Assembly: GCA_905234845.1 (NCBI GenBank)
Contig: CAJOIW010000001.1
Location: forward strand, 1 to 64,000
Reading direction: 5' to 3'
Source of the DNA: an uncultured Prevotella sp.
GTDB lineage: Bacteria > Bacteroidota > Bacteroidia > Bacteroidales > Bacteroidaceae
DNA: 64,000 nt
A program made the translations under genes and the position numbers. Below the pieces are notes generated by a model. That model was not told where the DNA came from and made no database searches. It saw only the letters and a list, made by a program, of their open reading frames with translations. Shown here piece by piece: positions 1 to 64,000 of the stretch; the first letter of the stretch is position 1; each line of letters opens with the position of its first letter.

Positions 1-1
1 G

Positions 2-652
2 TACTGGGACATCATGAAGACCTGGACCGACTACCTCGTGGAGAACGGACAAGACCCGTCGAACCAGCTCTGCACCGACGACTTCGCCGGTCACTGGGCC
101 CACAACTGCAACCTCAGCATCAAGGCCATCATGGGTGTGGCAGGCTTTGCCGAGATGGCGAGGATGAAGGGCGACCAGGCTACCTACGACAAGTACATGC
201 AGACGGCGAAGACGATGGCCGCGAAGTGGGAGCAGGACGCTCGCGAGGGCGACCACTACCGGCTGGCCTTCGACCGCGAGAACACGTGGAGCCAGAAGTA
301 CAACATGGTGTGGGACAAGCTCTGGAACATCAATATCTTCCCCAACAAGGCCATGGATCGTGAGATGAAGTATTACCTCACGAAGCAGAACAAATACGGT
401 CTGCCGCTCGACATCCGTAAGGACTACACGAAGAACGACTGGATTATGTGGACGGCAGCCATGGCAAAGGACAACAAAATGTTCCTCAAGTTCGTCGATC
501 CGCTATGGGATTATGTCAATGAGACCTCCTCACGCGTGCCCATCAGCGACTGGTACGACACGAAGACCGGCAACATGGTCGGCTTCAAGGCCCGTTCGGT
601 CATCGGCGGTTTCTGGATGAAAGTCCTCGCCGATAAAATGGCAAAGAAATAA
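2..652 (+). CDS. C-terminal part of a DUF4965/glutaminase A-like protein (truncated by window start)
   Basis: Frame is open from position 2 (YWDIMKTWTDYL...); motifs TDDFAGHWAHNCNLSIKAIMGVAGFAEMA and SDWYDTKTGNMVGFKARSVIGGFWMKVL are typical of this family. Confidence 0.7.
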   Translation, partial: YWDIMKTWTDYLVENGQDPSNQLCTDDFAGHWAHNCNLSIKAIMGVAGFAEMARMKGDQATYDKYMQTAKTMAAKWEQDAREGDHYRLAFDRENTWSQKYNMVWDKLWNINIFPNKAMDREMKYYLTKQNKYGLPLDIRKDYTKNDWIMWTAAMAKDNKMFLKFVDPLWDYVNETSSRVPISDWYDTKTGNMVGFKARSVIGGFWMKVLADKMAKK

Positions 653-694
653 AATTCAAATCACAATAATTACAAACCTAAAGTCAAATTCAAA

Positions 695-2458
695 ATGAAA
701 AAGAACCTAAAGAAGATGCACTTCATCCACTTCGGAGTTCTTGTCGCTTCGTTTGCGCTCTTTACGCTTACCAGCTGTAAGGACTCAGCGAACATTGAGG
801 ACTATGTGGGTGTGCACAAGACGGATCCCTATGATCCTTCCAGGCCGGTCACCATTACGGGCTTTACGCCAGAGTCGGGCGGCTTGGGTCAGCAGCTTGT
901 CATCAGTGGTTCCAACTTCGGAAACAATCCGGAGATTGTCAGTGTGACCATTGGTGGAAAACCTGCCGTGCTCGTCAGCGTTATGAGTGATTGCCTCTAC
1001 TGCTATGTACCTGGTGGAGCGTTCTCTGGCGTTATTGAGGTAACTGTCGGCGACGAGACAACCGGCACACAGACCGCACGCGCTGCAACAAACTTCAACT
1101 ACGAGCGTAAAATGGTCGTAGGCAAGCTTTGTGGTTACAAGAATGCCCGTGACGACCAAGGTTGGAAAGACGGTCCGTTCGAGACCTGTAGCGGTTTCCG
1201 CAACGACGGTGTGATGCAGTTCTCACCCTACAACCACGACCAGCTCTTCATCGTTTACGACCAGGAGCCTTATTTCGGAACGGTGGCACACGGAATTCAG
1301 CTGCTCGACCTCAAGGAGCGTACCGTGCAGACCATTCTGCCGCTCTCGAAGTTCAATGATCAACGTCTGCGTACCATCGATTTCTGCGTTGACCCGTTTG
1401 CTTACGACGAGTATGGCAACTGGCTCGGTCGTGCCGAGGAGTACTGGACGGAGGCTGACTATCAGAACAATCGCAAGACCCGTTGGTCGGAGCACCTGAT
1501 TATCTCTGCCGACAACGACGACAACGATTTCCGTGCTAACTCGGTTTATATCGTAGACCGCGACCAGAATGGTAATTTCTCAGCTAACTCTGTTGTCACT
1601 CCGTTGGCCAACTATCGTCAGTGCAACGGTGCTTCGATTCATCCCAACGGCGAGCTTTATTTTACCTCTTATCAGCTTGGTGAGGTTATCCGCCTTGACA
1701 TGAATACCTATTGGGACTGCATTGAGGCACAGAAACTGGAAACCGATCCGCGACTGATACAGGCATGGGATCCCTATGTAAAGGATAACAAGTTCGGTGG
1801 ATTCAAGATCCTCTATACCATTCAGGACCGCTATTGGGAATTCCAGATCGACATCCATCCTACAGGTAAGTTTGCCTATATTGTGGTTATCAACCAGCAG
1901 TATATTTTGCGTACCGACTATGATGAGAACCTCAAGGAATTCTTGCCGCCGTATCAGGTTGCGGGAACTATGAAGACTCGTGGCTTTGTCGACGGTGTAG
2001 GTAAGTCCGCACAGTTCGCTCGTCCTTATCAGGGTACCTTCGTTAAGAATGACCAGTATGAGGCAGAGGGAAAGTCCGACATCTACGACTTCTATATCTG
2101 CGACAACAGCTGGTGGCCGTCTCATGGAGGAAATGGCTATGATGTTAAACAAGAAGCTCATGCTATTCGTCTGCTCACGCCCGAAGGTATTGTGAAGACA
2201 TACGCAGGCGGTAGCTCTGCCACACATGCCGACGGTAAGCCCTTCGGCTCAGAGAACGGAGAACTGCGCGACGTGGCTCGTTTCGACCGTCCTACAGGTC
2301 TGGTTAACGACTTCCACATCGACAAGATTACAGGCGAGAAGACCCTTATCTTCTACATCCTCGACACCATGAACCGCTGCATCCGTACCATCACAATGGA
2401 AGAGCCGGAGGATGAGCCAGAATCTGAGGAACCTGAACCAGAAGAACCCGAAGAGTAA
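695..2458 (+). CDS. IPT/TIG domain lipoprotein with NHL-like repeats, PUL-associated surface protein
   Basis: Lipoprotein signal (FTLTSCKDS), TIG-like VTITGFTPESGGLGQQLVISGSNFG, located directly upstream of susC. Confidence 0.75.
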   Translation: MKKNLKKMHFIHFGVLVASFALFTLTSCKDSANIEDYVGVHKTDPYDPSRPVTITGFTPESGGLGQQLVISGSNFGNNPEIVSVTIGGKPAVLVSVMSDCLYCYVPGGAFSGVIEVTVGDETTGTQTARAATNFNYERKMVVGKLCGYKNARDDQGWKDGPFETCSGFRNDGVMQFSPYNHDQLFIVYDQEPYFGTVAHGIQLLDLKERTVQTILPLSKFNDQRLRTIDFCVDPFAYDEYGNWLGRAEEYWTEADYQNNRKTRWSEHLIISADNDDNDFRANSVYIVDRDQNGNFSANSVVTPLANYRQCNGASIHPNGELYFTSYQLGEVIRLDMNTYWDCIEAQKLETDPRLIQAWDPYVKDNKFGGFKILYTIQDRYWEFQIDIHPTGKFAYIVVINQQYILRTDYDENLKEFLPPYQVAGTMKTRGFVDGVGKSAQFARPYQGTFVKNDQYEAEGKSDIYDFYICDNSWWPSHGGNGYDVKQEAHAIRLLTPEGIVKTYAGGSSATHADGKPFGSENGELRDVARFDRPTGLVNDFHIDKITGEKTLIFYILDTMNRCIRTITMEEPEDEPESEEPEPEEPEE

Positions 2459-2479
2459 CCTATCTAATCACTGAACGAT

Positions 2480-5400
2480 ATGAAAAAGTATTTAATCATG
2501 TTCATTATGCTCATCGGCACTGCAACGGGTGCCTTTGCGCAACAGGAAATGGAAATCACGGGTACGGTGACCGATGCTGCTACGGGTGAGCCCCTCATCG
2601 GTGTGAGCGTAGTCGTGAAGAACGTTGCCGGACTCGGTGTCACCACCGACATCGATGGTAACTACTCCATTAAAGTAAAAGAATATCAGACCATCCAATA
2701 TTCATACATTGGTTATGAGACTATTGAACAAATGGTGAAGTCAGGCAAGTCCCGTATGGACATTGCCCTAAAGGAAGAAAAACTCAATGCTGTCGACGAG
2801 GTGGTCGTAACGGCTATGGGTACGCAGAAGAAACTGACGGTGACGGGTGCCGTGACCAATGTGGAAATGGGCGACCTGAAGCACTATTCTTCCTCAAACT
2901 TCTCCAATACTCTGGCCGGTAACGTACCGGGTATCATTGCCTATCAGTCATCTGGTCAGCCTGGTAAGAAGAGTACCTCTGAATTCTGGATTCGTGGTAT
3001 CTCCACCTTTGGTGCAGGCGACAAGGCATATATCTTGGTCGATGGTTTCGAGCGTGAGAATATCGACGACCTCAACATTGAGGATATCGAGTCGTTCTCC
3101 GTCTTGAAAGACGCGTCTGCGACTGCTATCTATGGTTCTAAAGGTGCAAACGGTGTAATCCTTATCACTACCAAACACGGTAAGGCTGGTAAGGTAAACA
3201 TCAATGCGAAATTTGAGACCGCATATAACACCCGTACCATTACTCCAGAAATGGTAAATGGTTACGACTATGCCAACTACATCAATGAGGCACGTATCAC
3301 CCGTAACGTGGGTGTGCTCTATCAGCCCATCGAGTTGGAGCTTATCCGTAATGGACTCGACCCCGACCTTTATCCTAATGTAGACTGGCAGGATCTTCTG
3401 CTCAAGGATGGTGCTTGGAGCTATCGCGCTAACGTCAACCTCAGTGGTGGTGGTGAGACGGCTCGCTATTTCGCCTCTATGTCTTACACAGAAGACCAGG
3501 GTATGTATAAGACCGACCAGACGTTGAAAGATCAGTATGACACCAATGCCAACTTCAAGCGTTGGAACTACCGTTTAAATGTCGATGTGGACATTACGCC
3601 GACCACGCTCATGAAGTTCGGTGTGTCGGGTAACCTGTCGAAGACCAACTCTCCCGGACTCGGTGACGACCGTGTATGGGGACAGCTCTTTGGTTACAAT
3701 GCCCTCTATTCGCCGATTATGTACTCCAATGGTTATCTCCCCTTCCGTGGGCCGACCATACCTGAAGAGTTCGGAGGTGCAGACCCCAACATTGATGCCT
3801 TCTTCAATCAATATGGTAATTATGTCAACCCGTGGGTTTCCTCCACGCAGACAGGTTATAACCAAAGCTGGGACAACAATGTGCAGTTGAATGTTACGTT
3901 GGAGCAGAAACTCGACTTCATCACGAAGGGACTTCGTCTTGATGCCCGCTTCGGTTTCGATACCTACAACTCCAACTACATCAACCGTCGCCGTGTTCCG
4001 GCTATGTATGCCGTTGATAAACGTGATTCTGAGACTGGTGTATTGGAATTTACCAAGGTCATCAATGCTACAGACATGGTGCAGACTTCAGGTGGTAGTG
4101 GCTCACGTCGTGAGTTCCTCGACCTGTTGCTTCACTGGGATCGCACCTTCGCCAAGTCACATACCTTTGGTGCCAACGTGAAGTACACATGGGATCAGAA
4201 CACCACTACGGTGAACATTGGCAATGATATTCGTAACGGTGTGGCTCATACAAATATGGGTCTGGCTGCTCAAGCAACCTATAATTATAAGAACCGTTAC
4301 TTCGTTGACTACAACTTCGGTTACAACGGAACGGAGAACTTCGCCGATCACCATCGTTTCGGTTTCTTCCCCGCTTGGTCAGTAGCTTGGAATATCGGTG
4401 AGGAGCCTTGGGTTCAGGAGCATCTCAAATGGATCAACATGTTCAAGATCCGCTATTCTCATGGTAAAGTGGGTAATGACAACACGGGTATCCGCTTCCC
4501 CTACCTCTACACCATCTCTAATATGAACACCGGCTCTTATGAGTGGGGGCAGAGTCAGAACAGCTATAGCGGTTTGCAATATCAGTTAGTGGCTTCTAAC
4601 AACGTGACTTGGGAAGTTGCCCGGAAAGATGACGTGGGTATTGATCTGTATGTTTTCAATAACAAGTTTAACCTGACTGCTGACTACTTCTATGAGAAGC
4701 GTACTGGCATTTTCACAAAGCGTCAGTTCCTGCCCTCAATGGTCGGTATCGACTTCTTCGACCAAGGAGGCAATGACTGGAACTATCCCCGTGCCAACGT
4801 GGGTGCTGTTCGCCAGCGCGGTATCGATGGTAACTTCAAGTATGAGGACAAGATTGGACAGGTCGGATTTACCATTCGTGGTAACATGACCTATAGCAAG
4901 AACGAGATTTTGGAATATGATGAGGAGAACAACGTCTATCCGTATCTGAACCAGCACGGCTACCGTGTGAATCAGGAGCGTGGTCTTGTGGCCCTCGGTC
5001 TGTTCAAAGACTATGATGACATTCGCAACAGCCCGCACCAAGAATTTGGTGTTTACCAGCCGGGTGATATCAAATATAAGGATGTCAATGGTGACGGCGT
5101 GGTCAATGACAACGATGTGGTGCCCATTGGTGCCACACGTACGCCTAACCTCATCTACGGTTTGGGTATCTCCATCGTATGGAAGGGCTTTGACTTCAAC
5201 CTCCACTTCCAAGGTGCGGGCAAGTCTACCTTCCCCATCTACGGTAAGTGCGTTTATGCCTTCAGCGAGGGTCAGTGGGGTAATATCTTCAAGGGCATGC
5301 TCGACGACCGTTGGATTGCCGCCGACATATCGGGTGATCCTGCTACAGAGAATCCCAATGCCTCTTATCCGCGTCTGAGCTTTGGAGGAAACAACAATAA

Positions 5401-5653
5401 CTATCGCAATTCTACCTTCTGGCTGCGCGATGGTCGTTACCTGCGTCTGAAGAACTTGGACTTCGGTTACACGCTTCCAAAGGTGTTTGTGAACAAGTTG
5501 CACCTGAGCAATGTGCGATTCTATGTACAGGGTACCAACCTCTGCTTCATCTCGAAGAAGTTTGATACATGGGATCCTGAGTCTCTCCAGCCGCGTGGTG
5601 AGGACTATCCTATCACAAAGGCCGTTACGGCAGGTATACAAGTTAGTCTTTAA
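2480..5653 (+). CDS. SusC/RagA-family TonB-linked outer membrane protein
   Basis: CarboxypepD_reg N-terminus (GTVTDAATGEPLIGVSVVVKN), plug domain (ILVDGFERENIDDLNIEDIESFSVLKDASATAIYGSKGANGVILITTK), 1057 aa. Confidence 0.95.
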   Translation: MKKYLIMFIMLIGTATGAFAQQEMEITGTVTDAATGEPLIGVSVVVKNVAGLGVTTDIDGNYSIKVKEYQTIQYSYIGYETIEQMVKSGKSRMDIALKEEKLNAVDEVVVTAMGTQKKLTVTGAVTNVEMGDLKHYSSSNFSNTLAGNVPGIIAYQSSGQPGKKSTSEFWIRGISTFGAGDKAYILVDGFERENIDDLNIEDIESFSVLKDASATAIYGSKGANGVILITTKHGKAGKVNINAKFETAYNTRTITPEMVNGYDYANYINEARITRNVGVLYQPIELELIRNGLDPDLYPNVDWQDLLLKDGAWSYRANVNLSGGGETARYFASMSYTEDQGMYKTDQTLKDQYDTNANFKRWNYRLNVDVDITPTTLMKFGVSGNLSKTNSPGLGDDRVWGQLFGYNALYSPIMYSNGYLPFRGPTIPEEFGGADPNIDAFFNQYGNYVNPWVSSTQTGYNQSWDNNVQLNVTLEQKLDFITKGLRLDARFGFDTYNSNYINRRRVPAMYAVDKRDSETGVLEFTKVINATDMVQTSGGSGSRREFLDLLLHWDRTFAKSHTFGANVKYTWDQNTTTVNIGNDIRNGVAHTNMGLAAQATYNYKNRYFVDYNFGYNGTENFADHHRFGFFPAWSVAWNIGEEPWVQEHLKWINMFKIRYSHGKVGNDNTGIRFPYLYTISNMNTGSYEWGQSQNSYSGLQYQLVASNNVTWEVARKDDVGIDLYVFNNKFNLTADYFYEKRTGIFTKRQFLPSMVGIDFFDQGGNDWNYPRANVGAVRQRGIDGNFKYEDKIGQVGFTIRGNMTYSKNEILEYDEENNVYPYLNQHGYRVNQERGLVALGLFKDYDDIRNSPHQEFGVYQPGDIKYKDVNGDGVVNDNDVVPIGATRTPNLIYGLGISIVWKGFDFNLHFQGAGKSTFPIYGKCVYAFSEGQWGNIFKGMLDDRWIAADISGDPATENPNASYPRLSFGGNNNNYRNSTFWLRDGRYLRLKNLDFGYTLPKVFVNKLHLSNVRFYVQGTNLCFISKKFDTWDPESLQPRGEDYPITKAVTAGIQVSL

Positions 5654-5673
5654 TCAACAAAGGTTTAGCTATT

Positions 5674-7848
5674 ATGAACAAGAAAATATTTTTAGTATTA
5701 GTGTCTGTTGTATGCGGCAGCGCGTTGTTTACTTCGTGCAACGACCTCGACGCAGACAAATATTTTACCGACCGCGTGACGTTAGAGACGGTCTTTGAGG
5801 AGAAGACACGTTCAGAGCAGTGGTTGGCTGAGGCATACCAGTATCTGAAGGGTGCCAATGCCGAGGTATGTAGTAAGGGTGCCACAGGTGGAGCCGGAGA
5901 AAACTGGAATCCGTTCTGTTTCGACGATGACATGTATTATGGCGACCGTGACCGTAGCCCGGAGTTTGGTGGTGACGGCAAGGATGCCATTTGGGGCTCC
6001 TACAACGGTTTCCACGAGGGTCTCTACGACGAGAGTGTAGGCAGGAATGCCTGGGACTATTGCTATAAAGGTATTCGTCAGGCTTCCATCTTCATTCAAA
6101 ACATCCACATGAACAAGGAGATGTCGCAGGATGAGATAGAGGACTATCGTGGCCAGGCACGTTTTGTGCGGGCTTACTACTACTGGCTCTTGCTTCGCAA
6201 GTATGGTCCCGTGCCCATCATGCCTGATGAAGGTGAGGACTATACGTTGAGCTATGCACAAATCGCCCGTGCGCGTAGTACCTATGATGAAGTGGCTACT
6301 TATATTGGTGACGAAATGGTAAAAGCCGCTAAGGAGCTGAAATTTGTGGGTGGAATGGTGAATCCTCGCGATGAGGCTCAAGTGGCTCGTCCTACGGTGG
6401 GTGCCGCATTGGCAACCCGTGCCATCGCCTTCATCTATGCCGCCAGTCCGTTGGCTAATGGTCAACTGAAGAACGGCCAGCATCCGGCAACCGTTACCGA
6501 TGTTGTGGCAAAGGAACTGAAGAACTTCGACGGCACGCCACTGCTCGGTATGGATTACGACGAATCAAAGTGGGCACGTGCCGCCGCTGCCTGCAAGGAT
6601 GTTATGGAGTTGGGTGCCTATGAGCTCTATCATGAGCCTGCTGTATCCACTCCGACCGATGTCTATGCAAAGACAGTTCCCTGCTACGAGGATGGCGACT
6701 TCTCTGAGAAGACATGGCTTGAGGGCGGTTATTCCGACATCGACCCGATGTTGTCCTATCGTAACCTTTTCAATGGTACTGTGAGCCCGGTGAACAACCC
6801 GGAGCACATTTTTGGTCGTATCACCAATGTGGCGACAGGCGACAACGACCTTGGAATCGGTGCCCTTGTGCTTCATGAGATGCCGACGAGTCTTGGAGGT
6901 TGGAACACACATGGTCTGACACAGAAGATGGTTGATGCCTATTACATGAAAGACGGTAGCGATGCCCCTGGTGCCCGTAGTGAATGGGGTGAGGGCGACG
7001 GATCTGAGCGTCTGACAGGATGGACAAGCCGTAACGATATCTTGCGCGACAATAAGTATCCAGAGCTGATTGTCGGTAATAATAAGGGTGGACAGAATGT
7101 CTCGCTGCAATATGTTCAGCGTGAGCCGCGTTTCTATGCTTCGGTAGCATTCAGTGGAACTACCTGGGAATGTTTCTCCGACCCCACTTCGTCCAACCGC
7201 TTCAAGCAAGTGTTCTATTATCGCAATGCCGGTAATGGTTATCTGAACTCTGGCTTCTCCTACCTGCGTACGGGTATCGGCTGCAAAAAATGGTATCATC
7301 CTTATGACTATGCAACGGGCGGTACCTATTCTAACATCCGCACCAAGACCGAGACCGCCATTCGCTATGCTGACATCCTCTTGATGTATGCCGAGGCTCT
7401 GAACGAGCTGACGGGTACCTATCAAGTAGCTTCCTGGGATGGCACGACCACCTATACCATCGGCCGTGACCTGACAGAGATGAAGCGTGGTATCCGTGAT
7501 GTACGTCGTCGTGCCGGTTTGCCCGACTATACGGCAGAGGAATATGCCGATGCCAACAAGCTGCGTGCCAAGATCAAGCGTGAGCGCATGATAGAGTTCC
7601 TCGGCGAGGGCAAACGCTATTTCGACCTGCGCCGTTGGATGGATGCTCCTGTTGAGGAGTCGAAGCAGGTTTATGGTCTTGATGTCTTCCAGACTCAGCC
7701 CGACAGAGACCTCTTCATGCAGGTGGTTCCCATCACCACGCTCTCGGCAACCTTCTCTGACAAGATGTACTTCTGGCCTATCCAGCACAGCGAGTTGAAA
7801 CGTAACAGCAAACTGGTTCAGAACCCAGGATGGACATATAACGATTGA
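5674..7848 (+). CDS. SusD/RagB-family nutrient-binding lipoprotein
   Basis: Lipobox SALFTSCND; RAYYYWLLLRKYGPVPIMP; C-terminal RERMIEFLGEGKRYFDLRRW. Confidence 0.93.
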   Translation: MNKKIFLVLVSVVCGSALFTSCNDLDADKYFTDRVTLETVFEEKTRSEQWLAEAYQYLKGANAEVCSKGATGGAGENWNPFCFDDDMYYGDRDRSPEFGGDGKDAIWGSYNGFHEGLYDESVGRNAWDYCYKGIRQASIFIQNIHMNKEMSQDEIEDYRGQARFVRAYYYWLLLRKYGPVPIMPDEGEDYTLSYAQIARARSTYDEVATYIGDEMVKAAKELKFVGGMVNPRDEAQVARPTVGAALATRAIAFIYAASPLANGQLKNGQHPATVTDVVAKELKNFDGTPLLGMDYDESKWARAAAACKDVMELGAYELYHEPAVSTPTDVYAKTVPCYEDGDFSEKTWLEGGYSDIDPMLSYRNLFNGTVSPVNNPEHIFGRITNVATGDNDLGIGALVLHEMPTSLGGWNTHGLTQKMVDAYYMKDGSDAPGARSEWGEGDGSERLTGWTSRNDILRDNKYPELIVGNNKGGQNVSLQYVQREPRFYASVAFSGTTWECFSDPTSSNRFKQVFYYRNAGNGYLNSGFSYLRTGIGCKKWYHPYDYATGGTYSNIRTKTETAIRYADILLMYAEALNELTGTYQVASWDGTTTYTIGRDLTEMKRGIRDVRRRAGLPDYTAEEYADANKLRAKIKRERMIEFLGEGKRYFDLRRWMDAPVEESKQVYGLDVFQTQPDRDLFMQVVPITTLSATFSDKMYFWPIQHSELKRNSKLVQNPGWTYND

Positions 7849-7876
7849 TAATTGATAATTGAAAATTGAAAATGTT

Positions 7877-8959
7877 ATGAAACAGATATCAATATTACTT
7901 GCGTCGCTGTTCGGTGTGCTTCTGCTGACCACCTCTTGCAACGACGAATGGAAAGAAGAGCAGTATGAGCACTTCGTCAGCTTCAAGGCTCCGCTCAACG
8001 ATGGTGGTGTTTCGGCAGTCTATGTGCCCTATACCCGTCATAATGACGACGGAGAGGCTACTTTTGGCGAGCATGGCTTGTCGAACTATCTGCTGCCTGT
8101 CATTGTCAGTGGTACGACCACCAATGGTGCTAATTTCACTGTAGGTGTAGAGGAGAGCGATACATTGACCATCCTTAACTATGAGCGTTTCCAAAACCGC
8201 TCCGACCTCTACTATGTCAACATGAGCCAGTATGCCACTTATCCCTCAACGGTTGAGTTCAAGGCGGGTCAGGATGTCAGCCTGCTTGACATTCGTTTCA
8301 ACTTTAAGGGTATCGACATGAGCCAGAAGTGGGTATTGCCTATCCGCGTGGCAGACAATGCCAGCAATGGCTTTGCCCCGCATCCGCGTAAGCACTACGC
8401 TCAGGCCATGCTTCGTGTTTATCCTTACAATGATTTCTCTGGTAGCTATTCGGCCACGACACAGACCATGGCTCGTTGGTATACTGAAGTTGATAAGCAA
8501 GGTAAGGAAACTCGCAAGGAAGGTGACTTCGCTGGTGGTGAGACCTCGCGTGGCTATGTGGTTGATGAGAATACCATCTTCTTCTATGCGGGCAACAACA
8601 TCGACGAGACCCGTACAGACCGTAAGAACTATAAAATTTATGCCGAGTTCCAGCCAGAACCACTGAATCCCAGCGTGGGTAATGTCAGGTTGTATTCCGA
8701 CAACCCCGACATGAAGTTCGTCGGTCATGAGCAGGATGAGTCGAAGACACAACCCACCTTCTCCATCTATGAGCAGAAGGATGATGTGCAGCCTTACCTC
8801 ATCCACCGTTATCTCATTATCTCGGACATTGATTACGATTTCACGGACTATACCCTTGTTCCCGGACAGGAGCGCAACTACGTTGTAAGGGGTACGTTGA
8901 CCATGGAGCGTAAGATCAATACCCAGATTCCGAACGAGGATCAGGCTATCGAGTGGTAA
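7877..8959 (+). CDS. DUF1735/DUF4973-like PUL lipoprotein
   Basis: MKQISILLASLFGVLLLTTSCNDEW lipoprotein signal; start moved to the internal ATG; follows susD. Confidence 0.7.
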   Translation: MKQISILLASLFGVLLLTTSCNDEWKEEQYEHFVSFKAPLNDGGVSAVYVPYTRHNDDGEATFGEHGLSNYLLPVIVSGTTTNGANFTVGVEESDTLTILNYERFQNRSDLYYVNMSQYATYPSTVEFKAGQDVSLLDIRFNFKGIDMSQKWVLPIRVADNASNGFAPHPRKHYAQAMLRVYPYNDFSGSYSATTQTMARWYTEVDKQGKETRKEGDFAGGETSRGYVVDENTIFFYAGNNIDETRTDRKNYKIYAEFQPEPLNPSVGNVRLYSDNPDMKFVGHEQDESKTQPTFSIYEQKDDVQPYLIHRYLIISDIDYDFTDYTLVPGQERNYVVRGTLTMERKINTQIPNEDQAIEW

Positions 8960-8962
8960 ACC

Positions 8963-9067
8963 AAGCCCCTCCCCATCCCTCCCCCAAGGGGAGGGGGCTG
9001 TAAATCGTAAACTGTAAATTGTAAACCTCTCCCAATCCCTCCCCTTCGGGGAGGTTAGGAGGGGTTT
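8963..9067. repeat. Two G/C-rich palindromic repeat copies
   Basis: cccctccccatccctcccccaaggggaggggg and cccaatccctccccttcggggaggttaggagggg. Confidence 0.85.
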
Positions 9068-9083
9068 AACTCCTTAAAAGATT

Positions 9084-11132
9084 ATGAAAGCAATCAAGGT
9101 AATTACTTTATCTCTCATCTCTATGTTTGCTCCCCTCCTTTGGGGAGGGGTTGGAGTTGGGTTGGCGCAGACTTTTGTGGTGGAGCATCCCATCACGTCA
9201 TCGCAGAGTTTGAACTATGTGAATAGTCGTGCACCCCTGCGTCAGCAGTGTTTCATTAAGCTACCCGTTGGTAGTATTAGACCCACCGGATGGATAGGCC
9301 GCTATCTGCAATTGCAACGCGACGGACTTACCGGTCACCTCGGAGAAATATCAGCCTGGCTTGAGAAGGAAAACAATGCCTGGCTCACCACCGGTGGTGA
9401 TCATGGATGGGAAGAAGTGCCTTACTGGCTGAAAGGCTACAGCGATCTCGCCTATATCCTTGGCGACGAACAGATGATAGCAGAGACGAAGACGTGGATA
9501 GAGGCTGTGTTCAAGAGCCAGCGTGAAGACGGATTCTTCGGACCTGTGAACATGCGGGGCGACAAACCCGAGCTCTGGGCACAGATGATCATGCTCTCCA
9601 CACTCCAGACCTATTATGAATATACTGATGACGAGCGTGTCATCGACCTTATGACCCGTTACTTCAAGTGGGAACTGCAAGTGCCCGATGAGAAATTCCT
9701 CGAAGACTATTGGGAGAACTCGCGCGGTGGCGATAACCTCTACACCGTGCTCTGGCTCTACAATCGTACGGGCGATGCCTTCCTGCTCGACCTCGCGCAC
9801 AAGATTCACCGCAATACCGCTAACTGGTGTCAGGACTCCGCGCTGCCCAACTGGCACAACGTGAATGTGGCACAGTGTTTCCGCGAGCCCGCCACCTACT
9901 GGATGCTTACGGGAGAGGATAGTTACCGTCAGGCTTCCTACAACGACCAACAACTCATCCGCCGCATTTACGGACAGGTACCTGGCGGTATGTTCGGTGG
10001 CGACGAGAACTGTCGTATGGGGTATATCGACCCCCGTCAGGGTGTAGAGACCTGTGGCATGGTTGAGCAGATGGCCAGCGACGAGATTATGTTGCGTTTC
10101 ACGGGCGATACCTATTGGGCAGAGAACTGCGAGGATGTGGCCTTCAATACCTATCCTGCCGCTACCATGCCCGACTTCCGTGCCCTTCGCTACATCACTT
10201 CGCCCAATATGGTGCAAAGCGACTCGAAGAATCATGCCCCAGGCATCGATAATAACGGACCTTTCCTCTCCATGAACCCCTTCAGCAGCCGTTGCTGCCA
10301 GCACAACCATGCACAGGGCTGGCCCTACTATAGTGAGAATCTTGTCTATGCGACACCCGACAACGGTGTGGCTTTCGTGCTCTATGGAGCCTGTGAGGCA
10401 CAGCTGAAAGTGGGCGACGACACCGACCTCACCGTAAAGGAAGAGACCCACTATCCCTTCAACGACCAGATAGACTTCACCCTCTCGCTGAAGAAAAAAG
10501 CATCGTTCCCACTATACCTGCGCATCCCCACATGGGCACAGGGCGCATCCGTCAAGATTAACGGCAAGTTGGAACAGGTACAGCTTGAGCGCGGGAAATA
10601 CGTCTGCATCAACCGCCAGTGGAAGAACGGCGACCGTATCACGCTTGCCCTTCCCATGACTCTTGGGCTCCGCCAGTGGATAGCTAACAAGAACAGCGTG
10701 TCCATCGACTATGGTCCGCTTACCCTCTCACTGAAGATTAAGGAGCGCTACGTTACTCGCGACAGCAAGGAGACCGCTATAGGCGACTCGAAATGGCAGA
10801 AGAATGCCGATGCCTCTCAGTGGCCTACAACCGAGATTTATGCCGACTCGCCGTGGAACTATGCCATCTATCTCCCTGGAGGTGAGTTGAAGATAGAGCG
10901 TGTGCGCACGCCCTGGCCTGCCGATGATTTCCCCTTCACGCCCGAAAGCACCCCTGTTAGCTTCCGTGCCAAGGGACGGCTTGTGCCTTCATGGACAATG
11001 GATAAGTATGAGCTGTGCGGTGTCCTGCCCAACGAGACTGCCGAGAAGTCAGCCGAGCTTTATGACATTGAGCTTGTCCCGATGGGAGTAGCCCGCCTGC
11101 GTATCTCCGCCTTCCCTGTGGCTAAAGAATAG
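9084..11132 (+). CDS. Glycoside hydrolase family 127-like (beta-L-arabinofuranosidase, DUF1680) protein
   Basis: LPVGSIRPTGWIGRYLQLQRDGLTGHLGEISAWLEKENNAWL...GDHGWEEVPYWLKGYSDLAY; CCQHNHAQGWPYYSENLVYAT. Confidence 0.85.
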   Translation: MKAIKVITLSLISMFAPLLWGGVGVGLAQTFVVEHPITSSQSLNYVNSRAPLRQQCFIKLPVGSIRPTGWIGRYLQLQRDGLTGHLGEISAWLEKENNAWLTTGGDHGWEEVPYWLKGYSDLAYILGDEQMIAETKTWIEAVFKSQREDGFFGPVNMRGDKPELWAQMIMLSTLQTYYEYTDDERVIDLMTRYFKWELQVPDEKFLEDYWENSRGGDNLYTVLWLYNRTGDAFLLDLAHKIHRNTANWCQDSALPNWHNVNVAQCFREPATYWMLTGEDSYRQASYNDQQLIRRIYGQVPGGMFGGDENCRMGYIDPRQGVETCGMVEQMASDEIMLRFTGDTYWAENCEDVAFNTYPAATMPDFRALRYITSPNMVQSDSKNHAPGIDNNGPFLSMNPFSSRCCQHNHAQGWPYYSENLVYATPDNGVAFVLYGACEAQLKVGDDTDLTVKEETHYPFNDQIDFTLSLKKKASFPLYLRIPTWAQGASVKINGKLEQVQLERGKYVCINRQWKNGDRITLALPMTLGLRQWIANKNSVSIDYGPLTLSLKIKERYVTRDSKETAIGDSKWQKNADASQWPTTEIYADSPWNYAIYLPGGELKIERVRTPWPADDFPFTPESTPVSFRAKGRLVPSWTMDKYELCGVLPNETAEKSAELYDIELVPMGVARLRISAFPVAKE

Positions 11133-11195
11133 AAGAAGTTTGTGACAAAAGAAGACAACTTTGTTCGCATAGTTTTTGTTACATTTATTAACAGT

Positions 11196-11232
11196 CGCCC
11201 GTTTTCTTTTAACACGAAAACGGGCGATTTTT
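11196..11232 (+). terminator. Rho-independent terminator after the GH127 gene
   Basis: CGCCCGTTTTC-n-GAAAACGGGCG followed by ATTTTT. Confidence 0.8.
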
Positions 11233-11344
11233 CGAACACGATGTGTCGTGGACGCATTTGGTGCAAGCACGCGTGTGCAATTGTCTGCTACCGCAGATAG
11301 AAGAGAGGTGAAGGACAGGGGAGGGGAGTGTGCAATTTTTGTTT

Positions 11345-11465
11345 TGCGAAAGCTATATGTTTCGCTTCCGAATGGTAAGCTTTCGCAGCATGAAAGACCG
11401 TCTTTCGCACTCCAAAAGACGGTCTTTTGCAACCCCAAACATATACCTTTCAGAAGTGATATGTG
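11345..11465 (-). repeat. Phased hairpin array, copy 1
   Basis: On the minus strand: TATGTTTGGGGTTGCAAAAGACCGTCTTTTGGAGTGCGAAAGACGGTCTTTCATGCTGCGAAAGCTTACC...; unit spacing 22/22/21 nt. Confidence 0.85.
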
Positions 11466-11535
11466 AAAAATAATGAGTTAAAAGCGCGATAGGTGATAGG
11501 TGATGGGTGTTTTTTGCTTCTGGAATGAGAAAAAA

Positions 11536-11575
11536 GTCCGACAGGAATTGTTAAAAAACTCCTGTCGGATTTTGC
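11536..11575. terminator. Bidirectional terminator hairpin after the GH92 gene
   Basis: aaaaaagTCCGACAGGAATTGTTAAAAAACTCCTGTCGGAtttt. Confidence 0.8.
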
Positions 11576-11607
11576 ATTAGTTAACATTTCTTCGTAGGCA
11601 GCGACCT

Positions 11608-13923
11608 TTATTTCTCGTTTGAGAAGGAGTAGGGTGCCGCCTTGGGGGCTGTGCCGCGCTGGCGGTTCGGCTGTGCCGACATGGTGTAGCTGATGGTACC
11701 GCCCTGCAAGAGCTCGTCGTGGGTAAGGTAGTTGCGGTCGTGGGGCTTTCCGTTGAGCTGCATCTGATTGACATAGCGATTGGCGCAGCTGTTGTTAGGT
11801 GCGTCGAAGACCACGGTGCGGCCGTTCTCGAGTGTGAGCGTGAGCTTCTTGAAGTATGGGGTGCCGAGGGCGTATTGGCCTGAGCCTGGGCAGACGGGAT
11901 AGAAGCCCATGGCGGAGAAGACGTACCAGGCAGAGGTCTGGCCGTTGTCCTCGTCGCCGCAGTAGCCGTCGGGCGTCGGCTTGTATAGCTTGTTCATGGC
12001 TTCGCGTATCCAGTACTGGCTCTTCCATGGCTGCCCGCTCCAGTTGTAGAGGTAGAGCACGTGCTGAATGGGCTGGTTGCCGTGGGCGTAGTTGCCCATG
12101 TTCATGATTTGCATCTCGCGTATCTCGTGGATGACACCGCCGTAGTAGCTGTCGTCGAAGATAGGTGGCACAACGAACACAGAGTCCATCATTTGATTGA
12201 ACATGTCGCGTCCGCCCATGAGGTCGATGAGTCCCTGCACATCATGGAATACCGACCACGTGTAGTGCCACGAGTTGCCCTCGGTGAAGGCGTCGCCCCA
12301 TTTATACGGGCTGAACGGGCTTTGGAAAGTGCCGTCCTGGTTACGCCCGCGCATCATCTTCGTTTCTTTATCGAACACGTTGCGGTAGTTGAGCGCGTGT
12401 TTCTTGAAGGGTTCCAGTTCTTTTTTCGACTTGCCGAGGGCTTGTCCGAACTTGTAGATGCACCAGTCGTCATAGGCGTATTCAAGCGTGCGGGCAACGT
12501 TCTCGTTGATTTTCACGTCGTAGGGCACGTAGCCCAACTTGTTGTAATACTCAAAACCGTAGCGGCCTGTCGACTGTATGCGCGGATGCACGGCGTTGGC
12601 TCCATGGACGACGGCTTGCCAGAGCTGCTCGGCATCGTAGCCGCGGAGACCTTTCAGGTAAGCGTCGGCGACGACGGAGGCCGAGTTGTTGCCGACCATG
12701 CAGCCGCGGTGTCCCGGGCTGGCCCATTCGGGCAGGAAGCCGCTCTCAAGCCAGGTATTGACAAGTCCTTCCTGCATTTTCTGTCCCATAGACGGATAGA
12801 CGAGGTTGACGAGGGGGAACAGACAGCGGAAGGTGTCCCAGAAACCAGTGTCGGTGAAGAGGTAGCCTGGGCGTACCTCGCCGTTGTAGGGGCTATAGTG
12901 CACGATGCCCGTGTCGGCAGTCTGCTCGGCAAAGCAGCGGGGGAACAATACCGAACGGTAGAGGCAGGAGTAGAATGTGCGTATGTTGTCTACGTTGTCG
13001 TCTTCGACCTTCATCTTGCCGAGCACCTCGTTCCAGCGGTCGCGGCCACGTTGCTTCACGTTGTCGAACTTGTAGTCGCCCAGCTCCTTCAGGTTCTGCA
13101 GAGCCTGCTCCTCGCTGATGAACGATGAGGCCACGCAGACCTCGACCACCTCGCCACGCTTTGTAGGCTGGAACTCGACGATGGCTCCGGCATGGTGGGT
13201 TTCAAGTTCGATATCGTCTTTCAACTCACAGTTCTTGTATTTGTCGCCTCGCTCCTCGCCTTCCACGTCGACAACTTTCCACGACTTGAAAGGATGGTCA
13301 AAGATGAGTACAAAGTAGTTCTTGAAGTTTCGGGGCACGCCACCGCTGTTCTTTGTTGTATAGCCGACCACCATGTTGCGCTCGGGAATGATGCGCACAT
13401 AGGAGCCACGGTCGAAGGCGTCGACAATGACGGAGGCTTTTTCAGCTGTGGGATAGGTAAAGCGCATGGCACATGCCCGCTCCGTCGGTGCCAGCTCGGC
13501 CGTCACGTCGTAATCGGCCAGATAGACACTATAGTAGTAGGGTTTGACAGTCTCGGCCTTGTGGGAGAACCACGAGGCACGACGGTCTTGATGGAATTGC
13601 GGCTCACCCGTTACGGGAAGCACTGCGAACTGCCCGTAGTCGTTAATCCATGGCGAGGGCTGGTGGGTCTGCTTGAAGCCACGAATCTTATGATGGCCAT
13701 AGACATAAGCCCATCCGTCGCCCATCGGTCCCGTCTGCGGCATCCAGAAGTTCATGCCCCAGGGCATGGCAATGGCAGGGTAGGTGTTACCTGTAGACAG
13801 TTCAAAACTCGAGTCGGTACCCATGAGCGGATTCACGTAGTCTACTGGCTCAAGCGTCTGTGCCGTCAGCGACATTGTCGCCGTCAGCAGAAGAGAGGTA
13901 AGAAAAACTTTGAATTTCATCAT
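11608..13923 (-). CDS. Glycoside hydrolase family 92 alpha-mannosidase
   Basis: YVNPLMGTDSSFELSTGNTYPAIAMPWGMNFW; GYCGDEDNGQTSAWYVFSAMGFYPVCPGSGQYALGTPYF. Confidence 0.95.
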   Translation of the reverse strand: MMKFKVFLTSLLLTATMSLTAQTLEPVDYVNPLMGTDSSFELSTGNTYPAIAMPWGMNFWMPQTGPMGDGWAYVYGHHKIRGFKQTHQPSPWINDYGQFAVLPVTGEPQFHQDRRASWFSHKAETVKPYYYSVYLADYDVTAELAPTERACAMRFTYPTAEKASVIVDAFDRGSYVRIIPERNMVVGYTTKNSGGVPRNFKNYFVLIFDHPFKSWKVVDVEGEERGDKYKNCELKDDIELETHHAGAIVEFQPTKRGEVVEVCVASSFISEEQALQNLKELGDYKFDNVKQRGRDRWNEVLGKMKVEDDNVDNIRTFYSCLYRSVLFPRCFAEQTADTGIVHYSPYNGEVRPGYLFTDTGFWDTFRCLFPLVNLVYPSMGQKMQEGLVNTWLESGFLPEWASPGHRGCMVGNNSASVVADAYLKGLRGYDAEQLWQAVVHGANAVHPRIQSTGRYGFEYYNKLGYVPYDVKINENVARTLEYAYDDWCIYKFGQALGKSKKELEPFKKHALNYRNVFDKETKMMRGRNQDGTFQSPFSPYKWGDAFTEGNSWHYTWSVFHDVQGLIDLMGGRDMFNQMMDSVFVVPPIFDDSYYGGVIHEIREMQIMNMGNYAHGNQPIQHVLYLYNWSGQPWKSQYWIREAMNKLYKPTPDGYCGDEDNGQTSAWYVFSAMGFYPVCPGSGQYALGTPYFKKLTLTLENGRTVVFDAPNNSCANRYVNQMQLNGKPHDRNYLTHDELLQGGTISYTMSAQPNRQRGTAPKAAPYSFSNEK

Positions 13924-13959
13924 CTAAGCGGTTTTGTTGGTTATATGGTTTTCTGCCTG

Positions 13960-14010
13960 CAAAGATACGATTAAGTGAGTGAAAAAACAAATTTATTTGA
14001 GTTTTTCTGA
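13960..14010 (-). promoter_or_regulatory. Bacteroidetes-type promoter for the GH92 gene
   Basis: Minus strand: TTTG-n20-TATCTTTG; the whole module resembles the one at 27165-27222. Confidence 0.75.
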
Positions 14011-14082
14011 ACGCAAGTACCTTCGACGTTAGTCAAAGATAATGAAAAAAAATGAAAAAGCGTCATCATTGTGTAAAAGTTT

Positions 14083-15636
14083 TCACTCTGCACTTGTATG
14101 GGTGCTGGCTGATGGGCGCTGGGCGTTGGCTTCCTCCCCTTTTACCCCCCTCTCCCTTTGGAGAGGGGTCGGGGGTGAGGCTGCAGGGGTTTCTCCCTCT
14201 CCTTCGGGGAGGGATGGGGAGGGGTTAGAAGGGGTTGTGGATGAGTGTTGGGCATTGGGTGATGGTTTCCTCCCTTTCGGGGAGGTTAGGAGGGGTGTAG
14301 TTTTCTTGACAGGCTCTCTCTGACCTTCTTTTTGTTCAAGGAATCGTTCTATCCGTTTGTTGGCAGAAGAGGAGTAGGCATTGAACATGTTAAAGGCGAT
14401 GAGAATGTCGGTGATGTGGTTGTCGTCAACGTATTGTCGCATGTTCTTTGTAAAATAACGGAAGTCAACAACATGGATTTCGGCAAATGAGTAGGTCATG
14501 AAACCGGGTAGTACATTGCCGAAGGAGTCCTTGATGATAAGCAGACGACGATTGGTCTTGGCATGGGTGACGATTTTCGTGAGTCGGGCATCGCCACCGA
14601 GATAGGTGCCGAAGGTGTGATGACTGCCATTGGGGAAGGAATAGAAGAGCGGGCCTTTGGCAGAACCGCTTTCACCCACTACGCGGCCGTCGTTGAGCTG
14701 ATAATCTATGTAAGTGGTGGTGTAGGAGGAGTCTTTCGGCGTGTAGTAGACGAAATCCTCGGGCGACTGCTTGACGGCAATGTCGTGGGAATAGCCGTAC
14801 ATGCTGCCTACATAGCCATGCACCACGTGGCGCTGATAACCATTCTGCAATGTGGGAAAGTTTACATTGGCTGTCTTGGCGAAGGCCGATGCGGCATAGT
14901 AGGCACCGAGCGATGACCAGTGATGGTCGGTACGCATGTAGATATCCTCAGCGGCATGTAGGGCCAATGGCGTATAGGCATCCACGGCTTTCACTCCCTT
15001 ATCGAGCAGTGAATGGATGTGCTGAATGGTGGGGCGTTGGGGTTTTACCCGTTGGCGTGCCTGATTAGGACAATAGAACTCCACGGGGATGGGTACGACC
15101 ATCGCATAGATGTTCGTTTTCGGGAAAGTTTGCTTATAGAGGTTGACCGCCTGTGCGAACTCTCCGCCACCGTCAGCCCCTCCGCCATAAGCCATGAGCG
15201 CTCTTACCACAGGAACCTTGCCCACGACGATGATGCCCGCATGAGCGATTTTTGCGTCTTCGTCAGCATTCAAGTGGTTCACATATTCGGCCATCCCTTG
15301 ATTCTCGTCTTCAGGTTGCACCTCTCCATCCTGCACAACGCCATCAGCCTTTGCTGCATGGAATGTGACTGCTTCGGTTAAGGAGAGGCGCATGAGGTCT
15401 TTCACCTGCATGCTGAGTGCCATCAGTTCGTCGCGGAATGGCTCGCTGTCACTAAACCACGAGGATATATCTTCCGTCAGAGTGCCGTCTTTCAGACGGT
15501 CAAGACTGAACTCTGGAAACTGTTTGAGTTTTCGCTTCTCTAACTCGGAAACGGTGCTACGTGGAAACGTGTCGAAGACAATGGTCACCGCGGCAAAGAC
15601 AAGTACAATGAGGGCGATATATAGTTTATGGCTCAT
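14083..15636 (-). CDS. AlgJ/AlgX-like (SGNH/DHHW family) protein with repeat-encoded C-terminal tail
   Basis: Overall DHHW-type layout (YMRTDHHWSSLGAYYAASAF; LLIIKDSFGNVLPGFMTYSFAEIHVVDFRYF); next to an MBOAT gene. Confidence 0.8.
   Translation of the reverse strand: MSHKLYIALIVLVFAAVTIVFDTFPRSTVSELEKRKLKQFPEFSLDRLKDGTLTEDISSWFSDSEPFRDELMALSMQVKDLMRLSLTEAVTFHAAKADGVVQDGEVQPEDENQGMAEYVNHLNADEDAKIAHAGIIVVGKVPVVRALMAYGGGADGGGEFAQAVNLYKQTFPKTNIYAMVVPIPVEFYCPNQARQRVKPQRPTIQHIHSLLDKGVKAVDAYTPLALHAAEDIYMRTDHHWSSLGAYYAASAFAKTANVNFPTLQNGYQRHVVHGYVGSMYGYSHDIAVKQSPEDFVYYTPKDSSYTTTYIDYQLNDGRVVGESGSAKGPLFYSFPNGSHHTFGTYLGGDARLTKIVTHAKTNRRLLIIKDSFGNVLPGFMTYSFAEIHVVDFRYFTKNMRQYVDDNHITDILIAFNMFNAYSSSANKRIERFLEQKEGQREPVKKTTPLLTSPKGRKPSPNAQHSSTTPSNPSPSLPEGEGETPAASPPTPLQRERGVKGEEANAQRPSASTHTSAE
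14132..14298. repeat. Three G/C-rich palindromic repeats inside the 3' end of the AlgJ-like ORF
   Basis: acccccctctccctttggagaggggtcgggggt; tctccctctccttcggggagggatggggagggg; ttcctccctttcggggaggttaggagggg. Confidence 0.85.
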
Positions 15637-15638
15637 GA

Positions 15639-17213
15639 TTAAAAGCGTGTATAGATAAATGCATTATTGGTTGCTCCGACGAGCAGTGCCACACTCAGGA
15701 TGAGCAGTACTACAGAGAGGAGTGCGCGAGTGATAAACAACATGGCTTCCTTACCCCATCCGCTTGGTATGCGTCGGGTATATTGCTCAGCGACAAACCG
15801 TCGTGTGGGCATGCAAAACAGTAAAGCCGCTACCCAGAGGAAGAAATGATCGGTGATCGCACTGACGGTGACAAAATCGTGAAGCGATTCGCTTTGGCCG
15901 AAGAACGACTTGAAAAAGGTTGTCATTTTTCCGAAATCATCGAAATAGAAGATGCCCCAACCGATGATGACGAGCAGTAGGCTATAGATGTGGAGCAACA
16001 CAGATGAGGGATGAGAGATAAAAGACGAGGGCCTGGGGCCATTCTCTTGCTCTTTGCTCTTTACCGTTTCGAGTGAGACATGTTTCATCGCAGCCTTCTT
16101 TTGCCCTTTGAAATACGGCAAGCGTAGCAGGGTGTATTTCTCTATCATGACGATAAGGCCGAAATAGAGACCCCAGATGATGAAATTCCATGACGCGCCG
16201 TGCCACATACCCGTAAGAAACCATACCACCATGATGTTCCACGCTTGATGGCGACGGTTGCCACCCATGGGAATATAGACATAGTCGCGGAAAAAACTGC
16301 CGAGCGACATGTGCCACCGGCGCCAGAAATCGGTGATGCTATCGCAGCAGTAGGGATGATTGAAGTTTTCCTTGAAGTGGAAACCCATGCATCGCCCCAT
16401 GCCGATGGCCATGTCGCTGTAGCCTGAAAAGTCGAAATAAATCTGCATGGTGAATGCCACAATGCCTATCCATGCCCCAGAGGTGGTGAGGTCGCCAAGG
16501 CCATTCTTTAGGAACTGGTCGGCAATTTCCGAGAACTGATTGGCAAGTATAACCTTTTTGCCTAAACCGATGAGAAAGCGATAGATGCCTTCGGAGAGGT
16601 CTTTGCTGTTCACGTGCCGGTTGTTTATCTCGACGGCGATAGTACCATAGCGTACAATGGGACCAGCGATGAGTTGCGGAAACATGGAGATATAGAGCAA
16701 CAGATCGACAAACCGACGTTGTGAAGCTGATTCTCGGCGATAAACATCTACAAGATAGGAAATGGACTGAAATGTATAGAAGGAAATGCCGATGGGTAAC
16801 GAGATGCGAGGGATGAGGGATGAGGAAAGAGGGACAAGGGAAGAAATCGTCTCAACGAAGAAACCAGCATACTTGAACGTGCCGAGAATGAGCAGGTTAC
16901 AGGCCAGACCGATAACAAGCGCAACTTTTCGGTGATGTTCCTGATGGTCAATGATGCGACCAGCAATATAATTGATGAGTACGCTCACCAGCATTAAGAA
17001 TACGTAAACGGGTTCGCCCCATGCATAGAAAATAAGAGAGAAGACCACGAGCATGGCGTTTCTTGCACTGAGACTTTCCGTCCTGTAACTCCGTTCCCCT
17101 GCTGCATTTGCTTGCAATCTTGACAGCCAACGGTCAAGGAGCATTCCCAATAGATAGCATAGTGCAAATGCTGGTATAAAAACAAAAAGGAAAAACAGGT
17201 CGGAGAATACCAT
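15639..17213 (-). CDS. MBOAT-family O-acyltransferase (AlgI/DltB-like)
   Basis: FFRDYVYIPMGGNRR..., VVWFLTGMWHGASWNFIIWGLYFG. Confidence 0.93.
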   Translation of the reverse strand: MVFSDLFFLFVFIPAFALCYLLGMLLDRWLSRLQANAAGERSYRTESLSARNAMLVVFSLIFYAWGEPVYVFLMLVSVLINYIAGRIIDHQEHHRKVALVIGLACNLLILGTFKYAGFFVETISSLVPLSSSLIPRISLPIGISFYTFQSISYLVDVYRRESASQRRFVDLLLYISMFPQLIAGPIVRYGTIAVEINNRHVNSKDLSEGIYRFLIGLGKKVILANQFSEIADQFLKNGLGDLTTSGAWIGIVAFTMQIYFDFSGYSDMAIGMGRCMGFHFKENFNHPYCCDSITDFWRRWHMSLGSFFRDYVYIPMGGNRRHQAWNIMVVWFLTGMWHGASWNFIIWGLYFGLIVMIEKYTLLRLPYFKGQKKAAMKHVSLETVKSKEQENGPRPSSFISHPSSVLLHIYSLLLVIIGWGIFYFDDFGKMTTFFKSFFGQSESLHDFVTVSAITDHFFLWVAALLFCMPTRRFVAEQYTRRIPSGWGKEAMLFITRALLSVVLLILSVALLVGATNNAFIYTRF

Positions 17214-17296
17214 TGTTGTTTACGGTTTACAGAGCGCTTTGCTAATAAATAATGAATAAAGAAAAAAGGACAATGATAAAGTTTATTTTTTTTATT

Positions 17297-17761
17297 TTAT
17301 TCTTTGACGGGTATAATGTCGCGTGAGCCATCGGGGTTGACACGGATACTGATGCGGAGGGTGTCTGCGGGTAGAATGGGCTCGATGAGTTCTGGCCACT
17401 CGATGATACAGGGGTTTCCGGAATAAAAATAGTCTTCGACTCCAATGTCGAGTGCCTCTTGCAAGTTGCGCAAACGGTAGAAGTCGAAGTGGTAGAGGGG
17501 CCTCACCCCCGCCCCCTCTCCAACGGGAGAGGGGAGGAAAGTGTATTCGTTGACGATGGCGAAGGTGGGAGAGGTGACGGGGTCGGTGATGCCGAGCTCA
17601 TGGGCTATAGCGCTGACGAGGGTGGTTTTTCCTGCTCCCATTGGTGCGTAGAGGGCGATACAAAGAGATGGTTGACGGTTGACGGGTGGTAGGAAATGGG
17701 CGATAATCTGTCGGGCTGCTTGGGGGAGTTCGGCAAGGGTGGCTACGTGGATGGTGTTCAT
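17297..17761 (-). CDS. tsaE: tRNA threonylcarbamoyladenosine biosynthesis ATPase TsaE, with short repeat-encoded insert
   Basis: Walker A GAGKTTLVSAIAHELG; VTSPTFAIVNEY; YHFDFYRLRN; EWPELIE. Confidence 0.93.
   Translation of the reverse strand: MNTIHVATLAELPQAARQIIAHFLPPVNRQPSLCIALYAPMGAGKTTLVSAIAHELGITDPVTSPTFAIVNEYTFLPSPVGEGAGVRPLYHFDFYRLRNLQEALDIGVEDYFYSGNPCIIEWPELIEPILPADTLRISIRVNPDGSRDIIPVKE
17497..17536. repeat. G/C-rich palindromic repeat in tsaE
   Basis: ggggcctcacccccgccccctctccaacgggagagggg; encodes LPSPVGEGAGVRP. Confidence 0.8.
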
Positions 17762-19320
17762 TTCTTTCTGGGGGTAAGCGTGACAATGGGTATAATCATT
17801 TCTTCCATGGAGATGCCGCCGTGTTGGAAGGTGTTGCGGTAGTAGCTGACGTAGTGGTTGTAGTTGTTTGGATAGGCGAAGAAATCGTCGCCTGTAGCAA
17901 ACACATAGGAGGTAGACAGGTTGGGTGCGGGCAGCTGTGCCTGTGCGGGTTGCTTGATGGTGAAGACCTCCTTGGGATTGTAGGCAAGGTTCTTGCCGAG
18001 TTTATAGCGCAGATTGGTATTGGTGTTACGGTCGCCTACAATCTTGACGGGCTTGGTGGCACGAATGGAACCATGATCGGTGGTGATGAGCACCTTATAG
18101 TTATCGCTGGCCAGTCGCTTAAGCAGTTCGGCGAGTGGTGAGTGGCGGAACCATGAGAGAGTGATGGAACGGTAGGCCGCTTCATTGTTTGCCAGCTCGC
18201 GTACCATCTTCATCTCTGTGCGTGCATGGGAGAGCATGTCGATGAAGTTTACAACGACAACGTTGAGGTCGTATCGACGGAGCTCGTTGTAGCGTTCGAG
18301 TAGTTTCTCGGCAGCGGCAGAGTCGTTTATCTTATGGTAGGAGAATGTGTCGTGGCGGCGGAAGCGTTCTATTTGTGTCTGTATAAGTGGAGCCTCGTTG
18401 AGGTTCTTGCCCTCTTCCTCGTCCTCGTCGACCCATAGGTTGGGATACATCTGTACGATTTGTGCAGGCATGAGTCCGCTGAAAATGGCATTGCGCGCAT
18501 ATTGGGTAGCTGTGGGAAGAATGCTGAGATAGAGGTCTTCGTCGATGTCGAACTGCTCGCTGAGGTCTTGTGCGAGCGTGCGCCACTGGTCAAGTCGGAA
18601 ATTGTCGATAACGATAAGGAAAACTTTCTCGCCCTGGGTCAGCAGGGGAAACACCTTTTGCTTGAAAATCTGTGTGGAGATAAGGGGTGTTGGGTATTGG
18701 GCGTTGGATGACGGTGAAACCCAATCGAGATAGTTCTGTTTGATATATTTTGCAAATCCCAGATTGGCTTCCTCCTTTTGCATGCTAAGCATTTCGCTCA
18801 TGGCGCTGTCGGTGCCCGTCAGCTCAAGCTCCCAGTGGACGAGGCGTTTATACACATTGCGCCAGTCGTCCCACGTGCGGCAGTCGGCTATCTGCATGGC
18901 GATGTCTTGAAAACTCTGCTGATAGTTTGACAGTGTCACCTCGTTGACGATTTCGCGCTGATGGATATTCTTTTTCAGCGTGAGGAGTATCTGATTGGGG
19001 TTGACGGGTTTAATAAGGTAGTCGGCAATCTTAGAGCCGATGGCTTGGTTCATGATGTTCTCTTCTTCGCTCTTGGTAACCATCACGACAGGCGTGGCAG
19101 GTGAAATCTCCTTTATCTGCGCGAGGGTCTCAAGCCCAGTGAGTCCGGGCATCATCTCGTCGAGCAAGATCAGGTCGAATGTATGTTGACGGCATGCTTC
19201 AATGGCATCGCTTCCATTGCTGACAGTGATGACCTCATAGCCTTTCTTTTGTAGGAAAATGATGTGGGCCTTCAACAGTTCTATCTCATCGTCGACCCAA
19301 AGGAGCAATCCGTTTGACAT
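17758..19320 (-). CDS. porX: PorX-like response regulator with alkaline-phosphatase-like output domain (T9SS regulator)
   Basis: Receiver LLWVDDEIELLKAHIIFLQKKGYEV...LILLDEMMPGLTG...VTKSEEE; PglZ/phosphatase-like FLIVIDNFRLDQWR, LITTDHGS. Confidence 0.88.
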   Translation of the reverse strand: MSNGLLLWVDDEIELLKAHIIFLQKKGYEVITVSNGSDAIEACRQHTFDLILLDEMMPGLTGLETLAQIKEISPATPVVMVTKSEEENIMNQAIGSKIADYLIKPVNPNQILLTLKKNIHQREIVNEVTLSNYQQSFQDIAMQIADCRTWDDWRNVYKRLVHWELELTGTDSAMSEMLSMQKEEANLGFAKYIKQNYLDWVSPSSNAQYPTPLISTQIFKQKVFPLLTQGEKVFLIVIDNFRLDQWRTLAQDLSEQFDIDEDLYLSILPTATQYARNAIFSGLMPAQIVQMYPNLWVDEDEEEGKNLNEAPLIQTQIERFRRHDTFSYHKINDSAAAEKLLERYNELRRYDLNVVVVNFIDMLSHARTEMKMVRELANNEAAYRSITLSWFRHSPLAELLKRLASDNYKVLITTDHGSIRATKPVKIVGDRNTNTNLRYKLGKNLAYNPKEVFTIKQPAQAQLPAPNLSTSYVFATGDDFFAYPNNYNHYVSYYRNTFQHGGISMEEMIIPIVTLTPRKK

Positions 19321-19375
19321 ATTCTTTCTTTTGCTTAATGTTTAGACTTCTTCGCGCCTCACTTATGACTCTTTT

Positions 19376-22300
19376 TTAGAACCCGTCGAGGTCATAATAC
19401 TCATCTTCGAGGTCGTAGTTGTTTTGTTTCTTATTGGGTTGTGGGACGGGTGTAGGTGTACTGTCTTCGTCGAAGTAGAAGTCGTCTTCAGTGGGTTGTC
19501 GGGGGGGCTCTGGCTTCTCAGGTGTTACTGTTTTTTCCTGTTTCTCCGTAACTTTTGGGCTTTCCTGTTTCTCCGAGGTTACTGGTTTTTCCGGCTGTCT
19601 GATGGTTTCCGGCTGTCTGGTAATGGTAGGTTCAGGTTGATTCTCGGGGATAAGGACAGGAGCATCTTCTTTGATGTTGTCCTCATCGTCGATAATGACC
19701 GTCGTGCCGTTTGTGTCCTCGTCAGTGTCGACAGGGATAGTAATGCCGTCGTCTTCGGATTGAACCGGAGTGATGTTGTTTTCAGGCTGGACAGGTTGAA
19801 CCGGTGTGATGTCTTCCTCTGGCTGTATGGGAACGATGGTCTCACTTGCAGGTATAACGGTTTCTTCGTCGGGATTGATGGTAGTGCCGTCGGGGTTAGT
19901 GGGCGCACCTTCGAGTCCGTTGTCGAAGTATTCGCCATTGTCGAGCAGATGGTCAATCTCCTCAATGGTGGGTTGTGGCTTGGGCTTGATGGGTTGGTCT
20001 TCGGGGTCGGAGTTAATGTCGGCAGGCTCGGCTAGCAACTGGTAGGTGCTGATTTTGAGCGGAGCGAAATGTTTGTTGTAGAATTCGTCATAGTCGTCAT
20101 AACTGAATTGCCGTCCGAGTAGGGGCTGGTTAGCTTTACTGATGACGATTGTCCGGCTTTTCCCGAGCAGACCCACGATGCCTTGTTGTTGATGGAAGGC
20201 GCGGGCATATTGCAGTGCCTCGTCGTAGTTGCGGAAACCTGTGACCTGCATGAGGTGGAGTCCGCCGTCTTCCTCGACAGTAATGTCGAAGTTGCGCACC
20301 ATGTAATTGGTGAAGTTATATTTGGCAAGCTGATAGAGTAGTTGGTTCTCGTTGATGGAATCGGGCTGGTAGGCAATCAGGAAAAGGAAGTCGGTATTGC
20401 GGTCTGATATAAATTGTCGTGCGGCAATAGAGTCGCTGTCGGCCATGACGGCAGTTCGGCGTTCCCACACGCCTTTGAGGTCGAACTTACCGCCTTGCAG
20501 TCGTCGGCCAGCCTTTACTCCGTTGACTATCATTCCGGCCATTTGTGCGAGGTCGCTTTGGGGGTATTTCTCCACGATAGTGGTCATGTCCTTGAGGCAG
20601 CCGTCGGCATTACCTACGTTGAGCTTGCCCATACCATCGATAAAGATGAACTTATCGCGGTGTGCGCCGAGTGGGAAGCGGGTTTCAGAGATTTCTGTAT
20701 TTGTTTGTATTTCGCTGTATCGGTCTGCCTTGAATGCATTGTAAGTGGCGGCATAGAGTGAGTCTTCCATGTGTTCGCCGAAACGTGCGTTGTCAGCAAA
20801 ATAAGGATCAGTGAGCACGGTGGTCCACTCGTTTTCTGGGTATTCGGCCTTGAGCAGTTCTACATAGTGCTCGGCAATGTCGTGCATGCCCATGCGCGAG
20901 TAGAGCAGGAAGAGATGGTAGTAGGTGTTGGCCATGCCCTCATAGGTGGGGTATTGGTCGGTGACTCGGCGGAGGGCTTTCTCACTGAGTTTCAGGTTGT
21001 CGAGCTTGTCTTTGAAAATGACTCCCGAGTTGTAGAGACCGTCCATGATGATGAGGTTGCTGGCTTCTATTTGTTCATCGGTGAATGGTATCTGGGCGAG
21101 ATAGTATTCACGCTTGTGCGGGTCGTTCTGTGCGCTGTCGGTGACCTGCGAGAGAGAGTCTTCCAAAGCTTCAGCCTTAGCTATGGAGTCGAGTTGTGCC
21201 TCGGTAAGTTGGCTCTCAGCACCTTCCAGACTGACGACGGTCTTGTTGATGCGTTGCCAGTCGTCCACGTTCTCGCGTTTGCCCCATTGTTTCTGGAAAG
21301 TGGTCTTACCTTGGTTCACGGCCATTGGGTTGTAGAAATACCAAAGCCCGTTCTGCTGCTGGCCAGGGATGTTAGGTGTCGGGGTGTTAGCCTGGTTACG
21401 GTTGCCTGTACCACCGTTGCGAGCCTGTACCTCTTGTGCGTTTTGCTCAGCGGCTTTCCGGGCCTCCTCTTTCTCTTTCTTTATAAGAGCCTGAATAACG
21501 CGGTCGATGGCCTCGTTGCGGTCTTTCTCATCCATGTGAGCAAGTACTTGAAGAGAGTCTTGCAGGTGTACGGCATCGGTGAAGGGTACGAGCTCATCGA
21601 GTACCTTTGAGCGTCGCGCAAGTTGCTCGTAGTCATCGCGGTCCTTGTCAAGTAATCCGATGGCCTCACCGTAACAGCGCTGGGCATCGTTGTATTTCTC
21701 TTTTGCCCAATAAATGTCGCCGAGTTTCAAAAGGAGCACGCCTTTTTCTATGCCGCTGCGCGTTGCCTTCTCATTGCCTTTCTCATAGGCTGATATAGCG
21801 TGAGTAGTGTCTTTCTGTGCGAGATAGATGTTGCCGATGGCATAATAGACCTGGTCGAGATAGTCTTTGTTTTTGTCAGATGCGGCCATGCGCTTCAGTC
21901 GTCCAATCATCTTCTTGGCCTGTCCAGTGGCAAGCACTTCGGTCATGGCGACACGGGCATTGAACTCAATCTCGTAGGGGGGATTTTGCCGTATCACATG
22001 CTTGTAGGCTTTCATGGCAAGGTCTTTCCGTCCGAGTGCGCTCTGCAACTGTCCCATGAGGTACCATTCGCGGGCACGCTGCTTTGCACGCATCTCGTGT
22101 TTGATGACCTTGCGCAGATAGGGTATCGCCTGTTCATAGTCACCCGTATGGATGTAGTAATCGGCAAATGTATAGTCCCATTCTTTCTGTGCCCGCCAGT
22201 GGATGGAGTCGCGTCGCATGTTGCGGATTACATCCTCAGCATCGTACATCCAGTCCTGCTCGATATAGCACTTGGCAAGCCACGCCCTTGCACGTCCGTA

Positions 22301-22951
22301 GATGGCGGGTTGATTCTGATAGAGCCGGCTCATGTAGGAGAATGTAGAGGCAGCCTCGTCGAATGCTCCTTTGTGGAATTGTGACCGACCCATGAGCAGC
22401 CATGCCTTCCAGAGGAAGGGGTTGTACTCCTTACGCGAGAGCCACTCAATGTCTTTTTCCGTCTTGCGGCGTTTCTTATTCCACTCAGGACGTTTTTTGA
22501 TGCTGTGTAGCTTAATGGCCTTCTGACATTTCTCTATGGCTTTGTCGAAGTTGCCCTTGCCTGTCTCTCGGTTCTTCTTGTTGCCGACAGTATAGAGGGG
22601 GATAATCTCAGTGAAGTTGTCCTTATTGGCGTTCTCTTTCTCAAGTGAGCCATCGATGTAGGCTACCGAGCCGTTATAATAGGTGTTGTAGCGAGCATTG
22701 AAGGAGTGCCACCAACGACTCTTCGCAGTGTTTTTCTGCGTAGAGCATGCTGCCGTAAGCACAATGAGTGCCAACAGCAACAGTGGGGCGAGATGTCTTG
22801 TTTTCTTCAAACTCACTTCTTTTATAACTCCTATTCTATATATTTTATTGTGTGATTCGCAAAAAATAACGTTGAACTCTGTGCTTTGATTCTTTGTCTT
22901 TTGTGAAAAATTCCCTAGGGAATTTTCTCTGAAAGGTGGCTTTTCGCACAA
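19376..22951 (-). CDS. SprE/PorW-like TPR lipoprotein (gliding/T9SS-associated); start uncertain, probably downstream near VSLKKTRHL
   Basis: LIVLTAACSTQKNTAKSRWWHSFNARYNTYYNGSVAYIDG; TPR repeats; acidic/proline-rich C-terminus. Confidence 0.8.
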   Translation of the reverse strand: MCEKPPFRENSLGNFSQKTKNQSTEFNVIFCESHNKIYRIGVIKEVSLKKTRHLAPLLLLALIVLTAACSTQKNTAKSRWWHSFNARYNTYYNGSVAYIDGSLEKENANKDNFTEIIPLYTVGNKKNRETGKGNFDKAIEKCQKAIKLHSIKKRPEWNKKRRKTEKDIEWLSRKEYNPFLWKAWLLMGRSQFHKGAFDEAASTFSYMSRLYQNQPAIYGRARAWLAKCYIEQDWMYDAEDVIRNMRRDSIHWRAQKEWDYTFADYYIHTGDYEQAIPYLRKVIKHEMRAKQRAREWYLMGQLQSALGRKDLAMKAYKHVIRQNPPYEIEFNARVAMTEVLATGQAKKMIGRLKRMAASDKNKDYLDQVYYAIGNIYLAQKDTTHAISAYEKGNEKATRSGIEKGVLLLKLGDIYWAKEKYNDAQRCYGEAIGLLDKDRDDYEQLARRSKVLDELVPFTDAVHLQDSLQVLAHMDEKDRNEAIDRVIQALIKKEKEEARKAAEQNAQEVQARNGGTGNRNQANTPTPNIPGQQQNGLWYFYNPMAVNQGKTTFQKQWGKRENVDDWQRINKTVVSLEGAESQLTEAQLDSIAKAEALEDSLSQVTDSAQNDPHKREYYLAQIPFTDEQIEASNLIIMDGLYNSGVIFKDKLDNLKLSEKALRRVTDQYPTYEGMANTYYHLFLLYSRMGMHDIAEHYVELLKAEYPENEWTTVLTDPYFADNARFGEHMEDSLYAATYNAFKADRYSEIQTNTEISETRFPLGAHRDKFIFIDGMGKLNVGNADGCLKDMTTIVEKYPQSDLAQMAGMIVNGVKAGRRLQGGKFDLKGVWERRTAVMADSDSIAARQFISDRNTDFLFLIAYQPDSINENQLLYQLAKYNFTNYMVRNFDITVEEDGGLHLMQVTGFRNYDEALQYARAFHQQQGIVGLLGKSRTIVISKANQPLLGRQFSYDDYDEFYNKHFAPLKISTYQLLAEPADINSDPEDQPIKPKPQPTIEEIDHLLDNGEYFDNGLEGAPTNPDGTTINPDEETVIPASETIVPIQPEEDITPVQPVQPENNITPVQSEDDGITIPVDTDEDTNGTTVIIDDEDNIKEDAPVLIPENQPEPTITRQPETIRQPEKPVTSEKQESPKVTEKQEKTVTPEKPEPPRQPTEDDFYFDEDSTPTPVPQPNKKQNNYDLEDEYYDLDGF

Positions 22952-22970
22952 AATTCCCTAGGGATTTTTT
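22905..22970. repeat. Pair of AT-rich palindromes centred on TCCCTAGGGA
   Basis: AAAATTCCCTAGGGAATTTT and AAAATTCCCTAGGGATTTTTT about 45 nt apart. Confidence 0.85.
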
Positions 22971-22999
22971 AATAAGACGGTTTTTGATTTTGTGATTGG

Positions 23000-23389
23000 T
23001 TAGCCGATGAGCATGAAAACCTCATCTTTCAGCTGATTTGGTAGGTTAATTTGGCGCAGATGCAGGCTACGACACCATGCCGCTACTTCGTCTTGTCGCA
23101 TGGTGTGGAGCACTTCGGCAAATTGCTCTACCTCGTCATCGGCATACAGGTTGGAGGGTCTGCCAGCGAAAGTGTCGAGTTCCTCGTCATCGAAATATTC
23201 TATGGGCTTCGTGGCGGCTTCCATCATGCATTCCTGCTCGCATCGGTCGTCGTTACCAGTGCAGGTGGCACACGAGGCAGAGGGTTGTGCTATGGGTGTG
23301 TCTCCGTGCCGATGAGAGGAATACCAACCTATGATGGCGGAAAAAACAGCGAGTAGCAATAAGGCGAGGACAAGGTAGAGCAATGACAT
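23000..23389 (-). CDS. Small membrane-anchored hypothetical protein, Cys-rich linker
   Basis: N-terminal TM, CATCTGNDDRCEQEC; overlaps the operon with aroA. Confidence 0.6.
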   Translation of the reverse strand: MSLLYLVLALLLLAVFSAIIGWYSSHRHGDTPIAQPSASCATCTGNDDRCEQECMMEAATKPIEYFDDEELDTFAGRPSNLYADDEVEQFAEVLHTMRQDEVAAWCRSLHLRQINLPNQLKDEVFMLIG

Positions 23390-23391
23390 GA

Positions 23392-24639
23392 TTAAATCTC
23401 CTCAATGTTGAATCCTGCAGTGCGCAGCTCGTCCCAATAGTTGGGGTAGGACTTGCTGACCACCTCGGGGTTGTTGATTGTGATATTGCCTGTAATAAGT
23501 GCGACTGGGGCAAATGCCATAGCCATGCGATGGTCCTCGTAGGTGTCGATGGGTTCGCCCGTGGGTTCCGAGCGTGAGCCGTCCCAGACGAGCGTGCCGT
23601 CTTGTTCTGTCCGGAGAACATAGCCAAGTTTTTCCAATTCAGTTTGCAAGGCAGCAATACGGTCGGTCTCCTTGATGCGTAGGCTGGTCAGTCCTTTGAA
23701 ACAGAAGGGAATGCCGAGCATAGCGCAGGTGACGACGGCGGTCTGCGCCAAGTCGGGAATCTCTGTGAAGTCGTAGTCCATGTGTTGGATTGGCATGTCT
23801 TCTTTTTCGAGGGTAACTACTCTAGTAGGTTTCCTTTCATGACTTGTAAAGGTGGTTCTCACTCCGAGTGGCATAAAGAGAAAACGTACACTCGAATCGC
23901 CCTGCATCGATCCATCGGTAAGTCCGTCCATGGTCAAATTGGCATTTCGGTCGTTTACAAGTGACATTATCTCATACCAATAAGAGGCTGCGCTCCAGTC
24001 GTTTTCCACAGAAAAATCACGTCCTTTATAGTTACCTGGGTCTACGACAATGGTATCGAAACTGGTCCATTCAGCCTTGATTCCAAAGTCTTGCATCAGA
24101 GAAAGTGTAAGGTCGATATAGGGTCGAGAGACGATGTCGCCGGTGAGTCGCAGCTCCAGTCCTTTTTCCATTGTAGGCGCAATGAGCAGAAGTGCTGAAA
24201 TATATTGTGAGCTAATGCCTCCGGCTATTTCAAGATGTCCGCCAGAAAGGCGATGCCCTCTGATAGATAATGGGGGGAAACCCTCTTCGCCAAGATAGTC
24301 GATATCAGCACCGAGAACGCGTAGCGCATTGACTAATGGGGCTATTGGACGGTGTTTCATACGTTCGGTTCCAGTGAGAATGTGCTCACCATCATTGACC
24401 GCTAGATAGGCGGTAAGGAAGCGCATGGCCGTTCCGGCAGCACCGATGTCAATGGTCTTGGACTTCTCGTTGAGAGCCTTCACCATTACTCTCGTGTCGT
24501 CGCAGTCGGAGAGATTACTGATTTTAATATTTTCTTTGGAAAGTGCCTGTATGATGAGTGCACGGTTGGAGATGCTTTTTGAGGCTGGTAGGCTCGGGGC
24601 GGCTTTCATCTCAGTTGGTGCGGTGATACGATATACCAT
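23392..24639 (-). CDS. aroA: 3-phosphoshikimate 1-carboxyvinyltransferase
   Basis: LPASKSISNRALIIQAL; GAAGTAMRFLTAYLA; GGISSQYISALLL; RIKETDRIAAL; start at ATG 24639 (MVYRITAP). Confidence 0.93.
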   Translation of the reverse strand: MVYRITAPTEMKAAPSLPASKSISNRALIIQALSKENIKISNLSDCDDTRVMVKALNEKSKTIDIGAAGTAMRFLTAYLAVNDGEHILTGTERMKHRPIAPLVNALRVLGADIDYLGEEGFPPLSIRGHRLSGGHLEIAGGISSQYISALLLIAPTMEKGLELRLTGDIVSRPYIDLTLSLMQDFGIKAEWTSFDTIVVDPGNYKGRDFSVENDWSAASYWYEIMSLVNDRNANLTMDGLTDGSMQGDSSVRFLFMPLGVRTTFTSHERKPTRVVTLEKEDMPIQHMDYDFTEIPDLAQTAVVTCAMLGIPFCFKGLTSLRIKETDRIAALQTELEKLGYVLRTEQDGTLVWDGSRSEPTGEPIDTYEDHRMAMAFAPVALITGNITINNPEVVSKSYPNYWDELRTAGFNIEEI

Positions 24640-24771
24640 ATTATTTATATTGTCGTTTATTCTTCTGTTTTGCAAAAGTACAAAAAAGGTTTGAAAGAAG
24701 GAAATTACAATGTAGAATATGAAGGGAATAAACGCATTTTTAAAGTTTTTAATGAAAAAGTTGCCGAGAAA

Positions 24772-24803
24772 TTTGGAAATATTGGGTAAAACATGTAACT
24801 TTG
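24772..24803 (+). promoter_or_regulatory. Promoter for tRNA-Pro
   Basis: TTTG (24772) - 20 nt - TAACTTTG (24796). Confidence 0.65.
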
Positions 24804-24824
24804 CACCCACTTAATAGAGAGGAT

Positions 24825-24900
24825 CGGGATTTAGCGCAGTTGGTAGCGCACACGTCTGGGGGGCGCGAGGTCGCTGGTTCGAGTCCAGTAATCCCGACCA
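24825..24900 (+). tRNA. tRNA-Pro (anticodon GGG), CCA encoded
   Basis: CGGGATT...AATCCCG acceptor, TTCGAGT T-loop, anticodon loop CTGGGGG, 3' ACCA. Confidence 0.93.
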
Positions 24901-24910
24901 ATATTCAGTA

Positions 24911-24944
24911 GCGGCTGAGACCATGAGGGTTTCAGCCGTTTTTC
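24911..24944 (+). terminator. Terminator after tRNA-Pro
   Basis: CGGCTGAGACCATGAGGGTTTCAGCCGTTTTT. Confidence 0.8.
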
Positions 24945-24965
24945 ATTAAAAACTGATTAATGATT

Positions 24966-26942
24966 ATGAGAAAATTGTTTTTTTTCTTTCTCTTGGCGGC
25001 TATGACCGCTGTAGCAAATGCACAAGAACTAACAGCTCAGCAGCAAAAAGCTAAGCAGAACCTGGAGCGTGCGATGGCATTGACTGACAAGACCATTGAA
25101 AAGTGTTTCACGGGCAGCGATAGTAACTACAGGATGTACGACATCTATAACATGTCGCTCAAGCGGGGTGAGGGCACGGCTGACGTGTGGCCCTATACGG
25201 CTGCGCTCGAGGCGGTGTGCTCTATTATTGAGGCCATTGACGAACTGGAAGGCGTGCTTGATGAAAGTGAGGCACAGCAGCGCACACGCTATGTGGAATT
25301 GCTGAAAAAACTCTACAACAATCTTGAGTATTATAGCGGCACATTCAATCTGACTTCGTATGCGCGCAACAATGCCCAGTGGACTGTCTATGGCGTACAC
25401 CGTGGCGGCAAGGGCACAACTGATGTCAAGGGTATTGAGAACGTGTACGACGACCAGGAGTGGATTATCCGTGAACTTGTACGTGCTTTTAAACTCACGG
25501 GCGATAATATCTATCTGACGAAGGCGGAGTCGCTTACTGCTTATGTGATTGACGGTTGGGATTGCGTGCCCGACGAAGACGGAAACGACCATGGCGGCAT
25601 TACCTGGGGACCGGGCTACACTTCGAAGCATTCCTGTTCTAACGGACCATTTATTCAGCCTCTCGTGTGGTTGTCGGAAATCTATAAGATGAAGACCACT
25701 ACGCCCAACATCTACCAATACAAGGTAGAACAAGACGGCAGTCGCACGAAGGTGATGCGTATGAGAAAGGATTACTATCTCGAGATGGCTCGCAAGATTT
25801 ACGACTGGCAGAAGCGTGTGCTGTTGAAGTCGGGAAACGTGTTCCATGATGCTATATGGATTGCTGGCGATGCACTTGACAAGGCAAGGGCTGCAGGGGC
25901 CACGGTGGATAATTTGGGCGTAGCCTATGAGACTGTCGGTGGTAAGAAATACCGTATGCATCTGGCATTGGGTAATCCGGGTGGGACGGCATTTACCTAT
26001 AATCTCGGGGCATGGCTCTCCGGTGGAGTAGAGCTGTTCAAGGCTACAGGCGACTATGATTTTTTCAAAGACATCTCCACTTTCTCTCAAAGTGGTTACA
26101 ATCAGTTTACTAAGGCGCAAAAGATTGGCGATGTGACTTATCGTCAATTCCCTACATACGATAAGATTGAGGACAATGGCACGGCCAACGGCTTCAACGT
26201 GTGGTTCAACAACGTGCTCGTCCGTGCGTGGGCCGATGCCATGGATTATGCCGACTACCGTTCGGGCAAAGGCGCCCGGGAAGGTCTGGAGGCCATTCAG
26301 AAAAATCTCGACTATGCGTGGGAGCACCATAAAAAAGACCCGGGTTTCTTGCCATTCGACCTGTTGAACGGATGGGGAGACGAGAAAAACACTAAGGGGT
26401 TCCACCAGTTGGCATACGCCGCAGAATATGCCAAACTCGTAAAATATCAGTTACAGAAAGCCAGCGGTGATGTCGACTATATCGATGTCAAGATAGAAAT
26501 AGATGGAGAGGGAGGCACGGTGGAGTATCTCAATCGTAAGGCTACCACCAGCATGAGTGTCCGTCTCTGGCAGGGCATGGACCTGCACATAAGGGTCGTG
26601 CCCAATGAGGATTATAAGGTAGAAAGTGTGGTTGTCGGGGACGAGGATGTCACCGAGCAGATTGACGAGAACAATCTGCTTTGTGTGAAGAACGTCACCA
26701 GTAATATTACCATAAAGGTTAAATTCTCCACTACTACGGGCATCAGGGGCGCTTCGCTAATGAATAATGAAATAATGACCAATAAAAATAATAATTCTTC
26801 TTTAGCGAAGCGCGGTGTCTACGACTTGCAAGGCAGGAAAGTTGAAATATTGAACATTTCAAATGTTGAACAACGTGGCCTTTCAACTTTATGTCCGGGT
26901 ATCTATATTATAGATAGCGAAAAAAAAATTGTGATAAAGTGA
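24966..26942 (+). CDS. GH76-like (alpha-1,6-mannanase fold) secreted protein with T9SS-like C-terminal signal
   Basis: VYDDQEWIIRELVRAFKLTGD..YL; DHGGITWGP; C-terminus RGVYDLQGRKVEI...CPGIYIIDSEKKIVIK. Confidence 0.65.
   Translation: MRKLFFFFLLAAMTAVANAQELTAQQQKAKQNLERAMALTDKTIEKCFTGSDSNYRMYDIYNMSLKRGEGTADVWPYTAALEAVCSIIEAIDELEGVLDESEAQQRTRYVELLKKLYNNLEYYSGTFNLTSYARNNAQWTVYGVHRGGKGTTDVKGIENVYDDQEWIIRELVRAFKLTGDNIYLTKAESLTAYVIDGWDCVPDEDGNDHGGITWGPGYTSKHSCSNGPFIQPLVWLSEIYKMKTTTPNIYQYKVEQDGSRTKVMRMRKDYYLEMARKIYDWQKRVLLKSGNVFHDAIWIAGDALDKARAAGATVDNLGVAYETVGGKKYRMHLALGNPGGTAFTYNLGAWLSGGVELFKATGDYDFFKDISTFSQSGYNQFTKAQKIGDVTYRQFPTYDKIEDNGTANGFNVWFNNVLVRAWADAMDYADYRSGKGAREGLEAIQKNLDYAWEHHKKDPGFLPFDLLNGWGDEKNTKGFHQLAYAAEYAKLVKYQLQKASGDVDYIDVKIEIDGEGGTVEYLNRKATTSMSVRLWQGMDLHIRVVPNEDYKVESVVVGDEDVTEQIDENNLLCVKNVTSNITIKVKFSTTTGIRGASLMNNEIMTNKNNNSSLAKRGVYDLQGRKVEILNISNVEQRGLSTLCPGIYIIDSEKKIVIK
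26749..26813. repeat. 65-nt insert bounded by a 12-bp perfect inverted repeat
   Basis: GCGCTTCGCTAA ... TTAGCGAAGCGC, in frame in the linker before the C-terminal signal. Confidence 0.8.
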
Positions 26943-27000
26943 GTGCGGTGTCAAACTCGCTTTGTAGGGGCGCGGCGTACCGCATGTAATGTTTTTTGTT

Positions 27001-27031
27001 AGAAGATTCTTATAGAGAAATCTTCTTTTTC
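27001..27031 (+). terminator. Terminator hairpin
   Basis: AGAAGATTCTTATAGAGAAATCTTCTTTTTC. Confidence 0.7.
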
Positions 27032-27164
27032 TTTCTAAAATTTTGTTTGTTTTTCGGGAAATGTATTACTTTGACTTCGTCGAAGTAATCACGTTGGCTT
27101 TGCCGACCTCTGTTGTGACTCGGTCGTTTAAGCTAGCTTGACGACCCTCGCTGCTCCATCGGTT

Positions 27165-27222
27165 TGGAAAAACTCAAATAAAAATTTGGTTTTTCGCTCA
27201 CTTAATTGTAACTTTGCAGCCA
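27165..27222 (+). promoter_or_regulatory. Promoter module upstream of the endonuclease-I gene
   Basis: GAAAAACTCAAATAAAAATTTGGTTTTTCGCTCACTTAATTGTAACTTTGC; TTTG-n20-TAACTTTG. Confidence 0.75.
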
Positions 27223-27249
27223 TAAACAATCAAAAAACAATATTACGAC

Positions 27250-29463
27250 ATGATTTGCAATAAACGCAGATGGGCTCTGATGCTGATGCTGACGGGTCTT
27301 ACAGTATGTCTCGCCCAGGGGCCAAACGGGACAGAAACCTATTATCGGAATGCCTCTAATAAAAGCGGACAGGCTCTGAAAACAGCATTCTACAATATCA
27401 TTAAGCTAACAACTGAAGATGTTACCAGCTATGATGGCCTCGAATCAGCCTATGAGAAGACCGACCGCGTGGGCGAATATCTGCGCGACCGCTACTCCAA
27501 TATCACACAATATAAAGAACTGAACAAAGGCAGTAATGCTTACGAGGGCGGAATGTGCAACAAGGAGCATTCTTTCCCGAAGAGCTGGTTCGGAGGAAAA
27601 GTCAGTCCGATGTACTCCGATATCGTTCACGTGGTGCCTTCCGATGCCTATGTGAATAATCGGCGTGGTAATCTGCCCTTTGGCGAGAACAATGGAGAAA
27701 CGTATAAGTCAGCCATGTATACACAAGGCGACAATGGCGGCTATTCAAAAGTAGGCTATTGCACCGTGGCAGGTTATACTGACAAGTGCTTCGAGCCTAA
27801 TGACGAGTGGAAAGGCGACTTCGCCCGCATCTATTTCTATATGATTACCTGCTATGAGAACCGTGTTACCAGTTGGAGCAGCTGCCCCATGTTCAAGAGC
27901 AGCAACATCACAGCCTACTCGCCCTTTGCCGACTGGGCAATGAACATGCTCATGCGTTGGGCTGCCGAAGACCCTGTAAGCCAGATAGAGATAGATCGTC
28001 AGGCAGGCATCGAAGATGCACAAGGTAACCGTAATCCCTTTGTCGACTATCCTGGACTGGAACAGTATATCTGGGGCTCAAAGAAGAACCAGACCTTCTA
28101 CTACGACAACTACGATGGCGCTAATATGAATTATGTGGCTGCGCCCGTCTTTACCAGCACCACCGACGCTACTACGGGCAACATCACGGTCACCATGACC
28201 AGTAGCACCGCAGGAACCACCATCTACTACACCACTGACGGCAACACACCAACTGCTACCAGCAACCGCTACACAGCCCCCGTTATACTTACTGCGACGA
28301 CTACCATCATGGCCATAGCCATTACCGCCGACGGCGAGAGCAGCGTGACCACTCAGACCTTCACCATTGGCGAGGAGCCATCCGTCGTGACAGGTGAGAA
28401 TGTCTATGTAAAAGTCACCTCGGCCAATGACCTTGAGAGTGGGCGCCGCTACCTGCTCGTTTATGAGGAGAACGCCACCGCTGGACAAGCCTACAATGGA
28501 TTTAACAAAGATAAAGGAACACCAGGAGCAGTGACTATAGCCAACAACCAGATAGACCTCTCCAACAACACAAACGGCATTGTGCCGCTTACCATTGAGC
28601 AGCTTGCCAATGGCAAATGGACCATCACCGATGGCGATGGTTACTTCGCGCTTACCAGCAAGAGCAACGCACTTAATAAGGCAACCACCGCCACAAATAC
28701 AAACGCTCAGTGGACCATCACACCGACCACCATTACCAATGCCTCTTACACCGGATACACACTACGATACAACACACAGGCCAACATGTTCCGCTGCTAT
28801 GCCAGTGGCCAACAGCCCGTCGTGCTGTACAAAGAATTAGTACCCGAGGTAGAGACCGTTGATGTCGCCATTGGTGACACTGGCTACGCCACACTCTACT
28901 ACGGCGAGAAAAACCTCATCGTGCCTGATGACATCGAAGCCTATACCTATTATGTGAGTGACGGCGGACAGCTCGAGGAAAGCTACGTCTATGGCCCCCA
29001 AGAGATAATCCCCGCCGGTACAGGAGTAGTGTTGCAAAGTCTTATCGGAGCAGGCACCTTCACCTTTACCGTAACCGACCAAGAGGGTGCCCAAGACCCC
29101 GATAATCAATTGCGAGGCAGCGATACCGACCAGCTCACCTCAGGAGGCTCCTACTACTACATGCTCTCGCTCGATGTCGATAAGACCCCTGACAGCGTAG
29201 GTTTTTACTGGGGAGCAGCCGAAGGCGCGCCCTTCACTAATAAAGCCCACCGCGCTTACCTGCCCGTCACCACCACAAGTGAGGCCAAGCCCCATTATCT
29301 GTTAGAATCCGAGACCACAGGGATAGAGAGAGCATCTCATTCATCACCCAACACCCGTCAATCATCACCCGTCTACGACCTGCAAGGGCGGAAGACCATC
29401 GACAACATTCTGCCGCAGAAGGGAGTTTATATTCGCAACGGCAAAAAAATCGCGATTAAGTGA
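27250..29463 (+). CDS. Secreted endonuclease I-family nuclease with chitobiase-like C-terminal domain and T9SS-like C-terminal signal
   Basis: CNKEHSFPKSWFGG..YSDIVHVVPSDAYVNNRRGNLPFG; TTIYYTTDGNTPTATSNRYTAPVIL; C-terminus SPVYDLQGRKT...KGVYIRNGKKIAIK. Confidence 0.88.
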   Translation: MICNKRRWALMLMLTGLTVCLAQGPNGTETYYRNASNKSGQALKTAFYNIIKLTTEDVTSYDGLESAYEKTDRVGEYLRDRYSNITQYKELNKGSNAYEGGMCNKEHSFPKSWFGGKVSPMYSDIVHVVPSDAYVNNRRGNLPFGENNGETYKSAMYTQGDNGGYSKVGYCTVAGYTDKCFEPNDEWKGDFARIYFYMITCYENRVTSWSSCPMFKSSNITAYSPFADWAMNMLMRWAAEDPVSQIEIDRQAGIEDAQGNRNPFVDYPGLEQYIWGSKKNQTFYYDNYDGANMNYVAAPVFTSTTDATTGNITVTMTSSTAGTTIYYTTDGNTPTATSNRYTAPVILTATTTIMAIAITADGESSVTTQTFTIGEEPSVVTGENVYVKVTSANDLESGRRYLLVYEENATAGQAYNGFNKDKGTPGAVTIANNQIDLSNNTNGIVPLTIEQLANGKWTITDGDGYFALTSKSNALNKATTATNTNAQWTITPTTITNASYTGYTLRYNTQANMFRCYASGQQPVVLYKELVPEVETVDVAIGDTGYATLYYGEKNLIVPDDIEAYTYYVSDGGQLEESYVYGPQEIIPAGTGVVLQSLIGAGTFTFTVTDQEGAQDPDNQLRGSDTDQLTSGGSYYYMLSLDVDKTPDSVGFYWGAAEGAPFTNKAHRAYLPVTTTSEAKPHYLLESETTGIERASHSSPNTRQSSPVYDLQGRKTIDNILPQKGVYIRNGKKIAIK

Positions 29464-29547
29464 GATTCATCCAAGCTTTGTTTGAGCATGGCTGAACGTG
29501 AGCGATTTATGAAAAGATAATCGTTGGTCAGGAAATAAAATTGATAA

Positions 29548-29588
29548 TAGCCCGATTTTGTGTTTAAAGAAATCGGGCTTCTTTTTTC
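29548..29588 (+). terminator. Terminator after the nuclease gene
   Basis: AGCCCGATTTTGTGTTTAAAGAAATCGGGCTTCTTTTTT. Confidence 0.85.
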
Positions 29589-29612
29589 TGCGAAAGATGA
29601 TCTTTCGGAAAT
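29589..29612 (+). repeat. Partial copy of the phased hairpin array (one unit)
   Basis: TGCGAAAGATGATCTTTCGGAAATTAGATAT matches units 3-4 of the copy at 59384. Confidence 0.6.
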
Positions 29613-29934
29613 TAGATATTTTTTTCTTAAAAGCGATTCTAATTTCACTAAAAATTTGTACCTTTGCATCGTTCTTGTCCGAAGCCCGCTTTATGGAGGG
29701 TAATGTAGATGTGCTAATAGGCATATCAACATGCGGGATGAGAACCTATATAAGGAAAAGGCGTTACTTGCGCTTTGTGCTTGACGAATCGGAATCTGGC
29801 AATTCCAAACAACTAGTCAAGAAAACAAAGCAACGGTGATGTCCATTGGTGTGTATATTGTATGCACATTGCAGAATGCTTATTTCCCATTATTGTGAAT
29901 TATAGGCATAGGTAATGTTGTTTTATACATATCG

Positions 29935-30027
29935 GCGTGGGCTTCGGCGTTGCTCGTTCAGACTAGTTGGGCAATGCCAGAGCCTCGATTCGTGGGACGA
30001 GTAACAGTAGACTCCCACGCTCTTTTT
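29935..30027 (+). ncRNA. Candidate structured RNA ending in a T-run
   Basis: Closing stem GCGTGGG/CCCACGC, internal stem GGCGTTGC/GCAATGCC and CTCG/CGAG, followed by TCTTTTTATA; no supported ORF. Confidence 0.45.
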
Positions 30028-30095
30028 ATATATAGTCCATAATACTTATAATATGTGCACCATTGGGGAGTTATGGGTCATGATAAAATGTAAAA

Positions 30096-30575
30096 ATGAA
30101 AAGATTTCTAGTATTGCTTGTGCCTTTTGTGATGGTATATGCTATGGAATGCAACTCTCAGACATTTGTAGAGTTAAATGGTGTTTGTTTCCACATTAGT
30201 GACAATCATACTGCCAGTGTGGAGCGTTTTCTGAACGCTACGCAGGGTAGTATTCCAGAACGGATTGATTGGCAAGGTGAGTACTATGCGGTTAATGCTA
30301 TTGCCAGTCATGCTTTTTATTGCAATTTTGCCATGAAGCAGCTGGTCATACCGTCAACTGTTAAAAACATTGCCCAGCAAGCATTTGTGCAGTGTCGTTC
30401 ATTGCGCCATCTCTACCTTTTGTGTATAGAACCGCCTGTGGCTGATAATAACTCGTTTGATGGGATAGACGAGAAGCGTTGTGTACTTCATGTACCATAC
30501 GGAACACTTCAGGCTTATAAAAAGTCTATAGGATGGAATAGATTTAAGAAAATAAAGGAGGGGAAAAAGCCATGA
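30096..30575 (+). CDS. Short BspA-like leucine-rich repeat (LRR_5) secreted protein
   Basis: Signal peptide; AIASHAFYCNFAMKQLVIPSTVKNIAQQAFVQCRSLRHLYL; LHVPYGTLQAYKKSIGWNRFKKI. Confidence 0.8.
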   Translation: MKRFLVLLVPFVMVYAMECNSQTFVELNGVCFHISDNHTASVERFLNATQGSIPERIDWQGEYYAVNAIASHAFYCNFAMKQLVIPSTVKNIAQQAFVQCRSLRHLYLLCIEPPVADNNSFDGIDEKRCVLHVPYGTLQAYKKSIGWNRFKKIKEGKKP

Positions 30576-31249
30576 CAAGAACAGAAATCGCATATGTTTT
30601 GTTGGCGTTTGTCCTCAGCTGCTCTCTCTCAGCAGGACTACTTCCCCTCTTTTCCCGTATATGTCGCAGGGCAGGACTTGGAAGGGTAGGGCGAAAGCTG
30701 AATGGCTTGCCGATGCTTCTTGCCATGTTCCTCACAGAGATAGTGCTCTTTGTTGTCGCTCCTAACGCTTGTAAAATAATCAACATACCGTTGGAGTTGT
30801 TGGCGGGTTTTTTAGTGATAGTCTTTCTGGGCTTTGCCTGCGATATAGATAAATTTAGTCTGTCTACACGCATAGTGGTATTGTTGTTAGGTTCTTTGGC
30901 CTTCCCCGTTGCTAGAGTCTGCCCGCATGGTTTTATGGGGGCTTGTCTTGTAATAGGGATGGTGATGGCGGTATGTCTCGGACTTGCGGCGGTAGCTCGT
31001 GATGGCGTCTTTGGGGCAGTGCTGCTGTTGCTGTTGGTGGTTACACTTGCTTTAATCTCTCTGGCGAGGGGTAACAGCTCTCTTCTTATGGGGTTAGGTA
31101 TACAGGCAGGTGCGATAATGGGTTTTGTGATATACTGCGTATGTCAGCGTGCCAATAAGGGGCAGCGTGTTTTTCTGGGTGAGTGCGGAAGCATGGCGAT
31201 GGGCTATGTCTTCTGCACTCACTGTATGATGTTGTTGTCGGGTGTTTAG
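30572..31249 (+). CDS. Polytopic membrane protein, possibly a degenerate WecA/MraY-like protein
   Basis: Overlaps the previous ORF by ATGA; GFLVIVFLGFACDIDKFSLSTRIVVLLLG and FLGECGSMAMGYV resemble degraded FLGLIDD and GDTGS motifs. Confidence 0.5.
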   Translation: MTRTEIAYVLLAFVLSCSLSAGLLPLFSRICRRAGLGRVGRKLNGLPMLLAMFLTEIVLFVVAPNACKIINIPLELLAGFLVIVFLGFACDIDKFSLSTRIVVLLLGSLAFPVARVCPHGFMGACLVIGMVMAVCLGLAAVARDGVFGAVLLLLLVVTLALISLARGNSSLLMGLGIQAGAIMGFVIYCVCQRANKGQRVFLGECGSMAMGYVFCTHCMMLLSGV

Positions 31250-31278
31250 GGAGTTAATGTCAGCCCCCAACCTCTAAC

Positions 31279-32034
31279 TTAGGGGGCTAATAGCACGAGT
31301 TCTACGGGGCAGTGGTCGGAGCCGTAGATATGGGTGTGGATGGTGGCGGAGACGAGGTGTGGCAACAGGCGTTGGGAGATGAGGAAGTAGTCGATGCGCC
31401 AGCCGGCGTTCTTGGCACGGGCTTGGAAACGGTACGACCACCACGAATAGGTTTGTTCCTCTGGATGTAGGTGGCGGAAGGTGTCGATGAACCCGCTGCG
31501 GAGCAGGGTGGTGAACTGCTGGCGCTCCTCATCGGTGAATCCGGCGTTGTGGCGGTTGCTCTTCGGGTTCTTGAGGTCTATCTCTTCGTGTGCGACGTTC
31601 ATGTCGCCACAGACGATGACGGGCTTCTGCTGGTCGAGACGGAGCAGGTAGACACGGAACGCGTCTTCCCACGACATGCGGTAGTCAAGTCGGCGTAGCT
31701 GGTCTTGCGCGTTGGGGGTATAGACGTTGACGAGGTAGAATTGGGGCATCTCGAGTGTGATGACACGCCCCTCGTGGTCATGCTCATCGATGCCGATACC
31801 ATAGGTGACGTTAAGCGGCTCATGCAGGGTGTAGATGGCTGTGCCGGAGTAGCCTTTCTTGTCAGCGTAGTTCCAGTAGGAATGATAGCCGGGGAATTTG
31901 AGATCGAGCTGTCCCGCCTGCATTTTTGTCTCTTGCAGACAGAAGAAGTCGGCGTCGAGCGTTTTGAAGGTATCTTTGAAGTCTTTGCCTACGCAGGCGC
32001 GCAGTCCGTTGACGTTCCAGGAGATGAATTTCAT
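31279..32034 (-). CDS. xth: Exodeoxyribonuclease III
   Basis: MKFISWNVNGLRACVGKDF; FCLQETKMQ; CGDMNVAHEEIDLKNPKSN; GSDHCPVEL. Confidence 0.95.
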   Translation of the reverse strand: MKFISWNVNGLRACVGKDFKDTFKTLDADFFCLQETKMQAGQLDLKFPGYHSYWNYADKKGYSGTAIYTLHEPLNVTYGIGIDEHDHEGRVITLEMPQFYLVNVYTPNAQDQLRRLDYRMSWEDAFRVYLLRLDQQKPVIVCGDMNVAHEEIDLKNPKSNRHNAGFTDEERQQFTTLLRSGFIDTFRHLHPEEQTYSWWSYRFQARAKNAGWRIDYFLISQRLLPHLVSATIHTHIYGSDHCPVELVLLAP

Positions 32035-32051
32035 TATTATTTACAACTTTA

Positions 32052-32690
32052 TTATCTTGTTCCTACGATGTCTATTTCTGACTTCAGTTCGCAGGGTTTT
32101 CCGTCTATGGTCATCTTGTCGAGAAGGATGCTGCCTTGAAGTGTACGACTTGTGGTCTCGAAAGCGAAAGTGGAATAGTTCGATAAGCTGTTGTAGGAGT
32201 AGCTTTGAGTGAGTGTGAGACTGACGGTGTGTGTGGTCGTCTCTTCCCCGTCCTCAAGCGTTACCGTCCATTCGTTCTCCGTGTTGTCGGGAAGGAAACT
32301 GGCCTGAAAGTAGGTGGTAAAGGTGGCGTAGGGCTCAACCTTGCCTGTAATCTTTTTTGAGTCGAGCTGTCCGAGAATGGCTTTCTCTTGGGCATTGGTG
32401 GTATAGTTGGCAAGGATGCTCGCGGGGAAGTGGTTGGCGGCGAAGGTACCGTCGCTGCTGATGGTCCACGTGAAAGCTATGGTGCCAGTGTTTTGCGTAG
32501 CTGTCGGGTTATAGTAATAGAGCGTGCCATTGTACATACCGGCTATCGCACTCAGTGCGTTGGCTTTCTGCTCGGGCGTCTCGAGGATGGTGGCTGTGGG
32601 GGTGTCATCGTCGTCGTCGACGCATGAGGTAAAGGTTGCTGCAGCAAACATTCCGAGCAACATGATGGAATAGAATTTGAAAGTTTTCAT
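32052..32690 (-). CDS. DUF4840-like lipoprotein
   Basis: Lipobox TFTSCVDDDDD; beta-rich ~210 aa. Confidence 0.6.
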   Translation of the reverse strand: MKTFKFYSIMLLGMFAAATFTSCVDDDDDTPTATILETPEQKANALSAIAGMYNGTLYYYNPTATQNTGTIAFTWTISSDGTFAANHFPASILANYTTNAQEKAILGQLDSKKITGKVEPYATFTTYFQASFLPDNTENEWTVTLEDGEETTTHTVSLTLTQSYSYNSLSNYSTFAFETTSRTLQGSILLDKMTIDGKPCELKSEIDIVGTR

Positions 32691-32733
32691 ATTTTCTTTA
32701 ATTACAGTTAACGGTTATCTGTTTATGGTTTAC

Positions 32734-32768
32734 AGCTCCCTCTCCTTCGGGGAGGGATGGGGAGGGGC
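32734..32768. repeat. G/C-rich palindromic repeat, intergenic
   Basis: tccctctccttcggggagggatggggaggggc. Confidence 0.8.
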
Positions 32769-32773
32769 ACAGT

Positions 32774-33355
32774 TTACTCGCTGTGTAGCAGGTTCATGAA
32801 TTCCTCACGGGTTTTCGCCTGATTGAAGGCTCCGCTGAAATCGCTGGTGGTGGTAATGGCGTTCTGTGTCTCCACACCTCGCATCTGCATGCACATGTGT
32901 TTGGCTTCGACGACAACCATCACGCCAAGTGGGTGAAGTGTCTCCTGGATGCAGTCTTTGATTTGCTGGGTGAGTCGCTCCTGCACTTGCAGCCGGTGGC
33001 TGAAGATGTCGACTACGCGGGCTATCTTTGATAATCCCGTGATATAGCCGTTTGGAATATAGGCCACGTGGGCTTTGCCATAGAAGGGTATCATGTGGTG
33101 CTCGCACATGGAGAAGAAATCGATGTCTTTAACGATGACCATCTGATTGTATTTCTCCTCGAAGAGCGCGTCGGTGAGCACCTTGTGAGGGTCTTGTGTA
33201 TAGCCGCGTGTGAGTATCTGCATAGCTTTGGCCACGCGCATGGGGGTCTTTAGCAGACCTTCTCGCTCGGGATCTTCACCCAATAGGTTGAGGATGTCTT
33301 TATAATGTTCTGCGAGTTGTTCGAGACCTTCGCGATATTCAGTTTCCGGATTCAT
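32774..33355 (-). CDS. folE: GTP cyclohydrolase I
   Basis: [45 protein letters not shown] start corrected to [10 protein letters not shown]. Confidence 0.95.
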
Positions 33356-33411
33356 TTTTTGTATTAAGTTTTTAATTAAAGAGTCTCGGGATTCCCCCTT
33401 ATCACTTTTCC

Positions 33412-34134
33412 TTATCGGTCTTGCACGGTGATTTTCTCGCTGACGATGCAGGCCTGGTGGAATCCGAGATTGCGGGCTTGCTTGACGATACGTTCGGCAG
33501 TCTCGAATTTGCGGAAGTTGCCGATACGGCAGGTCCACCGCGGTGAGTGGAAGTGAGTGTAGACAGGCTGGTTCGGGAACGCAGCCTTCACACGCTTACC
33601 CATTTCTTGAGCCTTCACACGGTCCTCGCGCTTGTTGCCACCGGCAAACACCTGTACGCGATAGCCTTGCATCTTGTATCCGCGACGCATGACCTTGCGT
33701 CCGGTGTTGACCGTCTGCGTGGTGGTATTATCCGTCTCGTAGCGGCTGGTCGGTGCTGAAGGGCGTGGTGTGGCCGTTGTCGTGGAGGATGAGGATGTGG
33801 TGGGGACAGTGGTTGCGGATGGAGATGTCGTAGTATTTTCCGTCCTTGTCGAAGCCTGTGGCGTGGAGGGTTTCGTGATGGGAGCCGTCGATGTGGAGGG
33901 CTTTGGTGTGGGAGTAGCCTTCTCCTCTTTCTTCTTGCCTGTGTCAGTAGTGGGCTGTGTTTGTTTCTTCCCCTTGCCGAAGACCAGATCGTTGATTTCC
34001 TGACTCTGGTTGACGGTCACGGTGCCTTGGTCGGTTCCGTTGTTGTTTTGTGCCGACAAAGGAGAAAGGGTAAAAAGGCAGAGCGCGGTCAGCAGGACTG
34101 CCTTTTTAACGATTCTATAGTGTAATGGTCTCAT
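33412..34134 (-). CDS. SPOR-domain protein with Ser/Thr/Pro-rich linker
   Basis: Signal peptide; C-terminal [50 protein letters not shown]. Confidence 0.85.
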
Positions 34135-34140
34135 ATTATA

Positions 34141-36201
34141 TTATTTCCAAGCGTCGATGATTCCCTTGAAGTCGGCTGCCTTGAGCGATGCACCACCGAT
34201 GAGTCCGCCGTCGATGTCGGGCTTGGCGAAGAGTTCGGGAGCATTGCTGGCCTTGCATGAACCGCCATAGAGAATGCTGGTGTTGTCGGCAACGGCCTGT
34301 CCGTATTTCTCAGCAATGATGCTACGGATGTAGGCGTGAATCTCCTCAGCCTGCTCAGCGGTAGCGGTCTTGCCTGTTCCAATAGCCCAGATGGGTTCGT
34401 AGGCGATAACGATGTTCTTGAATTCTTCCTCGCTGAGATTGAATACTGAGCCCTCGAGCTCGGCCTTGCATACTTCATTCTGCTTGCCGGCCTCGCGCTC
34501 TTCGAGCGATTCGCCGATGCAGAAAATCACCTTGAGGTCGTTCTTCAGAGCGAGCAACACCTTTTCACGCAGAACTTCGGGAGTTTCCTTGTAGTATTCG
34601 CGACGCTCAGAATGGCCGAGGATAACATATCCGGCACCTGTCGATTTTACCATCTCAGCGCTTACTTCACCAGTGTAGGCACCCTTTTCCTTGTCAGCGC
34701 AGTTCTCGGCACCCAGTCCGATAACGTCTTGGTTGAGGAATTGTGCAATGCTGGCCAGATGGATGAACGGCGTACAGATGACGACGTCGCAGTTAGGCTT
34801 TTCAGCTGTTAGCGTTTCGTTGAGCTCTTTAGCGAGAGCGATACCTTCTTGCAGGTTCATGTTCATTTTCCAGTTGCCTGCTACAATCTTTTTTCTCATT
34901 TTGTTTGTTTTTTGTTTATTAAATTGATATGATGTTCTTTTCTTTTTCCATCGGAACCACCGTGTCCATGCCCATAGACGGTCGGCCAGTGTGAGCAGGA
35001 AGAGCGGCAAGACGAACCACAGCAGAATCTTCATGACTTTCTTTGCCGCGGGGTCGCTGGGTACTTGTCCGAGAGGCGACGTCTCAAGTCTGCCTTGTGG
35101 CAATTCATCATCGGGTAGTGCATTGTGGCTCCATTTGTTGACGACCCGTCCATCTTTGATGAGCACCAACCCCGGATTACTGCGGATAATGGTCTTGAGT
35201 GTGGTGGGGTCAGTGGTGCAGAAAGGGTATTCCGCCCCGGTCCGCTCGCTCCATTTGCGCGTGGCTTCCTCTCCGCTTGCCGTGAGACAATAGAAAGGAA
35301 TATTCTGCTCAAGCGCGTATTCATATATTTTCTCAATGTCGCCGAAGTTCGACTCGTCAGCCTGCTCTATGTGTGGCGCTATGAGCAGGAAGGTGTAGCC
35401 TTGGTCATCAAGAACCTGTTCGGTGATGTCGTCGCCGTCGGGTCGTTGCTCTATAGAAAAGTCGTGTATCAGCGGTACGTAGCCTGCTTTTGTCTGACGG
35501 GTTTTGCGGTCGACGAATTCCCACGTAGAGTCAGGATAGTTCTCGAGGGTGAACTCGCGTGTCTCACCGTTTTTCTTCATCACGAAGGTCGTCTCAAACT
35601 TGGGTTGCTCAACCCCTTCGGGTATTTCCATTCCCTTGCGCAGATCGGCTCCGATGTGATAGGGTCGGAAGTCGAATAGCGGCAGTAGGTATAGGCTAAT
35701 CGCACTGACCACGAGGGTGAATATGATGGTATAACCCTTGACAATCCACTGGTTGGTCTTAGAGACGAAACGTGGCATCAGTAATGGATGTCGCGCAACG
35801 ACGAGTGCAGCTCCGAGCAACACCACATTCTTGCCGAAGGTCTGCCAGTTGGTAAGTTTCACCGCATCGCCAAAGCAACCGCAGTCTTCCACCGGATTCC
35901 AGACAGCAATCCAAAGCGTTACAAGTGCCATCACCGCCACAAACGCCAGCACCACTTTTGATGCCCTTCGTCGTTGTATGGCAAAGAGCATATAGATGCC
36001 CAATGCAAACTCGAACGTGGCCAGTGCGACAGCTCCGCCGAGCGTGAGCCAGTCGGATAGCATCCCTGCCAAACCGACGGCTTCGGCATAGTCTTGCAAC
36101 TTATATTGTGTGCCGAGCGGGTCGACAGCCTTGACAAACCCCGAGAAGATAAATACTCCTGCGAGTATGAACCGACAGAGATTGACAAGCCACTTCATCA
36201 C
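34141..36201 (-). CDS. tpiA: Continuous ORF joining a DoxX-like/BT_3979-type membrane protein to triosephosphate isomerase (TIM moiety 34141-34899)
   Basis: N-terminal half with TM helices ([16 protein letters not shown]...[19 protein letters not shown]); C-terminal [13 protein letters not shown]...VILGHSERR...[12 protein letters not shown]...LIGGASLK; no stop between them. Confidence 0.85.
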
Positions 36202-36205
36202 ACCT

Positions 36206-36766
36206 TTACCCTCTCATCTCTTGTCCCTCATTCAGTTTGATGCAACCGAAGACGGCATAGTTGATGATATCCATGTAGTTTGAGTCGATACCCTCAGAGA
36301 CGAGTGTCTCCCCTTGCAGGTTCTCTATCTCCTTTATGCGTTGCAGCTTGGTCAGAATGAAATCGGTGTATGAGCTGACGCGCATCCCGCGCCAAGCCTC
36401 GTCGTAGTCGTGGTTCTTCCTAATCATAAGTTGCAGAGCCTCGTTGGCATGATGGTCATAGAGTGTCATGGCCTCGGCGGGGGTGACATCGACTTCATCG
36501 ACATATCCTCTGCTGAGCTGAATGAGTCCCACGATGCCGTAGTTGATGAGCGCGACAAACTCTGGTCGGATGCCTTCGCCGACGAGCGACTCCTTCTTCA
36601 CCTCGAGCGAGCGGATGCGCTTGGCCTTGATGAAGAGTTGGTCGGTGAGCGATGCTGGGCGCAGGATGCGCCATGAGGCTCCGTAGTCGTGCAGCTTCTT
36701 CTCAAACAGCGTGCGGCACTCCAGCATCACGTCCTTGAATTGCTGTTCCGTATTCTGATTTTCCAT
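36206..36766 (-). CDS. DUF1599 domain protein
   Basis: Two tandem repeats of [28 protein letters not shown] / [28 protein letters not shown]. Confidence 0.85.
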
Positions 36767-36842
36767 ATATGGGTGCAAAGATTTTGCAAACGAGCGCAAA
36801 AGGAGCTTGCTCCGATTTTGCCGAGTGCAGCTAAATTTTCTG

Positions 36843-36890
36843 CAAAGGTACGACTAAATGAGCAGAATACAAAACAAAAAAGCATTTTTT
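36843..36890 (-). promoter_or_regulatory. Promoter upstream of the DUF1599 gene
   Basis: Minus strand: TTTG-TATTCTGCTCATTTAGTCG-TACCTTTG. Confidence 0.65.
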
Positions 36891-37126
36891 AAGTTTTTAT
36901 TCTCGAACGAAAGTACCTTCGGCAAAGCCAAAGGTAAATGAGCGAACCCCCAAATTTCTTCGCTCATTAATTTTATATGTTTTATTTTGAGCGTAATTTT
37001 AGAGAGAAATGTTAAATCCGTTTACGTTTTTAACACTTACAATATGTTGTAAAAAGAGCGGAATTTGGCTTTTAGCCACCCTTTTCTTTCTCTTTCACGT
37101 CCACTTTTACTCCTCTTTTCCTCCCA

Positions 37127-37233
37127 AACATATATGTCTCGGGTTGCGAAAGACGGTCTTTCGTGAGCTGAAAGACCAACTTTCGGAATGTGAAAGCTTG
37201 TCTTTCGGAAGTGAGCGGGCGAGCGTTCGGAAG
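37127..37233 (+). repeat. Phased hairpin array, copy 2
   Basis: ACATATATGTCTCGGGTTGCGAAAGACGGTCTTTCGTGAGCTGAAAGACCAACTTTCGGAATGTGAAAGCTTGTCTTTCGG...; GAAAG at 37148, 37170, 37192. Confidence 0.9.
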
Positions 37234-37349
37234 GAGAGCAGGGGAGGGAGAATGTGGTTGCTTGGGCTAACGGACTGATTAACAGGGAAATGACGAATTG
37301 CGTATTTTCGAGTGTTTTTTCTGGCAGATTGACATGTGCAAATAAAAAA

Positions 37350-37376
37350 CGCAGGAAATCATGATTTCCTGCATAA
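37350..37376 (-). terminator. Terminator of the following minus-strand gene
   Basis: Minus strand GCAGGAAATCATGATTTCCTGCGTTTTTT. Confidence 0.8.
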
Positions 37377-37396
37377 GTCGAAATGTTAAAATTCTC

Positions 37397-37834
37397 CTAC
37401 TTTTTAACATTTGAGGTGGTGGTGGCTCGTCCGAGCTCTTTCTGGCGGAAATGAATCATGCGCACCACTCCGCACATGGCTTCGTAGCGGGCTCTGAGCG
37501 AGTCGCGACGCATGCGCAGACGGTTGGCCTGGCTGAGGTCAGGTGCCTGCTCAATGAGGAGGAGTGTCTGCCGTAGAGCCGAGTCGGTTCGTATCACGTC
37601 GGCCTGTGCCATCTTCAGTGAGGCGTTCTGCCAGATGCGCAGGGCTTGCCGCCGTTCGTCAATAGCCATAGGGAAACGCTCGCGCAACGACGTGATGCTG
37701 TCCAGCGTCTGGCCGTATTGCCCCTGTGCGTAGAGCATCTCAATCTCTCCAAGCAGTCCGGCTGCCGTCTGCTCCTCGGTTTCCTTGCACGAGGTCAGGG
37801 CAAGCACGACAATAAAAACCCATATATGTTTCAT
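37397..37834 (-). CDS. Hypothetical lipoprotein
   Basis: MKHIWVFIVVLALTSCKETEEQ signal; helical. Confidence 0.65.
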   Translation of the reverse strand: MKHIWVFIVVLALTSCKETEEQTAAGLLGEIEMLYAQGQYGQTLDSITSLRERFPMAIDERRQALRIWQNASLKMAQADVIRTDSALRQTLLLIEQAPDLSQANRLRMRRDSLRARYEAMCGVVRMIHFRQKELGRATTTSNVKK

Positions 37835-37953
37835 TCTTAACTTTTAGGCTTTGCCGTATCTGGCTGCAAAGATAGAAAATAATTCATCATTCATCATTCA
37901 TATTTCATAATTATTTCGTATTTTTGCACCCGTTTAAGGAGATTTAAGATTTT

Positions 37954-39828
37954 ATGACGTTATATTCCGATGCCGAACTGGCACAGATTCTTGACAAGGA
38001 TATTTTTCATCTGATAGGTCAGGCTGCCGATGAGCTGGGCATGGAATGCTATGTTGTGGGCGGTTATGTGCGCGATATTTTCCTCGAGCGGCCATCTAAG
38101 GACATCGACGTGGTGGTGGTGGGTAGCGGCATTCTTGTCGCTGAGCAGCTCAAGAAAAAACTTGGCAGAAAGGCTCACCTCTCTGTGTTCAAGAACTTCG
38201 GCACGGCGCAGGTGAAGATAGCCCCCACCAACCTCCCCCCACCGGGGGAGGCTATGCCCATAGTGGAACATTATCAGACAGCATCTTGTGAAAACTATGA
38301 ATTGCTTAAACAAAATGCTAAAGAACATCGTAAAAATCCTACAGAAGCAGAGTCTGTATTGTGGGAATTGTTGCGAGGAGGTGCTATTGGGGAGAAATTT
38401 CGACGACAGCATGTGATAGGCAATTATATCGCTGACTTTGTTAATGTCAGACATCAGCTGGTCATAGAGGTTGATGGTGGATATCATTTCACGCCTGAGC
38501 AACAGGAACTTGATCGTGTAAGGACTGAGGAGTTGAATAGAATGGGTTATCGTGAGTTGCGCTTTACGAATGAGCAGATTTTGACATCTCCAGAGAAAGT
38601 GTTACTTACGATAAAGGAAGCTTTAGCAGTAGAAGCCTCCCCCAGTGGGGGGAGGTTGGAGGGGGCTCTTGAAGTGGAGTTCGTGGGTGCCCGCCGTGAA
38701 AGCTACAGCCACGACTCGCGTAAGCCTGTCGTAGAGGACGGCACGCTGGAAGACGATCAGAACCGGCGTGATTTCACCATCAATGCGATGGCCGTCTGTC
38801 TGAATAAGGCGCGCTTCGGGGAACTCGTCGATCCGTTCAATGGTCTGGCTGACCTTGAAGACGGAATTATCCGCACTCCTCTTGACCCTGACATCACTTT
38901 CAGCGACGATCCCCTGCGCATGATGCGTTGTGTGCGTTTTGCCACGCAGCTCGGCTTTTTCATTGAGGGAGAAACCGAGGATGCACTGCGTCGAAATGCC
39001 GACCGTCTGAAGATTATTAGCGGTGAACGCATCAGCGATGAACTCAATAAGATTATTCTTGCCCGTTATCCGAGCACAGGTTTCGATTATCTCTATCGCA
39101 CAGGCCTGCTTCAGCTTATCTTGCCCGAACTGGTGGCACTCGATAATGTGGACACCTCGCACGGCCGTCCGCATAAAAACAACTACTATCATACGATGGA
39201 AGTGTTGGAAAATGTGGCAAAAGTCTGCCCTGCTGATAGCTTGTGGCTGCGCTGGGCCGCATTGCTCCACGATATCGGGAAGATGCGCACGCGCCGATGG
39301 GAACCTGTGCAGGGATGGACTTTCCATAACCACAACTACGTTGGCGCAAAGATGGTGCCTCAAATTTTCCGTCGGCTGAAATTACCCCTCGACGTGAAGA
39401 TGAAATATGTGCAGAAACTCGTAGACCTGCACATGCGTCCCATTGCCATTGCTTCCGACAAAGTGACCGACTCGGCAGTGCGTCGTCTGCTCAACGATGC
39501 CGGCGACGATATTGACGACTTGATGACCCTCTGCGAGGCGGACATCACCAGTAAAAACCATATACGCAAGCAGCAGTTCCTGCGTAATTTCCAGTTGGTC
39601 AGGGAGAAACTTGCCGATCTGAAGGAACGTGACTATAAACGATTGTTGCAGCCTGTCATCGACGGTAACGAAATCATGGAACTATTCCACTTGAACCCTT
39701 CACGTGAGGTAGGTGAGCTTAAAAAGACCCTCAAGGATGCTGTGCTCGACAATCTTGTGCCCAACGAGCGTGAGCCGCTTATGCAATTGCTCCTTGAGAA
39801 AGCCAGAGAAATGGTTTTGACGACCTAA
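37954..39828 (+). CDS. cca: CCA tRNA nucleotidyltransferase (HD-domain type) carrying an in-frame DUF559 nuclease-domain insert
   Basis: CYVVGGYVRDIFLERPSKDIDVVVVG...VEFVGARRESY...VEDGTLEDDQNRRDFTINAMAV; HD domain LLHDIGKMRTR; insert between TAQVKI and LEVEFVGARRESY. Confidence 0.95.
   Translation: MTLYSDAELAQILDKDIFHLIGQAADELGMECYVVGGYVRDIFLERPSKDIDVVVVGSGILVAEQLKKKLGRKAHLSVFKNFGTAQVKIAPTNLPPPGEAMPIVEHYQTASCENYELLKQNAKEHRKNPTEAESVLWELLRGGAIGEKFRRQHVIGNYIADFVNVRHQLVIEVDGGYHFTPEQQELDRVRTEELNRMGYRELRFTNEQILTSPEKVLLTIKEALAVEASPSGGRLEGALEVEFVGARRESYSHDSRKPVVEDGTLEDDQNRRDFTINAMAVCLNKARFGELVDPFNGLADLEDGIIRTPLDPDITFSDDPLRMMRCVRFATQLGFFIEGETEDALRRNADRLKIISGERISDELNKIILARYPSTGFDYLYRTGLLQLILPELVALDNVDTSHGRPHKNNYYHTMEVLENVAKVCPADSLWLRWAALLHDIGKMRTRRWEPVQGWTFHNHNYVGAKMVPQIFRRLKLPLDVKMKYVQKLVDLHMRPIAIASDKVTDSAVRRLLNDAGDDIDDLMTLCEADITSKNHIRKQQFLRNFQLVREKLADLKERDYKRLLQPVIDGNEIMELFHLNPSREVGELKKTLKDAVLDNLVPNEREPLMQLLLEKAREMVLTT
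38221..38668 (+). mobile_element. Candidate mobile element with ~32-bp terminal inverted repeats encoding a DUF559 domain
   Basis: Left end GCCCCCACCAACCTCCCCCCACCGGGGGAGGC; right end (rc) GCCCCCTCCAACCTCCCCCCACTGGGGGAGGC; 2 mismatches in 32; internal PD-(D/E)XK-like ..YIADFVNVRHQLVIEVDGGYH.. Confidence 0.8.
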
Positions 39829-39841
39829 AAATAGTTAAAAT

Positions 39842-39866
39842 ACGCACATGCTTGCGCGTATGTGCG
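39842..39866. promoter_or_regulatory. Palindrome beside the efflux operon promoter
   Basis: ACGCACAT-gcttgcgcgt-ATGTGCG followed by TAACTTTG at 39877. Confidence 0.5.
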
Positions 39867-39921
39867 AGAAAGTTTGTAACTTTGCATTTTCAATAAAAAA
39901 TAATAATAGGTAACAATAGGT

Positions 39922-41127
39922 ATGAATATCAAAAAATCATTATTATTCACGGTCATAGCCGCAGTTCTTGTCTCGTGTGGAGGCAAGAAGCAGGGAATGC
40001 CTAATTTCGGCGACAATGAGTATCCAGTGGTAACGGTCGATGCCAAAAGCACCGCCATGCAGACCACTTATCCAGCAACGTTGAAAGGTATCCAAGACGT
40101 GCAGATTCGCCCGAAAGTGTCGGGCTTCATCACGCAGGTTTGCGTGAAAGAAGGTCAGGCCGTAGGCGCAGGACAGTTGTTGTTTATCATCGACAATGCC
40201 ACCTATCAGGCTCAGGTTCGTCAGGCTCAGGCTGCCGTGAACACTGCTACGGCACAGATGAACACTGCCAAGCTGACATTTGAAAACAACCAGCAGCTGT
40301 TCAATAATAATGTCATCGGACAGTTCGAGCTTCAGTCGGCCAAGAACAACTATGAGGTGGCCCGTGCTCAGGTGGCTCAGGCTAAGGCTGCCCTGGCTTC
40401 GGCACAAGAGACGCTCAGCTTCTGCTACGTGAAGAGCCCGGCCAGCGGAGTCATCGGCAGTCTGCCGTTCAAGGTGGGCGCATTGGTCAGCGCTTCGAGC
40501 GCAGAGCCGCTGACAACGGTGTCGAACGTAAGTACCGTCGAAGCCTATTTCTCGATGACCGAGAAAGATGTGCTTGAAATGACGAAGACATCGGGCAGCG
40601 TCAACGCGGCCCTCAGCACCTTCCCAACCGTGAAGCTGCAGCTTGCCGACGGTACCATCTACAACCATCCGGGCAAGGTGAGCAAGGTGAGCGGAGTTAT
40701 CGACCCCGCCACAGGTAGCGTGTCGGTCATCGCACAGTTCAGCAACCCTGAGCGGCTGCTCAAGAGCGGCGGGTCGGGATCTATCGTCATTCCGCGCGAC
40801 AACGCCCATGCACTGCTCATCCCGCAAAGCGTGGTCTCTGAAGTCCAGGACAAGCACTTCGTCTATGTCGTGGGTAAGGACAACAAGGTGAAATACACCG
40901 AAATCAAGGTTGACCCGCAGACCGACGGCAACAACTACGTCGTGGTCAGTGGCTTGCAGGTCGGCGACCGCTATGTCACCAATGGTATCCAGTCGCTCAC
41001 CGACGGCATGGAAATCAAGCCCATCACCCCTGCACAGTATGACAAGAAAATCCAAGAGGCACAAAAGCTCGGCGAGAGCAACAGCACAGCCAAGGGATTT
41101 ATCAATGCCATGAGTGGAAAGAAATAA
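39922..41127 (+). CDS. RND efflux periplasmic adaptor subunit
   Basis: Lipoprotein signal; QIRPKVSGFITQVCVKEGQAVGAGQLLFIIDN; APASGVIGSLPFKVGALVS-type barrel-sandwich. Confidence 0.93.
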   Translation: MNIKKSLLFTVIAAVLVSCGGKKQGMPNFGDNEYPVVTVDAKSTAMQTTYPATLKGIQDVQIRPKVSGFITQVCVKEGQAVGAGQLLFIIDNATYQAQVRQAQAAVNTATAQMNTAKLTFENNQQLFNNNVIGQFELQSAKNNYEVARAQVAQAKAALASAQETLSFCYVKSPASGVIGSLPFKVGALVSASSAEPLTTVSNVSTVEAYFSMTEKDVLEMTKTSGSVNAALSTFPTVKLQLADGTIYNHPGKVSKVSGVIDPATGSVSVIAQFSNPERLLKSGGSGSIVIPRDNAHALLIPQSVVSEVQDKHFVYVVGKDNKVKYTEIKVDPQTDGNNYVVVSGLQVGDRYVTNGIQSLTDGMEIKPITPAQYDKKIQEAQKLGESNSTAKGFINAMSGKK

Positions 41128-41139
41128 TTTTAAGCAGAT

Positions 41140-44100
41140 ATGACATTTACAAACTTTATAAAGCGGCCGGTGCTCTCGACGGTGATCTCTGTGGTCATTG
41201 TCATCTTGGGCTTCATCGGTCTCGCTACACTGCCCATCGAGCAGTATCCCGACATCGCCCCGCCTACCGTTATGGTGTGGACCTCCTATACGGGAGCTGA
41301 TGCCGAAACGGTCAAAAACTCTGTGCTCGCACCGCTCGAGGAAAGTATCAATGGTGTCGAGGGCATGGACTATATGACGTCATCGGCCACCAACAACGGT
41401 TCAGGAACCATCTCCGTACTCTTCCGCCAAGGTATCAATGCCGATATGTGCGCCGTCAACGTGCAAAACCGTGTGGCGCAGGCACAGGCGTTGCTGCCCG
41501 CAGAAGTGACGCGAGCCGGTGTGCAGGTCATGAAACGTCAGACATCGCAGGTCGTCATGTATACCCTCACTTCCGAAGACGGACGCTATGATGACGAGTT
41601 CCTCACCAACTACGCCAATATCAACATCATCCCTGCCTTGAAACGTATCGAGGGCGTCGGCGATGTGTCGTCGCCAGGTATGAAGACCTACTCCATGCGT
41701 ATCTGGCTGAAACCGGAAGTGATGAAACAATACAACCTGATGCCGACCGACATCAGCGGTGTGCTGGCCGAACAGAACATCGAGGCGGCCCCGGGTTCCT
41801 TCGGTGAGCAGTCGAACGTGGCCTATGAATACGCCATGCGTTACACGGGCCGACTGAAGACGCCAGAGGAATTTGGCAATATCATCATCAAGACCACCGA
41901 CGACGGTCAGACGCTGAAGTTGAAAGATGTGGCCAAGATAGAGCTGGGCGGTTTGCAGTACTCGGTATCGATGAAGAACAACAATCGACCTTCGGTCATG
42001 GGTATGGTGCAGCAGATTGCCGGCTCGAACGCCAACGAAATCGCAAAGAATGTGAAGACTGAGCTTGAAGAGCAGGCCAAGAGTTTCCCGCCGGGACTGG
42101 AGTATAAGATTAACTACGACGTGACGGAATTCCTCTATGCCTCTATCGAGGAGGTGGTGTTCACGCTGATTCTGACGCTCGTACTGGTGTTCCTCGTGGT
42201 TTACGTCTTCCTGCAAGACTTCCGTTCGACACTTATCCCGCTGATTGCCGTGCCCGTCTCGCTCATCGGTACGTTCTTCTTCCTGAAGATGGTGGGCTTC
42301 TCTATCAACCTGCTTGTGTTGTCGGCATTGCTGTTGGCTATTGCTATTGTGGTTGACGACGCCATCATCGTGGTTGAGGCTGTCCATGCCAAGCTCGACC
42401 AGGGCTATAAGAGCACGATGCGTGCGTCGATCGATGCCATGAACGAGATTTCGGGTGCCATTATCTCCATTACGTTGGTGATGGCTTCGGTGTTCATCCC
42501 CGTGTCGTTCATCGGCGGAACGAGTGGAACATTCTATAAGGAGTTCGGTATCACGATGGCTGTCAGCATCTTCATCTCGGCGTTGAACGCCTTGACGCTG
42601 TCGCCGGCACTTTGTGCGTTGTTCCTGAAACCGCACGATGCCGAGGGACACGAGCGTAAGATGTCGTTGCTCGACCGTATGCATACCTCGTTCAACACGT
42701 CTTACGACAAGATTCACAATAAATATAAGAATTCTGTCGAAAAGCTGGTGCGCAAGCCGTTGCTTATCGGATTAGCGGTTATGGCAGGTATTATTGCACT
42801 GGTGTTCACCATGTCGACCACAAAGACCGGTCTTGTACCCGACGAAGATACGGGTACGTTGTTCTGTACCATCTCTATGCCACCAGCCACTTCGGTCGAG
42901 CGCACCAGACAGGTGATTTCCCAGGTCGACTCGATGCTGGCTGCGAACCCCGCTATACAGAGCCGGGAGCAGATTCAGGGCTACAACTTCATTGCCGGTC
43001 AGGGTTCTGACCAAGCTACGTTCATCATCAAGCTGAAACCATTTGAGGAGCGAACTGGCGGTCTGTGGTATAAGATTTCCGGTTTGTGGCAGGGCGACGG
43101 CATCATGCGGTTCTTTGTCAATCCGCGTGAGTCTACCTCTGTCTTGGGAATGATTTACAAGCAGACAGCACAAATCAAGGATGCCCAGATTATCGCCTTC
43201 GGACCGCCTATGATTCCCGGTTTCTCGGCCAACAGTGGTGTGTCGCTTGTGTTGCAAGACCGTACCGGCGGTAATCTGAACCGATTCTTCGAGATTACGC
43301 AGGACTATCTGAAGGAACTGAACACGCGTCCTGAGGTGCAGATGGCCATGACGTCGTACAACCCCAACTATCCTCAGTATATGATCAATGTGGATGTGGC
43401 CAAATGTAAGCAGGTCGGTATCTCGCCGCAGACCGTGCTGACAACGTTGCAGGGTTACTATGGCGGACTCTATGCCTCGAACTTCAACGCCTACGGAAAG
43501 CTCTACCGTGTGATGATTCAAGCCGACCCCGAAAGCCGTATGACACCCGAGAGCATGAACAATATCTATGTCCGCACAGGTGCTGGCATGGCTCCCGTCA
43601 ACGAGTTCTGCACACTGAAACGAGTCTATGGCCCCTCCAACATCAACCGCTTCAACCTGTTCACCGCCATCAATGTGACGGTATCTGTTGCCGACGGCTA
43701 TTCAACGGGTGAGGCCATCAAAGCTGTAGAGGAAGTTGCTAAGGACAAGTTACCCACAGGTTATACCTACGACTACTCAGGTCTGACACGTCAGGAGGCT
43801 CAGTCGAGCAACTCCACGGCACTCATCTTCGTGCTCTGTATCATGTTCATCTATCTGATACTTTCCGCACAGTATGAGAGCTACATCCTGCCGTTAGCCG
43901 TTGTGCTCTCCGTGCCGTTTGGTTTGGCCGGTGCCTTTGGCTTCACGCAGATTTTCGGACATTCCAACGACATCTATATGCAGATTTCGCTCATCATGCT
44001 TATCGGTCTGCTGGCCAAGAACGCCATTCTGATTGTGCAGTTTGCCCTTGAGCGTCGTCAGCTCGGTATGGCCATATCGTGGTCTGCCGTACTCGGTTCG

Positions 44101-44403
44101 GCCGCGCGTCTGCGTCCTATCCTGATGACCTCGCTGGCCATGATCATCGGTCTGCTCCCAATGATGTTTGCCTCTGGTGTCGGCAAGAACGGAAACCAGA
44201 CCCTTGGTGCCGCCGCCGTCGGAGGTATGTTAATCGGTACGCTCTGTCAGCTCTTCGTTGTTCCCACCTTGTTTGTCATCTTCCAGTCGTTGCAGGAGAA
44301 GATTTCGCCTCTGAAGTTTGAAGATGAAGAGAACGCCGATGTGGCACGTGAACTCGAACAATATGCGCATGGTCCTATGCAGGAATATAAATTGGAGGAA
44401 TAG
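41140..44403 (+). CDS. RND efflux inner-membrane transporter (AcrB/MexB-like)
   Basis: FIKRPVLSTVISVVIVILGFIGLATLPIEQYPDIAPPTV; LLAIAIVVDDAIIVVEAV. Confidence 0.97.
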   Translation: MTFTNFIKRPVLSTVISVVIVILGFIGLATLPIEQYPDIAPPTVMVWTSYTGADAETVKNSVLAPLEESINGVEGMDYMTSSATNNGSGTISVLFRQGINADMCAVNVQNRVAQAQALLPAEVTRAGVQVMKRQTSQVVMYTLTSEDGRYDDEFLTNYANINIIPALKRIEGVGDVSSPGMKTYSMRIWLKPEVMKQYNLMPTDISGVLAEQNIEAAPGSFGEQSNVAYEYAMRYTGRLKTPEEFGNIIIKTTDDGQTLKLKDVAKIELGGLQYSVSMKNNNRPSVMGMVQQIAGSNANEIAKNVKTELEEQAKSFPPGLEYKINYDVTEFLYASIEEVVFTLILTLVLVFLVVYVFLQDFRSTLIPLIAVPVSLIGTFFFLKMVGFSINLLVLSALLLAIAIVVDDAIIVVEAVHAKLDQGYKSTMRASIDAMNEISGAIISITLVMASVFIPVSFIGGTSGTFYKEFGITMAVSIFISALNALTLSPALCALFLKPHDAEGHERKMSLLDRMHTSFNTSYDKIHNKYKNSVEKLVRKPLLIGLAVMAGIIALVFTMSTTKTGLVPDEDTGTLFCTISMPPATSVERTRQVISQVDSMLAANPAIQSREQIQGYNFIAGQGSDQATFIIKLKPFEERTGGLWYKISGLWQGDGIMRFFVNPRESTSVLGMIYKQTAQIKDAQIIAFGPPMIPGFSANSGVSLVLQDRTGGNLNRFFEITQDYLKELNTRPEVQMAMTSYNPNYPQYMINVDVAKCKQVGISPQTVLTTLQGYYGGLYASNFNAYGKLYRVMIQADPESRMTPESMNNIYVRTGAGMAPVNEFCTLKRVYGPSNINRFNLFTAINVTVSVADGYSTGEAIKAVEEVAKDKLPTGYTYDYSGLTRQEAQSSNSTALIFVLCIMFIYLILSAQYESYILPLAVVLSVPFGLAGAFGFTQIFGHSNDIYMQISLIMLIGLLAKNAILIVQFALERRQLGMAISWSAVLGSAARLRPILMTSLAMIIGLLPMMFASGVGKNGNQTLGAAAVGGMLIGTLCQLFVVPTLFVIFQSLQEKISPLKFEDEENADVARELEQYAHGPMQEYKLEE

Positions 44404-44406
44404 ACA

Positions 44407-45819
44407 ATGAAAATGAGACAATATATATATGGGTGCCTGGCAGTCGTGCTGCTTTCGGGCTGTAGCACCTATAAACACATGAAGCAGCAGCTCTATGCTC
44501 CCTACGAGCGTCCCGAGGTCAACACTCAGGGCATTGTGCGCGATCCGCTCTCGGCAGTCGACACGCTTGCAGCCGCTGACACCACGAGCTTCGGCAACCT
44601 GCCGTGGCGCTCGGTCTTCACCGACAGCTACCTGCGCGAGCTGATTGAAAAAGGTCTGACCAACAACGTCGACCTGCTCAATGCCGCGCTCAACGTGAAG
44701 ATGGCCGAGCAGCAGCTCAAGACAGCCCGTCTGGCCTTCCTGCCCTCGTTCACATTCACTCCGCAGGGAACACTCTCCACTTTGGACTTCGGAAAAGTCA
44801 GCAAAACCTATCAGCTGCCCATCTCGGCGAGTTGGAATGTCGATCTCTTTGGCAATCTGCTTTCACAGAAACGCGCCGCGCAAGTGACTTTGTTGGCTAC
44901 ACAGGATTATCAGACTGTTGTAAAAACCAATGTCATCTCTGCTATTGCCAACATGTATTACACTTTGCTCATGCTTGACAGCCAGCTTGCTGTACTCGAC
45001 GACATGGAGCAACTCACCAAAGATACATGGGACTTGATGAAACTTATGAAGGACACGCGCATAGGCTATCGTTCCACTTCGGTGCAAAGTGCCGAGGCTA
45101 ACTACCTCTCTGTGCAGGCGCAAAAGGTTGATATGCGCAGGCAGATACGCGAAGTGGAGAACTCTCTGTCGCTTTTGCTCGGCCAGCCTGCGCAGGCCAT
45201 ACCACGAGGTACGCTTGACGACCAGAGCCTGCCATCCGACCTTTCTACAGGTGTGGGCATTAAGCTGTTAGCCAACCGTGCCGATGTGCATGCTGCTGAG
45301 ATGCAGCTCGCACAGTGCTTCTACGGCATAGAGACTGCCCGGTCGCGTTTCTATCCGCAGATATCCATCAATCCGTCTGGCATTTTCACCAACTCCGCAG
45401 GTGTTGTGGTAAACCCCGGGAAGATACTTTTATCGGTTGTCGGGAGTCTCGTTCAGCCCATCTACATGAAGGGTCAGCTTACTGCTGGCCTGCGAGTGGC
45501 AGAAGCTCAATACGAGCAAGCCTATAACAAGTGGCAGCAGTCCATCCTACAGGCAGGTAGTGAGGTGAGCAATGCCCTTGTGCAATACACCGCAGCAGAG
45601 GAGAAAGGGCGCATAGAGGCACAGCAGATTGAGGTTCTCAAGCAGAACGTGGCTGATATCAAGACCCTCATGACCCGTGCTAGTGGAACAACCTATCTTG
45701 AGGTTATTCAGGCTCAGAGCAGCCTGCTTAATGCGCAAATCTCTAAAATTACCGACGACTTTAATAAGGTTCAGGCCGTTGTTAACCTCTATCAAGCCCT
45801 CGGTGGGGGAGTGAAATAG
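44407..45819 (+). CDS. TolC-like outer membrane efflux lipoprotein
   Basis: Lipobox LLSGCSTYK; LPWRSVFTDSYLRELIEKGLTNNVDLLNAALNVKMAEQQLKTAR. Confidence 0.93.
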   Translation: MKMRQYIYGCLAVVLLSGCSTYKHMKQQLYAPYERPEVNTQGIVRDPLSAVDTLAAADTTSFGNLPWRSVFTDSYLRELIEKGLTNNVDLLNAALNVKMAEQQLKTARLAFLPSFTFTPQGTLSTLDFGKVSKTYQLPISASWNVDLFGNLLSQKRAAQVTLLATQDYQTVVKTNVISAIANMYYTLLMLDSQLAVLDDMEQLTKDTWDLMKLMKDTRIGYRSTSVQSAEANYLSVQAQKVDMRRQIREVENSLSLLLGQPAQAIPRGTLDDQSLPSDLSTGVGIKLLANRADVHAAEMQLAQCFYGIETARSRFYPQISINPSGIFTNSAGVVVNPGKILLSVVGSLVQPIYMKGQLTAGLRVAEAQYEQAYNKWQQSILQAGSEVSNALVQYTAAEEKGRIEAQQIEVLKQNVADIKTLMTRASGTTYLEVIQAQSSLLNAQISKITDDFNKVQAVVNLYQALGGGVK

Positions 45820-45891
45820 GAGCGAAAAGTGAAGAATAAAGAAGTTAACAGGAGTTAGCCGCTTTGCGGCGAAGTTAAGGGATGTTACAGG

Positions 45892-46039
45892 AACCTCTCC
45901 CCATCCCTCTCCCAAGGGGAGGGGGCTGTGTACAGTTGGATTTCCTCTCCTTCGGGGGAAAGGCTACGGGTAGGCGCGCCAGCGGGAATGGGCTACGGGG
46001 GGCGAGCTTTGCTCGGGATGGGTCAGGAGGGGTTCAACT
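45892..46039. repeat. Cluster of G/C-rich palindromic repeats, including a GAGCTTTGCTCGGGATGGGT sub-element
   Basis: cctctccccatccctctcccaaggggaggggg; cctctccttcgggggaaaggctacggg...ggcgagctttgctcgggatgggtcaggagggg. Confidence 0.85.
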
Positions 46040-46118
46040 ATTGTCCGTTAACTTCCATGAGCCAGGCTCATTAACTTCAGATAACTTCCTATAATTTCTA
46101 ATTAATAACATTAAAAAT

Positions 46119-46898
46119 ATGAGTGACATTTCTCCAAGAGCAGAAGTCAGCCCTAAAGCTATAATTGGTGAGGGCTGCAAAATATTTCCATTCGTCTATA
46201 TCGAAGACGATGTGGTTATCGGTGACAATTGCATCATCTTTCCATTTGTGTCTATCATGAATGGCACCCGTATGGGCAGTCATAACAAAGTGCATCAGGG
46301 TACCGTCCTTGGTGCATTGCCTCAGGACTTTAATTTTCAGGGAGAGAAGTCGGAGCTTATTATCGGAGACAACAACATCATCCGCGAAAACGTCGTGGTC
46401 AATCGAGCAACTCATCATGGCGGTCAGACCATTATAGGTAAGGATAATTGCCTCATGGAAGGAGCTCATATCAGCCACGACACGAAGGTTGGTGATAGCT
46501 GCGTTTTCGGTTATGGAACCAAAATTGCTGGCGACTGCGAAATAGGGAACGGAGTTATTTTTTCTTCCTCTGTCATCCAGAACGCTGGTACCCGCGTTGG
46601 TGAAGGAGCTATGATACAAGCAGGCACCACTTTCTCCAAAGACGTGCCACCCTATGTCATCGCTGGCGGAACCCCTGTTGGTTATATTGGTGTAAATAAC
46701 ACCATGTGCCGCACTTATGGTATTGAGGAAAAAGTATTGCGGCACATCGCCAATGCCTACCGTCTCGTCTTCAACGGACAGAACAGTGTTCTTGACGCAG
46801 CCTTACAAATAGAGCAGCAAGTGCCCGACAGTCCTGAAATACAGAATATCATCAGCTTTATCCGCACTACACAGCAAGGCTTCATAGGGAAAATATAA
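46119..46898 (+). CDS. lpxA: Acyl-ACP--UDP-N-acetylglucosamine O-acyltransferase
   Basis: Left-handed beta-helix hexapeptides; FEFVSIMNGTRMGSHNKVHQGTVLGALPQDFNFQGEKSELIIGDNNIIRENVVVNRAT region. Confidence 0.95.
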   Translation: MSDISPRAEVSPKAIIGEGCKIFPFVYIEDDVVIGDNCIIFPFVSIMNGTRMGSHNKVHQGTVLGALPQDFNFQGEKSELIIGDNNIIRENVVVNRATHHGGQTIIGKDNCLMEGAHISHDTKVGDSCVFGYGTKIAGDCEIGNGVIFSSSVIQNAGTRVGEGAMIQAGTTFSKDVPPYVIAGGTPVGYIGVNNTMCRTYGIEEKVLRHIANAYRLVFNGQNSVLDAALQIEQQVPDSPEIQNIISFIRTTQQGFIGKI

Positions 46899-46930
46899 AT
46901 GTGGTATGAAGAATTTAAGGTGAAATATAA

Positions 46931-46970
46931 AGAAAGCATCTCGACTGTTATAACCGAGATGCTTTCTTTT
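46931..46970. terminator. Bidirectional terminator between lpxA and the radical SAM gene
   Basis: AGAAAGCATCTCGACTGTTATAACCGAGATGCTTTCTTTT. Confidence 0.88.
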
Positions 46971-46985
46971 GCTATCGATACTATA

Positions 46986-47792
46986 TCAATATGAGGCTGT
47001 ACAGGGGATGCCCATGGCGATGACGCGATCACGGATGCTGTCGAGTTCTTCGTGAGTGGCTTTGTGGAGTGTGGCGTCGGGTGTTTCGCGGTCGATGGTG
47101 TAGACCATAACGGCCTGCGGGGAGATTTCCTTTATGGCCTGCAGCCAGGGAGCAACAAATTGCTCGGTCGTGTTGTCGAGCAGGAAAGCCCCCTCCAACC
47201 TCCCCCCACTGGGGGCGGCTTCTTTCTTTTTCAAAAACATAGTTTGTATGATAACGTGTCCTTGAAAGTGTTGGAGTTGTTGTACGATGTCGGCGGCACG
47301 ATAGTTGGGTGAAGTGGGACGGTCGACACATCGGATGAAGTTGTCGTCGACGGTGTCGAGCTTCTGGATGTTGTTGTCGACTCGCAGCAGGGCTTTGAAT
47401 ACTTTTGGGCGATGTATAAAGGTTGCGTTGCTGAGCACAGATACTCTTGCATGGGGGCAATAGCAGTCGCGCAGACGTATGGTATCGTCAATAATCTCGG
47501 GAAAGTGAGGATGGGCAGTGGGCTCGCCATTGCCGGCAAAGGTGATTACATCGGGCACAAGACCTTCGACAATCATCGCTTTAAGTTTTTCCTCGAGGGC
47601 GACGGCCACCTCTTCGCGTGTAGGTCGGGGTAATGTGGGTCGGTGGTCGTGGTTGAAGCCGCATTCGCAGTAGATGCAGTCGAAAGTGCAGAGCTTGCCG
47701 TCTGAAGGCATGAGGTTGATGCCGAGGGATGTTCCGAGGCGGCGGCTGTGTATAGGTCCAAAAATGGGCGAGGAATAGATGATAGTGCTCAT
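46986..47792 (-). CDS. Radical SAM protein with repeat-encoded insert
   Basis: SRRLGTSLGINLMPSDGKLCTFDCIYCECGF; FAGNGEPTAHPHFPEII; start set at MSTIIYSSPIFGP. Confidence 0.9.
   Translation of the reverse strand: MSTIIYSSPIFGPIHSRRLGTSLGINLMPSDGKLCTFDCIYCECGFNHDHRPTLPRPTREEVAVALEEKLKAMIVEGLVPDVITFAGNGEPTAHPHFPEIIDDTIRLRDCYCPHARVSVLSNATFIHRPKVFKALLRVDNNIQKLDTVDDNFIRCVDRPTSPNYRAADIVQQLQHFQGHVIIQTMFLKKKEAAPSGGRLEGAFLLDNTTEQFVAPWLQAIKEISPQAVMVYTIDRETPDATLHKATHEELDSIRDRVIAMGIPCTASY
47181..47221. repeat. G/C-rich palindromic repeat in the radical SAM gene
   Basis: 41 nt identical to 52417-52457. Confidence 0.92.
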
Positions 47793-47919
47793 TTTTTTAT
47801 TAACAATTGATATTTTCTTAAATTTTTGGCAAAAATACAAAATAATTGACAAATGACAATTGGTAATTGATAATTATTTTGTATTTTTGCGCTCTGAATT
47901 TCATTATTGCTTTAAGGCT

Positions 47920-48798
47920 ATGGGAAAGAAACGTAAGAAAACGAGTAGCCGTCAAGGATTGCAGGCTGTGACTTTATGCATTAGTACTGCACTGGTTCTT
48001 ATATTGTTAGGGCTGGTGGTGTTTTCTGTTCTGACTGCCCGAAACTTGTCGGCTTACGTAAAGCAGAATTTAGTGGTGACAGTATTCTTGGACAACGAGG
48101 TTACTCCCTCTGAGGCCAACAAGCTCGCTACTCGTCTGAAGAGCCGTACCTATGTAAACGGGCTGGACTATATCAGCAAGGAGCAGGCTCTCAAAGAGGG
48201 AACGGAGATGCTGGGTGCCGACCCGTCGGAGTTTATAGGCGAGAATCCCTTCTCATCGTCGATGGAACTGACCTTGAAGTCTGACTATGCCAACAACGAC
48301 TCGCTGGCATGGATAGCGAAAGAGCTGAAAGCTTACCCGAAGGTGACGGAGATAAAATATCAGAAAGACTTGATAGAGGCTGTCAACCGTAATTTGGCGA
48401 AGATTAGCCTGGTCTTGTTGGTGTTGGCTGTTTTGCTGACTTTTGTGTCGTTCTCGCTTATCAATAACACGGTGCGCTTGGGCATTTACGCGCGGCGTTT
48501 CTCCATTCATACGATGAAGCTGGTGGGTGCGTCATGGGGGTTCATCCGTCGTCCGTTTGTGAGGCGGGCCATCATCGTAGGTCTGATAGCGGCGGTTATC
48601 GCTTGTCTGGTTTTGGGCGGATTGATTTGGCTGCTTTATCGTCATGAGCCTGAGATTCTTACAGTGATTACCTGGGAAGTGCTCGCCATCACGGCAGCGG
48701 TGGTTTTCGTTTTCGGTATTCTTATCACAGCCATGTGTGCAAGCATCTCCGTCAATAAGTTTCTGCGCATGAAGGCAGGCGAATTGTATAAGATATAG
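47920..48798 (+). CDS. ftsX: Cell division ABC transporter permease FtsX
   Basis: LVVTVFLDNEVTPSEANKLATRL; EIKYQKDLIEAVNRNLAKISLVLL; TAGE C-terminal TM helices; preceded by TATTTTTG at 47882. Confidence 0.88.
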   Translation: MGKKRKKTSSRQGLQAVTLCISTALVLILLGLVVFSVLTARNLSAYVKQNLVVTVFLDNEVTPSEANKLATRLKSRTYVNGLDYISKEQALKEGTEMLGADPSEFIGENPFSSSMELTLKSDYANNDSLAWIAKELKAYPKVTEIKYQKDLIEAVNRNLAKISLVLLVLAVLLTFVSFSLINNTVRLGIYARRFSIHTMKLVGASWGFIRRPFVRRAIIVGLIAAVIACLVLGGLIWLLYRHEPEILTVITWEVLAITAAVVFVFGILITAMCASISVNKFLRMKAGELYKI

Positions 48799-48821
48799 AA
48801 TAATTAAACTACGTTTAGTGT

Positions 48822-49049
48822 ATGGATAGGAAGAATTTTGCATTCGATAAATACAATTTCATTTTGTTGACCATAGGTATGATTGTGGTCATCGTGGGTT
48901 TCATCCTGATGAGTGGTGGCAGCTCTACTGAGGCCGGATATAATCCCGACATTTTTAGCGTGCGTCGCATCCGTGTGGCTCCGGTGGTTTGTTTTCTGGG
49001 GTTCATTTTTATGGTATATGCCATCATTCGTAAACCTAAAGAGAAGTAA
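48822..49049 (+). CDS. DUF3098 two-TM protein
   Basis: FAFDKYNFILLTIGMIVVIVGFILMSGGSS; between ftsX and uppP. Confidence 0.85.
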   Translation: MDRKNFAFDKYNFILLTIGMIVVIVGFILMSGGSSTEAGYNPDIFSVRRIRVAPVVCFLGFIFMVYAIIRKPKEK

Positions 49050-49910
49050 ATGGACTGGATAGAAACCTTGATTATCTCGATAGTGGAGGGGCTCACGGAG
49101 TTTCTTCCTGTGTCGTCGACTGGTCACATGATTATTACGCAGAACCTGCTGGGTATTCAGCCGGGCGACCCGTTTGTTCATGCCTTTACGTTTATCATCC
49201 AGTTTGGAGCCATCCTTTCGGTGGTGTGCCTTTACTGGAGACGCTTTTTCAGGTTCGACAACACGCCTGCGCCCGAGGGGAGCACGGTGTGGCAGCGACT
49301 GAAATATAGATATCGTTTCTACTGGTTGCTCTTTGTGGGTGTATTGCCCGCAGTGATTATCGGCTTGCTGGCGAAGAAATCGGGCTTGCTCGACTGGCTG
49401 CTCGATAGTGTCGAGGTGGTGGCCGTGATGCTCGTCGTGGGCGGTATCTTCATGCTCTTCTGCGACAGGCTCTTTAACAAGGGCACTGAGGAGAATAAGA
49501 TGACGGAGAAGCGTGCTTTTAACATCGGTCTTTTCCAGTGTATCTCGGTTATTCCGGGCGTGTCGCGTTCGATGGCGACCATCGTGGGCGGCATGACGCA
49601 GGGGCTGACGCGCAAGCGTGCTGCCGAGTTCTCGTTCTTTCTGGCGGTGCCGACGATGGCCGGTGCGACGCTACTCGACCTGCTCGACCTGCTGAAAGAC
49701 GATGCTACGTGGGCTACGAGTCATAATATCTGTATGTTGGTGCTTGGCTGCGTTGTCGCGTTCGTCGTGGCCCTGCTTGCCATGAAGTGGTTTGTGGGCT
49801 TCCTTACCAAATATGGTTTCAAGGCCTTTGGTGTCTATCGCATCATCGTGGGAGGAGTCATCATTCTCCTGTTGCTTACAGGCCATTCTCTGGTGATGGT
49901 AGAAGGGTGA
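49050..49910 (+). CDS. uppP: Undecaprenyl-diphosphatase (BacA/UppP)
   Basis: IVEGLTEFLPVSSTGHMIITQNLLG; IPGVSRSMATIVGGMTQGLTRKRAAEFSFFLAVPTM. Confidence 0.97.
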   Translation: MDWIETLIISIVEGLTEFLPVSSTGHMIITQNLLGIQPGDPFVHAFTFIIQFGAILSVVCLYWRRFFRFDNTPAPEGSTVWQRLKYRYRFYWLLFVGVLPAVIIGLLAKKSGLLDWLLDSVEVVAVMLVVGGIFMLFCDRLFNKGTEENKMTEKRAFNIGLFQCISVIPGVSRSMATIVGGMTQGLTRKRAAEFSFFLAVPTMAGATLLDLLDLLKDDATWATSHNICMLVLGCVVAFVVALLAMKWFVGFLTKYGFKAFGVYRIIVGGVIILLLLTGHSLVMVEG

Positions 49911-49921
49911 GGAGTGAAGAA

Positions 49922-50728
49922 GTGAATTTTCAGGAAGGAGAGATTATCGCTATTGATAAGCCATACCGACTGTCGAGTTTCGGTGCCTTGGCTCATGTGC
50001 GCTATCTGGTGTCGAGGAAGATTGGTGTGAGGCGGGTGAAGATGGGGCATGCCGGCACGCTCGACCCGTTGGCCACAGGTGTGCTTGTGCTCTGTACGGG
50101 CAAGATGACGAAGCGCATCGAGGAGTTGCAGCGGCATACGAAGGAGTACACGGCTACGCTCCAGCTGGGTGCCACCACGCCGAGCTACGATATGGAGCAC
50201 GAGGTAGACGCGACCTTCCCCACCGCGCATATTACCCGTGAGCGTGTCGTCGACGTATTGAGGCGGTTCGAGGGCGACATCATGCAGGTGCCGCCAGCTT
50301 ATAGTGCCTGTAAGTTGAACGGCGACCGCGCCTACGACTTGAAGCGCAAGGGGCGCGAGGTGGTGCTGCAGGCCAAGCCTGTGCGTGTCGACGAGATTGC
50401 GCTCACGTCCTTCGATGAGGGGCAGATGCAGATGAGCATCCGCGTGGTCTGCGGAAAGGGCACCTACATCCGCGCTCTGGCTCGCGATATTGGGGAGGCT
50501 CTCGGTAGCGGCGCCTATCTCACCGCGCTGCGTCGCACCCGTGTCGGCAACATCCGCGTGGAAGAATGCATCGGCTACGACCATGTCGATGAGTGGCTTG
50601 ACGCTGCGCTAATGAAGACCCCTCCCAGCCTCCCCGAAGGAGAGGAAACCCGAGTGCCACAACTCCCTCCCCTTGGGGGAGGGATGGGGAGAGGTTTAGG
50701 GGTGGGGAGAGGTTCAACTGTAAACTGA
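49922..50728 (+). CDS. truB: tRNA pseudouridine(55) synthase with repeat-encoded C-terminal extension
   Basis: KMGHAGTLDPLATGVLVLCTGKMTK; likely GTG start at 49922 (VNFQEGEIIAIDKPY). Confidence 0.93.
   Translation: MNFQEGEIIAIDKPYRLSSFGALAHVRYLVSRKIGVRRVKMGHAGTLDPLATGVLVLCTGKMTKRIEELQRHTKEYTATLQLGATTPSYDMEHEVDATFPTAHITRERVVDVLRRFEGDIMQVPPAYSACKLNGDRAYDLKRKGREVVLQAKPVRVDEIALTSFDEGQMQMSIRVVCGKGTYIRALARDIGEALGSGAYLTALRRTRVGNIRVEECIGYDHVDEWLDAALMKTPPSLPEGEETRVPQLPPLGGGMGRGLGVGRGSTVN
50616..50718. repeat. G/C-rich palindromic repeats forming the truB 3' end
   Basis: acccctcccagcctccccgaaggagagg...ctccctccccttgggggagggatggggagagg. Confidence 0.85.
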
Positions 50729-50912
50729 TAACCATAAGCCGTAAAATATAAACATAAATTATCACGAACTAACGGTCACGGCAGCAAGGCGGATGCAACC
50801 TTTCACAACTGCCTACGGGAAAAAGCAATGAATCATAAATTATAATTTGTGGTTAATTCATGGAAATTCGTGTTAAAATGAAGAGTGAACCGTAAACTGT
50901 AATAAATGAATA

Positions 50913-52079
50913 ATGAAACTGTCACAATTTAAGTTCAAGTTGCCGGAGGAGCAGATCGCGCTTTATCCGCACAGCATCTACCGCGAGTTTGAAAACGAGA
51001 GGGGCGAGAAAGAGACCTTCCGCATTACCCGCCGCGATGAGTGTCGCTTGATGGTGCTTCACCGCAAGTCGGGAACCATCGAGATGTATAAGAAAGACGA
51101 TAAGGGGAACCCCATCGAGGGCGAGTATCTTGACTTCCGCAATGTGCTCGACTATTTCGGTGACGACGACGTGTTCATCTTCAACGACACGAAAGTATTT
51201 CCCGCGCGTCTCTACGGTACGAAGGAGCGCACCGACGCGAAGATAGAGGTGTTTCTACTACGCGAGCTCAACCGCGACATGCGGCTGTGGGATGTGCTTG
51301 TCGAGCCTGCCCGCAAGATACGCATCGGCAACAAGCTCTTCTTTGACGAGAGCGGTACGATGGTGGCCGAGGTCATCGACAACACCACGAGCCGTGGTCG
51401 CACGTTGCGCTTCCTTTACGACTGTCCTCACGACGAGTTCAAGAGAGAGCTGTATGCCTTGGGCGAGGCGCCACTGCCCCGTTACATCCTTGACGGCCGG
51501 AAGGCCGAGAGTGCCACGGCCGAAGACTTCGACGATTTCCAGACCATCTTCGCCCGCAATGAGGGTGCCGTCACCGCACCTGCTACCGGCCTGCACTTCA
51601 GCCGCGAGCTGATGAAGCGCATGGAGATCAACGGCATCCGCTTCGCCTTTGTCACCCTTCACTGCGGCTTGAGTGCCTTCCACACCATAGAGGTGGAGGA
51701 CCTGACGAAGCACAAGATGGACTCCGAGCAGATGCACATCGGTCGCGAGGCCTGCCAGACCGTGAACCGCGCCAAGGCAGCCGGCCACCGCGTGTGCGCC
51801 GTAGGCACCAGCGTGGTGAAGGCCACCGAGACCGCCGTAGGCACCGACGGAATGCTCAAGGAGTTCGACGGCTGGACCAACAAGTTCATTTTCCCTCCCT
51901 ACGACTTCGGACTAGCCGACTCGATGCTCGCCAACTTCTACCATCCCTATTCCATTCTGCTTATGGAGACCGCGGCCTTCGGCGGCTACGACCTCGTGAT
52001 GGAGGCCTACAGCCGGGCCGTCGACCACGGCTACCGTTTCGGCTGCTTCGGCGACGCCATGCTCATCCTCAATGACTGA
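50913..52079 (+). CDS. queA: S-adenosylmethionine:tRNA ribosyltransferase-isomerase
   Basis: FKFKLPEEQIALYP; FIFNDTKVFPARLYG; GAVTAPATGLHFS; CAVGTSVVKATETA. Confidence 0.93.
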   Translation: MKLSQFKFKLPEEQIALYPHSIYREFENERGEKETFRITRRDECRLMVLHRKSGTIEMYKKDDKGNPIEGEYLDFRNVLDYFGDDDVFIFNDTKVFPARLYGTKERTDAKIEVFLLRELNRDMRLWDVLVEPARKIRIGNKLFFDESGTMVAEVIDNTTSRGRTLRFLYDCPHDEFKRELYALGEAPLPRYILDGRKAESATAEDFDDFQTIFARNEGAVTAPATGLHFSRELMKRMEINGIRFAFVTLHCGLSAFHTIEVEDLTKHKMDSEQMHIGREACQTVNRAKAAGHRVCAVGTSVVKATETAVGTDGMLKEFDGWTNKFIFPPYDFGLADSMLANFYHPYSILLMETAAFGGYDLVMEAYSRAVDHGYRFGCFGDAMLILND

Positions 52080-52081
52080 CG

Positions 52082-52163
52082 AGTTAGAGGAGTTCAAGGA
52101 GTTTCAGGAGTTTCAGGGAGTTAAGGAATGAAGGAGTGAGGGAGTTAAGGAGTTAAGGAGTGA
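52082..52163 (+). repeat. Degenerate tandem array of ~8-9-nt GGAGTTAA-like units
   Basis: gagttagaggagttcaaggagtttcaggagtttcagggagttaaggaatgaaggagtgagggagttaaggagttaaggagtgaag. Confidence 0.85.
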
Positions 52164-52657
52164 AGAAGTTGAAAACAATTGTCTACCTCTCGCTCGGGAG
52201 CAATCTCGGCCGTCGTAGCGCCAACCTCCGCCGTGCCATCCGCCTAATAGGGCAGCAGGTGGGCGAGGTCACAGCCGTGTCCGACTTTCTGGCTACCGAG
52301 CCATGGGGTTTTACGTCGGAGCATTCGTTTCTCAATGCTTGTGTCCGAGTGCTGACGTCGCTCACACCTCGTCAGCTGCTCGAGGTCACCCAACAGATAG
52401 AACGGCAGATGGGACGCAGGAAAGCCCCCTCCAACCTCCCCCCACTGGGGGCGGCTTTTTCTCCGACCCATCCCGAGCAGGGGAGAAAAGTCTACCACGA
52501 CCGCATCATCGACATCGATATCCTGCTCTACGGTGACCTCCGTGTCGACGAGCCCGACCTGCAAATCCCCCATCCCCTCATGCACCAGCGCCAGTTCGTA
52601 ATGCAACCCCTCCGGCAAATCTGCCCCGACGAGCCGCAAACCCTTAATAACCCATAA
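52160..52657 (+). CDS. folK: 6-hydroxymethyl-7,8-dihydropterin pyrophosphokinase with repeat-encoded insert; GTG start
   Basis: VYLSLGSNLGRRSANLRRAI; FLATEPWGF; YHDRIIDIDILLYGDL; IPHPLMHQRQFVMQPL. Confidence 0.92.
   Translation: MKKLKTIVYLSLGSNLGRRSANLRRAIRLIGQQVGEVTAVSDFLATEPWGFTSEHSFLNACVRVLTSLTPRQLLEVTQQIERQMGRRKAPSNLPPLGAAFSPTHPEQGRKVYHDRIIDIDILLYGDLRVDEPDLQIPHPLMHQRQFVMQPLRQICPDEPQTLNNP
52417..52457. repeat. G/C-rich palindromic repeat in folK
   Basis: CAGGAAAGCCCCCTCCAACCTCCCCCCACTGGGGGCGGCTT. Confidence 0.92.
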
Positions 52658-52662
52658 GACAA

Positions 52663-53418
52663 ATGCCACAGATAGACGATTTCTTTATGTATGAGAACCG
52701 CGTGGAGGGTATCACCGAGGCCGACTATCAGCGGGCACAGCTCTATGTGGAGGCGGCAAAGGCTTTTGCGCAGACCACCTACCAGAGCATCTACATTATC
52801 GACTACTACCGCAAGAATTTCCTCTATGTATCGGACAATCCGCTCTTCCTCTGCGGTCATACCGCTGACGAGGTGCGCCAGATGGGCTATAGCTTTTATC
52901 TGGACTATGTCCCGAAGGAGGAAGTGGAAATGCTGAAAGAGCTGAACCGTTCTGGCTTTCGTGCTTTCTACGATGAGCCTGTGGAGAATCGCTGCCAGTG
53001 CATGATGTCCTATGACTTTCACATCACCAGTGGCAACCGCTTACTGCTCATCAGCCATAAGATTACGCCCCTTGTCATGACTGCCGATGGGCGTGTATGG
53101 CTGGCCCTCTGCACCGTCTCGCTCTTGCCCCATAAGGAAGCAGGGCATATCGAGTTTCGTCAGTTTCGCACAGGCGAGAAACGCGAGTACTCTCTGCAGG
53201 GACACCGTTGGAGAAACCGAGAGACCATAACCTTGAAATCAGAGGAAAAGCAGATACTGACACTCTCGGCTCAGGGCTACACCATGAAAGAGATAGCCGA
53301 ACAGATGCTCCGCTCGTTCGATACCATAAAATTTTATCGCCGACAGATTTTCGAGAAACTAGACGTGCAGAACATTACCGAGGCTCTCGCTCTTGCCACT
53401 AATTACGGTCTTGTCTGA
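52663..53418 (+). CDS. LuxR-type transcriptional regulator with PAS-like N-terminal domain
   Basis: C-terminal HTH LKSEEKQILTLSAQGYTMKEIAEQMLRSFDTIKFYRRQIFEKLDVQNITEALALATNYGLV. Confidence 0.85.
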   Translation: MPQIDDFFMYENRVEGITEADYQRAQLYVEAAKAFAQTTYQSIYIIDYYRKNFLYVSDNPLFLCGHTADEVRQMGYSFYLDYVPKEEVEMLKELNRSGFRAFYDEPVENRCQCMMSYDFHITSGNRLLLISHKITPLVMTADGRVWLALCTVSLLPHKEAGHIEFRQFRTGEKREYSLQGHRWRNRETITLKSEEKQILTLSAQGYTMKEIAEQMLRSFDTIKFYRRQIFEKLDVQNITEALALATNYGLV

Positions 53419-53475
53419 AAGGCTACGGGTAGGCGACGGCACGTCGGGAATGACATCATTCATACGGTTTTAACT

Positions 53476-53544
53476 AATTCTACTACCCAAATGGGTAATT
53501 TTTCATCCTTGTGGTGAGGAATTACCCATTTGGGTAGTAGAATT
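53476..53544. promoter_or_regulatory. Perfect 25-bp inverted repeat with two TACCC-n4-GGGTA operator-like sites
   Basis: AATTCTACTACCCAAATGGGTAATT (53476-53500) and AATTACCCATTTGGGTAGTAGAATT (53520-53544). Confidence 0.85.
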
Positions 53545-53617
53545 ATTTTTAAGTATTGCAACCTTTGCATCATAAAAGTGCGTCTAACGAACAAAAGCAT
53601 TTAAAATCATAAAGACA

Positions 53618-55924
53618 ATGAGAAAAACATTTCTTCTTTCCATGATGTGCCTCTTTGTGGTAACCTCAAATGCACAATCCATTAATGGCCGGGTTCTCGA
53701 CGAGCAGTTACAGCCGATGCCATTTGCCAATGTCGTTTTAATCAATCCAGTCGATTCCGCTTTCATAACGGGTGCCATAACGAAGGACGACGGCACTTTC
53801 AGCATTGTTACCGACCGGACTAGCGGTATGTTGAAAGTGTCGAGCATGGGATATATAATAAGGTATATCGACGCGCGGCAGGGCAGCGTGGGCGACATCA
53901 TGATGCAACCCGACACGCTGGAATTGAAAGAAATCGTAGTAAAAGGTCACAAGCCTACTCATAAACTAACAACAGAGGGCATACAGACTACCGTGGAGAA
54001 CACGCTACTGAGCAAGGCGGGAACGGCCAACGACGTGTTGCAGCAACTGCCCGGCGTGCAGAAGAAGGATGACGGTCTGGAGGTGTTCGGCAAGGGCACG
54101 CCACTCATCTACATCAACGGGCGGCAGATGCGCAATAAAGCCGAACTCGACCAGATCAGCAGCGAGAGCATCAAGAGCGTGGAGCTCATCACCAGCCCTG
54201 GGGCGAAGTACGACGCGCAGGTCGAGTCGGTCATCCTCATCAAGACCCGTCGCCAGCAGGGCGAAGGCTGGAGTGGTGACATTCAGAGTCATTACCGCCA
54301 AGGCTACAATCTCGATCTTGACCTCGGTCTGAACTGGAACTACCGTTACAAGGGGCTTGACGTGTTCGGCAGCATGTGGTACAACGACAACCAGTTCCGC
54401 CATCGCGACCTCATCACACTCGATGTCGCGGCCGACACACTCTGGCACATGAACGAACACTCTAATTTCGACATACACAACCGTTCTATCTATTCCACGG
54501 TAGGCGTGAATTATACGTTTGACGACCAGCACTCGATGGGTTTCCGCTATGAGACGAAGGGCTGGCTCAAACAGAAAACAACTGGCAGTTTCATTGCCGA
54601 CGTCACCGCAGATGAGGCCTTCTACGACCACCTTGACAACGATCTCGAACAGGAAATCACCTCGAACATGCCGCACACACTAAACGCCTATTATAACGGC
54701 AAAGTGGGCATGATGTCGATTGACTTCAATACCGACTACATGTTCCACAAAGACCGCACGTCGCAGTTCAATAACGAGATGAGCCAGGAGCGCGTGAGCC
54801 GCACTGTGACCAGCACCAATGTCGTGCGTAACCAACTTTGGGCCTCGAAGCTTGTACTGTCATGGCCGCTGTGGAAGGGCAACCTACAGGCGGGTACCGA
54901 GTACGACCTGACCAACCGCAACGATGACTACGTGAACCCTGAGCAGGTGGTGCCCACGTCGTTTACTGAACAGCACGAGCGCAACTACATCTTCTTCGCC
55001 GAATACAGCCGTCCGCTGCCCTTCGGCCAGATGCGCCTCGGCGTGCGCAACGAGAACGTCAGCACAAAATACTACACGCAAGGCGTTTACCAGTCCGAGC
55101 AGAGCCACACGTACCACCACTTCTTTCCTACCGCTGCGCTGATGGCTCGCGTGGGCAAGGTGCAGCTGATGACCAATTATTCCGTGAAGATTCAGCGCCC
55201 CTACTACTGGATGCTGAGCAGCAATGTGAGCTATGCCAACCGCTTCACGTGGCAGAGCGGCAACCCGATGCTGCAGCCTACCATCCGCAACGAGGCCACA
55301 CTGATGGCGATGTACAAATGGGCACGCCTCTCCATCGACTACAAGCACACTACCGACGAAATTGTGAACGTGGCCGAAACCGTGCCGGGCAGCGAGGAAA
55401 CGACCATCATCACACGCGCCAACGTGCGCCACTCCGACGGTCTGCTTGCCATGCTGACCCTCTCGCCGCGCTTCGGTTTGTATCAGCCGTCACTTACTGT
55501 CGGCGTGATGAAAAATTGGATTAAGATTCCATCGCCTGTGGGAGACCTCAGTCCGAAGAATCCCATCGGCATCATCCAGTCGAACAACAACTTCCAACTG
55601 TCGCCGACCCTCACGGCCTCTGCCAATCTGCAAATCGTCACCAAAGGTGACCAGCAGAACATGACGCTTACCCGTGCCGAATACGTGGCCGACATCAGCG
55701 TGACCAAGACGTTCTTCAACAACCGCCTTTCCGTGAAGCTCGGCGGCAGCAACCTGTTCAACTCGCAGCAGCACATCAACATTCGCTACGGCCTTCGCAC
55801 CCTCTATCAGGAAAACCATCGGGACTCTCGCAAACTCGAACTCGTCATTCGTTACAACTTCAACGCCACCAGCTCGAAGTACAAGGGCACGGGTGCAGGC
55901 AGCGACGAAAAGAACCGTTTCTAA
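53618..55924 (+). CDS. TonB-dependent receptor-like outer membrane beta-barrel protein
   Basis: Signal peptide; INGRVLDEQLQPMPFANVVLINPVDSAFITGAITKDDGTF; IYINGRQMRNKAELDQISSESIKSVELITSPGAKYDA. Confidence 0.9.
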   Translation: MRKTFLLSMMCLFVVTSNAQSINGRVLDEQLQPMPFANVVLINPVDSAFITGAITKDDGTFSIVTDRTSGMLKVSSMGYIIRYIDARQGSVGDIMMQPDTLELKEIVVKGHKPTHKLTTEGIQTTVENTLLSKAGTANDVLQQLPGVQKKDDGLEVFGKGTPLIYINGRQMRNKAELDQISSESIKSVELITSPGAKYDAQVESVILIKTRRQQGEGWSGDIQSHYRQGYNLDLDLGLNWNYRYKGLDVFGSMWYNDNQFRHRDLITLDVAADTLWHMNEHSNFDIHNRSIYSTVGVNYTFDDQHSMGFRYETKGWLKQKTTGSFIADVTADEAFYDHLDNDLEQEITSNMPHTLNAYYNGKVGMMSIDFNTDYMFHKDRTSQFNNEMSQERVSRTVTSTNVVRNQLWASKLVLSWPLWKGNLQAGTEYDLTNRNDDYVNPEQVVPTSFTEQHERNYIFFAEYSRPLPFGQMRLGVRNENVSTKYYTQGVYQSEQSHTYHHFFPTAALMARVGKVQLMTNYSVKIQRPYYWMLSSNVSYANRFTWQSGNPMLQPTIRNEATLMAMYKWARLSIDYKHTTDEIVNVAETVPGSEETTIITRANVRHSDGLLAMLTLSPRFGLYQPSLTVGVMKNWIKIPSPVGDLSPKNPIGIIQSNNNFQLSPTLTASANLQIVTKGDQQNMTLTRAEYVADISVTKTFFNNRLSVKLGGSNLFNSQQHINIRYGLRTLYQENHRDSRKLELVIRYNFNATSSKYKGTGAGSDEKNRF

Positions 55925-55989
55925 AATGTAGCTTAATAGTCTATTCTGCAGCCGTTAAAGAAACGTTGAATTTCATTCGACCTTTTTCC

Positions 55990-56238
55990 ATAAATCGTTC
56001 ACGCTCGGAAAACTAAAAGCAAGCTTTGTTTTCTCTCGCTTAATCACGATTTTTCGCCATGGCAGAACTAAAGCAAGTTTTGCTCTGCTCATCTGGCTTA
56101 ATCAAAAGGTTCAAATAAATTTGGCATTTCTCTCGACTTTTGCGTAACTTTGCCACTAAAGTGGCGAACTTACTACGTCTCGGCATAAAAAATAAACAAG
56201 TTTTATTTTGTTCTGCTCTCGACTTTTTGTAACTTTGC
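55990..56238 (+). repeat. Cluster of hairpin-forming repeats with CAAG-containing centre and TGCTCTCG-like flank, plus two TAnnTTTG boxes (56145, 56230)
   Basis: ctcggaaaactaaaagcaagctttgttttctctcgcttaatc; ggcagaactaaagcaagttttgctctgctcatc; ctcggcataaaaaataaacaagttttattttgttctgctctcg. Confidence 0.7.
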
Positions 56239-56266
56239 GCTCAAATTAAAAGCGATTTGTAAGTCT

Positions 56267-56932
56267 ATGAAACAACGATATGCGGTAGTGGTGTTGTTTG
56301 CACTGGTAGTAGCCTCGAGCTTGGTGAGTCTGACAAGCTATCGGACTACGGCGGAGCTGGTGACGGAGGACATGGAGCGGGCTCTTGCCAAGGCTTTGGA
56401 CCGTCAGCAGTCGGATGTTATCAGTGCCGATACGGTCAGGGCGTTCAATGGTTATCTGCGGCTGGCGGAGTTGAGGGGCAGGGCTATGCTGACCGTTGAC
56501 ACTGAGAATGGTTTCTGCCCTCGGGCGCGGGTGTCGACGGCTACGATACTGTGGTTGTCTGACCAGCGACCAGCGATGGCTCTGTGGTCGATGGCGTTGT
56601 TGTGGGGCCTGTATTGTCTTTATGATTGCCGGCGGCGCAAGGCGTTGGGCATGTATGGTGGCTTGTCGCTACGGGAAGGCCGTTTTGTGGATGTGAGGGG
56701 CAATGTGGTGAGGCTGACTCCTATGCAGCAGCAACTGATGGAGATGCTGTGGCAGTCGCCTGCCCGCCAGCTCTCGAAGACGGAGATTTGTGACAGCCTT
56801 TGGCCGAGGAAGGAGGATGCCAGCGAGACGCTTTACTCGCTTATAAGCCGGCTGAAACCTGTCATCGAACAACATTCTGACTTAAAAATAGTGGTTGACA
56901 GAGGAAAGGCGTATAGTCTGACGCTCAGATAG
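56267..56932 (+). CDS. Membrane-anchored winged-helix (OmpR/PhoB-type Trans_reg_C) regulator
   Basis: N-terminal TM, second TM (MALWSMALLWGLYCLYDC), C-terminal VRLTPMQQQLMEMLWQSPARQLSKTEICDSLWPRKEDASETLYSLISRLKPVI. Confidence 0.85.
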   Translation: MKQRYAVVVLFALVVASSLVSLTSYRTTAELVTEDMERALAKALDRQQSDVISADTVRAFNGYLRLAELRGRAMLTVDTENGFCPRARVSTATILWLSDQRPAMALWSMALLWGLYCLYDCRRRKALGMYGGLSLREGRFVDVRGNVVRLTPMQQQLMEMLWQSPARQLSKTEICDSLWPRKEDASETLYSLISRLKPVIEQHSDLKIVVDRGKAYSLTLR

Positions 56933-57001
56933 GGTGTTTGAATAAGGCAGGCTACGCCTCGGCAATCCGAGCGAGCTCGATTGCGCTCGGCTTGCACTGC
57001 C

Positions 57002-57040
57002 TTTCAGATTGTTGTCAGTAAAATGTCAGACTAATGTCAG
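57002..57040 (+). promoter_or_regulatory. Operator-like tandem direct repeats, 11-nt period
   Basis: TTTCAG at 57002, TGTCAG at 57013, 57024 and 57035. Confidence 0.75.
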
Positions 57041-57048
57041 GCATTTTT

Positions 57049-57081
57049 TTTGGCCAGTAACTGGTTCTCTTCATACCTTTG
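57049..57081 (+). promoter_or_regulatory. Promoter of the downstream outer membrane protein gene
   Basis: TTTG at 57049-57052, TACCTTTG at 57074-57081. Confidence 0.75.
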
Positions 57082-57167
57082 CAGAAGATTCAGCTGCGCT
57101 CGGCATAGCTCAAGCAAGCTTGGCTCTGCTCTCGCTGGCAGAATCTTTGCAGAAAATTTGCATAAGT

Positions 57168-59201
57168 ATGAGGAGTTTTTTATTTCTTAGTCTGGTGATT
57201 GTGTCTATGATGATTCAGGCACAAGATATCAAGGATGGGGACACACTTCAGGAGGTAGTTATACATGGTTCCAAAGTGGTGCAACGGGTTGACGGACAGA
57301 GCATCTATCCCACACGTCAACAATTGGAGAGTTCTACGAATGGTTATTCGCTATTGTCAAAGTTGGCGCTGCCACATTTGCGCATCGACCCCGTGATGCA
57401 CACCGTCACTGCGCTCTCCAATCTCGGTAGCGTGCAGGTACGCATTAACGACATTGTGGCTTCGAAGGAAGACCTGCTTTCACTCGACATGAAGGCTGTG
57501 CGGCATATCGACTACATCGACAATCCTGGAGTAAGATATGGTGAAGGAATAGCATATGTGGTCAATATCATAGTAAAGCATCCCGTTAGTGGCTATGATA
57601 TGGGTGCGGATATGACGAACTCGCTAACTGCCATTAATGGTGATGAGACAGTTTATGGGAAGTTTAATTCTGGCAAAAGTGAGTTTGGCGTGACATACGG
57701 CCTTGACTACAAAAACTTCAAAGGAACGAGGCGCGAAGAACTGGCAACATACGAAATGGAGTCGGGCCAGATACACGAGGTACTCCGTAAACAGTTGGAC
57801 GGACAGAACAAGAACCTGAGCCATAACATACAACTGACCTATAGCCTGAGCGATTCGAACTATGTATTCCAGTCGAAACTCTTGGCAAGGAAGGATATTC
57901 AGCCGCAGAGGGCTTGGAGTCTTGTGGGAGGTACGACGGAATACGAAGACCGCTCTTCATCCCGTACATCATCGCCAGTGCTTGACCTCTATTTCCATCG
58001 TGACTTCAAGCATCATCAGTCGCTAACAGCTAATGCCGTGGGAACATATATCAAAACCGATAGCCATTCAGAGCATAACGAAGGAGGCAGTTATGCCTAC
58101 GACGTGACTGGTAAGACTTATTCGCTGTGGACTGAAGCCATCTATGAGAACCGTCTGAAACCATTCACGCTATCACTGGGAACTCAGTATGGGCAGAAAT
58201 ACATTAACAATGTGTATGCGGGCGATGCCGACGCCGACAACTCTATGCGTTCATCGATGCTTTACTTCTTCGGACAGCTGAAAGGACGCTTGGGTAAACT
58301 CGGCTATATGGGAGGACTCGGGGTGAGCTCGCGCTACTATCGGCAGGCAAATAATAGTGACCGTTTCCTACTGTTCCGTCCTAAGATGACGCTTGCCTAT
58401 CCGTTGACAAAGAACTTGAAGGCGAAATACGACTTCGAGGTATCGCAGCACGTATCGCAGATAGCACTCGTCAGCGATGTCAGTATCAAACAGAATGCGA
58501 TGGAGACATTGGTGGGCAATCCGGAGATTTCCCCCAATCGCGTTACCTCGCACGATCTTCGTCTGACCTACTTCACGCCCAAAATCATGAGCGAGTTGCA
58601 AGGCTACTGGCGACTGAATAGCAACTGCAATTTGGAGAAATACTACCGAATGGACGGTCATTTCTATCAGACTCAGACGAACGCCGGCAACGAGTGCAGT
58701 TTCTTTTTCATCCAGAGCTATAATCGATGGGATGTCATACCAGAGAGGTTTTCAGCCACCATATATGGAGGAATTTGGCGATTCTTCAACTTCACCGATG
58801 ATTACCGTCACACCTATACCGCATTCAGTGGTGGTGCAAGCCTCGAAGCCTATTTGGGCAAGTGGACGCTGACGGCATACGCTGACAACGGTTGGCACTT
58901 CATGGAGGGCGAACATCGGGGATATCAGCCTGCAGCATGGTATCTCACGGCTTCCTATCGTATGAAGTCTGTCACTATTTCCCTCTATGTTCAGCATCCC
59001 TTCTGTACAAGTCCTCTCAGTTATAAGACAGAGGTCCTCAATCGTTACATCCAAAAAGTGGTATCACAGCACAATCGCGATTTCGGCAATATGCTGACAC
59101 TTAATCTCTCATGGACGTTTTCTTCGGGTCGTAAGTACCGCGATATTCAGCGTACAATGAATCATCAGGATAAAGAAACCGGAATTTTACAGAGTAAATG
59201 A
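57168..59201 (+). CDS. TonB-dependent receptor-like outer membrane beta-barrel protein
   Basis: MRSFLFLSLVIVSMMIQAQ signal; plug-like VQVRINDIVASKEDLLSLDMKAVRHIDYIDNPGVRYGEGIAYVVNIIVK; upstream part of the ORF is non-coding. Confidence 0.85.
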   Translation: MRSFLFLSLVIVSMMIQAQDIKDGDTLQEVVIHGSKVVQRVDGQSIYPTRQQLESSTNGYSLLSKLALPHLRIDPVMHTVTALSNLGSVQVRINDIVASKEDLLSLDMKAVRHIDYIDNPGVRYGEGIAYVVNIIVKHPVSGYDMGADMTNSLTAINGDETVYGKFNSGKSEFGVTYGLDYKNFKGTRREELATYEMESGQIHEVLRKQLDGQNKNLSHNIQLTYSLSDSNYVFQSKLLARKDIQPQRAWSLVGGTTEYEDRSSSRTSSPVLDLYFHRDFKHHQSLTANAVGTYIKTDSHSEHNEGGSYAYDVTGKTYSLWTEAIYENRLKPFTLSLGTQYGQKYINNVYAGDADADNSMRSSMLYFFGQLKGRLGKLGYMGGLGVSSRYYRQANNSDRFLLFRPKMTLAYPLTKNLKAKYDFEVSQHVSQIALVSDVSIKQNAMETLVGNPEISPNRVTSHDLRLTYFTPKIMSELQGYWRLNSNCNLEKYYRMDGHFYQTQTNAGNECSFFFIQSYNRWDVIPERFSATIYGGIWRFFNFTDDYRHTYTAFSGGASLEAYLGKWTLTAYADNGWHFMEGEHRGYQPAAWYLTASYRMKSVTISLYVQHPFCTSPLSYKTEVLNRYIQKVVSQHNRDFGNMLTLNLSWTFSSGRKYRDIQRTMNHQDKETGILQSK

Positions 59202-59312
59202 AGCCGAGTGAGTCAGAACCTTTTTTTAACATTTCAGCGATTTTTATGTGCAAATCTGCAACTACGACGATGCAGGTGGGCCGTCAGATTTTTTGATTTT
59301 TTCTCTTTTTTA

Positions 59313-59344
59313 GAGTGGGAAAACAGCGTTTTTCCACTCTTTCA
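59313..59344 (+). terminator. Terminator hairpin
   Basis: GAGTGGGAAAACAGCGTTTTTCCACTCTTTC. Confidence 0.7.
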
Positions 59345-59383
59345 CTGTCCTTCATCCTTTATTATTTATCCCTCATCCGATGA

Positions 59384-59503
59384 GACATATATGTTTCGGG
59401 TTGCGAAACATGGTCTTTTGCAGTCCGAAAGACGGCCTTTCGCACGCTGAAAGCTTATCTTTCGCAGATGAGATATATACCTTTCGGAAATGATATGTGC
59501 GAA
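59384..59503 (+). repeat. Phased hairpin array, copy 3
   Basis: ACATATATGTTTCGGGTTGCGAAACATGGTCTTTTGCAGTCCGAAAGACGGCCTTTCGCACGCTGAAAGCTTATCTTTCGCAGATGAGATATATACC; unit starts 59405, 59427, 59449. Confidence 0.9.
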
Positions 59504-59647
59504 GTGAAAAGGGATAAACTTTCTATATGGCTTATTCTCAGAGAGTTATGGAAAATACAAAAATAGGCGGATTTTCCGTCTCGCAAGGGGTGTGGATGGG
59601 AAAATCGGCCTTTTTTGTCAGCGGGAATGTTAAATTTTAACATTTGG

Positions 59648-59731
59648 GAACCCATCCTAATCTCCCCGAAGGAGAGGAAACCCGATTGCATGCAACTCCC
59701 TCCCCTTGGGGGAGGGATGGGGAGGGGTTTC
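59648..59731. repeat. G/C-rich palindromic repeats at the 3' end of the LuxR gene
   Basis: aacccatcctaatctccccgaaggagagg...ctccctccccttgggggagggatggggagggg. Confidence 0.85.
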
Positions 59732-60692
59732 ACTCTTCCGTTGTTGTGAAGCACCGTTTGTCGATGAGGTTGTTGGCAATGGCGTAGATGGTGAGTCCGG
59801 CGAGGGAGTGGATCTGCAGTTTGCGGGCGATGTTGCGCCTGTGGGTGATGACGGTGTTGACGGAGATGAAGAGCCGTTCGGCTATCTGCTTGTTGGTCAT
59901 GCCCTGCACGAGGCACACGATGATTTCTTTCTCGCGCTCGGAGGGAGTATTGGCTGACGGCTGGCGGGTGATGGCCGAGAGGTTTTGGGCGATGGCGTCG
60001 CTCTTGAGCTGCTGCTCGAGGTGGCGTATGGCGGGCACGAAGAGGGCTTCCTCTACGTTGCTATGGTTGCTGAGCCATTCCTCGTTGTTGTAGATGTCGT
60101 AGAGGGTGGCGGTGAGCTGGTTGTTGGCGAGTGGGTCGTGGGGCAGGTACTTGATGATGATGTTCTTCAATTCGTGGAACTTGCCGGTGGTGTCGCTGTG
60201 GTGTCGGGAGTATATCTCCACGTTGTAGTCGGTCTTCCGCTCTCCGCGGATGAGTGCCTCGACGTAGGGGAAGAGGGTCTTCTCCTCGTATTTCATGTGC
60301 AGGCGTATGTCGTGTGCGTACTCGTCGTAGAGGCGGAGGATGTGATGGGTGATGGCGGAGGGGTGGTGGTTGAGAGTGTCGTCGAGCTTGCGGCGGATTG
60401 ACGGCAGCTGGTAGTCGAGGAAGTAGCGGTGCGAGGCGCGCAGGTAGTCGAGTAGCGTTGTGACGGAGATTTTGTCGTCGCCCTCCTTGGGGGCGTATCC
60501 GTTGATGAGGAAGTTGACGACGGTGAGGAAGGTATGGCAGTCGACGCCCTGCTCGTGGCATATCTCGCTGACGGTCTTGTCACCGAAGCCGAGCCTGATG
60601 CCGAAGGCGCTGAGTCCCTGTAGCATGCTGTAGTCGTCGCTGATAAGGTCTATCATCTTATCGTCGGCTTCATATAGTTTCATTGTCTTCAT
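59730..60692 (-). CDS. Hemerythrin (HHE)-like domain fused to LuxR-type HTH
   Basis: SHRYFLDYQLPSIRRKL, HDIRLHMKYEEKTLFPYVEAL, SRHHSDTTGKFHELKNIIIKYLP, SNHSNVEEALFVPAI; C-terminal SEREKEIIVCLVQGMTNKQIAERLFISVNTVITHRRNIARKLQIHS. Confidence 0.88.
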   Translation of the reverse strand: MKTMKLYEADDKMIDLISDDYSMLQGLSAFGIRLGFGDKTVSEICHEQGVDCHTFLTVVNFLINGYAPKEGDDKISVTTLLDYLRASHRYFLDYQLPSIRRKLDDTLNHHPSAITHHILRLYDEYAHDIRLHMKYEEKTLFPYVEALIRGERKTDYNVEIYSRHHSDTTGKFHELKNIIIKYLPHDPLANNQLTATLYDIYNNEEWLSNHSNVEEALFVPAIRHLEQQLKSDAIAQNLSAITRQPSANTPSEREKEIIVCLVQGMTNKQIAERLFISVNTVITHRRNIARKLQIHSLAGLTIYAIANNLIDKRCFTTTEE

Positions 60693-60712
60693 ATATTTCG
60701 GTTTACAGTTGG

Positions 60713-60842
60713 AACCCCTCCTAACCCATCCCTAAACCTCTCCCCATCCCTCCCCCAAGGGGAGGGAGTTGTGTGCAGTCGGGTTTCCTCTCCTTCGGGG
60801 GAAGGCTACGGGGGGCGAGCTCTGCTCGGGATGGGTTAGGAG
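60713..60842. repeat. G/C-rich palindromic repeat cluster in the hemerythrin-LuxR 5' region
   Basis: aacccctcctaacccatccctaaacctctccccatccctcccccaaggggagggag...ggcgagctctgctcgggatgggttagg. Confidence 0.85.
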
Positions 60843-61062
60843 TTTTTTTTCACGTCGGCAAAGGTACGAATTTTTTGTGAAGGGCGCAATCCTTACTTGT
60901 AGGTATTTCGTGATTTTTTTGTCTCTATTCATAATTATTATGAGGTATGCGGATAATAAAGATTGGGTATGGCGGTCGGAGTGGTTTCAGCGAAAATACT
61001 CTTTTTTGCGTATTGTCTGCTATGTGATAAAGGTGTAATTTTGCAACCGTAACCGAATATAT

Positions 61063-62514
61063 ATGGCAATGAAAACAACTATTCTGACAATTGTTTTTGC
61101 CCTGTCTGTTCTTTGCGGGGCTGCTCAGGAGAGGACTGCAACCCCTCCTAACCTCCCCGAAGGAGAGGAACACAGCTCCCTCCCCTTGGGGAGGGATGGG
61201 GAGAGGTTTAGGGCTCTTTCGCGGCTGAGTGTTGGCGGCTATGGCGAGGCGGTCATGACCCGCAACTTCTACAGCCAGAGCTTCAACCGCTATAAGATGC
61301 CTGAGAACTATGCTAACGACAAGAGCCACGGGCGTTTCGACCTGCCTCATGTGTGTCTGAATATCGGCTATGATTTCGGGAAAGGCTGGACGATGGGTTC
61401 TGAGATTGAGTTTGAGCATGGCGGTGCTGGCACCGCCGTGGAAATTGAGGCCGAGGAGGCTGGCGAATACGAGGCCGAGGTGGAGAAGGGCGGCGAGGTG
61501 AACATTGAGCAGTTCTGGATAAACAAGGCGTTCTGGAATGGCAGGTTCAACGTCAAGGCTGGTGAGATCATCGTTCCCGTAGGCTATTCTAATGCCTACC
61601 ACGAGCCAAACCAGTTCTTTACCGTTTATCGTCCTGAGGGCGAGGCTACCATCATGCCCAACACCTGGCATCAGGTGGGTCTCTCGCTGTGGGGAAGGCT
61701 GAGGAACTGGCGCTATGAGGCTCAGCTACTTTCAGGACTGAACTCTGAGAGTTTCACGGCAGAGGGTTTCGTGCACAACGGGGCTACCAGTCCCTATGAG
61801 TTCAAAGTAGCCAACAATTATGCTGGTGCCGTGCGTATAGACAACTATTCTGTCAAGGGCTTGCGAGTAGGGCTGAGCGGATACTATGGACATACTTTCC
61901 GCAATACCCTGCGCACGCCCGGAAGCAAATACAAAGACGTGACGGGTGCACTGGGAATAGTGGCTCTCGACTTCTCGCTCAACCGTTGGAACTGGATAGT
62001 AAGAGGCAATGTGGACTATGCCCACTTCAGCGATGCCGACATTATATCGGCTTACAACCAGGCTAACTGGACCCACCACAAATATCAGGACGGTAACCCA
62101 CATCACTATACCAACATCGGCAGCAATGCCCTGGCGTATGCTGTTGAGGCCGGCTACAATGTAGCCCCCCTCTTATCCCCCCGACTGGGGGGAAAACCCA
62201 ACGCGAAGCAGTCTCGCCTCCGGTTGGGTGAGTCGGAGAGGGCTTTGTTTGTGTTCGGACGATTTGAACATTACAACACAATGGCGGCGGGCACCTATAA
62301 ATCGATGTATAAATACACCAAGAAATACCGTTGCGTCTTCGGCGTGAACTACTCGCCTGTAAGGCAGATCACCATCAAAGGGGAGTATTCGTATCGCTTC
62401 TTTGAGAAACCCAATAACAACGGACTGGCCTCCGACAGTCCACTCTACAAGCAACCCTACAACAATGAGCCAAGCCTCAGCCTGGGCATCACCTACTGCG
62501 GATGGTTTCTGTGA
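61063..62514 (+). CDS. Porin-like outer membrane protein with two repeat-encoded inserts
   Basis: Signal peptide; LSVGGYGEAVMTRNFYSQ; FWINKAFWNGRFNVKAGEIIVPVG; promoter TAATTTTG at 61036. Confidence 0.8.
   Translation: MAMKTTILTIVFALSVLCGAAQERTATPPNLPEGEEHSSLPLGRDGERFRALSRLSVGGYGEAVMTRNFYSQSFNRYKMPENYANDKSHGRFDLPHVCLNIGYDFGKGWTMGSEIEFEHGGAGTAVEIEAEEAGEYEAEVEKGGEVNIEQFWINKAFWNGRFNVKAGEIIVPVGYSNAYHEPNQFFTVYRPEGEATIMPNTWHQVGLSLWGRLRNWRYEAQLLSGLNSESFTAEGFVHNGATSPYEFKVANNYAGAVRIDNYSVKGLRVGLSGYYGHTFRNTLRTPGSKYKDVTGALGIVALDFSLNRWNWIVRGNVDYAHFSDADIISAYNQANWTHHKYQDGNPHHYTNIGSNALAYAVEAGYNVAPLLSPRLGGKPNAKQSRLRLGESERALFVFGRFEHYNTMAAGTYKSMYKYTKKYRCVFGVNYSPVRQITIKGEYSYRFFEKPNNNGLASDSPLYKQPYNNEPSLSLGITYCGWFL
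61138..61208. repeat. G/C-rich palindromic repeats just after the porin signal peptide
   Basis: caacccctcctaacctccccgaaggagaggaacacagctccctccccttggggagggatggggagagg. Confidence 0.88.
62163..62240. repeat. G/C-rich palindromic repeat plus a second short palindrome inside the porin
   Basis: tagcccccctcttatccccccgactggggggaaaacccaacgcgaagcagtctcgcctccggttgggtgag. Confidence 0.8.
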
Positions 62515-62669
62515 CTCTAAGCCCCCAGAGTAGGGGGGAGGGGAGAAGCGGAAATGCTAATCATAAAGGAATAGTAACAATAAACAATAGTATTATCAAT
62601 TAACGGGTGGTCGTTCAGACCCCCAACCTCCTAACTTAGGGGGATAAAATACAAAATACAAAAAGAGAA

Positions 62670-63866
62670 ATGAAAAGTAAGAATCTTTTGAAAATGGCGG
62701 CTATGGCAGCCATAGTCGCCACAGGTCTCGTCTCATGTTCAAATGACGACGACCCCGTAACAACAACCGTAACCGGCACACAGGCCGCTCTCGACCAGGC
62801 GTGTGCCGACTGGAAAACAGCGCGTGCCGACTGGGAACACTCAGAGGCATTCCTCTTCGGCGCCGCCGATGTCTATTCCATCGACCCACACACCGACACA
62901 TGGCCAGTGGCCGCCAACGACTTGGCCGACGTGCTGCGCGATGCCAATGCCATGGCCGACCTCGACAACTTCATCAAGACTGCCAACTCGGGTATTCTCG
63001 GCTATCACGGTCTCGAGTATGTGCTCTTCCGGCAGGGGCAACCACGTCAGATTAGCCAAATAACCGAATTGGAGTACAAATACATCTGTGCCGTTGCCAA
63101 AGACCTCTATAATGCAACGGCAACACTGGAGGCCGCTTGGGATTCCAGAGAAACTAATGCCGAACGCTATCGGATAGCCCTCAACTACGTGGCTACCCAC
63201 CTCGCCATTGACGACGACGGCAATCAAGAGGGAACACTCGCAGGCTTCCAAAACTTCGGTAAGGCCTTTAAGAATCCAGGCACTGGCGATTGGGCTACGG
63301 CGCTTGACGCCACTCTTGAGATTGTCTCCGGATGTCGGGACATCATCGGTGAGGTAGGTGACTCAAAGATAGGGCTACCCTATACCGGCGAAGACGCGAC
63401 TTATATCGAGTCGCCCTATGCCTACAACTCCATCACTGACTTCTACGATAATATCGTCTCATGCAAAAATGCTCTCTATGGGCAAGTCGGGGCTACCAGT
63501 CCCAACCAAAAATCGCTGATCTACTTCTGCCGGAACGCGGGCAACGCCACTCTGGCAGCTCAGGCAAATACCGTCGTGACGAAACTCGATATCGCATTGG
63601 CAAAAATCAGTGCCATGAAGTCTCCGTTCGCCCTTTACTATTCAGATGCCTCCTGCGGGGTGGCCATCGACGCACTGGGAGAATTGGACGACGCGCTCGG
63701 AGCTCTTGCCGAGACATTGGCCGGATATGCAGGCAACGAGACCGTAGAGGAGCAATGCAGAGTAATCAACGACAATTACGTAGACAACGTAGTATTGGCT
63801 ACCTATCGAACATTGGCCGACAACGCACAGAAACTTTATCAGTCGATTGTTAACATAAAAAAATAA
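62670..63866 (+). CDS. Imelysin family lipoprotein
   Basis: Lipobox GLVSCSNDDD; GxHxxE-type motif GYHGLEYVLFRQG; helical repeats. Confidence 0.85.
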   Translation: MKSKNLLKMAAMAAIVATGLVSCSNDDDPVTTTVTGTQAALDQACADWKTARADWEHSEAFLFGAADVYSIDPHTDTWPVAANDLADVLRDANAMADLDNFIKTANSGILGYHGLEYVLFRQGQPRQISQITELEYKYICAVAKDLYNATATLEAAWDSRETNAERYRIALNYVATHLAIDDDGNQEGTLAGFQNFGKAFKNPGTGDWATALDATLEIVSGCRDIIGEVGDSKIGLPYTGEDATYIESPYAYNSITDFYDNIVSCKNALYGQVGATSPNQKSLIYFCRNAGNATLAAQANTVVTKLDIALAKISAMKSPFALYYSDASCGVAIDALGELDDALGALAETLAGYAGNETVEEQCRVINDNYVDNVVLATYRTLADNAQKLYQSIVNIKK

Positions 63867-63872
63867 ACTACG

Positions 63873-64000
63873 ATGAGCAAGCCATTTTTACTTGGTATTC
63901 TCCTGACGGGAACCTTCCTCGTCGCCGGTTGCTCCGATGATAAGAATATAGAACCCACTACATGGGAAATAGGTGACCCGACAGCGACCGACTACCCTGA
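63873..64000 (+). CDS. Lipoprotein N-terminus, truncated by window end (same operon as imelysin)
   Basis: MSKPFLLGILLTGTFLVAGCSDDKNIEPTTWE. Confidence 0.7.
   Translation, partial: MSKPFLLGILLTGTFLVAGCSDDKNIEPTTWEIGDPTATDYP

Follow-up and report, generated by a model that had tools for sequence, protein, structure and literature searches.

Results

The cca gene and its insert

The window (the whole stretch of Prevotella DNA analysed here, 64,000 nucleotides) contains a cca gene, which is the single cca match in its genome. As the initial annotation had stated, the reading frame is open from end to end, and it is interrupted in frame by an insert that encodes a nuclease domain. In the fused ORF, the cca motifs GGYVRD and DIDVVV lie upstream of the DUF559 domain, and Pfam places the remaining PolyA_pol head and the RNA-binding and HD domains downstream of it. 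The DUF559 match covers residues 118-224 (E 6e-30, 103.7 bits against a cut-off of 20.6), and the DUF559 core, described earlier as intact, does retain the residues that are invariant in the family. The only strong Pfam matches in the fused ORF are to the cca domains and to DUF559/REase. No Hint or splicing domain was matched in the fusion up to E=1, and there is no sign that the insert is removed. An internal ATG, noted previously as a possible start for the nuclease, is present and in frame. The coordinates of all these features are collected in Table 1.

Table 1. Features of the cca locus and solo palindromes in the window
Feature	Position	Strand	Remarks
cca (CCA-adding enzyme) ORF	37954..39828	+	624 aa; in-frame interruption by the element
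Whole element, AGCC...GGCT	38220..38667	+	448 bp (1 mod 3); limits based on the end motif, which forms the outer ends of moved copies
Left terminal palindrome	38220..38253	+	AGCCCCCACCAACCTCCCCCCACCGGGGGAGGCT; all six frames free of stops
In-frame internal ATG	38254..38256	+	candidate separate nuclease start
DUF559 (PF04480) nuclease domain	38305..38625	+	all family-invariant residues (D..., ExDG, H) present; fold matches 3HRL and I-Bth0305I
Right terminal palindrome	38634..38667	-	inverted, same family as the left end
Solo palindrome in radical SAM-like ORF 46989-47873 (minus)	47187..47220	+	KKEAAPSGGRLEGAF, in frame
Solo palindrome in folK ORF 52157-52654	52423..52456	+	RRKAPSNLPPLGAAF, in frame

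The ends of the element are inverted repeats of 34 bp each, starting with AGCC and finishing with GGCT. The palindromic inverted ends proposed in the initial annotation are retained, while the boundaries and the repeat length have been redrawn to those given here. The core pattern of the palindrome is found four times in the window and not once in 100 shuffles. The length of the element is not a multiple of three, and for the frame to be kept 1+3k bases at the cca site must have been deleted or altered as well. Judged from the occupied sites, no target-site duplication was seen at the window copy or at the displayed moved-pair and argG-argC copies.

It is worth adding that the window holds just one tRNA gene, tRNA-Pro (24825-24900), and that its 3' CCA is encoded. 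Because this single tRNA gene encodes its own CCA, cca need not be essential.

The insertion site and structure predictions

Related cca genes were proposed at the outset as the place to look for empty sites, and in the relatives the corresponding position is indeed a short loop. The element is absent from the cca of 28 relatives, in which the insertion point is a loop between TAQVK and EVEFVGAR. This loop usually has about 4 residues, and in some species it reaches about 16 or more. No two strains were found of which one carries the element and the other does not. The question of how cca tolerates the insert is answered in part: the loop that receives it varies naturally, is bordered by two predicted β-strands, and has taken up other insertions as well. 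The cca gene of one relative, genome G022 (L047), has two in-frame inserts of different kinds, neither of them the window element. The one at the window's insertion loop is bounded by another repeat type, and the one in a second cca loop is the solo palindrome peptide KPHPQSPSPKGEGEGTV.

In the AlphaFold model of the cca fusion, strands 84-91 and 239-244, which flank the insert, are retained. The nuclease part is predicted with low confidence in this model, for which the input alignment consisted of cca orthologues only. Modelled by itself from 66 sequences, the nuclease domain is predicted well (pLDDT 87.7). It matches the catalytic domain of I-Bth0305I (3R3P) with a Foldseek E of 1e-4 and a TM score of 0.58-0.61 by query, and also gonococcal NGO0050 (3HRL); Vsr (1CW0) ranks lower, with E=0.06. 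Translation of the cca gene would give a single fusion protein, in which the nuclease domain projects from a hairpin loop.

Solo palindromes and other copies in the same genome

Solo copies of the end sequence had been noted inside folK and a radical SAM gene. Both are confirmed, and both are in frame (Table 1). The copy number of the window palindrome in its own genome is low (about 8 close copies), and the repeats in this genome are largely coding, because most of the further copies fall in long open frames too. The genome has three DUF559 genes, with palindromic ends that are different for each, and two of the three lie in frame within larger genes, these being cca and a gene for an MmeI-like type IIG enzyme. 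The latter restriction-modification gene (L020:5820-9443, on contig C3) carries more solo palindromes in addition to its DUF559 element, all of them in frame. The idea that the palindromes avoid stop codons was considered and rejected: seven of eight have more open frames than base-shuffled sequences, but the excess is small and comes mostly from GC content.

Inverted ends at DUF559 loci

The end score of a locus was defined as the best inverted repeat between its 400-bp flanks, with a threshold of at least 14, and the DUF559 loci sampled were the best-scoring domain matches, a non-random set. On this measure, inverted palindromic ends are present at 56 of the 64 loci from the genus, and inverted ends at 55 of 77 from the wider Bacteroidota and 16 of 30 in the phylum sample, whereas the control loci (cca genes, n=28) score 8-13 and none reaches 14. 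The comparison of genus loci with controls bears out the suggestion, made from the window alone, that DUF559 ORFs elsewhere would also be flanked by palindromes. Ten records from a plasmid collection, all from other phyla, include three with scores that clearly exceed those of the controls, from Deinococcus, Sphingomonas and a Pseudanabaena plasmid. The DUF559 locus of the Pseudanabaena plasmid has a perfect 40-bp inverted repeat. Several more of the ten have nearby palindromes without clear inverted ends.

The ycjD gene of E. coli (L228, L229, L238 and L242, in the order sapF-ycjD-fabI) belongs to the DUF559 family, and GC-rich palindromes lie directly downstream of it. When the sapF-ycjD-fabI region is used as a query, the median number of matching places in an E. 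coli genome is 4. The use of ycjD as a clean empty-site system was rejected, since in the ycjD-less strains examined other genes follow sapF.

Single-domain GIY-YIG genes of Bacteroidota (L283-L312) also frequently have inverted-repeat flanks, 14 of 28 scoring at least 14, and several of these repeats are of a different, CTGAGCTTGTCGAAG-like palindrome type. These genes are a possible parallel case of nuclease-palindrome pairing.

In-frame copies in other genes

Among 136 loci, DUF559 lies deep inside a longer frame at 47 and forms an N-terminal fusion at 17. According to Pfam, it splits a single domain or sits between domains in ValRS, LeuRS, IleRS, MazG, ABC-F, UvrD-like, MetH, DegT, CinA and GH31 proteins and in DEAD/Lhr and SF1 helicases; MmeI is interrupted too, and the N-terminal fusions involve ArgB, IspF, Gmk, PurD, LeuC-like and SpoU proteins. 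Where the insertion is in a synthetase gene the ends are often decayed, which would be expected of an old insertion, and older internal insertions are mostly without recognisable ends (an inverted repeat of at least 14 in 2 of 11, in the phylum sample). In-frame copies would survive because the palindromes are GC-rich and without stop codons, because the nuclease frame no longer has a stop of its own, and because such copies lie in surface loops or at protein N-termini.

Ends are matched to the nuclease

For the 56 genus elements, nuclease similarity and end similarity between genomes are correlated, with r=0.48. When ends were permuted within each genome the mean was 0.14 (sd 0.07), and none of 2000 permutations reached the observed value; since the permutation is within genomes, species background is controlled for. 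The ends vary within one genome, and recur with related nucleases in other genomes. Those of the window element recur in its near neighbours on the nuclease tree, L098 and L104, both of which are within mazG. In one DUF559 clade (L003, L062, L074, L078, L248, L257, L269 and L282) the palindromes are reversed, with the conserved tag pointing inward.

Matches to the commonest type of palindrome pattern were counted across 150 genomes of the genus; a reversed control pattern gave none. In genomes at least 90% complete, this family is present in 28 of 42 that have DUF559, against 2 of 28 that do not (odds ratio 26, p=4e-7, for a single palindrome family and by a statistic that ignores phylogeny). 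The window-type palindrome is found in seven of the 150 genomes; each of the seven has a DUF559 match, which is weak in one case. Y1 transposases, which are present in 88 of the 150 genomes including that of the window, show no association with the same commonest family, either in near-complete genomes (p=0.15) or overall (p=0.41). Where Y1 loci have inverted ends, the end sequences are of other types.

Movement and the argG-argC junction

DNA homology between elements at unrelated sites stops at the palindrome border, as illustrated by the alignments L118/L169 and L114/L273 (right end), L107/L165 and L278/L280. Convergent palindrome pairs without a nuclease are common, and at L219 (also L215/L216) such pairs have similar spacers and different flanks within one genome. 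That nuclease-free pairs are simple deletion copies was considered and rejected: apart from palindrome-like pieces, 18 interiors resemble nuclease elements no more than shuffled controls do.

At the argG-argC junction, ten Prevotella-group genomes have DUF559 elements between homologous flanks. The flanking DNA is about 77-90% identical at the 5' side, and the nucleases are mostly 50-66% identical. These nucleases are not one clade, and require 8 changes on a tree of about 120 columns with many unresolved forks, at least 3 of them forced by well-supported branches. On this sequence evidence the junction is read as a hot spot, with probable repeated acquisition or replacement of DUF559 elements. 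At one of these loci (L112), the downstream palindrome provides the start of the ArgC reading frame.

Discussion

Comparison with known systems

The element most likely works like a RAYT/REPIN pair, but with a nuclease of the Vsr/I-Bth0305I type. The analogy with RAYT/REPIN was drawn from the window alone and is upheld by the wider survey. As in RAYT/REPtron/REPIN systems (an IS200/IS605-like transposase with REPs), one nuclease gene is flanked by inverted, short, imperfect palindromes, which are also dispersed as solo copies and convergent pairs, with co-occurrence at the level of the genome. Unlike RAYT, the element has no HUH/Y1 transposase in a Pfam scan of its ORF, and its nuclease is Vsr/EDxHD-like. 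Its ends are AGCC...GGCT and have no GTAG or CGTC tag, as these tags are defined in PMC3733652. Also unlike RAYT and REPs, the presence of the palindromes is independent of Y1 genes, and copies lie in frame within genes.

With EDxHD homing endonucleases such as I-Bth0305I, the element shares the catalytic fold and a selfish-looking insertion into conserved genes. It differs from I-Bth0305I in having no intron or intein, no additional DNA-binding domain, and nuclease-matched palindromes as its borders. Rickettsia palindromic elements (RPE) are palindromic DNA found in frame in protein genes and retained in the product. The initial annotation called the element intein- or RPE-like. The second half of this description stands, in that solo palindromes are in frame in protein genes, although here the palindromes additionally bound a nuclease gene and are unrelated to RPE in sequence. 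The first half does not, given that there is no Hint domain. The element resembles an intein as an in-frame, nuclease-bearing insert within a conserved enzyme, but it has palindromic ends and also exists as a stand-alone gene, and it is not an intein. Terminal inverted repeats are a feature that it shares with insertion sequences and MITEs.

Caulobacter VsrA, gonococcal NGO0050 and E. coli YcjD, which belong to the same DUF559/Vsr-like family (PMC12907096), are described as repair-type or uncharacterised nucleases, and in the papers searched they were not found to be connected with flanking palindromes or in-frame insertion. No description of a link between DUF559 and palindromes was found in the literature searched, which was available in part, included few subscription papers and did not extend to bioRxiv.

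Interpretation

We conclude that the insert is probably (we would put this at about 0.7) one copy of a mobile unit, in which the gene for a single-domain DUF559 nuclease is combined with two copies, in inverted orientation, of the REP-like palindrome that belongs to it. The results demonstrate that the unit is discrete, that its ends are matched to the nuclease, that it occupies many unrelated sites, that it recurs in frame in conserved genes, and that it has been acquired repeatedly at a hot spot. We propose that the nuclease, with its Vsr/EDxHD fold, would nick or cut the palindromes or the target DNA, and that host repair or recombination would then copy the unit, or nuclease-free palindrome pairs, elsewhere without target duplication. 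The co-occurrence data fit the earlier suggestion that this may be an autonomous element whose nuclease drives the spread of solo palindromes.

The main rival reading makes the nuclease a parasite rather than a mobiliser: the palindromes would be REP/REPIN-like repeats in their own right, spread by other means, and DUF559 a homing endonuclease invading those palindrome pairs that fit its specificity. This is unlikely but deserves to be taken seriously: nuclease-free convergent pairs are common, one site holds different nucleases in related species, the nuclease is closest in fold to the catalytic domain of a homing endonuclease and the relatives of that domain, and specificity for a pre-existing site would also be expected to give co-variation of nuclease and ends. 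However, the near-absence of the palindrome family from near-complete DUF559-free genomes (2/28) speaks against it, though it does no more than that, and two nuclease-free L219 pairs have moved whole, which needs a trans-acting mobiliser, and it is DUF559 that co-occurs.

It is very improbable that a RAYT/Y1 (HUH) transposase mobilises the palindromes and the nuclease cargo in trans, as for classical REPs, the ends here being AGCC...GGGGGAGGCT. The frequency of Y1 genes in the genus, and the presence of one in the window genome, would allow this, but the palindromes occur independently of Y1 and the inverted ends at Y1 loci belong to other sequence types. Slightly less probable still is a functional, non-mobile accessory domain taken up by cca and other enzymes: the frame is fully open with its residues intact, and PMC1829167 has already noted DUF559 fused to SPOUT methyltransferases, but the domain is missing from the cca of the 28 relatives, and this package is also found interrupting many unrelated enzymes and free-standing between genes. 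An assembly artefact or chance resemblance can be dismissed as negligibly probable, since although the window genome is fragmented and 82% complete, the insert is deep within a 110-kb contig, and the nuclease-palindrome organisation is repeated in single-contig genomes and in named isolates (Flavobacterium, Pedobacter).

The presence of the nuclease-palindrome package inside many Bacteroidota genes suggests an undescribed kind of mobile element that is able to reside in working proteins. Whether the DUF559 elements amount to a new class, that is, a unit with one nuclease, no transposase and cognate palindromic ends which spreads to unrelated loci, generates nuclease-free pairs and can persist unspliced in frame in essential enzymes, we judge to be an evenly balanced question; other small nucleases (GIY-YIG) may run parallel systems with palindromes of their own.

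DUF559 is widespread and, to our knowledge, its role is not settled. Several families of REP-like repeats are without a known mobiliser, and the CGTC REPs are said in PMC3733652 to have no dedicated transposase. The pairing of DUF559 with REP-like repeats provides a testable mechanism for the origin of such repeats, and accounts for the frequent low-complexity peptides (of the PSGGRLEGA and LPLGEGLGV types) in Bacteroidota proteins. The insertions also point to loops where aminoacyl-tRNA synthetases and other enzymes accept about 150 extra residues, and reveal a route to the gain of a domain that is not spliced out.
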